Assembly: GCA_031263445.1 (NCBI GenBank)
Contig: JAISFV010000055.1
Coordinates: 1-32,491, forward strand
From: Synergistaceae bacterium
Lineage (GTDB): Bacteria > Synergistota > Synergistia > Synergistales > Synergistaceae
DNA length: 32,491 nt
Direction of reading: 5' to 3'
The position numbers and the translations under genes were made by a program. Below, in pieces: positions 1-32,491 of the stretch; positions within the stretch are counted from its first letter, which is position 1; each line of letters opens with the position of its first letter. The notes under the pieces are model-generated. The model had not been told where the DNA came from, searched no databases, and saw only the letters and a list, made by a program, of their open reading frames with translations.

Positions 1-743
1 AGATACATTCCATCGGCCTCCTTTATCTCATAGGCATCGTAAAATCCGTCGCTGCTTGAGAGTTGCACATTAACCCGCAGTTTTCCGGGAGAGTGCACAT
101 CTTCCGTCAACAGGCGCAGCGCGAACTCCGGTCTTATTTTCAACCTCCGTATCGTTGCCCATTGTCTGAAGAAGTCGGGAAGCGAGGCGTCCGGTATGGC
201 TTTCGCCGCTTCCAGAGCGACGGAGAGGCCTCCGGCGTCCGCAGTATTTTCGCCGAGGGTCAATGAGCCGTTTATCTTGCCTCCCTCATACGGAATCCCG
301 TCCATAATCAACGAGCTTGCCTGTGAGGATATATCCTCCATGTTCTTGATGTTTTCAATGCGCGCGAAATCCGCAGAGGCTGGAGTGAACCCGGTTGAGT
401 TTCGCGCGCCGGAATCGAGGAACATCATATAATATTGGGCTGCCATATCAGTGACAGGGTCCTCAGAGCTTTTTACGGCCAAATTTTCAAGATCGCCCGT
501 CAGAGTTTTTGCAATCTCGTCCTGAATCTCGTTGAAAACGGCGACTCTGCCTTTATCGGGTGGTATTTCCGTCTTCGCGAGCCAGTCAGCGTTTACATAC
601 GCGTAATAGTCGTCCTCCAGGCGGACGCTGGCGTTTTCGTCGCCTCCGCTGCCACCGCAGCCTCCCGAAGCTGCCATAAAAGAAAATAGCGCAACAAGTA
701 AGAGAACCCAGAAAATAACCCTACATTTTCCCATGATAGACAA
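1..743 (-). CDS. M13 (neprilysin-family) lipoprotein lacking the catalytic middle; C-terminus cut by window edge
   Basis: The reading frame is open from a TTG at 743 (GGGAGG on the - strand at 749-754, spacing 5) or an ATG at 734, and runs off the window at base 1. The N-terminus is a signal peptide with a Cys after Ala-Ser-Gly-Gly, so a lipoprotein is likely although the lipobox is imperfect. It then reads DDYYAYVNADWLAKTEIP, the typical start of M13 metallopeptidases, and later KINGSLTLGENTADAGGL and EDVHSPGKLRVN, the C-terminal third of the same family including the GENxAD zinc/aspartate motif and the His and Arg of the substrate site. The roughly 350-400 residues between them, including HExxH, are absent although the frame is intact. 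Family members have about 650-700 residues; this one would have about 255-260. It is probably not a peptidase. It could be a decayed paralogue, a real small binding protein, or a recombination or assembly artefact. Confidence 0.8.
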   Translation of the reverse strand, partial: MSIMGKCRVIFWVLLLVALFSFMAASGGCGGSGGDENASVRLEDDYYAYVNADWLAKTEIPPDKGRVAVFNEIQDEIAKTLTGDLENLAVKSSEDPVTDMAAQYYMMFLDSGARNSTGFTPASADFARIENIKNMEDISSQASSLIMDGIPYEGGKINGSLTLGENTADAGGLSVALEAAKAIPDASLPDFFRQWATIRRLKIRPEFALRLLTEDVHSPGKLRVNVQLSSSDGFYDAYEIKEADGMY

Positions 744-792
744 ACAAACCTCCCAAGTTTTATCTTGTCTCAGGAATTTCTAGAATACCTCT

Positions 793-801
793 ATATTAGC
801 A
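793..801 (-). promoter_or_regulatory. Extended -10 promoter for the M13-like gene
   Basis: On the - strand the sequence reads TGC-TAATAT, an extended -10 element, about 50 nt before the start codon and in an AT-rich patch. No good -35 hexamer is present at 17 nt; TGGACA lies 19 nt upstream. This is a motif match only. Confidence 0.4.
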
Positions 802-953
802 TATATAAGTAAATCAATGTCCATAACGTAACAGAATCCGGTGAAGGGTCAGTCAACGCCGAAAAGAAACGCCGCCAGACATCATCCAAATGCAGATACT
901 GTCGCAGGGGCAATGGCATAGCGGGAAAACCAGAGGGCAAAGAGCCGAAAACT

Positions 954-962
954 TGATATAAT
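954..962 (+). promoter_or_regulatory. Extended -10 promoter for the Rpn-like gene
   Basis: TGA-TATAAT, a perfect -10 with the TGn extension, sits 28 nt before the GTG start at 991. The -35 region at 17-18 nt is unlike TTGACA. A purine-rich GGGGG sequence near 978-983 is the likely ribosome binding site. Confidence 0.5.
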
Positions 963-990
963 GTCCTTGTAGACTAAGGGGGATGGTGCG

Positions 991-1905
991 GTGTACATAG
1001 GTGAAAGCTGGATTGACCGATGCTGGAAAGATGTGATCAAAGAAAATCTGGACGACGCGATATCCTTTTTTATGCCAGGCCTCGCGGAGTTGCGGGATTA
1101 TTCGATAAAACCAGGTGCGGCGGATCCGGAACACCCATCCATAGGAGGCAAGTCGAACAAGGGTAAAAGGACTTCGGACTTGTGCGTATCCATGCCGCTC
1201 TTGAGCGGCGCGGAGTCGCGGGCGATCTTTTTGATCGAGCAGCAGCATGAGCGGGATGATACACTGCCGCTCCGCATTTTTCAGAGTTACTACCGTGCGA
1301 GTGACAAATACGCGGCCCCAGTCACGTCGCTTGCCATCTACACTGGTACATCCGATCCTGTAGACACTTACGCCAGAGATTGGATGGGTACGTCGGTTTA
1401 TTTCAAGTATAACGCCTACAGTGTGGGCAGAGCCGATGGGGATGAATTGAAACAGGACGCCCGAAATTTTGCCCTGCCTGTCCTGACGGCAAAAAGAATG
1501 CTGGAAGCGGGGAGAAAAGCGCGGAAGCGCGGGGAATATTCCCTTGAGCTTCTCGAACTCATAGGAGAGAGGGACTTTGACTGTGAGAAAGCATGGTCGT
1601 TCCAGAAATTCACATACCGTTTACTGCAAATAGACAAAGACGATATTGACCCAAAGATCAGGGGGGTGTGGAAAATGCAGTTCAGGCCGATTGATGAAGT
1701 GGTCATGGATATTCGCATACGCGACGCCGAGGAATTTGGCATGGAAAAGGGCATGGAAAAGGGCATGGAATATGGCATGGAAAAGGGCATGGAGAAAGGC
1801 AAGGCTGATGTAGCACGGAATTTCTTAAAAATGGGCTTGCCGCTTGACCAGATAGCGCAGGGGACAGGCCTTTCGGTTGAGGAAATCAGCAGTCTTCGCC
1901 AATAG
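991..1905 (+). CDS. Rpn/YhgA-like PD-(D/E)XK nuclease family protein
   Basis: This 304-residue protein belongs to the Rpn family (often annotated 'putative transposase, YhgA-like' or recombination-promoting nuclease). Rpn proteins are PD-(D/E)XK DNA endonucleases that stimulate RecA-independent recombination; they are not true transposases. Seen here: RTSDLCVSMPL followed by IFLIEQQHERDDTLPLRIF, matching the family's D...xExQ core with the conserved 'mp.R....Y' segment (residues about 60-105), then a helical region. The C-terminus has five four-residue GMEK/GMEY repeats and a short segment, LPLDQIAQGTGLSVEEISSL, that resembles a helix-turn-helix and is common at the end of these proteins. GTG start at 991, because the reading frame is closed just upstream. 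It has its own promoter and stands alone between genes of other functions, as is usual for these multicopy genes. Confidence 0.8.
   Translation: MYIGESWIDRCWKDVIKENLDDAISFFMPGLAELRDYSIKPGAADPEHPSIGGKSNKGKRTSDLCVSMPLLSGAESRAIFLIEQQHERDDTLPLRIFQSYYRASDKYAAPVTSLAIYTGTSDPVDTYARDWMGTSVYFKYNAYSVGRADGDELKQDARNFALPVLTAKRMLEAGRKARKRGEYSLELLELIGERDFDCEKAWSFQKFTYRLLQIDKDDIDPKIRGVWKMQFRPIDEVVMDIRIRDAEEFGMEKGMEKGMEYGMEKGMEKGKADVARNFLKMGLPLDQIAQGTGLSVEEISSLRQ
1741..1800 (+). repeat. 12-bp tandem repeat, five units, inside the Rpn-like gene
   Basis: Five 12-bp units (ATGGAAAAGGGC and close variants; the third has TAT for AAG and the fifth has synonymous changes) encode MEKG repeated five times. Being a multiple of 3, copy number can change without breaking the frame. 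Confidence 0.9.
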
Positions 1906-2061
1906 GAATTCAATACTGCCAGTCAAATGGCGGCGGCATTCCTTAAAGATTTATTGAGGGTGGGTTCTAATGGCGGAGTGCGAAAAGCGATGGTTTACAG
2001 TTGTACTGACTGGCCGCTGTGGGAACGAGGTTAGCTGCCCCCATAGCGGCTGTGATACAGA

Positions 2062-2100
2062 GCAGCCCGGCTGCAGCAAAAGCGCCGGGCTGCTTCTTTT
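2062..2100 (+). terminator. Rho-independent terminator upstream of rpsO
   Basis: GCAGCCCGGC at 2062-2071 pairs perfectly with GCCGGGCTGC at 2084-2093, a 10-bp GC-rich stem with a 12-nt loop, followed by TTCTTTTT. It would stop transcripts from the Rpn-like gene, 157 nt upstream, or from an intervening small RNA. Confidence 0.85.
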
Positions 2101-2149
2101 TCGGCTGTTTTAGAGGACGCCGGCTGCGTGGCCGTAACGACATTTTTTA

Positions 2150-2158
2150 TGCTATAAT
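2150..2158 (+). promoter_or_regulatory. Extended -10 promoter for rpsO
   Basis: TGC-TATAAT is a perfect extended -10 element 80 nt upstream of the rpsO start and just downstream of the terminator. The -35 region is not recognisable, as at several other promoters in this window. Confidence 0.55.
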
Positions 2159-2178
2159 CTCCTGACCCTCTACACGGA

Positions 2179-2198
2179 CTGCCGTTATGACACGGTAG
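2179..2198 (+). promoter_or_regulatory. rpsO: Hairpin in the rpsO leader, possible S15 autoregulatory site
   Basis: CTGCCGT at 2179-2185 can pair with ACGGTAG at 2192-2198 (7 bp, one G-U pair, 6-nt loop). Ribosomal protein S15 is known to repress its own mRNA through leader structures in several bacteria, using different RNA folds. Position fits; nothing more specific can be seen. Confidence 0.3.
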
Positions 2199-2237
2199 CC
2201 TGGGTTTTGGGATTTTACTTTTTTAGGAGTGAAGGCA

Positions 2238-2504
2238 TTGATCGACAAGGAACTGAAGCAAGAGGTAATCGAAAAGTACAGGACGCACGGCGCGGACACA
2301 GGCTCGCCTGAGGTTCAGGTGGCGATACTGACGACGAGGATCAGGCAGCTCACAGAACACATGAAGATCCACAAGAAGGACTTCCACTCAAGGCGCGGGC
2401 TCCTCATAATGGTAGGGAAGAGGCGAAAACTCCTCCAGTACCTCCGTAACAAGGATTTCACGCGCTATCAGTCCCTAATCCAGAGCTTAGAGCTGCGCCA
2501 TTGA
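2238..2504 (+). CDS. rpsO: 30S ribosomal protein S15
   Basis: S15 binds 16S rRNA early in 30S assembly and takes part in an intersubunit bridge. The 88-residue product has the usual length and conserved sequence: [11 protein letters not shown] near residue 21, H-x4-H-x2-DFHSRRGLL around 41-53, and [12 protein letters not shown] near 61-72. The start chosen is TTG 2238, giving [14 protein letters not shown], which matches the family N-terminus; AGGAG at 2225-2229 lies 8 nt upstream. A GTG at 2229 is in frame but overlaps that ribosome binding site. The gene has its own promoter and ends at a terminator before pnp, the common rpsO-pnp order. Confidence 0.97.
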
Positions 2505-2540
2505 CGTGCAAATGACCGCAAAAATACAATAAGGTTATCC

Positions 2541-2588
2541 AGGGGATCATGCAAAAACCGCCGTGCGGTTTTGGGATCCCCTTTTTTA
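2541..2588 (+). terminator. Rho-independent terminator between rpsO and pnp
   Basis: AGGGGATC at 2541-2548 pairs with GATCCCCT at 2575-2582, and inside it AAAACCG pairs with CGGTTTT, making a long stacked hairpin ending in a T run. It separates rpsO from pnp; some read-through is likely, since the two genes are often co-transcribed. Confidence 0.85.
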
Positions 2589-2677
2589 CGTATTTTTAAC
2601 TGCGTATATTAAAACATGTGATATCATTTCGAAGTTGTAAAAATTATAGAAAAGAGTACAAAGAGGAGGAAAAAGCA

Positions 2678-4933
2678 ATGGCTGAAACATTTAGCCTCGA
2701 GATCGGCGGGAAGGCCGTCTCATTCGAAACGGGGCGTATGGCGAAACAGGCTAACGCGTCCATTCTCGCGCAGTGCGGGGAGACCGTCGTCCTCGTCACT
2801 TCCGTGATGTCGGACAAGCTGCGCGAGGGGCTGGATTTCTTTCCGCTCCTTGTGGATTACGAGGAACGGTACTATTCCGCCGGGAAGATCCCAGGCGGCT
2901 TCATAAAGCGCGAAGGGCGTCCCACCGAGTCGGCTGTGCTGTCCGCGCGCGTGATAGACCGCTCGATACGCTCCCTGTTCCCTGAGCATATGCGCTATGA
3001 TGTCCACGCCGTTAGCACCGTCCTGTCGGTGGATCAGGTGATAGCCCCCAACATCCTGTCCATAAACGCCGTCTCGGCCGCGCTCGCTATTTCCGACATA
3101 CCCTGGGGCGGCCCCATAGGCGCGGTCAAGATAGGGTACGTTGACGGTGCGTTCGTGGTGAACCCGACGGAGGAGGAGATGAAACGTAGCACGCTGGATC
3201 TCACCGTCGCGGGACACAGGGGCGGGATAACGATGGTCGAGGCCGGAGCGGACGAAGCTCCTGAGAGCCTGCTCATAGACGCGCTCGAGCTAGCGCAGGG
3301 CGAGATAAACAAAATCGTGGACTTTATACTTGAAATGAGGGCAAAAGTCGGAAAGGACAAGATAACGATCCCTGATCCGGCGCGTATAGAGGAGATCGAC
3401 GGCTGGGTGGACGCAAACCTGTGGGACGACATATACGGGGCGATACAGATTCACGGCAAGGCAGAACGCGCCGCCGCCCTGTCAGCGATATCGCAGCGGG
3501 CCGCCGACAACTTCTCAGAGCCTTACCCCGACTCCAAGCCCTATATCGCGGCGCTCATGGACAGGCTCACTAAAAAAGGCGTCCGTAAACTCATACTGGA
3601 CGACAAGCGCCGGGCGGACGGCAGGGCTATGGACGAGATTCGCCCCATTTCCTGCGAGGTCGGCGTGCTTCCCAGGACCCACGGGAGCGCGCTCTTCACC
3701 AGAGGCGAGACACAGTCCCTCTCGGTCACGACGCTGGGCATGGTCGGTACGGACGACCAGATGCTGGACGGGCTCAAGTGGGACGAGCCTGCCAAGCGCT
3801 TCCTGCTTCACTACAATTTCCCGCCCTATTCCGTGGGCGAGGTGCGGCCGATGCGCGGCCCCGGACGCCGCGAGATCGGGCACGGCGCGCTGGCGGAGCG
3901 GGCTCTCAAGCTCATGATGCCGTCCGAGGATGATTTCCCCTACGTCGTGCGGATGGTCTCCGATATCCTGGAGTCGAACGGCTCCAGCTCCATGGCCAGC
4001 GTCTGCGGCGGGAGCCTTTCGATGATGGACGCGGGCATCCCGGTAAAAAAGCCGGTCGCAGGCATCGCCATGGGCCTGATCGCTGACGACGGCAATGTCG
4101 GCATACTGACTGACATTCAGGGCCTCGAGGATCACTACGGTGACATGGACTTCAAGGTCGCCGGGACGAGGGACGGCGTCACAGCCCTCCAGATGGACAA
4201 CAAGGCCGGCGGCATAACGAGGGGGATACTGGAACGGGCGCTCGAACAGGCCAGGGCGGCCAGGCTGCGCATACTTGACATCATGGCTATGGCCATCGAC
4301 AAGGCACGGCCCGAGATATCGCCCAACGCGCCGCGCATACTGACCATTTCGATAGACCCTGAAAAGATACGCGACGTCATTGGCCCGGGCGGGAAGATCA
4401 TCCGCTCCATAGTCGCCCAGACGGGCGCTAAGATAGACGTCGGCGACGACGGGCGCGTATTCATCTCCGCCATGGAATCCGACTCGGCTCATGCCGCTTT
4501 GAAAATCATAAACGACCTCACTAGGGAGGTAAAGGCGGGGGAGTTCTTCGTGGGCAAGGTGACGCGGATGATAAACTTCGGGGCTTTTATAGAGATACTG
4601 CCAGGCAAGGAGGGGCTGCTTCACGTGAGCGAGATCAGCGTGAACCATATCCCCAAGATCGACGACGCTTTCTCCACAGGGGACGAAGTCTTGGTCGTAG
4701 TCAAGGAAATAGACGACATGAACAGGATAAACCTCTCCCGCAGGCGGGCAATAGACCAAAAAGCGGCCGTCATGGCGGACGCGGCGCTCGCCGCGCAGCT
4801 CCAGACCGAACTCGAGCGCGAGGAGCGGTACTCCGCCTTTCCGAAGGGCGAGGGCGGCCCGAGGCGCGACTTTAGGCCGGGCTTCGACAGGCCACGCAAC
4901 GGCGGGAACCGCCCTGACCGTCGCCCAAGGTGA
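2678..4933 (+). CDS. pnp: Polyribonucleotide nucleotidyltransferase (PNPase)
   Basis: PNPase degrades RNA 3'-to-5' by phosphorolysis in the cytoplasm and can also add nucleotides. The 751-residue protein has two RNase PH-like halves (about 5-220 and 310-540) flanking a helical linker, a KH domain with GPGG near residue 569, and an S1 domain at about 624-690. The catalytic part [13 protein letters not shown] near 484-497 keeps both aspartates and the lysine known from E. coli. [23 protein letters not shown]-type loop sequence is also present. Start at ATG 2678 because GAGGAGGA at 2663-2670 lies 7 nt upstream. A weak promoter (TTAACT at 2596, TGATAT at 2619) may lie after the rpsO terminator. 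Unusual: a C-terminal tail of about 30 residues rich in Arg, Gly, Pro and Asp, making it longer than the usual 700-715. Confidence 0.97.
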
Positions 4934-4946
4934 CGCCGCAGCCGTC

Positions 4947-5402
4947 ATGGGCCTCGAAGGGCAGTTGACGGTAAAGTTCAGGAGGGACGCCGCGACGGCC
5001 GACATCCCGCTGCCCTCTTACGCTACCGCAGGGTCGGCCGGCATCGACCTCCGCGCCTCTGAAGCAGCCACGATAGCCCCCGGGGCGTTCATGGCGGTCG
5101 GCACCGGGCTTTACGTCGAGATACCCTCCGGATACGAGGGGCAGGTGCGTCCTAGGAGCGGCTTCGCGGCTAAACACGGCGTCACGCTGCTCAACTCGCC
5201 CGGAACCATCGACTCGGACTACAGGGGCGAGATCCACGTGATACTGATCAACCACGGGGGGGACGTCTTCACGGTGTCGCCTGGGGACAGGATAGCCCAG
5301 CTCGTATTCGCCCCCGTGGCCCGCGCCGAGCTGGCCTGGTGCGGTGAGCTTTCAGATTCCGAACGTGGAGCAGGGGGGTTCGGCAGCACTGGCGTGAAGT
5401 AA
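4947..5402 (+). CDS. dut: Deoxyuridine 5'-triphosphate nucleotidohydrolase (dUTPase)
   Basis: dUTPase hydrolyses dUTP to dUMP and pyrophosphate, keeping uracil out of DNA and supplying dTMP synthesis. The 151-residue product is the normal size for the trimeric family. The five motifs are visible: [10 protein letters not shown] (near 28), [11 protein letters not shown] (near 69), the [14 protein letters not shown] segment with its catalytic Asp (near 83), [11 protein letters not shown] (near 112) and the C-terminal GAGGFGSTG that closes over the active site. Start ATG 4947, 13 nt after the pnp stop; no strong ribosome binding site is seen, suggesting translational coupling to pnp. Confidence 0.95.
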
Positions 5403-5424
5403 GGCTGTAAAATAATTGAAAGAG

Positions 5425-5433
5425 TGTTAAAAT
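5425..5433 (+). promoter_or_regulatory. Possible extended -10 promoter for thrS
   Basis: TGT-TAAAAT lies 68 nt before the thrS start in an AT-rich gap after dut. The -35 position holds CTGTAA, a poor match. The same TGTTAAAAT sequence occurs upstream of def. Confidence 0.4.
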
Positions 5434-5458
5434 TCAGTCAAGTTTTTTGACGTGCCTG

Positions 5459-5478
5459 CCGCGCTGAAAAACGCGCGG
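5459..5478 (+). promoter_or_regulatory. Hairpin in the thrS leader
   Basis: CCGCGC at 5459-5464 pairs with GCGCGG at 5473-5478 around an A-rich loop, just upstream of the AAAGGAGA ribosome binding site at 5486-5493. There is no room for a T-box. An attenuator-like or translational role is possible but unproven. Confidence 0.35.
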
Positions 5479-5500
5479 GGCTGTTAAAGGAGATGGTAGC

Positions 5501-7393
5501 ATGGCTCGTTTTGTTGGGCCCGGGGGCGAGACTTCAGACGGCGAAAGGACGACCCCGTTTGACCTTTTCAAGGAGTGGGGCGTAAAGGACGCCATAGCGG
5601 CCACCATAGACGGGGAGAAGGCAGACCTCCACAGGGATATTTCGGGCGGCGGGACAGTCCTTCCGATTAACCCTCAGACTGCCGAGGGGCTGGACATACT
5701 GCGGCACTCGGCGTCACACCTCATGGCTCAGGCCATACTGAGGCTCTATCCGGGCGCTCTCTTCGGGGTGGGGCCGTCTATAAAGGACGGCTTTTACTAT
5801 GACGTCCAGTTCCCCAAGCCGATAACGGACGCGGATCTCCCAGCCATAGAGAGCGAAATGAAAAAGATATCGAAGGAGAAGCTCCGCATAGAGAGGCTCG
5901 ACGTGACGGCGGAAGAGGCGCTGGAGCGATTCAGGCAGGATCCGTTCAAGACGGAGATCATAAAGGACATCGCGCAGGAGCGGGTGTCACTCTACGGGCA
6001 AGGAGAGTTCTGGGATCTCTGCCGCGGCCCTCACGTCCCCAACACCGGCTACCTGAAGCACTTCAAGCTGCTCTCGCTGGCGGGCGCTTACTGGAAGGGC
6101 AGCGAGAAGAATGCCATGCTCACGAGGATATACGGCACCGCTTTCGCGGACGCCGAGTCGCTTGAGCTTTACCTAAAGCGCATGGAGGAGGCACGCCTCC
6201 GCGACCACAGGAAGCTGGGGCGCGAACTCGACCTCTACAGCTTCCAGCCTGAAGGCCCCGGGTTCCCCTTCTTCCACCCAAAGGGCGTGGAGCTGATGAA
6301 CAAGCTGCTGGAGTTCTGGAGGCACGAACACAGACGTCGCGGCTACAGCGAGATAAAGACGCCCATACTGCTCGACCGCGAGCTATGGCAGCGCTCCGGC
6401 CACATGGACTATTACAGCGAGAACATGTATTTCACGGAGATAGACGAGAGGCAGTTCGCCATAAAACCGATGAATTGCCCCGGCGGCATCATATACTACC
6501 AGACGTCGCGGCGCAGCTACAGGGAAATGCCCATGCGCGTCGCGGAACTGGGCACTGTCCACAGGCACGAACGCTCCGGCGTCCTTCACGGCCTCATGCG
6601 CGTCCGCTGCTTCACACAGGATGACGCCCATATCTACTGCACGGAGGATCAGGTCGAGAACGAGCTCAAGGGCGTGATGGATCTGGACAGGTATGTCTAC
6701 GGCGTGTTCGGGTTCAAGTTCGCGGTGGAACTCTCCACGCGCCCCGAAAAAGCGATGGGGGATCCTGCGAGATGGGAACTCGCCGAGAAAAAACTGCAAA
6801 ACGCGCTCGAAGAGACGGGAACGCCATATAAGGTCAACCCTGGCGACGGCGCGTTTTACGGTCCTAAGATCGACTACCACCTGGAGGACAGCATTGGCAG
6901 GACATGGCAGTGCGGGACGGTTCAGCTCGACTTCCAGTTGCCGGAAAAGTTCGACATGAACTATATCGGCGCGGACGGAGCGGAACACCGCCCGGTCATG
7001 CTGCACCGGACGATACTCGGCAGCATGGAGCGCTTCATCGGCATACTTGTTGAACACTACGCGGGCGCCTTTCCCTTCTGGCTCGCGCCGGTCCAGGCCA
7101 AGATCATCCCTGTGACGCTTGATCATGAACCTTACGCGCGAGAGCTCCAGTCAGACCTCGCCGCGTCAGGCATCAGGGTCGAGCGCGACGGGCGGGACGA
7201 GAAGCTGGGCAAAAAGATCCGCGACGCTCAGATGGAGAAGGTACCATACATGCTCGTGGTCGGCGCAAAGGAGGCGGAATGGCGTTCTGTCTCTGTGAGG
7301 TCACACACGGGCGGCGAACTGGGCAGCAAGACATGGGACGATCTGAAATCTCTGTTCGAATCTGAGTTCGACCCGATCGGTCGTCGTCGATAA
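5501..7393 (+). CDS. thrS: Threonine--tRNA ligase
   Basis: ThrRS charges tRNA-Thr in the cytoplasm. The 630-residue product has the standard order: N-terminal TGS-like domain (residues about 15-60), the editing/SAD domain with HSASH at 69-73 and a later RGPHVP segment, a class II catalytic core starting near 250 with MNCPGG (the zinc-binding Cys at 326), VHRHERSG and FTQDDAHIYC, a motif 3-like MLHRTILGSMERF with its arginine, and a C-terminal anticodon-binding domain from about 535. All expected parts are present, so it should be active. ATG 5501 has AAAGGAGA 7 nt upstream. The gene follows dut after a 98-nt gap that may contain its own promoter. Confidence 0.97.
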   Translation: MARFVGPGGETSDGERTTPFDLFKEWGVKDAIAATIDGEKADLHRDISGGGTVLPINPQTAEGLDILRHSASHLMAQAILRLYPGALFGVGPSIKDGFYYDVQFPKPITDADLPAIESEMKKISKEKLRIERLDVTAEEALERFRQDPFKTEIIKDIAQERVSLYGQGEFWDLCRGPHVPNTGYLKHFKLLSLAGAYWKGSEKNAMLTRIYGTAFADAESLELYLKRMEEARLRDHRKLGRELDLYSFQPEGPGFPFFHPKGVELMNKLLEFWRHEHRRRGYSEIKTPILLDRELWQRSGHMDYYSENMYFTEIDERQFAIKPMNCPGGIIYYQTSRRSYREMPMRVAELGTVHRHERSGVLHGLMRVRCFTQDDAHIYCTEDQVENELKGVMDLDRYVYGVFGFKFAVELSTRPEKAMGDPARWELAEKKLQNALEETGTPYKVNPGDGAFYGPKIDYHLEDSIGRTWQCGTVQLDFQLPEKFDMNYIGADGAEHRPVMLHRTILGSMERFIGILVEHYAGAFPFWLAPVQAKIIPVTLDHEPYARELQSDLAASGIRVERDGRDEKLGKKIRDAQMEKVPYMLVVGAKEAEWRSVSVRSHTGGELGSKTWDDLKSLFESEFDPIGRRR

Positions 7394-7410
7394 GAGGGGA
7401 GGTGGGCTGA

Positions 7411-7809
7411 TTGGCAACGGTTGACCAACATTCGAAGGACGGGCGGCATTTTGTGGAGCGCAGACAGGGAAGGGACTGGATGGCCAAGGCGATCTCGATC
7501 TTTACTGCGATGGGGTGGCTGCTGGCCATGGCTATGCTCTTGCTCTTCAGCAAGGCTCAGCCGGGGACGGAGAATTTTATCACCAAGGTGCTGAAAATTC
7601 AGGTCGACGCATACTACAACTCGCATTTTCTCTGGCTCTCCCTCTATTCGCTCATCGCGGCGTTCGTATTCTGCCTGTTCGGCGTATTGTTCACCATAAT
7701 GCGCTCGCGCCGCAAGACCGACCGCTTCAGCAAGCCGCTGATCTTCCTCAGCGTCATGTCGGCTGTAGGGATTTTCCTGTTCCTGTCGGTGTTTCATACG
7801 AGGATGTAG
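7411..7809 (+). CDS. Small membrane protein of unknown function
   Basis: A 132-residue protein with a short polar N-terminus (residues 1-24, many charges) and three hydrophobic segments at roughly 27-46, 68-92 and 108-127, separated by a soluble stretch (48-66) and a basic loop (RSRRKTDR near 98). That pattern indicates an inner-membrane protein with a cytoplasmic N-terminus if the positive-inside rule holds. I do not recognise a family. TTG start at 7411 is supported by a strong GGGGAGGTGG ribosome binding site at 7397-7405. It follows thrS by 17 nt and is probably in its transcript. Reading frame use past the stop (7810-7911) is noted separately. Confidence 0.75.
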   Translation: MATVDQHSKDGRHFVERRQGRDWMAKAISIFTAMGWLLAMAMLLLFSKAQPGTENFITKVLKIQVDAYYNSHFLWLSLYSLIAAFVFCLFGVLFTIMRSRRKTDRFSKPLIFLSVMSAVGIFLFLSVFHTRM

Positions 7810-8076
7810 GTACGCTGAGGATTGCGGGAGCGGCAAACGCGCACCGCAGTACCGGCGAGGACGCGCCAGACGGCCGTTTCAGGGCGGGACGCCGCAACGG
7901 CGATTTATAGGCATCAAACGATAAATCAGCAATCTTAACGGGGTAAATCCACTGCAGTGCCAGGGGTTTGCCCTTTGTTGTTATTTTTTTGGCGAAACGC
8001 ATAGGCTGTTTGGCGCGTTGCTGTTAAAATAATGGCAACAAATATTTTGCTGTCCGGCTTTTGAGGTGAGAAGGGT
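7810..8076 (+). other. Intergenic region before def
   Basis: 267 nt without a clear gene. It holds a small CGCCG/CGGCG hairpin at 7890-7902 followed by ATTTAT, a palindrome CACTGCAGTG at 7950-7959, a short AGGG/CCCT stem at 7962-7974 followed by a T-rich run (weak terminator candidate), and TGT-TAAAAT at 8022-8030, an extended -10 candidate 47 nt before def. Confidence 0.4.
8022..8030 (+). promoter_or_regulatory. Possible extended -10 promoter for the def run
   Basis: TGT-TAAAAT, identical to the candidate upstream of thrS, lies 47 nt before def with no good -35. It could start the long transcript that begins with def. Confidence 0.45.
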
Positions 8077-8592
8077 ATGGCAATACTAGACGTGCTTGTT
8101 TATCCGGATCCTGCCTTGCGCGTTGTGGCGGAGGAAGTGACCGTGTTCGACGACAAGCTGAAAAAATTGGTGTCGGATATGTCCGAGACGATGTATCTGT
8201 CCAAAGGGGTCGGCCTAGCCGCGCCACAGGTGGGCGTCTCCATGAGGCTGGTCGTGATCGACTGGGAGGGTGCCAGGTACGCGCTCGTGAATCCGCGGAT
8301 AACGGAGGAGGAGGGCATGGAGCGCGCCGAGGAGGGGTGCCTCAGCTTCCCTGGGATATACGAGGAGATCGAGAGGCCAGGCAAAATAAGGGTGGCATAT
8401 CAGGACGAGGACGGGATCCCGCATGACGAGGCCATCGAGGGGTTCCTGGCCAGGGTGTTCTGCCACGAGATAGACCACCTGGACGCGAAGCTGATGATCG
8501 ACAGGCTTTCTAGGCTGAAACGGACGTTCATCAAGAAAAAGATGGAGCGGAAAGCGAAGGCCCCCGTCACTTCGGAGGCGCAGGAGAGGTGA
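8077..8592 (+). CDS. def: Peptide deformylase
   Basis: Removes the formyl group from the N-terminal Met of new proteins, working at the ribosome exit. The 171-residue product has all three deformylase motifs: GVGLAAPQVG (45-54), EGCLSFPG (86-93) with the metal-binding Cys, and HEIDH (130-134) with two metal-binding His and the catalytic Glu. The residues after HEIDHL are DAKL where NG-x-L is commoner. ATG 8077 has GAGGTGAGAAGG upstream. It overlaps fmt by 4 nt, the classic def-fmt pair that removes and adds the same formyl group. Confidence 0.96.
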   Translation: MAILDVLVYPDPALRVVAEEVTVFDDKLKKLVSDMSETMYLSKGVGLAAPQVGVSMRLVVIDWEGARYALVNPRITEEEGMERAEEGCLSFPGIYEEIERPGKIRVAYQDEDGIPHDEAIEGFLARVFCHEIDHLDAKLMIDRLSRLKRTFIKKKMERKAKAPVTSEAQER

Positions 8593-9545
8593 GCGGCGCC
8601 CTCTCGTGGGGTTTCCTCGGTTCTGGGCGGTTCGGGGCGAGGTGCCTGGAACTGCTCGCGGCATGGAGGCTTCCGTCATGGATAGTGACCGCGCCGCCAA
8701 GACCGGCCGGCCGGGGCAGAGCGCCGGCGCCCACGGCGGTGGATGCCTTCGCCGCAGCGGAATTGGCACGTGTCCCGCTGGTCCGTTCATCCGACGCCTC
8801 TTCTGACGGCGCTGTGTCAGCGCTTGTCGAAAGGTTTCAGGCCGATTTTTGTTTCGTCATCGACTTCGGCCAGATGATAAGGGAACCGTTGCTGAAGCAG
8901 GGCGAGCGCGTGGGGTGCCTCAACATACACCCGTCGAGGCTACCGGAGTACAGGGGCGCGGCGCCGGTGCAGAGGGCGCTGATGGATTGCCGCGCAAAAA
9001 CGGGCGTAACGGTGTTCAAGCTTGCGCAGGGCATGGATTCCGGCCCTGTCCTGCTCCGCAGGGAGGTTGCCATCGCCAGGGACGACAACGCGGAGACGCT
9101 CCTGAAGCGCGCGGCGGCAGTTGGGGCGTCCGCATTTATCGAATATGCGTCGCGTCAGCCGATGGACGGCTGGGCGTTTGAAGCCCAGGACGGGTCGCTC
9201 GCGACGAATGCCCCGAAGATCCGCCTGGAAGAGGAACGGATTGACTGGGAGCGGTCTTCTAGAGAGATCTCCGGTCTGATACGTGCCTTAGCCCCGAGGC
9301 CTGGAGCGTGGACGACAGTCAGAGGCAGGAGGCTCAGGGTTCTCGCCGCCGCTCCTGTCGAGACGGACGCGGCGGATTGCGCCGAGCCGGGGTCGCTTTG
9401 CGGCGTCATGGAAGGAGGAGTGGCCGTCCAGACAGGGGAAGGCCTGGTATCCCTGCGCGAGGTACAGCCGGAGGGCAAAAAGGTACAGCGCGCGCCCGAC
9501 TGGTGGAACGGCCTCCGCGCGACGAGGGGGGAGCGGTTGTCATGA
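8589..9545 (+). CDS. fmt: Methionyl-tRNA formyltransferase
   Basis: Formylates Met-tRNA(fMet) using 10-formyltetrahydrofolate for translation initiation. The 318-residue protein begins with a Rossmann-like segment (WGFLGSGRFG) and holds the catalytic Asn and His in LNIHPSRLPEYRGAAPVQ and the catalytic Asp region in QGMDSGPVLL, followed by the C-terminal tRNA-binding beta-barrel from about residue 205. The consensus 'SLLP' is SRLP here. GTG start at 8589 overlaps the def stop (GTGA), with GGAGAGG just upstream inside def, so the pair should be translationally coupled. Its own stop overlaps the next start (ATGA). Confidence 0.96.
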   Translation: MSGALSWGFLGSGRFGARCLELLAAWRLPSWIVTAPPRPAGRGRAPAPTAVDAFAAAELARVPLVRSSDASSDGAVSALVERFQADFCFVIDFGQMIREPLLKQGERVGCLNIHPSRLPEYRGAAPVQRALMDCRAKTGVTVFKLAQGMDSGPVLLRREVAIARDDNAETLLKRAAAVGASAFIEYASRQPMDGWAFEAQDGSLATNAPKIRLEEERIDWERSSREISGLIRALAPRPGAWTTVRGRRLRVLAAAPVETDAADCAEPGSLCGVMEGGVAVQTGEGLVSLREVQPEGKKVQRAPDWWNGLRATRGERLS

Positions 9546-10132
9546 CGTATATTATGGACGGACACGAGGATCTGACGGAAACTTGCCTGGAAAGCAGCCG
9601 CGTTTACGAGGGAAGGATAGTGAACGTGCGCGTCGACCGCGTGACGCTCCCAGGAGGAAGGGTCGCCCGCCGCGAGGTGGTGGAGCATAAGCCGGCCGTG
9701 GTCGTCCTGGCGGAAAACGAGGGCGAGGAGGTGCTGCTGATCCGTCAGTACAGATATCCCGCCGCGCAGGCGCTCATAGAGCTGCCGGCCGGGATAGCGG
9801 AGCCAGGAGAGGATTTTGCCGATTCAGCAGTACGCGAGCTGCGGGAGGAGACGGGGTGGAAACCGTCCAAGATAGAGCGGGTGGCCGAGTTTTTCTCGTC
9901 TCCGGGCTTCTCAGACGAGATGCTGACTTTTTTCTACGCGACCGGCCTGTCGCGCGACGACCTGCCGCAGGACGAGGATGAACTCGTGCTGGCGCGCTTC
10001 GCCTCCAGGGCAGAAGTCGAGGATCTGGTAAGACGCGGGGAAGTGAAGGACTGCAAGACCCTCTTCGGACTCTACTGGTGGCTCTCCGCGCTCGGCTCAA
10101 GGGGGAGGCCACATGGCCACGGAGCGGGCTGA
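9542..10132 (+). CDS. nudF: NUDIX hydrolase, ADP-ribose pyrophosphatase type
   Basis: Likely hydrolyses ADP-ribose to AMP and ribose 5-phosphate. The 196-residue product has a perfect NUDIX box (G-x5-E-x7-REUxEExGU) at residues 84-106, starting GIAEPGEDF and ending RELREETGW, preceded by LLIRQYRYP and ELPAG, which are typical of the ADP-ribose pyrophosphatase subgroup. The start is ATG 9542, overlapping the fmt stop as ATGA. It overlaps xerD by 20 nt. Subfamily choice rests on these flanking motifs and on the neighbouring xerD, as in Bacillus nudF; another nucleoside-diphosphate sugar is possible. Confidence 0.9.
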   Translation: MTYIMDGHEDLTETCLESSRVYEGRIVNVRVDRVTLPGGRVARREVVEHKPAVVVLAENEGEEVLLIRQYRYPAAQALIELPAGIAEPGEDFADSAVRELREETGWKPSKIERVAEFFSSPGFSDEMLTFFYATGLSRDDLPQDEDELVLARFASRAEVEDLVRRGEVKDCKTLFGLYWWLSALGSRGRPHGHGAG

Positions 10133-11102
10133 CGGGAACAAGGCCGTCTGTGAGGCGGTCTCCGGTTTCCTGGACTACATGACGCTGGAGCGCGGCGCGA
10201 GCCAGAACACCGTGAAGGCATACAGGACAGATCTGCTCCATTGGATGGACTTCTGCTCGCGTGAGGGCAAGCGTCATTACCCGGTAGAGCCGGAACTCAT
10301 GGCGCGGTACCTGCGCCAGCTCCTGCTCGACGGCAAGTCGTCCGGCACCAGGGCGCGCAACGCCGCCACGCTGCGGGCCTTTTCGAAATACCTGCTTTAC
10401 GACGGCATCGAGGTCTCGGCCAAGCCGCTGGGGCATCTCCCGAAGAGGGAAAAGACGCTGCCCCAGGTCATGACGGAGGGAGAGGTTGAGCGCCTCCTGG
10501 GCTGCTGCGAGGAAGGCGCGCCATCGTCACGGGGCTTGACGGCGTCCGCCTCGAAAAAGAAAGCCGCCATCGGCGTCAGGGACAGGGCAATGATCGAGAT
10601 GGCCTACGACTGCGGGCTGAGGGCAAGCGAACTCTGCTCCGTTGAGCTTTCTAACATTGACGAAACTGGCGGCGTGATGTACGTTAGGGGAAAAGGGAGA
10701 AAGGAGAGGATAGTGCCTTACGTCGGCGCGCTCAGGGGTGTCATCCGCCGATACCTTGAGGAGGCCCGCCCTGTCCTCGCAGGGCAGCCTGATCCGGGAT
10801 ATCTCTTTTTGTCAGCGAGGGGAAGGCGGATGTCGAGGCAGGAACTGTGGAACGTCATCCAACGGAGGGGCAGGGACGCAGGGATAGCGAAGGCGCGGCG
10901 TCATCCGCACGTATTGAGGCACTCGTTCGCGACTCACCTCCAGAGGAGGGGGATGGATCTTCGCACGTTGCAGGAGCTGCTCGGCCACTCTTCGATAGCG
11001 ACTACTGAAAAGTACGCTCATCTTGACACAGAACTGAGGGATATCTATGACAGTTTTCACCCACGCGCAAGATCTGATAAAGACGATAAGGGAGGTGACT
11101 GA
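10113..11102 (+). CDS. xerD: Tyrosine recombinase XerD/XerC
   Basis: Site-specific recombinase that resolves chromosome dimers at dif. The 329-residue product has an N-terminal SAM-like core-binding domain (about 8-105) starting LDYMTLERGASQNTVKAYRTD, and a catalytic domain with the full set of active-site residues: Arg in CGLRASELC, HxxR in HPHVLRHSFATHL, the second His in LGHSSIATTEKY and the nucleophilic Tyr in the same motif. It is about 25-30 residues longer than typical Xer proteins, with an insertion (GAPSSRGLTASASKKK) between the domains and a charged C-terminus. ATG 10113 has GGGGGAGG upstream. XerD is preferred over XerC because of the nudF-xerD-punA-pdp neighbourhood; XerC cannot be excluded from sequence alone. 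Confidence 0.93.
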   Translation: MATERADGNKAVCEAVSGFLDYMTLERGASQNTVKAYRTDLLHWMDFCSREGKRHYPVEPELMARYLRQLLLDGKSSGTRARNAATLRAFSKYLLYDGIEVSAKPLGHLPKREKTLPQVMTEGEVERLLGCCEEGAPSSRGLTASASKKKAAIGVRDRAMIEMAYDCGLRASELCSVELSNIDETGGVMYVRGKGRKERIVPYVGALRGVIRRYLEEARPVLAGQPDPGYLFLSARGRRMSRQELWNVIQRRGRDAGIAKARRHPHVLRHSFATHLQRRGMDLRTLQELLGHSSIATTEKYAHLDTELRDIYDSFHPRARSDKDDKGGD

Positions 11103-11115
11103 GGAAGGGATAGGC

Positions 11116-11955
11116 ATGCTGAACGCCGAGAAGACGGCGGAAACCCTGGCCGCGATAAGCCGCAGGGCGACGCTGCGCCCCAGGGTCGGCATAATCCTCG
11201 GCTCCGGCCTGGGCGGGGTCGCGGAGGCGGTAGAGAACTCTGTGGCCATCCCCTACGAGGAAATCCCGTACTGGCCTCGGACGACCGCTATCGGACACGC
11301 GGGGCGTCTCCTGATAGGAACTCTCGAAGGCGTTCCGGTCGTGGTGATGCAGGGCCGCGTCCATTTTTACGAGGGCTACACGATGGAGGAGATCACATTC
11401 CCGATACGGATATTCGGGGAGATGGGCGTAGAAAGTCTGATAGCGACGAACGCGGCGGGAGGGATCAACCTCGCCTACTCTCCAGGGGATCTCGCCATAA
11501 TCAACGATCACATAAACCTCATGGGCACGAACCCCCTCATCGGGTCGAACAACAACAAATGGGGTCCGCGCTTCCCCGATATGACCTATGCATACGACCA
11601 GGATTACGTCCAGACGCTCCTGCGGGTAGGCGAGGAGGAAGGAGTCAGGCTCCGGCAGGGCGTCTACATAGCGTTCTCCGGCCCGTCCTACGAGACGCCG
11701 GCCGAAATCCGCATGAGCAGGGCGCTCGGTGCCGACTTGGTCGGCATGTCAACCGTACCGGAGGTAATCGTCGCGAACCACATGGGCATAAAGGTGGCGG
11801 CCATATCCTGCGTGTCTAACTACGCAGCGGGCGTGAAAGCGCAAAAGCTGCATCATCAGGAAGTCCTGGACGCGATGGCTGGGGCGTCTGAATCGATGAC
11901 CGCCCTCATACGCGGTTTTCTCAGAAAAATAGCTCCTGATGCAGGGCGTTATTGA
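11116..11955 (+). CDS. punA: Purine-nucleoside phosphorylase (trimeric, PNP family 2)
   Basis: Cleaves purine (deoxy)nucleosides such as inosine and guanosine with phosphate to the base and (deoxy)ribose 1-phosphate. The 279-residue product shows the family motifs: ILGSGLG near residue 27 (phosphate binding), GRVHFYEGY, TNAAGGIN, the INLMGTNPLIG segment, and SGPSYETPAEIRM with the purine-binding Glu followed by MSTVPEVIVANHMG. I chose ATG 11116 (GAGGAAGG upstream) because its length matches the family; an in-frame ATG at 11047 would overlap xerD by 56 nt. It overlaps pdp by 17 nt, pairing purine with pyrimidine salvage. Confidence 0.95.
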   Translation: MLNAEKTAETLAAISRRATLRPRVGIILGSGLGGVAEAVENSVAIPYEEIPYWPRTTAIGHAGRLLIGTLEGVPVVVMQGRVHFYEGYTMEEITFPIRIFGEMGVESLIATNAAGGINLAYSPGDLAIINDHINLMGTNPLIGSNNNKWGPRFPDMTYAYDQDYVQTLLRVGEEEGVRLRQGVYIAFSGPSYETPAEIRMSRALGADLVGMSTVPEVIVANHMGIKVAAISCVSNYAAGVKAQKLHHQEVLDAMAGASESMTALIRGFLRKIAPDAGRY

Positions 11956-13258
11956 GTTCATAGAACGCAAGAGGGACGGCGCGGCACACGCCCCGTCGGA
12001 GCTGGCTGAGTTCGTGGCACAGGTTCGTGACGGCACCGTACCGGACTATCAGGTTTCCGCTTGGCTGATGGCGGTCTTTTTGAACGGGCTCACAGAGATT
12101 GAACTCGTTTCGTTCACCGACGCGCTCGCCTCGTCCGGTGAAATAGTGCGTTTCGGCAAACCTCGGACGGGCAATGCGCTCCTGACGGTGGACAAGCACA
12201 GCACCGGCGGCGTGGGCGACAAGACGACGCTCGTGTGCGCGCCCATAGCGGCGGCTTGCGGGCTCCGCGTCGCGAAACTCAGCGGCAGGGGTCTTGGCTT
12301 TACCGGCGGGACGGTGGACAAGCTGGAGTCGATCCCAGGGATGAACATGAGCCTCTCTACCGATCAATTTTTGAGGCAGGCCGACGAGATAGGCATAGCG
12401 CTCTCAGGCCACTCCCTGGCGCTCGCCCCTGCGGAGGGCAAATTCTATGCCCTGCGCGACGTGACCGGCACCGTGCCGTCTCTCCCGCTCATATCGAGCA
12501 GCATCGTCTCCAAGAAAATCGCCGGCGGCGCGGACGCGTTCGTTTTCGACGTAAAGTGCGGGAGCGGTGCGTTCATGACGAGCTTAGACGACGCGATGAG
12601 GCTGGCGGAAACCTTGACGGGCCTCTCGGCGTCGCTCGGGAAGAAAAGCTCGTGCCTCGTCACAGACATGGAGCAGCCCCTGGGTGAGTGGACCGGTAAC
12701 TCCGTGGAGGTACTGGAGGCGATAGAGGTCATGTCGGGCCGCGGCCCGGCGGACACCAGAGAGCTGTGCCTCGCGCTGGCGGCACGGATGCTCTTGCTCG
12801 GCGGCGCGGCCAAAGACGGCCCGTCATCGTTGGAGGCAGCGCGTGAGGCCCTTGACGGCGGAGCCGCTATCGGAAAGTTTGCCGAAATGATCCGCGCGCA
12901 GGGCGGGGACGCTTCCGTCTGCGAAAACCCGTCCATCCTGCCGCGCGCCATGAAAAAAAAGACCATAGAGGCACCCCGCCCAGGCATTGTGGCAAGGGTG
13001 GACGCGCTGGCGGCGGGGACGGCCGTGCGCGCATTAGGCGGCGGACGCCTGAGCAAGGGCGACGCGATCGACCCCTCCGTCGGGCTCAGGTTCCTGAAGA
13101 AAACCAGCGACAGGGCGGAGGCGCGCGAACCGCTCATCGAGGTACATTATAATGACGAGGCCGCATTCGAACGGGCTGCGCCTTATATATCCGCCATATG
13201 CTCCGTCTCAGATTCCGCCGAGAGGATAGCCAGGCGTCCGCTGATTTTAAAATCGTGA
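11939..13258 (+). CDS. pdp: Pyrimidine-nucleoside phosphorylase / thymidine phosphorylase
   Basis: Phosphorolyses thymidine, deoxyuridine or uridine to the base and (deoxy)ribose 1-phosphate. The 439-residue product carries the family signature SGRGLGFTGGTVDKLESIPG near residues 113-132 and the phosphate-binding KHSTGGVGDKT near 84-94, with an N-terminal helical domain (residues 1-65), the glycosyltransferase-like core, and a C-terminal domain. Length fits both Pdp (about 433) and DeoA (about 440); pdp is chosen because of the Bacillus-like neighbours. ATG 11939 lies inside punA, and the stop overlaps the likely GTG start of the next gene. Confidence 0.93.
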   Translation: MQGVIEFIERKRDGAAHAPSELAEFVAQVRDGTVPDYQVSAWLMAVFLNGLTEIELVSFTDALASSGEIVRFGKPRTGNALLTVDKHSTGGVGDKTTLVCAPIAAACGLRVAKLSGRGLGFTGGTVDKLESIPGMNMSLSTDQFLRQADEIGIALSGHSLALAPAEGKFYALRDVTGTVPSLPLISSSIVSKKIAGGADAFVFDVKCGSGAFMTSLDDAMRLAETLTGLSASLGKKSSCLVTDMEQPLGEWTGNSVEVLEAIEVMSGRGPADTRELCLALAARMLLLGGAAKDGPSSLEAAREALDGGAAIGKFAEMIRAQGGDASVCENPSILPRAMKKKTIEAPRPGIVARVDALAAGTAVRALGGGRLSKGDAIDPSVGLRFLKKTSDRAEAREPLIEVHYNDEAAFERAAPYISAICSVSDSAERIARRPLILKS

Positions 13259-13758
13259 AAGGCGCGGCAGAAATATCCCGCGAGATAGAAAAATGTCTGC
13301 CCGCCGTGATGAGCGAGGCGCGCAAACTTTCTGGCGGCGACCTGTTCACCAGGGAGGATCTGACGCAGGAGGGGATAATGGCGGCACTCCGCGCGATGGA
13401 GTCCTACGACCCGGCCCGAGGCAGCCTGGAGGGGTACGTGAGGACGTGCGCGAGGAACGGGATGATATCGTACCTCAGACGAAGCTGGCACGAGTCCGCA
13501 GTCGACGACGAGACACTGGACGCGAGCGCTTCCGGCCATGGCGGGCCTGCGGCCGGGTTCGGAGGGCCGCAGGAGAGGATCGAGATGGGCGAAGCGCTCT
13601 CGAAGCTGGTCGAGGCGCTCAGCGCCTTTGAAAAAAACGCGCTTTACGCGTACCTGAGCGAAGGCAGCGTATCCGGCGCGGCCGTGCTATTGAAGTGCGG
13701 CCGCAAAAAAGCCGACAACGCCCTGCAGAGGATCAGGAACAAGGCGAGGGCGATGTGA
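13255..13758 (+). CDS. Sigma-70 family RNA polymerase sigma factor, SigH-like
   Basis: A 167-residue sigma factor with region 2 (FTREDLTQEGIMAALRAM, then YDPARGSLEGYVRTCARNGM and SYLRR; residues about 30-82) and region 4 at the C-terminus, where KADNALQRIRNKA closely resembles the end of Bacillus SigH (SIDNALQRVKRK). The linker (90-112) is Gly/Ala-rich and low in complexity. I prefer GTG 13255, because it overlaps the pdp stop as GTGA; an in-frame ATG at 13198 adds 19 residues but overlaps pdp by 61 nt, and neither has a strong ribosome binding site. No anti-sigma factor lies next to it. The regulon is unknown. Confidence 0.85.
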   Translation: MKGAAEISREIEKCLPAVMSEARKLSGGDLFTREDLTQEGIMAALRAMESYDPARGSLEGYVRTCARNGMISYLRRSWHESAVDDETLDASASGHGGPAAGFGGPQERIEMGEALSKLVEALSAFEKNALYAYLSEGSVSGAAVLLKCGRKKADNALQRIRNKARAM

Positions 13759-13774
13759 GGAGGCGGAACGGCCC

Positions 13775-14668
13775 ATGATGGGGAAACTCTCATTCTTTTC
13801 AAGGGTGGCGGTGATTCTCTTTGCCCTCCTGAGTGCGGGTGGGGCGGCGGCCTCTGACCCCAGGGGAGACCCCGGCAAGGCCGTCAGGATCGCCGAGTTC
13901 GCGAACTCCCCTGCCGCACAGTTCCTGCTGGTGGCGCTGGACAACGCTTTTTCAAGGCTGTCCGGGACGCTGCCGTCGTGGGAGACGTTGCCGTCCGAGA
14001 CGCTGGACGATATGGAGGAGATTAGGCGCGCGAGCGTCGCGGGCGCATTCGACGTGATTTTCACGAGCGACAGCGAAACAGTCCGCGACCTGTTCGACCA
14101 GGGTCTGCTGCGGAGCTTCTTTCCCGCCTTCTCAGAGGAGATCGTGCTGGTCGGCCCTGCCATACCGGGCGATTTCGCAGAAGGAGGCGCAAAGGGCGTC
14201 ATGGAGCGTATTTTCCGCGAGAGCATGCCCTTCTTTTCCCTCATGGCGAACGACTGGTCGCTCAAGGCGGAACACGGCCTCTGGCAATCAGCCGGGATCG
14301 AAAACCCAGGCATTAACAGGAACTATGTGCAGTCCAGCCGCGACGACGTGACGGCGATGTTCCAGGCTGGCGACGAGGGGGCTTTCCTGCTGGTAGGCGA
14401 AAGCTCATACGCGTCGTACCGCGAAGCGCAGCGCTCGTCCCCCGCCCTTGAGAAGATCGCCGGGACAGGCATGTACAGGAAGGTTTACGTCTGCTTGGCC
14501 AAAGACTCCGGTTTCAGGAAGGAACGCGCCATCTTGGCGTCGGAGCTGGCTGAGTGGCTGCAGAGCGACGAGGCCGGGAAAACAATCGGTTCGTTCGACA
14601 TGGCCGGCACCGCGCCCTTCCGCCGGCACCCCCTTCTCGGCGCTGACAACAGCGGCAGGGCGCCTTGA
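13775..14668 (+). CDS. Secreted TupA-like substrate-binding protein, orphan
   Basis: A 297-residue protein with a clear N-terminal signal peptide (about residues 1-27, ending ASA-like GGAAAS). The mature part has the layout of periplasmic binding proteins of the tungstate/molybdate TupA type: FDVIFTSDSETVRDLFDQG near 90, EIVLVGPAI near 123, then a GLWQSAGIENPG segment near 168 and, near the end, ELAEWLQSDEAGKTI as in TupA-like proteins (residues 250-265). The match is distant and the ligand cannot be read off. ATG 13775 has GAGGAGG upstream. No ABC permease or ATPase gene is nearby, so it may serve a transporter elsewhere or act as a sensor. Confidence 0.65.
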   Translation: MMGKLSFFSRVAVILFALLSAGGAAASDPRGDPGKAVRIAEFANSPAAQFLLVALDNAFSRLSGTLPSWETLPSETLDDMEEIRRASVAGAFDVIFTSDSETVRDLFDQGLLRSFFPAFSEEIVLVGPAIPGDFAEGGAKGVMERIFRESMPFFSLMANDWSLKAEHGLWQSAGIENPGINRNYVQSSRDDVTAMFQAGDEGAFLLVGESSYASYREAQRSSPALEKIAGTGMYRKVYVCLAKDSGFRKERAILASELAEWLQSDEAGKTIGSFDMAGTAPFRRHPLLGADNSGRAP

Positions 14669-14745
14669 TGTGGCGCCAGAGACATCCGGGCAATAAATCG
14701 GCTTTCATGAAAATATCTTACCGAACCGAAAGGAAGTATTTGAAG

Positions 14746-16401
14746 ATGACGCGATACGGTTTACTGGTTTCCAGTGCCGCAAAGGCACGGAAGGCATTCT
14801 TTGCGATAGCGGTCTTGGCACTGCCCGTCCTTCTAGGCAGCCCTGGAGCGGGCGCGGCTTCCATGGCGTCGCTCGCGATCTCGCCGCCCCAAGGAGGCGA
14901 CCCTACGTATGTTTACGTCGATCTCATGGACGCGGGCGAGATATCGCGCCGCCTCCAAAAGTCGGAGACGCTGCGGTCCGTCTTCGCTCAGTGGAGGGAG
15001 ATCCTCAGGGAGATCCCTGCAAGCGAGATGTCCTTCATGTCCTCCGTCTCCGGGGACGAAGCCCCGGCTTTCCAGATGGCCTTGAAACTCGGCGGCGGAG
15101 AGAAAGAGATCCTAGGCAGGATAGCTTCGGGCAAGGCTTCCGCAGACGAACTGGATGAGCTTTTCGGCAAGGTTTGGAACAGGATCACGGTGGAAGCGCC
15201 TCTGGAAGGCGTTTCATTTTACCGCCTGAACCCGTTCGATGTCTATTTTTCGTCTAACGGCGAACTGCTGATATTCGCCGACAGCCCGGAAGGCGTGAGA
15301 AAATCCATCCAGGCGAGCCGCAACGGCCTCAGGCGCTTTTCCCCCGCGAGGAAGTCAGACGGACGCAACCTGATTCTCGTGGCGCTCGGCAAAGATCACT
15401 CGTCACTCGTAGCGGACGAACTCTCAGGCATTGCCTGGATTCAGGGCGACGGGGCATTCCCTGAAAAATTCGCCTTCGAGATGGAGCTAGCCCTTCGGCC
15501 CGGAGGCTGGGAGATCGACCTTTTCACAGACGCGATCAAACCTCTTTTTGGCGCCGGTTTCTTCGAGCGCAACGCTCCAAAGCCCTACGGGTCGTTCTTC
15601 AGGGCCGGAGGGGGGCGTCTGCTCGCAGCCTTAGACGGCATCCCATACTCGAATCCGCTCTCTGCGGGCGCTTATATGCAGCTTATGTCAATTTTTCTCG
15701 GCATGGGTTCCGTGCAGTTTTATGACGATATCGAAAAGCTGACGGTGCCAGGCGTGATGAAGAGTATCTCATCCGGGCTGGCTGCCTCTGACCGGCTGAA
15801 CTTCGCTGTTACGGCAGCGCCTGACGGGAAAATGTCCGCCTACGTCATGGCCAGGGAAAGCGCCGGGACGAACTGGCAGAAAGAAGGGGAGGCAATTTCG
15901 CGGGCGGCTGGCATCTACGGCAGCCTGGAAGCGGCAAGGGCCGGGAGGTTTGAGGAGGTTCCAGGCGCCAATTGGAATCACGTCTACAGGGTAAGGTCTG
16001 GCGAGAGCGGTTCCGGCAGCCAGCCCGACATCACCGCCGCCTTCGGCGACAGCAGCGCCCTCATCGGCTTTCTCACGCCGGATCTTCTGGCGGCGCCGTT
16101 CGTTGCCGACTCTGCCTTCTACGAGGCATTGACGAAGGCCGAGAGCGCATACGAGATCGTTTACGTTGACATGAAGCTCCTCAGGAGGGTATTGGCGGAC
16201 AGGGTAAGAAGGTATCCTGACGGGAGATACGACACGATGCTGACGGCCCTCGCAATCCTGCCCTTTTTGGACATCAGGGAGGCGGGGGTGCTTACGCTGT
16301 CGCCCGGGCATTTCAGGTTCACCTTCAAGACGGGCTGGCTCGACTTTGACGACAGGGAGTCCGTCCGAAGCGCGCTCGGGTCATATGGCCTGGCGTTTTG
16401 A
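14746..16401 (+). CDS. Secreted protein of unknown function
   Basis: A 551-residue protein with a basic N-terminus and a long hydrophobic signal segment (about residues 10-38, KARKAFFAIAVLALPVLLG, then ending near AGAAS), so exported. I recognise no family. The mature part alternates amphipathic strands and helices over its full length, with two similar-looking beginnings (YVYVDLMDAGEISRRL near 64 and YEIVYVDMKLLRRVLADR near 476); this suggests an internal duplication. ATG 14746 is chosen because AAAGGAAG lies 9 nt upstream; an in-frame ATG at 14665, overlapping the previous gene, lacks this. It sits 77 nt after the TupA-like gene and 81 nt before another secreted protein. Confidence 0.8.
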   Translation: MTRYGLLVSSAAKARKAFFAIAVLALPVLLGSPGAGAASMASLAISPPQGGDPTYVYVDLMDAGEISRRLQKSETLRSVFAQWREILREIPASEMSFMSSVSGDEAPAFQMALKLGGGEKEILGRIASGKASADELDELFGKVWNRITVEAPLEGVSFYRLNPFDVYFSSNGELLIFADSPEGVRKSIQASRNGLRRFSPARKSDGRNLILVALGKDHSSLVADELSGIAWIQGDGAFPEKFAFEMELALRPGGWEIDLFTDAIKPLFGAGFFERNAPKPYGSFFRAGGGRLLAALDGIPYSNPLSAGAYMQLMSIFLGMGSVQFYDDIEKLTVPGVMKSISSGLAASDRLNFAVTAAPDGKMSAYVMARESAGTNWQKEGEAISRAAGIYGSLEAARAGRFEEVPGANWNHVYRVRSGESGSGSQPDITAAFGDSSALIGFLTPDLLAAPFVADSAFYEALTKAESAYEIVYVDMKLLRRVLADRVRRYPDGRYDTMLTALAILPFLDIREAGVLTLSPGHFRFTFKTGWLDFDDRESVRSALGSYGLAF

Positions 16402-16482
16402 CGGTGCGCCTTTGCCGCTGATATGGTAAACTTCGCCTGTCAACTTTTAGGCGGCCGGCGCCGCCATATAGGAGGTTATGAA

Positions 16483-17247
16483 ATGAAAAACAGACATAAG
16501 GCGCTCTTTTTCGTCCTAATCGCAGCGGCTGCGCTGTTCTGCCTAGCGGCGGAGGGCCTTGCGGCGAACCAGTACGAGGCGGCGATGTCCCGCTGGAGCA
16601 GACACGAGGAATACCGTGACGGCATGGGGGGCGTTTTCTCGGTCAGGGCGACCCTCTACACGACCGATTACGTAAACGGCCACATGCAGAACGAGGCGGA
16701 GAAAAACCTCTGGACGGCAAGCGAGCTCGAGGACTACAAGTATAACTTCCTCAACAACGTCAAGGTCGAAGAATACCTGCCTATCTACCTGGAGCTCAAT
16801 GAACTGGGCCCGACGGCCCACATGGCGCCGTTCGACGAGATGATACACCTCTGGGTGGGCAATAAAAAATTCGCCCCGGTGGAATATGACCAGCGCTTTA
16901 ACTTCCCCTTGCAGGGCAAGAGGGACGGCGTGGTGTACTTCCCGAGGTACGACGAGAAGACCGGCGCGCCTATCCTTGGCAAGAGCACGACGCTTCGGCT
17001 TGTGATGGTGTCCGGGGCGAGCCCCGTGCTTGGTTCTAAGGAAGTCCGCATAAACTGGGACGTGAAGCCGGAAAACTTCGATACGGACACGACTGGTACC
17101 GCAGCAGCCAGACTGGAGATAGACCGCCTTCTCAAGCGGATGGAGAAAATCACTGGCGAGAGGGCGGAGCTGGAATCACAGCTCGGAGAGAAAAACAGCG
17201 AAATAGACGAAATCAACGCCCGCATAGACGAACTCCGGCAGAATTAG
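16483..17247 (+). CDS. Secreted coiled-coil protein of unknown function
   Basis: A 254-residue protein with a signal peptide (residues 1-29, cleavage likely after GLAA). Residues 30-205 form a globular part rich in aromatic residues, of beta character (YLPIYLELNELGP, MIHLWVGNKKFAPVEYDQRF, TLRLVMVSGASPVLG); the last 45 residues are a strongly predicted coiled coil (RLEIDRLLKRMEKI ... EIDEINARIDEL), which suggests oligomerisation. No known family was recognised. AGGAGGT at 16470-16476 is 6 nt upstream of ATG 16483, a strong ribosome binding site. It is followed by pfkA after 11 nt. Confidence 0.8.
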   Translation: MKNRHKALFFVLIAAAALFCLAAEGLAANQYEAAMSRWSRHEEYRDGMGGVFSVRATLYTTDYVNGHMQNEAEKNLWTASELEDYKYNFLNNVKVEEYLPIYLELNELGPTAHMAPFDEMIHLWVGNKKFAPVEYDQRFNFPLQGKRDGVVYFPRYDEKTGAPILGKSTTLRLVMVSGASPVLGSKEVRINWDVKPENFDTDTTGTAAARLEIDRLLKRMEKITGERAELESQLGEKNSEIDEINARIDELRQN

Positions 17248-17258
17248 GGGGGCATGGC

Positions 17259-18218
17259 ATGAAACGCGTAGGCATACTTACGAGCGGCGGCGACGCGCCG
17301 GGAATGAACGCGGCGATCCGCGCCGTCACGAGGACGGCTATCTACAACGGCATGGAGGTCATTGGCTTTCGCAGGGGCTACGAGGGGCTGCTGGAGGGGG
17401 ACGTCATACCCCTCTCGGTGAGTTCCGTTGGAGGCATAGTTCACCGAGGCGGCACGATGCTGCGCACGGCCAGGTGCGAGCGCTTCACGAAGCCGGAGGG
17501 CGTCCGCGAAGGCTTGCAGCGCCTCAAGGAATACGACATAGACGCGCTGGTGGTTATAGGCGGCGACGGGTCCTTCCGAGGCGCTTACGATCTTCACAAG
17601 CTGGGTTTTCCCGTCGTCGGGATCCCTGGCACGATAGACAACGACATCGCTGGGACGGACTGCACCATCGGTTTCGACACGGCCTGCAACACCGCCCTCC
17701 AGTGCATAGAGAAACTTCGCGATACCGCGTCGAGCCACGAGAGGCTTTTCCTGGTCGAGGTCATGGGCAGGAACGCCGGTTTTCTGGCACTGGAGGCCGC
17801 CGTCGCGGCTGGCGCCGAGTTCGCGCTCGTCCCGGAAGTTCCATTCGACATGGACAACCTCTGCAAGAAGCTGCACTACGCCAGGGAGCGCGGCAAAAGC
17901 CACTCGCTGATCATTATCGCCGAGGGCGTCATGCCGGCCTCCGAGCTCCAGTCACTCCTGAAGGACACGGGCGGTTACGACGCCCGCATAACGGTCTTGG
18001 GCCACATACAGAGAGGCGGCAGCCCTTCGTCGTTCGACGCCGTGCTGGCCTCCCGTCTGGGGGGCGGGGCGATAGACGCGCTCGTCAGGGGCGAGTTCGG
18101 CGTGATGGTCGGGAGGATAAACGGGGCGATCGTGACCAACCCTATACAGGTCTCGTGGGAACAGAAGAAGAGCCTGGACGCCGGCATGATGGCGTTAGTG
18201 GAAATCCTTGGGATATGA
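17259..18218 (+). CDS. pfkA: ATP-dependent 6-phosphofructokinase
   Basis: Phosphorylates fructose 6-phosphate to fructose 1,6-bisphosphate, the committed step of glycolysis. The 319-residue length is exactly that of bacterial PfkA. The nucleotide-binding TSGGDAPGMNAAIR is at residues 8-21, GGDG is at 101-104, and PGTIDND with the catalytic Asp127 is at 123-129. Gly104 is the residue linked with ATP rather than pyrophosphate use. MGRNAGFLA and the GHIQRGGSP motif for fructose 6-phosphate are also intact. ATG 17259 has AGGGGGG 6 nt upstream. The stop overlaps the next gene. Confidence 0.96.
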   Translation: MKRVGILTSGGDAPGMNAAIRAVTRTAIYNGMEVIGFRRGYEGLLEGDVIPLSVSSVGGIVHRGGTMLRTARCERFTKPEGVREGLQRLKEYDIDALVVIGGDGSFRGAYDLHKLGFPVVGIPGTIDNDIAGTDCTIGFDTACNTALQCIEKLRDTASSHERLFLVEVMGRNAGFLALEAAVAAGAEFALVPEVPFDMDNLCKKLHYARERGKSHSLIIIAEGVMPASELQSLLKDTGGYDARITVLGHIQRGGSPSSFDAVLASRLGGGAIDALVRGEFGVMVGRINGAIVTNPIQVSWEQKKSLDAGMMALVEILGI

Positions 18219-19065
18219 CGGGCTTGCCCCGGAGATTACCCGCAGACTGACGGAGATAACTGCGTCAGGCAAGGGCGGCCGAGGGCCGTCCAGGCTTTGC
18301 AGGGACGGCCTGTGGGCGCTCGCTGCGGGCTTGCTCAGAGATGCCGGGAGAGTCGCCGTCATATCGGGCTTTTACGTCCCGTCCGCCTCGTCCGCCGAGA
18401 CGGACGGCCCCACCGGGAGCCTTGTCTTGGCACGGGCATTGAGTCGCATCGGAAAAAGCGTCCGTGTCTGGACCGACTCCTTCTGCATAGGGGCGTTTAA
18501 ATCATGCGCCGCAGCCCTCGGTTTCCCCGAAAATCTGGTGGAAGACGCGACGGCCCCTGATTTCGACCCGAGCGGAGCGGATCTCCTCGTCTACATCGAA
18601 AGGCTTGGCAGAGCCAGGGACGGTGCCTACTACGACATGCGGGGCAGGGACCTGACACCGTGGACGGCGGCGCTTGACTCGTTCGCTTCCTGCGGTGCCG
18701 GAACTATAGGAATCGGCGACGGCGGCAACGAGGTCGGCATGGGTAATTATACTGGCGCGCTCTCTGAGTTGATGCCTGGCTATTCTAAGTGCCTCTGCGT
18801 CGTAAAGACAGACGTCTGCCTGCCCGTCGACGTATCCAACTGGGGGGCGTATGCCCTGGCTTCGGTTATGTCGCACGAGCGCGGCGCCTGGCTAGGGCAG
18901 AGCATCCTGGAGGAGTCGTCCATGTTGCGGGCGCTTGCCGCATCCGGCGCCGTCGACGGCATCACCAAGAAAAACGAGGCTTCCGTTGACGGCATGCCGC
19001 TCGAAAGGCAACAGGAAGTGGTGGCCCGGCTCGTAGAAGCTGTCGGGCTGCAACCCGGCCTTTAA
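18208..19065 (+). CDS. D-glutamate cyclase-like protein (DUF4392 domain)
   Basis: This 285-residue protein matches the DUF4392 family, now called the C-terminal domain of D-glutamate cyclase, which converts D-glutamate to 5-oxo-D-proline in mitochondria. Seen here: ISGFYVP followed by ETDGPTGSLVLARAL (about 51-75), and GIGDGGNEVGMGN (about 170-182), the family's most conserved part. The N-terminal DUF1445 domain of the eukaryotic enzyme is missing, as in most bacterial members. The start is uncertain: TTG 18208 gives a typical N-terminal length and overlaps pfkA by 11 nt, while the nearby ATG at 18215 is out of frame. The function in bacteria is not established; D-glutamate turnover is a possibility. 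Confidence 0.75.
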   Translation: MGYDGLAPEITRRLTEITASGKGGRGPSRLCRDGLWALAAGLLRDAGRVAVISGFYVPSASSAETDGPTGSLVLARALSRIGKSVRVWTDSFCIGAFKSCAAALGFPENLVEDATAPDFDPSGADLLVYIERLGRARDGAYYDMRGRDLTPWTAALDSFASCGAGTIGIGDGGNEVGMGNYTGALSELMPGYSKCLCVVKTDVCLPVDVSNWGAYALASVMSHERGAWLGQSILEESSMLRALAASGAVDGITKKNEASVDGMPLERQQEVVARLVEAVGLQPGL

Positions 19066-19556
19066 TGACGCGCGGCGTTCGGCAGAACCATACGGGCGTT
19101 TTCGTGGCGATGGGGTTCTTCGTGGCGGGCCTGATGGTATTCCTCTCCATGAGCTTCCGTGCTGATAACGTGATAGCCGCGTCCTTTCGACTGGACGACG
19201 TCCAGATATGCGAGGAGCTGGACGACGGACTGAGGCCGGTGAACCCGGGGGCTGTTCTCTCGGGCGACGCAAAGCAGGCGTGCCTGTGGTTCGAGTACTC
19301 TAGGGCCAGGGAGGGCGATTCCCTTGAAATTTTATGGAACTTTGACGGCAGGGCGATCCAGAAGGACTCGTACCGCCTCCAAGAGCCGGAGGGCACCAGG
19401 GCGTTTTATCTCCTGAGGGATGACGGCACTTCGCTGCCGGGAGGGGCATATACAGTATCGATATCCTGCAACGGGCGCGAGAGGCGGCTGGAGCGTTTCA
19501 GCGTGGAAGCCGTGAGCGGCGGCCTGTCAGGCGAACCGGACGAGGCGCTCGACTGA
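19065..19556 (+). CDS. Membrane-anchored periplasmic protein of unknown function
   Basis: A 163-residue protein with one N-terminal membrane segment (about residues 10-31, GVFVAMGFFVAGLMVFLSM) and a periplasmic part that looks like a single beta-sandwich: Cys near 48, CLWFEYSRAREGDSLEILW, a DGR turn, and near the end LPGGAYTVSISCNGR followed by a phenylalanine-containing strand. This arrangement resembles small DUF2914-type domains, but the match is only in layout. ATG 19065 overlaps the stop codon of the previous gene by 1 nt. It is the last gene in the run. Confidence 0.75.
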   Translation: MTRGVRQNHTGVFVAMGFFVAGLMVFLSMSFRADNVIAASFRLDDVQICEELDDGLRPVNPGAVLSGDAKQACLWFEYSRAREGDSLEILWNFDGRAIQKDSYRLQEPEGTRAFYLLRDDGTSLPGGAYTVSISCNGRERRLERFSVEAVSGGLSGEPDEALD

Positions 19557-19601
19557 TCACGCGGCGCGAGTTTTTTATTTACTCAACTGCATCCCACGAG
19601 G

Positions 19602-19630
19602 TTTACATATCGGGACATTCGCGCTAAAAT
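19602..19630 (+). promoter_or_regulatory. rho: Sigma-70-type promoter of rho
   Basis: TTTACA (19602-19607) and TAAAAT (19625-19630) are separated by exactly 17 nt, the best -35/-10 pair in the window. Transcription would start near 19637, about 220 nt before the rho start codon. Confidence 0.65.
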
Positions 19631-19660
19631 CGAATCCGAGAGTGCGATATCAATTCGATT
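19628..19660 (+). repeat. Inverted repeat overlapping the rho -10 element
   Basis: AATCGAAT (19628-19635) and ATTCGATT (19653-19660) are perfect complements with 17 nt between them. A similar sequence, GTTCGATTC, recurs at 19735-19743. The left arm overlaps the -10 box and the start site, so it could be an operator or a 5'-end hairpin. Confidence 0.5.
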
Positions 19661-19855
19661 CCAGTCGAGTGTCAATGGCACGGGGGCGAGCAGGCGCTGA
19701 CATATTGGCGTAGCATGGCGTCCAAGGTGTTATGTTCGATTCTTTAAACACTCCGAGGACATTGTAATTCAGAACTAAGGTGAATTCCGTTTCACACTCG
19801 CTTACAGACCGTTAAAACATAAGTCAATACCTAACTGGGAGGCCTATCAAAAACA

Positions 19856-21211
19856 ATGGACAACATAACGGAATCAGACGCACTCGCGCCGCAGGAGGCC
19901 GGTGCAAGCACGGCGGGTGTCGCGACTGCCGAAACCACGGAACAGAGACCAGCACCTACTCCCCGGATGGATTTCAATAAACTGGCGGCAATGCCCATAA
20001 TAGAACTCCGCAAAGTCGCCAAAGAGCTTGGAGTTCAGAGTCCGACGACGCTGCGCAAGGACGACCTCATCGTGAGCGCCTTGGGCGCCCAGGCGGCCAA
20101 CATGGGATTCCGCTTCGGCGGCGGCACGCTCGAGTGCCTCCCTGAGGGCTACGGCTTCCTCCGCCCTTCCGGCCTCCTGCCCAGCAACAACGACATATAC
20201 GTCTCCGCCTCTCAGATACGCAGGTTTGGCCTCCGGAACGGCGACGTAGTCTGGGGGATGGTCCGCCCGCCGAGGGATCCCGAGCATTACGAGGCGATCA
20301 TAAGGGTTGAGACCGTCAACTTCTCCGACCCTGAGGAGGCCAGGAAACGACCGCATTTCGAGGCGCTCGTACCGATCTTCCCTGACCACAAGATATCGCT
20401 TGAGACTGAACAGAAGCGGCTTTCGACGCGTCTCGTCGATCTGTTCGTCCCCATAGGGAAGGGACAGAGGGCGCTCATAGTCTCCCCACCCAAGGCGGGC
20501 AAGACGACGCTTTTGAAGCACCTCGCTAACGCCATAACGACGAATCATCCGGAGATAATAATGATGGTCCTGCTCATAGACGAGCGCCCTGAGGAAGTGA
20601 CGGACATGAGCAGGTCCGTCGACGGGGAGATCATCGCCTCGACGTTCGACCGCCCCGCAGAGGAACACATGCGGGTGGCGTCGCTGTCGCTGGAGAAGGC
20701 CAAGAGGCTTGTGGAGGTGGGGAAGGACGTAGTCCTGCTCCTGGACTCGATAACGCGCCTTGCCAGGGCCTCGAATCTCATCGTACCTCCGTCGGGGAGG
20801 ACGCTGTCTGGCGGCATGGACCCAGCCGCCCTGTACTTCCCCAAGAAGTTCTTCGGCGCGGCCAGGAACATCGAAAACGGCGGGAGCCTTACCATAGTCG
20901 GCACGTCCCTGGTGGAGACGGGGAGCAGGATGGATGATGTGATCTACGAGGAGTTCAAGGGCACGGGCAACATGGAGATCCACCTTTCCAGGAAGATCTC
21001 CGAGCAGCGGATATTCCCAGCCATCGACATCACGCGCTCCGGCACGAGGCGTGAGGATCTGCTGATGACAGACGACGAGCTGCAGCGCCTCTGGGGGCTG
21101 CGCAGGAAGATAGCCAACATGGACGAGGCCGAGGTTCTGGCTCTCATCATCGACAAGCTAAGGTCTACTACATCGAACAAGGAGTTTTTGAGCACGATCA
21201 AAATGGGTTAA
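19856..21211 (+). CDS. rho: Transcription termination factor Rho
   Basis: Hexameric RNA helicase that ends transcription at Rho-dependent sites. The 451-residue protein has a Rho N-terminal helical domain (about 40-80, [10 protein letters not shown]), a cold-shock-like RNA-binding domain (about 85-155, [25 protein letters not shown]), and an ATPase core with Walker A PPKAGKT near 211-217, Walker B-type [11 protein letters not shown] near 239, and the R-loop/C-terminal region typical of Rho. The first 37 residues are a poorly ordered Ala/Thr/Pro-rich extension. ATG 19856 is used; GGGAGG at 19838-19842 is 13 nt upstream, rather far, while Met38 (ATG 19967) would remove the extension. It has its own promoter and long leader. 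Confidence 0.97.
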
Positions 21212-21262
21212 TTTTTGCCGCGCTTCAGGGCGGCTAGTTTAAAAATGGCTGGAGAGTCCCCG

Positions 21263-22558
21263 ATGACATTGAAAAAAAAGCCCTTTTTCATTCTATCGAT
21301 AGTAGTTACCTCTCTTCTGACATATACCTGCGTAAGCCACGCCGCAAAATCCTCCGGCGCTTACTGGGCCAGCTTTGAATCCGAGGAGGGTTCTGGCGCG
21401 GATATGTCATCGGGCTTCATCGCCCTCGACGCGCTGGACGCGAGGAAGGACGACGGCTCCGGCATAGGCCCTTTCCTCAGCGACGGTCCTTCGTTCGAGG
21501 AACCCGGCGTGGTCTTCGATGAGGAGGGACAGGAGGCGACGAAGGCCGAACCCGGGCCGGAGGAGTCGCCCTACTGGAAGGAAATCACGGTACCGGCCGG
21601 CGGGACGCTGTCCGCGATCTCGGAGGGCCATGGCATACCGATAAAGGACATAATGACGGTCAACGAGCTGACCGACCAGCATAAGCTCAGGGAAGGGCAA
21701 AACCTCTTCATCCCGGTGAGCACCGACTTCGTCCTGGAAACGCTCTCCCACGTCCGAGCGCTCAAGGAGGAGGCTATCAGGAAGAGGAAATTCACCGAGC
21801 CTGTCAAGGTCACTGACTATGTGATCAAGGACGGCGACACGCTCTGGAAAATCGCCAACGCCTTCGACCTCGACGTAAACTCACTCTTTGGCTGCAACAA
21901 AATCTCCGAGACGGACGTGTTGAAGGTCGGCTCGACGGTCAGAGTGCCGAACCAGGACGGGATCTTCGTGACGATAAAGGCTCAGGACACCGTAAAGAGC
22001 CTCTCCTCGGAATACGGGATATTCGAGGAAGCCATCCGCTCCGCAAACGAGCTGGCCGCAGACGCCGTTTTGGTCAAGGGGAACGAGGTTTTCCTGCCCG
22101 GCGCCAAGGTCATGGCGTTCGTCGAAACGCCGAAGGGGCGCAAGGCAGTGGTTAAGGAGAAGGTGAACGCCGTCAAGGGGTTTGGGTGGCCCGTGGTCGG
22201 CAAAATCTCGAGCTCATTCGGCTGGAGGAAGGATCCTATCCGGGGCGGCAAGGACTTCCACACGGGGCTGGACATCAGGGCGCCCCGGGGCAGACAGGTA
22301 GTGGCCTCGGCGGCAGGCAAGGTCGTCCACGCGGGGTGGATGGGCGGTTACGGCCAGACAGTCGTAATCCAGCACCCTGGCGGCATCACCACGCTGTACG
22401 GCCACTGCAGCAAGCTGCTCGTCAAGGCCGGGAAAAACGTGCGGAGGGGCGAGCGCATAGCCCTTGTCGGCAGCACCGGCAGGTCGACCGGTAACCACGT
22501 GCACTTCGAAGTGCGCAAGGGCGGATCTCCCACGAACCCGCTCAAGGTGCTCCGTTAA
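21263..22558 (+). CDS. Exported murein hydrolase: LysM repeats and M23 peptidase domain
   Basis: Zinc endopeptidase of the M23/LytM type, likely cutting peptidoglycan cross-links in the periplasm. The 431-residue protein has a signal peptide (MTLKKKPFFILSIVVTSLL), a Gly/Asp/Glu-rich linker, three LysM-like modules (about residues 104-152, 182-230 with YVIKDGDTLWKIANAF, and a weaker one at 234-281) that bind glycan, and a C-terminal M23 domain (about 307-431). Zinc ligands are present: His and Asp in HTGLD near 333 and HVH near 412, with YGHCS between, so it should be catalytic, unlike EnvC/NlpD-type activators. Start ATG 21263: GGAGAG at 21251-21256 is 6 nt upstream and the signal peptide begins there; upstream in-frame starts would bury the signal. 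Confidence 0.92.
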   Translation: MTLKKKPFFILSIVVTSLLTYTCVSHAAKSSGAYWASFESEEGSGADMSSGFIALDALDARKDDGSGIGPFLSDGPSFEEPGVVFDEEGQEATKAEPGPEESPYWKEITVPAGGTLSAISEGHGIPIKDIMTVNELTDQHKLREGQNLFIPVSTDFVLETLSHVRALKEEAIRKRKFTEPVKVTDYVIKDGDTLWKIANAFDLDVNSLFGCNKISETDVLKVGSTVRVPNQDGIFVTIKAQDTVKSLSSEYGIFEEAIRSANELAADAVLVKGNEVFLPGAKVMAFVETPKGRKAVVKEKVNAVKGFGWPVVGKISSSFGWRKDPIRGGKDFHTGLDIRAPRGRQVVASAAGKVVHAGWMGGYGQTVVIQHPGGITTLYGHCSKLLVKAGKNVRRGERIALVGSTGRSTGNHVHFEVRKGGSPTNPLKVLR

Positions 22559-22564
22559 GATTAG

Positions 22565-24187
<1,623 letters not shown>

Positions 24188-24243
24188 TAATATTATCGAG
24201 GCTAAGTCTCGGATTGTCATAGAATAGGAGGGATGTTTACGTC

Positions 24244-25266
24244 ATGAAGCGCTTTGCGGTCATTTCCGCCGCCATATTTTTCCTTGTCCTTTCAACTCTC
24301 GCCGGGCGCGCGTCTGCCGCTGACAGCAACGACGGCGACAGGCCCCCGCTCGTGGGCCTGGAGAAGGTGGAGAGCATTGTTTACGGTTCGCCCGGCACGG
24401 GCGGCCTCCTGTTGCGCCTCTCTAAAGTAGAGAGGGATCTTTTCGGGATGGAACTGCCTGGCAGCCTCACCGAGAGGCAGACGGCACTTGAAAACTTCGT
24501 CGAAAAGGGTGGCTCAGGCCAGCCGTCGCTCCTCTTCAAGGCCGCCATCGCCGAGTGGGTCACCCAGAGGAGGGTCAACACGTCGATGGCGTTTACCGAG
24601 AGGGTCGACTCGCTGGAGCTGACGCTTGAGGGCGAGCCGCAGGCGGGTCCGTTGTCGGCCAGGCTGGAGCGGCTTATCTCCAAGCTCATGCCAAACGGCG
24701 TAAGCGCCGAGGCCGTGACTGTGCCGGCCAGTACGGTCATAAAATCTAAATTCGTGAACACGCTCACAGTCCGCAACGTGAAGAAGGGCGACATGGTCGC
24801 GCTCGAGGTGATCGAGGACTGTGTGACAGGGGGCCTCTTGGTCGCGGCCACGGGCAACAGGCTATTCGCGGAGGTCACGAGGGTGAGGATGCCGAGGAGC
24901 TTCGGGCGTCCGTCCGAGATAGAGGTCGAGTTCAGGGACATTGAGTTCATCGACAGTTCTCTGGCACAGGTCTACATAGGCCCTGAATCGAAAAAGGCCA
25001 TGGAGCTAGACTCCGCCACGATAGGAGCGGCCGGAGCGAGCGTTGCCGGGGCGGTCCTCCTAGGGCCGGTCGGCCTCGCGGGCGGTTTTCTCGTGAGGGG
25101 CAGCGACAAGCAGGTCAAGGAGGGGACACAGGTTTTCGTGGAGACTACCGAGGCTTCGAGCATAATGGGGTATCGGATACCCGCCCTGGAGCTTCCAAAC
25201 GTAGTCGATACGCAAGCGCCTTCTTCCCCGTCCGGAGGAGAGTCCGGGGTAGATGTCGCCGAATAA
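24244..25266 (+). CDS. Exported protein of unknown function with a glycine-zipper segment
   Basis: A 340-residue protein with a signal peptide (residues 1-25, cleavage near RASA). It has two halves: residues 30-150 are helical with repeating 'G-x-G...LL...RLSKVERDLFG' and 'LSARLERLISKL' stretches that look related to each other; residues 160-290 form a beta-rich domain ending in a glycine-rich hydrophobic segment (ATIGAAGASVAGAVLLG) that may insert in a membrane. The C-terminus is low-complexity. No family was recognised. TAGGAGGG lies about 10 nt upstream of ATG 24244. A palindrome GATAATATTATC at 24186-24197 covers the pyrG stop codon. It overlaps the next gene by 14 nt and probably belongs to the lpt operon. 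Confidence 0.8.
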   Translation: MKRFAVISAAIFFLVLSTLAGRASAADSNDGDRPPLVGLEKVESIVYGSPGTGGLLLRLSKVERDLFGMELPGSLTERQTALENFVEKGGSGQPSLLFKAAIAEWVTQRRVNTSMAFTERVDSLELTLEGEPQAGPLSARLERLISKLMPNGVSAEAVTVPASTVIKSKFVNTLTVRNVKKGDMVALEVIEDCVTGGLLVAATGNRLFAEVTRVRMPRSFGRPSEIEVEFRDIEFIDSSLAQVYIGPESKKAMELDSATIGAAGASVAGAVLLGPVGLAGGFLVRGSDKQVKEGTQVFVETTEASSIMGYRIPALELPNVVDTQAPSSPSGGESGVDVAE

Positions 25267-26401
25267 ACGCGCGCTGCGCGTTTTTCGCGCGGTGGCGGCG
25301 CTCGCGCTGCTCGCGTTGTCAACTGCCCCCGTTTCGGCTGACGACAGGAGCGACGCGTTGGCCATGCTCGACAGGCGGACGGCGCTCCGATGGGGGGACG
25401 ACAACCTCACGTGGGTCGTCCACTACCCCGAGGCGTTCGTCGACCTGTGGGTGAAGTCTGAGGCAGAGCGCCAGAGGATGACGCCCGCTCAGGAGGACGC
25501 GTTCCGAAAGTCCTTTGCGGACGAGCTCAGGGCAGGGGCTGCCACGGCCATACTCCTATCCGTTCACGCTTTTGGCCAAGCCCCCATAAACCTGGCGCCG
25601 CTTTCGAAAAACATAGCGCTCATCGACGCTTCCGGCAGGAGGGTAAGCCCGGTCGCCTTCGAGAAAAAACTCGACGGGCCGCTCGCGGGCCTGGCGCAGG
25701 GACTGGTGTTCTTCCCAAGGCAGGAGAGCGATGACTTCTCCGTCGCTGTGAGGGGTCTGGCTGGGGACGGCGAGACCAGTTTCTCCTTTCAGGGCCAGGA
25801 CGCGCAGCAGCCCATCGTGACGTCCGCGCCGAACCGGACTGGCCAGACAAAGCCTCCGGCGCCCCAGGCAAAGGAGACCATCGTCAAAATCCCGTCCGTG
25901 AAACCGCCTGCACCACAGCCGCCCGAGGCGCCGCAACCGCCTGAGCGCCCAAAATCAGCCGATCTGGCTGCGTCCGCCAGCGAGGCTGGCGAGATATTCC
26001 CGCCCGTCGACCCCGTTACGCCGGAGGCGCCAGAACCGACGCCTCCGGCTGTTTTGCGCTCCGAGGATCAAAAGATCCCGCCTGCACAGCCTGATCCGTC
26101 GGGCCGTGACAGGGCGCAGACGCTTGAGTCTTACCTGAGGGCATGGACGGATGGGGACACGGACAGGATGTACTCTCTGCTGTCATCAGAGTCACAGGGC
26201 AGGGTCTCGCGCGAGCTTTTCGCGAGGGATGTGCTCTCGGACGGCTTCCGCAAGGGACTCAGGGGCGGCTACAGAGTCGAATGGGAAGAGGATTCCGCGC
26301 AGGTGACGGTCTCCAGGCGGCTTCTTTTATTTATGAGGACGCTAGACTCGAAGCGGATCAATTTCGTGGAGGAAAACGGTTCGAGCCGTGTATCGTGGTA
26401 A
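25253..26401 (+). CDS. Exported protein with Pro-rich linker and C-terminal NTF2-like domain
   Basis: A 382-residue protein with a signal peptide (residues 1-29, ALALLALSTAPVSA). Residues 30-180 form an N-terminal domain that resembles nothing I know. Residues about 195-285 are an extended linker with many PAPQ, PEAPQPPE and PEAPEPTPP stretches that could span the periplasm. The last 95 residues (LESYLRAWTDGDTDRMYSLLSSES) resemble the start of an NTF2/SnoaL-like fold. The start ATG 25253 overlaps the previous gene by 14 nt. The stop overlaps lptC by 14 nt, so it is firmly in the same operon. An envelope scaffold is a guess. Confidence 0.8.
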   Translation: MSPNKRALRVFRAVAALALLALSTAPVSADDRSDALAMLDRRTALRWGDDNLTWVVHYPEAFVDLWVKSEAERQRMTPAQEDAFRKSFADELRAGAATAILLSVHAFGQAPINLAPLSKNIALIDASGRRVSPVAFEKKLDGPLAGLAQGLVFFPRQESDDFSVAVRGLAGDGETSFSFQGQDAQQPIVTSAPNRTGQTKPPAPQAKETIVKIPSVKPPAPQPPEAPQPPERPKSADLAASASEAGEIFPPVDPVTPEAPEPTPPAVLRSEDQKIPPAQPDPSGRDRAQTLESYLRAWTDGDTDRMYSLLSSESQGRVSRELFARDVLSDGFRKGLRGGYRVEWEEDSAQVTVSRRLLLFMRTLDSKRINFVEENGSSRVSW

Positions 26402-26921
26402 AGTCAGATTAATATTGGCGCTCGCGGCGGTCTTGGCGCTCGCGTTCTACATACGGAGGGACATGAACCTCATGCCTGGGCCGGCGTCTTTAGGTATGCC
26501 TGACGTGTCCGTCGAGAACCTGGACTTCCGCAGGGCGACGGGCGGCAGGAACTGGCACATCCGGGCGGCTAAGGCCGAGCACGATTCCGGCATGATCAGG
26601 GCCTTCGAAATTGAGGTAGACGTGAGCGATGTGAGTTCCGACAGGTCGATGTCCCTGAGGGCCCAGAGCGGCGAGTTCGCGGAGCGGGACTACTCCCTGG
26701 ATCTGAGGTCGCTCGACGGCACGCTTTTCCAAGACGGCAGGAGCATGGACGTCCTGGCGCCGCAGGCGAATTACGAAAGGTCACTCGACGTTTGGCGCTT
26801 TGAACAGGGCGTCGAGCTTTGGGACGATAAATCATATATCAACGGCGGGGCGGCGTCCATCGCGGGTGACGGCGTCCTGTCCATCCGGAAAGGGGCTTAT
26901 GTCTCTTGGACTGTAGAGTAG
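26388..26921 (+). CDS. lptC: LPS export protein LptC-like
   Basis: LptC is the single-pass inner-membrane protein that hands lipopolysaccharide from LptBFG to the periplasmic Lpt bridge. The 177-residue product has one N-terminal membrane segment (about 7-22, LILALAAVLALAFYI) and a periplasmic beta-jellyroll-like part with the typical W-x-[IL]-x-A-x-x-A core (NWHIRAAKAEHD near 53) and repeating amphipathic strands (SLRAQSGEFAERDYSLDL, RSMDVLAPQANYERS). GTG start at 26388; GGAGGAAAA lies about 11 nt upstream. It overlaps the next gene by 16 nt. The neighbouring LptD-like gene supports the name. Confidence 0.8.
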   Translation: MYRGKVRLILALAAVLALAFYIRRDMNLMPGPASLGMPDVSVENLDFRRATGGRNWHIRAAKAEHDSGMIRAFEIEVDVSDVSSDRSMSLRAQSGEFAERDYSLDLRSLDGTLFQDGRSMDVLAPQANYERSLDVWRFEQGVELWDDKSYINGGAASIAGDGVLSIRKGAYVSWTVE

Positions 26922-28603
26922 TAAAGGGAACGCATACGTACATACTCGTCGCGGCGGTTACGGCAGCCCTCCTGCTTTTGTCGCCGAGGTGCCTCATGGC
27001 GGCAGAAGTCAACTTGGACGCTGACAGGATCTCCTACGAGGACACGACCGGGGTCGCCACCGCAGAGGGCGACGTCAAAATTTCGAACGACGAGATTACC
27101 GTCCTAGCCCCATATATGGAGTACGACAGCTCTAACCAGAGCGTCAGGGCGGTTTCAACGCCCGACGGCGGCGTCACGCTCATGTCGGCCGGGAATAGGA
27201 TAAACGGGGAACGGCTCGACTACAACCTCACCACGCGCAGGGGAGTGTTTACGCGCCCGAACGGCAGGGTTGACGCGTTTTTCGTGAAGGGCGAGTCCAT
27301 CGAAGTCATGCCGCTCTCCGACGTGACAGGGAAAAAGGCAGCGAGCGGCAGCGAAACCGAGGATCTGGCCGCCCGCTGGAGCGGCGCGGTCATCACGACC
27401 TGTAATTATCCGCACCCCCATTACAGGCTGGAGGCCAGGGAACTCTCGGTCATTCCGGATCGCAGGGTAATAATCAGGAAGCCCAAGGTATTCTTGGGCG
27501 AGACGCTGGTTTTCACGTACCCCTTCGACTTCGTCTCGAATATAGACGGCAAATCCCGCTTGAACAAGCGGTCGGTCTTCCCGAAGATCGGGTACGAGTC
27601 CGGCAAGGGCATGGGCATAGGGATATCCGGGCCGTTCGTCTGGGATACCGGAGAACTTGACATCGAGGCCATATGGTGGAGCGAGAACATCATCGAGGGC
27701 GAGGCGTTCGTCCGGCAGCAGGTGGCACCGGGATTGACCGCCTTCGCACGGCTGGCCAGGGAACACGACAAGGACAGGGATCAGACGCGCTGGCGGCCCA
27801 AGTGGGGATTTTGGTACGATCACGGCTGGCAATTCGAGGCGGCGTGGTCCCAGAGGGAACTTGTAACGCTCGAAAAGCGCGCGGGCAGCGATTCGAGGTA
27901 CGTGGTCTGGAGAAAGCCTGAGCTGAATTTCGTAAGCCCATGGATCGACGACGCCGCATCGCATGGCAGGTACCGCTTCATGGGGAGCTGGGGGAAATAC
28001 GAGGACGTGACCTCGGGCGTCACGTCTCCTGTGGTCGAACGGTACGGCGCTGGCGTTCAGATCGAGGGTACGCTGGAGAACCAGTCGCTGAATTTTCAGC
28101 CCTTCTACAACGCCATCTACTGGTATTACGGCTATGACGCCCAGGAGTCGCGGACACAGCAGATCGCGGACGCGGTCTTGGGCGCCAGGTGGAAGCTGGG
28201 GAATTTCGACATGGAGAGCGCCTACGTCAGGAGATGGGTATGGGGGGACTCGCCGATGTCCTGGGACAGCTACGACCCGAGGGAGGACGTCTATCAGCAG
28301 GTCGCCGTCACGCTCCCCACAGGCAACCCGGATTTCTGGTGGCAGCTCGCGCTCCGGGGCGCGTACAGCGTGAAGGATGAAACGCTGGATGAGATGCTCT
28401 ACAAGGTCGTCTACAACCAGCACTGCCTGCAATGGGAGGTCATTTACAGGGACGACAGATCTGGAAACGATAACTGGATGGGCCTCAATCTCACCATCAA
28501 CGCCTATCCTGAGTCGAGCGTCCGTCTGGCCGGGACCGACCCGTTCAATCCGGCCAAGGCGCCGGACGAGTTCGTACCGGATTTCATAAAACAGTTGCCG
28601 TGA
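26906..28603 (+). CDS. lptD: LptD-like outer membrane LPS assembly protein with OstA domain
   Basis: LptD is the outer-membrane barrel that inserts lipopolysaccharide in the outer leaflet. The 565-residue protein has a signal peptide (residues 1-32, ending LMAAE), an OstA/LptA-like periplasmic domain (about 33-125, ISYEDTTGVATAEGDVKIS, the family's typical opening), and a long C-terminal part rich in aromatic residues and alternating strands (WGFWYDHGWQFEAAWSQREL) that fits a beta-barrel. It is shorter than the 750-800 residues of E. coli LptD. TTG start at 26906 is needed to include the signal peptide. A separate lptA is not in the operon, and the LptA-like domain here might compensate. Confidence 0.85.
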   Translation: MDCRVVKGTHTYILVAAVTAALLLLSPRCLMAAEVNLDADRISYEDTTGVATAEGDVKISNDEITVLAPYMEYDSSNQSVRAVSTPDGGVTLMSAGNRINGERLDYNLTTRRGVFTRPNGRVDAFFVKGESIEVMPLSDVTGKKAASGSETEDLAARWSGAVITTCNYPHPHYRLEARELSVIPDRRVIIRKPKVFLGETLVFTYPFDFVSNIDGKSRLNKRSVFPKIGYESGKGMGIGISGPFVWDTGELDIEAIWWSENIIEGEAFVRQQVAPGLTAFARLAREHDKDRDQTRWRPKWGFWYDHGWQFEAAWSQRELVTLEKRAGSDSRYVVWRKPELNFVSPWIDDAASHGRYRFMGSWGKYEDVTSGVTSPVVERYGAGVQIEGTLENQSLNFQPFYNAIYWYYGYDAQESRTQQIADAVLGARWKLGNFDMESAYVRRWVWGDSPMSWDSYDPREDVYQQVAVTLPTGNPDFWWQLALRGAYSVKDETLDEMLYKVVYNQHCLQWEVIYRDDRSGNDNWMGLNLTINAYPESSVRLAGTDPFNPAKAPDEFVPDFIKQLP

Positions 28604-29529
28604 AGCCGCTGGAAGGGTTGGAGGATCCGCAGGGGACAGTGTTCGACTTCAAGCGCTACGCCCTTCACGACGGGCCGGGCATACGCGCTTCCGTCCATCT
28701 GAAAGGCTGCCCTCTCTCCTGCCTCTGGTGCCACAACCCGGAAAGCCAGGAATTCGAGCCGCGCCCGCTTTTTCGGCCTGACCGTTGCATTGGGTGCCTC
28801 GCCTGCGTCACAGCTTGCCCCGAGGGGGCGGTGAGCGCGTCGACGGCCGGGATCAGGACGGACGCGGCGCTCTGCTCCGGCACCGGGAGGTGCGCGGACG
28901 CCTGCCCGTCAAGCGCCCGGGAGGTGTGCGGGAAAAAGGTCGGCGTAGGTGACGTGGCGCGGCAGATTTTAAAGGAGAGGGTGTTCTTCGAGCAGTCCGG
29001 GGGCGGTGTGACGCTGACCGGCGGAGAACCGCTGAGCCAGCCGGAATTCACCGTCTCGCTGCTCCGCTGGTGCAAAAGCCGCGAGCTGCACACGGCGCTC
29101 GACACGAGCGGCTTCGCCAGCCCCTCCGTTTTGAGGGAGGCGATCCCCTGGACAGATCTCTTCCTTTACGACGTAAAGACAATGGATCCGGACAAGCACC
29201 GAGAGTTTACCGGCGTGGACAACGAGGTCATCATCTCAAACCTTTCGAGCCTGGCCGCCACGGGCGCACAGATATGGGCGCGTGTGCCGTTTATCCCCGG
29301 GTTTAACTCTGACGGCGAGGGCATGAGGGCTCTCGGGAAATTCCTTTCCGGCCTCCCCTCCGTCCGCCAGGTGAACCTCTTGCCGTACCACAGCGCAGCC
29401 GAGGACAAACACAGCCGCTGGGGGATGGCGTTCAGCCTGACGGGCCTGCGTCCGCCGACCGAGCACTCGATCCGCGCAGCGGCCGCTGTCATAGAGGGCT
29501 TCGGGCTGAAGGTTGTGATCGGAGGATAA
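28600..29529 (+). CDS. Glycyl radical enzyme activase (radical SAM)
   Basis: Uses S-adenosylmethionine and a [4Fe-4S] cluster to create the glycyl radical of a partner enzyme, very likely the HypD-like enzyme at 29666. The 309-residue product has the radical SAM CxxxCxxC (CPLSCLWC, residues 34-41), an inserted two-cluster ferredoxin domain (CIGCLACVTACP near 64 and CSGTGRCADACP near 92), and the radical SAM GGEPLSQPEF segment near 141. The second cluster motif lacks one of its four usual cysteines (CSGT instead of CxxC). GTG start 28600 overlaps the lptD stop as GTGA, so it is translationally coupled to the envelope operon, not to its partner. Confidence 0.93.
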   Translation: MKPLEGLEDPQGTVFDFKRYALHDGPGIRASVHLKGCPLSCLWCHNPESQEFEPRPLFRPDRCIGCLACVTACPEGAVSASTAGIRTDAALCSGTGRCADACPSSAREVCGKKVGVGDVARQILKERVFFEQSGGGVTLTGGEPLSQPEFTVSLLRWCKSRELHTALDTSGFASPSVLREAIPWTDLFLYDVKTMDPDKHREFTGVDNEVIISNLSSLAATGAQIWARVPFIPGFNSDGEGMRALGKFLSGLPSVRQVNLLPYHSAAEDKHSRWGMAFSLTGLRPPTEHSIRAAAAVIEGFGLKVVIGG

Positions 29530-29563
29530 GATAAATCTAATAATTAAATTTATTCTAAAATAC

Positions 29564-29593
29564 TTGCAAATGGGGAAAATCGCGAGATAATAC
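29564..29593 (+). promoter_or_regulatory. Promoter of the glycyl radical enzyme gene
   Basis: TTGCAA (29564-29569) is followed after 16 nt by GATAAT (29586-29591); TAATAC with 18 nt spacing is an alternative. The region upstream (29530-29562) is very AT-rich. This separates the enzyme gene from the activase. Confidence 0.5.
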
Positions 29594-29607
29594 TGGCGTA
29601 AGGTAGA

Positions 29608-29631
29608 TTGGTTCCGGGAATCGCTGACCAA
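29608..29631 (+). repeat. Short inverted repeat in the leader of the glycyl radical enzyme gene
   Basis: TTGGT (29608-29612) and ACCAA (29627-29631) lie 14 nt apart, just after the predicted transcription start. It could be an operator for a regulator or a weak hairpin; 5-bp arms also occur by chance. Confidence 0.3.
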
Positions 29632-29665
29632 ACGTTTCTTTATAAATACTAGGGAGGTTTCAGGC

Positions 29666-32026
29666 ATGAACGAGCGAATCGAGAGGCTTCGCAGGGAAAG
29701 TTTCGAAACACGCCCGAGTTTTTCGGCAGAGAGGGCGCTGCTGGAGACGGAATTTTACGAGAAGAACGACGGGAAATTCGCGACGCCGGTGCTGCGCGGG
29801 ATGAACTTCAAGTACATCTGCGAGCGGAAGACCATCTACATCGGCCCTGACGAGCTCATCGTGGGGGAGCGCGGCCCTCGCCCTAAGGCAGTCTCGTCCT
29901 TCCCGGAGCTGACATGCCACTCTGTCAGGGATCTGGAAATCCTGAACTCACGCGAGATGCAGAGCTATTCGGTAGCCAAGGAGGACATGGACATATACCG
30001 CGACCGCGTAATCCCGTACTGGCGCGGCCGCAGCATGAGGGACAAGGCGTTCGACAGGATGCCGCAAAAGTGGACGGATCTGTACGAGGCAGGCGCGTTC
30101 ACGGAGTTCGGCGAACAGCGCGCGCTCGGGCATACCGCGCTGGACGGGCTCATATACAGGAAGGGAATGCTCGACATCAAGCGCGACATAGCGGAGGCCC
30201 GCTCAAAGCTGGACTTCATATCGGATCCGGATGCCACCGCGAAGGACGACGAGCTGCAGGGTATGGATATCTCGTGCGACGCCTCGATCATATTTGCCAA
30301 GCGCCACGCGGATCTCGCGCAGGAGATGGCCGAGGGTGAGAGCGACCCAGCGCGCAGGGCCGAGCTGGAGAAGATAGCTTCCGTCTGCCGCTGGGTTCCC
30401 GCCAACCCGCCGCGCGACTTCTGGGAGGCGATCCAGATGTACTGGTTCGTCCACCTCGGGACGATAACGGAGCTGAACGGCTGGGACGCCATGAGCCCCG
30501 GTCACTTCGACCAGCATCTGACGCCGTTTTACGAGCGGGGACTCGCGTCCGGCACGCTCGACCGGGAGCTCGCCAAAGATCTGGTCTCATGCTTCTGGAT
30601 CAAGGTGAATAACACGCCCGCCCCTCCGAAGGTCGGCGTCACTGCGGCCGAGAGCGGCACTTACAACGACTTCACGAACATAAACCTGGCCGGCCTGCGG
30701 TGTGACGGGACAGACGGGTCAAGCGAGGTCACGGAGATCATACTCGATGTCCTGGACGAACTCAGGCTCCTCCAGCCGCAGTGCAACATCCAGGTGAGCG
30801 CGAGGACGCCGGACGGCGTGCTGAAGAAGGCCGCAAGAGTCGTGCGCCACGGCATGGGCTACCCGTCGTTCTTCAACGCAGACGTAGTGATCGAGGAGCA
30901 GATCCGGGTCGGCAAGACGCTGGAGGACGCGCGCGAAGGCGGCACGAGCGGCTGCATAGAGACCGGCTGCGCCGGCAAGGAGGCATACCTGCTGCACGGC
31001 TACCTGAACACGCCGAAGGTGCTGGAACTCGCCCTGAACGACGGCGTGGATCTGATGACTGGCAAACGCGTAAGCATAAGCACGGGGGATCCCAGTTGCT
31101 TCAAGTCATTCGACGACCTCTACGAGGCGTTCGAGCGCCAGCTCGACTACGCCGTCACGACGAAGATAGAGGTGGACAACTATCTGCGCGCCAGGTACGC
31201 CGAGTGCTTCCCCGCGACGTTCCTCTCCGTCGTGATAAGCGACTGCGTCAAGAACGGCAAGGACTATTACGCGGGCGGCCCGAGGTACAACACCGATTAC
31301 ATCCAGTGCACTGGGATCGGGACCATAACGGACAGCCTGTCGGCCATAAAGAAGCACTCCTTCGAGGAAGAGGCCGTCTCGCTTGCGAAACTCGTCGAGG
31401 TTTGCGGCAAAAACTGGGAGGGGGCGGAGGCGCTCCGCCTTTCGATGTGGAACAAGACGCCGTTCTACGGCAACGACGACGACTACGCGGACGACATCAT
31501 GCGGCGCGTGTACGGCAGCCTCTTTGACGCGATAGACGGCAGGCGCAGCATCCTCGGCCCGACTTACCACATCAACATGCTGTCCACGACCTGCCATAAC
31601 TACTTTGGCAAGATGACCGCCGCCACACCTAACGGCCGCTTCAAGGGGACGCCGATCTCCGACGGCACGTCACCGAGCCACGGTGCCGACCGCAACGGTC
31701 CGACCGCAGTGGTGAAGTCCCTCGGCAAGATGGATCAGGTGAAGTCCGGCGGCACGCTCCTGAACCAGCGCTTCCTGCCGTCGGTCTTAGCCGGCGAGGA
31801 GGGCATAAACGGACTCGTGGGCCTGATACGCTCGTACTTCAAGCTGGGAGGCCACCACGTCCAGTTCAACGTCGTGGACGAGGAGACGCTGCGCGAGGCA
31901 CAGCGCGAACCTGAATCACACAGGGGCCTCTTGGTCCGCGTCGCCGGCTACAGCGACTACTTCGTGGACCTCGATCTCTACCACCAGGAGGAGATAATCG
32001 CCCGCACCGCGCAGGAGACGGTTTGA
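29666..32026 (+). CDS. hypD: Glycyl radical enzyme, trans-4-hydroxy-L-proline dehydratase (HypD-like)
   Basis: HypD dehydrates trans-4-hydroxy-L-proline to (S)-1-pyrroline-5-carboxylate. The 786-residue product (HypD about 789) has the catalytic Cys430 in GTSGCIETGC, Glu432 after it, and the glycyl radical Gly761 in RVAGYSDYF near the C-terminus. His156, Asp274, Asp335 and Thr641 are at positions exactly 4 lower than the HypD residues I recall (His160, Asp278, Asp339, Thr645, Cys434, Glu436, Gly765), so the pocket is conserved. Choline lyase (GCVEP, about 850) and hydroxyphenylacetate decarboxylase (about 900) differ in motif and length. ATG 29666 has AGGGAGG upstream. The activase is the previous gene, 136 nt away. 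No proC is seen nearby; it would complete the path to proline. Confidence 0.88.
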   Translation: MNERIERLRRESFETRPSFSAERALLETEFYEKNDGKFATPVLRGMNFKYICERKTIYIGPDELIVGERGPRPKAVSSFPELTCHSVRDLEILNSREMQSYSVAKEDMDIYRDRVIPYWRGRSMRDKAFDRMPQKWTDLYEAGAFTEFGEQRALGHTALDGLIYRKGMLDIKRDIAEARSKLDFISDPDATAKDDELQGMDISCDASIIFAKRHADLAQEMAEGESDPARRAELEKIASVCRWVPANPPRDFWEAIQMYWFVHLGTITELNGWDAMSPGHFDQHLTPFYERGLASGTLDRELAKDLVSCFWIKVNNTPAPPKVGVTAAESGTYNDFTNINLAGLRCDGTDGSSEVTEIILDVLDELRLLQPQCNIQVSARTPDGVLKKAARVVRHGMGYPSFFNADVVIEEQIRVGKTLEDAREGGTSGCIETGCAGKEAYLLHGYLNTPKVLELALNDGVDLMTGKRVSISTGDPSCFKSFDDLYEAFERQLDYAVTTKIEVDNYLRARYAECFPATFLSVVISDCVKNGKDYYAGGPRYNTDYIQCTGIGTITDSLSAIKKHSFEEEAVSLAKLVEVCGKNWEGAEALRLSMWNKTPFYGNDDDYADDIMRRVYGSLFDAIDGRRSILGPTYHINMLSTTCHNYFGKMTAATPNGRFKGTPISDGTSPSHGADRNGPTAVVKSLGKMDQVKSGGTLLNQRFLPSVLAGEEGINGLVGLIRSYFKLGGHHVQFNVVDEETLREAQREPESHRGLLVRVAGYSDYFVDLDLYHQEEIIARTAQETV

Positions 32027-32041
32027 CAGGATTTTAAACGA

Positions 32042-32084
32042 CAGGGCTGCCGCCATGCGTTAACTCGACGGCAGCTCTGTTTTG
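32042..32084 (+). terminator. Rho-independent terminator after the glycyl radical enzyme gene
   Basis: CAGGGCTGCCG (32042-32052) pairs with CGGCAGCTCTG (32069-32079), an 11-bp stem with one G-U pair, followed by TTTT. It ends the hypD transcript 16 nt after its stop codon. Confidence 0.8.
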
Positions 32085-32165
32085 AAATTAGGATAAAAAT
32101 TGCCTAGGGCGTGTTCGAAAACTAAGCATTGCGTGAAATCCAAAAATATGGCGTAAAAATGCGGC

Positions 32166-32491
32166 CTACTGCACGGTGACGGAAAATTTCGCCACCTGGC
32201 CCTGCAGCACGCTTGCAATAATGGATAAATTTTTGCTGAAATCCTCTATTTTCCCGACGCTTACCGATGGATGCTGAGTCACGTCCGCGATGCCCTTGGC
32301 GGAATCGAGCGTCCTGGCGCAAACGCTGCCCAGCCCGTCGGCGGCATCCTGGACAACCCGGTTCGAGTCGGAAAGCTCGCTCGCCACTGAGGTGATTTTC
32401 CGGATTTCGCAATCCAGATCCCTGATGTTGATGATGATTTCCTCCAGCATTTCGCTGTTTTGCGTGACAACCGCCACGCCTTTTTCCGACT
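32166..32491 (-). CDS. Methyl-accepting chemotaxis protein, C-terminal part (cut by window edge)
   Basis: The frame enters from the right edge and ends at TAG 32166-32168, showing 107-108 residues. The sequence is a long amphipathic coiled coil with a heptad pattern (VAVVTQNSEMLEEII, ITSVASELSDSNRVV, DSAKGIADVTQ and the end FSVTVQ), typical of the cytoplasmic helical rod of chemoreceptors after the signalling tip. The conserved tip itself is outside the window, so the assignment rests on this pattern and stays tentative. It converges with hypD, with a terminator between them. It may sense nutrients such as amino acids, but nothing in the visible part tells the ligand. Confidence 0.6.
   Translation of the reverse strand, partial: SEKGVAVVTQNSEMLEEIIINIRDLDCEIRKITSVASELSDSNRVVQDAADGLGSVCARTLDSAKGIADVTQHPSVSVGKIEDFSKNLSIIASVLQGQVAKFSVTVQ

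Follow-up and report, generated by a model that had tools for sequence, protein, structure and literature searches.

A hydroxyproline dehydratase gene (hypD) in a Synergistaceae genome and its probable coupling to the oxidation of pyrroline-5-carboxylate

The HypD family consists of radical enzymes by which anaerobic bacteria degrade hydroxyproline, and in Clostridia HypD has chiefly been treated as an enzyme on the way to proline. Like HypD, HplG is a glycyl radical eliminase that acts on a hydroxyproline isomer; PDB entry 7vua is taken here to be HplG, a hydroxyproline C-N lyase. The roles of the residues of Clostridium difficile HypD (CdHypD) were described in a crystal-structure study (PMC7077986). 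The HypD proteins of commensal Clostridia are 55% identical to CdHypD, and C. scindens, one of these species, consumed hydroxyproline; the proC gene adjoins hypD in only two of four Clostridia and does not do so in C. hylemonae or C. scindens (PMC9044972). In this study a hypD gene was analysed within a 32,491-nucleotide stretch of DNA (the window), which is contig JAISFV010000055.1 of the Synergistaceae assembly GCA_031263445.1. The rest of that genome (G000) and 60 relatives were also searched. The coordinates of the main features are listed in Table 1.

Table 1. Features of the hypD region and of the P5C dehydrogenase gene carried elsewhere in the genome.
Feature	Position	Strand	Details
hypE-like glycyl radical enzyme (GRE) activase (radical SAM, 309 aa, GTG start)	28600-29529	+	TIGR02494, motifs
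Shine-Dalgarno-like gggaggt	29652-29658	+	precedes the hypD start codon; read from the sequence
hypD	29666-32026	+	ATG start, 786 aa ORF
Cys430-Ile431-Glu432 codons, CXE motif with thiyl radical cysteine	30953-30961	+	aligned to CdHypD Cys434-Val435-Glu436
Gly761 codon, glycyl radical site	31946-31948	+	RVAGYSDYF aligned to CdHypD Gly765
ORF cut by the contig end	32166-32489	-	no Pfam match; putative chemoreceptor by eye
ALDH4-type pyrroline-5-carboxylate (P5C) dehydrogenase	G000:C42:13896-15482		TIGR01236 731 bits, cut-off 613.6

When the hypD product was compared with proteins of solved structure using phmmer, the best match was C. difficile HypD 6vxc (935 bits, E 3.5e-280), and residues 3-783 aligned with chain residues 27-807 free of gaps over 781 residues; overall, the protein was approximately 50% identical to CdHypD. 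The second match, glycerol dehydratase, scored 479 bits, and HplG was a much weaker match at 412 bits. The Pfam Gly_radical domain (PF01228) was matched with 125 bits, and the score of 1115.1 bits against the NCBIfam HypD family (NF043068) was a narrow pass over the cut-off of 1100. In a maximum-likelihood tree of 37 rows, rooted against glycerol dehydratase and GREs of Synergistota as outgroups, the window gene and CdHypD fell within a 29-row clade with support of 100/100; HplG, CutC and IslA were compared with the window protein by bit score only.

The active site was examined at 13 substrate or radical positions, which were taken from PMC7077986 or the first-pass annotation, except for CdHypD F152, which was added in this analysis. 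The alignment contained 105 GRE sequences, comprising the window protein, homologues from GTDB and the Synergistales, CdHypD, glycerol dehydratase and other Synergistota GREs. All 13 residues were identical to those of CdHypD. Seven of them (H156, D274, D335, C430, E432, T641 and G761) had been reported in the first-pass annotation, and each was present as described; the other six were F148, R152, K322, S330, F336 and Y446, which correspond to CdHypD F152, R156, K326, S334, F340 and Y450. The constant offset of 4 residues that had been proposed between the two proteins was also correct, since the alignment was ungapped over its whole length; the 6vxc chain numbering includes a 20-residue tag, and removal of this tag gives the offset of 4. 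The resulting 13-residue string, FRHDKSDFCEYTG, was the same in every HypD-clade row that covered the sites, with the exception of one paralogue (L159, see below). The other GREs kept the general-motif residues Cys, Glu and Gly, together with scattered matches, but differed at most of the other sites. Since the string was constant in the HypD clade and the non-HypD enzymes differed, the agreement at the 13 sites is not due to chance.

Taken together, the active site, the tree and the curated family score provide good support for HypD membership, in agreement with the original identification of a HypD-type hydroxyproline dehydratase. The window gene is best regarded as an ordinary hypD, a new sequence in a known radical enzyme family, and its product very probably has HypD activity. 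By analogy with CdHypD, the upstream radical-SAM activase would make a radical on Gly761, which would be passed to Cys430, and Cys430 would then take a hydrogen from C5 of trans-4-hydroxy-L-proline.

The activase gene, which was not mentioned in the first-pass annotation, lies 136 bases upstream of hypD. Its product scored 318.8 bits against the GRE-activase subfamily TIGR02494 (cut-off 174) and contained a CxxxCxxC motif at residue 37, a full CxxCxxCxxxC ferredoxin motif at 63 and GGE at 141; a second ferredoxin motif, CSGTGRCADAC, was read from the sequence as one Cys short of CxxCxxCxxxC. The best equivalog was the HypD activase family NF043069, but the score of 330 bits was under the cut-off of 425, and therefore the pairing of this activase with HypD was assigned by position. 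The activase was 57-62% identical to its counterparts in related Synergistaceae (L006-L011), in which HypD was better conserved (81-83%). The start of the activase gene overlaps by 4 bases the stop of an upstream ORF (26906-28603), the product of which had an LptA model, below its cut-off, as its sole match. DNA similarity between the window and close relatives extended from approximately 29651 to 32033, limits which indicate that hypD alone is conserved in place. A sigma-70-like site between hypE and hypD (29564-29591) was discarded as being at chance level (1 found, 1.1 expected). The window genes that were tested were mostly housekeeping genes, encoding PNPase, ThrRS, Fmt, Rho and CTP synthase. 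Downstream of hypD, the ORF on the opposite strand that had been called a chemoreceptor does exist; its assignment is plausible by eye but found no match in Pfam.

The HypD homologues from Synergistota, Spirochaetota, Bacteroidota and desulfobacteria were 61-94% identical to the window protein and had the same site residues. As in the window, the activase was usually adjacent, being located beside hypD in 70 of 91 homologous loci. In contrast, the available sequence flanking hypD revealed no activase in L003, L004 and L005, a set to which the closest relatives belong. GntR-type regulators were located near hypD in 19 loci of the clade and parts of TRAP transporters were also found nearby, an arrangement that fits the catabolic use of an imported compound. 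There was no proC gene in the window, as had been noted previously, and tblastn searches with three Synergistota ProC queries found none in the available flanks of the 91 hypD loci, 51 of which extended for 3 kb or more to either side. Given this result, the absence of a neighbouring proC is the rule for this clade, and, with the similar arrangement in C. hylemonae and C. scindens, it is not unusual. One relative (G044) carries a HypD from a different branch, 50% identical to the window protein and over the HypD cut-off, in L160:4785-10661, a region that also contains the gene for its activase, a symporter-like ORF and a gene for a protein of the proline-racemase family.

The unusual feature was the genome-wide lack of hits for other enzymes of P5C metabolism. 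Family searches of this genome found nothing over the cut-off for canonical ProC, for ProA (positive in 10 of the 61 genomes) or for ornithine aminotransferase (TIGR01885; positive in 15 of 61), and proline dehydrogenase (PF01619) was not found in any of the 61 genomes, although the control matched in 8 of 14. D-proline reductase (PF09338) also gave no match, but the control genomes were likewise silent. Since no ProA, proline dehydrogenase or ornithine aminotransferase was detected over the cut-offs, HypD was the only source of P5C that the searches revealed; the absence of ProA also led to the rejection of a P5C route through ProA and ProB run in reverse. These absences do not amount to proof, since the assembly, in 200 contigs, is 93.8% complete with 3.9% contamination.

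The first-pass annotation had placed either ProC or a catabolic P5C dehydrogenase elsewhere in the genome. No canonical ProC was located, but a P5C dehydrogenase gene was found on contig 42, away from hypD. Its product is a full-length member of the ALDH4 family (TIGR01236) over the curated cut-off, the solved structure closest to it is that of the P5C dehydrogenase 4idm (551 bits), and it was the sole curated P5C consumer found in the genome. As no proline dehydrogenase was found, this enzyme must receive its P5C from another source, and HypD is the simplest candidate. P5C dehydrogenase was also present in the same-genus genome G003. In one metagenome-assembled genome of the Deltaproteobacteria (L077), hypD, hypE and a P5C dehydrogenase gene lie in a row, and that dehydrogenase is 54% identical to the contig 42 protein over the 344 residues present on its contig.

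P5C dehydrogenase was found in 25 of 42 genomes with HypD compared to two of 19 without it (Fisher p 0.0006; 61 genomes), and in 15 of 27 compared to two of 19 (p 0.002) when genomes with ornithine aminotransferase were excluded, in tests that ignore shared ancestry, count short contig-edge fragments as P5C dehydrogenase and exclude G017, in which a divergent ProC match was barely over the cut-off. Counted with the same limits, ProC showed no such association, being present in 21 of 42 genomes with HypD and 11 of 19 without it. Eight relatives with HypD, four of which were at least 90% complete, had neither canonical ProC nor P5C dehydrogenase. The oxidative route is therefore not universal, and more than one P5C sink must exist.

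The best reading of these data as a whole, with a probability of approximately 0.65, is that hydroxyproline is converted to P5C by HypD and that P5C is then oxidised to glutamate by the ALDH4-type enzyme of contig 42, instead of undergoing a ProC-catalysed reduction to proline. Both the activity of HypD and the direction in which P5C flows are what we infer from the genes that are present. The oxidative coupling would represent a modest variation on a known enzyme. For the lineage, the balance of evidence leans slightly towards HypD feeding an oxidative route in anaerobes that seemingly are without proline dehydrogenase, ProA and canonical ProC; P5C dehydrogenase would then be, in effect, hydroxyproline-catabolic and not proline-catabolic. 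No paper joining the terms hydroxyproline dehydratase and pyrroline-5-carboxylate dehydrogenase was found in a limited literature search, which is not proof of novelty.

In contrast to the Clostridium-type HypD-ProC pathway, which requires canonical ProC, this genome was found to encode only a ProC-like protein of 265 residues on contig 61, below the cut-offs. Reduction of P5C to proline by this divergent protein, either as a proline supply for an auxotroph or as a Stickland-type reduction, is possible but rather unlikely. As ProA is absent, proline auxotrophy is probable in this organism. The contig 61 protein has retained a TPGG motif as well as the nucleotide motif GTGGIA and scored best with P5C reductase models (NF005063, 183.6 bits; TIGR00112, 68.6 bits), but it was below every curated P5C reductase cut-off, that of NF005063 being 254. 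In G016, G018, G031 and G032, paralogues with 44-46% identity to it are encoded no more than 200 bases from an ornithine aminotransferase gene, a location that favours a function as P5C reductase in this subgroup; the closest paralogues examined (54-56%) instead adjoin a different GRE, and not hypD. Within the genus, G003 has HypD and P5C dehydrogenase but no ProC or ProC-like match, and G001, which also has HypD, has a ProC-like fragment only.

It is less likely still that a canonical proC gene is present in the organism but missing from the assembly, such that the Clostridium-like route applies. The incompleteness of the genome and its division into 200 contigs leave room for such a gap, and roughly half of the 61 genomes carry canonical ProC. 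However, none of three other same-genus genomes (80-93% complete) had a ProC match, there was no match in several 95-100% complete HypD-positive genomes of the family (among them G006, G010, G022, G029 and G035), and ProA was missing as well as ProC. Finally, the moderate identity to CdHypD, the narrow family score and the occurrence in at least one relative of a HypD paralogue that differs at two site residues might point to a look-alike enzyme that acts on another substrate, by the ring-opening lyase reaction of HplG or on another hydroxylated cyclic amino acid, but this is very improbable given the intact site residues, including Ser330, Tyr446, Asp335 and Phe336, the far lower HplG score and the hydroxyproline consumption by C. 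scindens, the HypD of which is 55% identical to CdHypD.

A second hypD fragment, 85% identical to the window gene, was found at G000:C31:1-810 and was rejected as a paralogue, since the same contig carries the end of a second rpoC gene, which is 72% identical to the rpoC gene on contig 32. Bacteria normally have one rpoC, and contig 31 therefore most likely belongs to a second, related organism that contaminates the bin. The L137 locus (G000:C31:1-3406) contained, besides the hypD fragment and rpoC end, an ORF that appeared SixA-like by eye. In principle this caution covers any single contig, including contig 42, yet P5C dehydrogenase was also found in G003.

The HypD paralogue that lacked the common site string was encoded in one genome only (G032), at L159:6639-9044, in a region (L159:846-11124) that corresponds to G032:C1:2985000-3000000. 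This second HypD-family enzyme was 52% identical to the window HypD and scored 1072.6 bits, just under the cut-off of 1100. It carried the changes F152T and H160S at otherwise invariant sites, and the carboxylate- and amine-contacting residues were kept. A neighbouring gene encoded an L-piperidine-6-carboxylate dehydrogenase (763.8 bits, cut-off 730), and the other neighbours encoded an activase, a member of the proline-racemase family and a DapB-like reductase. As a lead, the paralogue may be a glycyl radical enzyme that dehydrates hydroxypipecolate, the analogue with a six-membered ring; no paper on an enzyme of this type was found in the literature search. It is more novel than the oxidative coupling of the window HypD and suggests that the HypD fold may also be adapted to a larger ring.

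A different type of cluster was observed in loci L138 to L142 (G018, G022, G023 and G029), in which a ProC-like protein, 48-56% identical to the contig 61 protein, was encoded together with a different GRE, the closest solved relative of which was 8id1, and its own activase. TRAP transporter genes were present in some of these loci; a GntR regulator gene and, by eye, a YbaK-like gene were present in others. The arrangement suggests that the product of this GRE may be reduced by the ProC-like enzyme.

The origin of the hydroxyproline was also considered. The first-pass annotation had specified collagen-type hydroxyproline, a conclusion that goes beyond what sequence can show, as plant proteins also contain trans-4-hydroxyproline. 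The nearest records were Synergistaceae metagenome-assembled genomes, the isolate codes of which we take to suggest termite or cockroach gut. If the organism is of insect-gut origin, its hydroxyproline is as likely to come from the hydroxyproline-rich proteins of plant cell walls as from collagen. If the oxidative reading is true, HypD in a group of gut and sediment anaerobes would supply glutamate instead of proline, and the use of hydroxyproline would be predicted from genomes by way of P5C dehydrogenase and not only from an adjacent proC gene.
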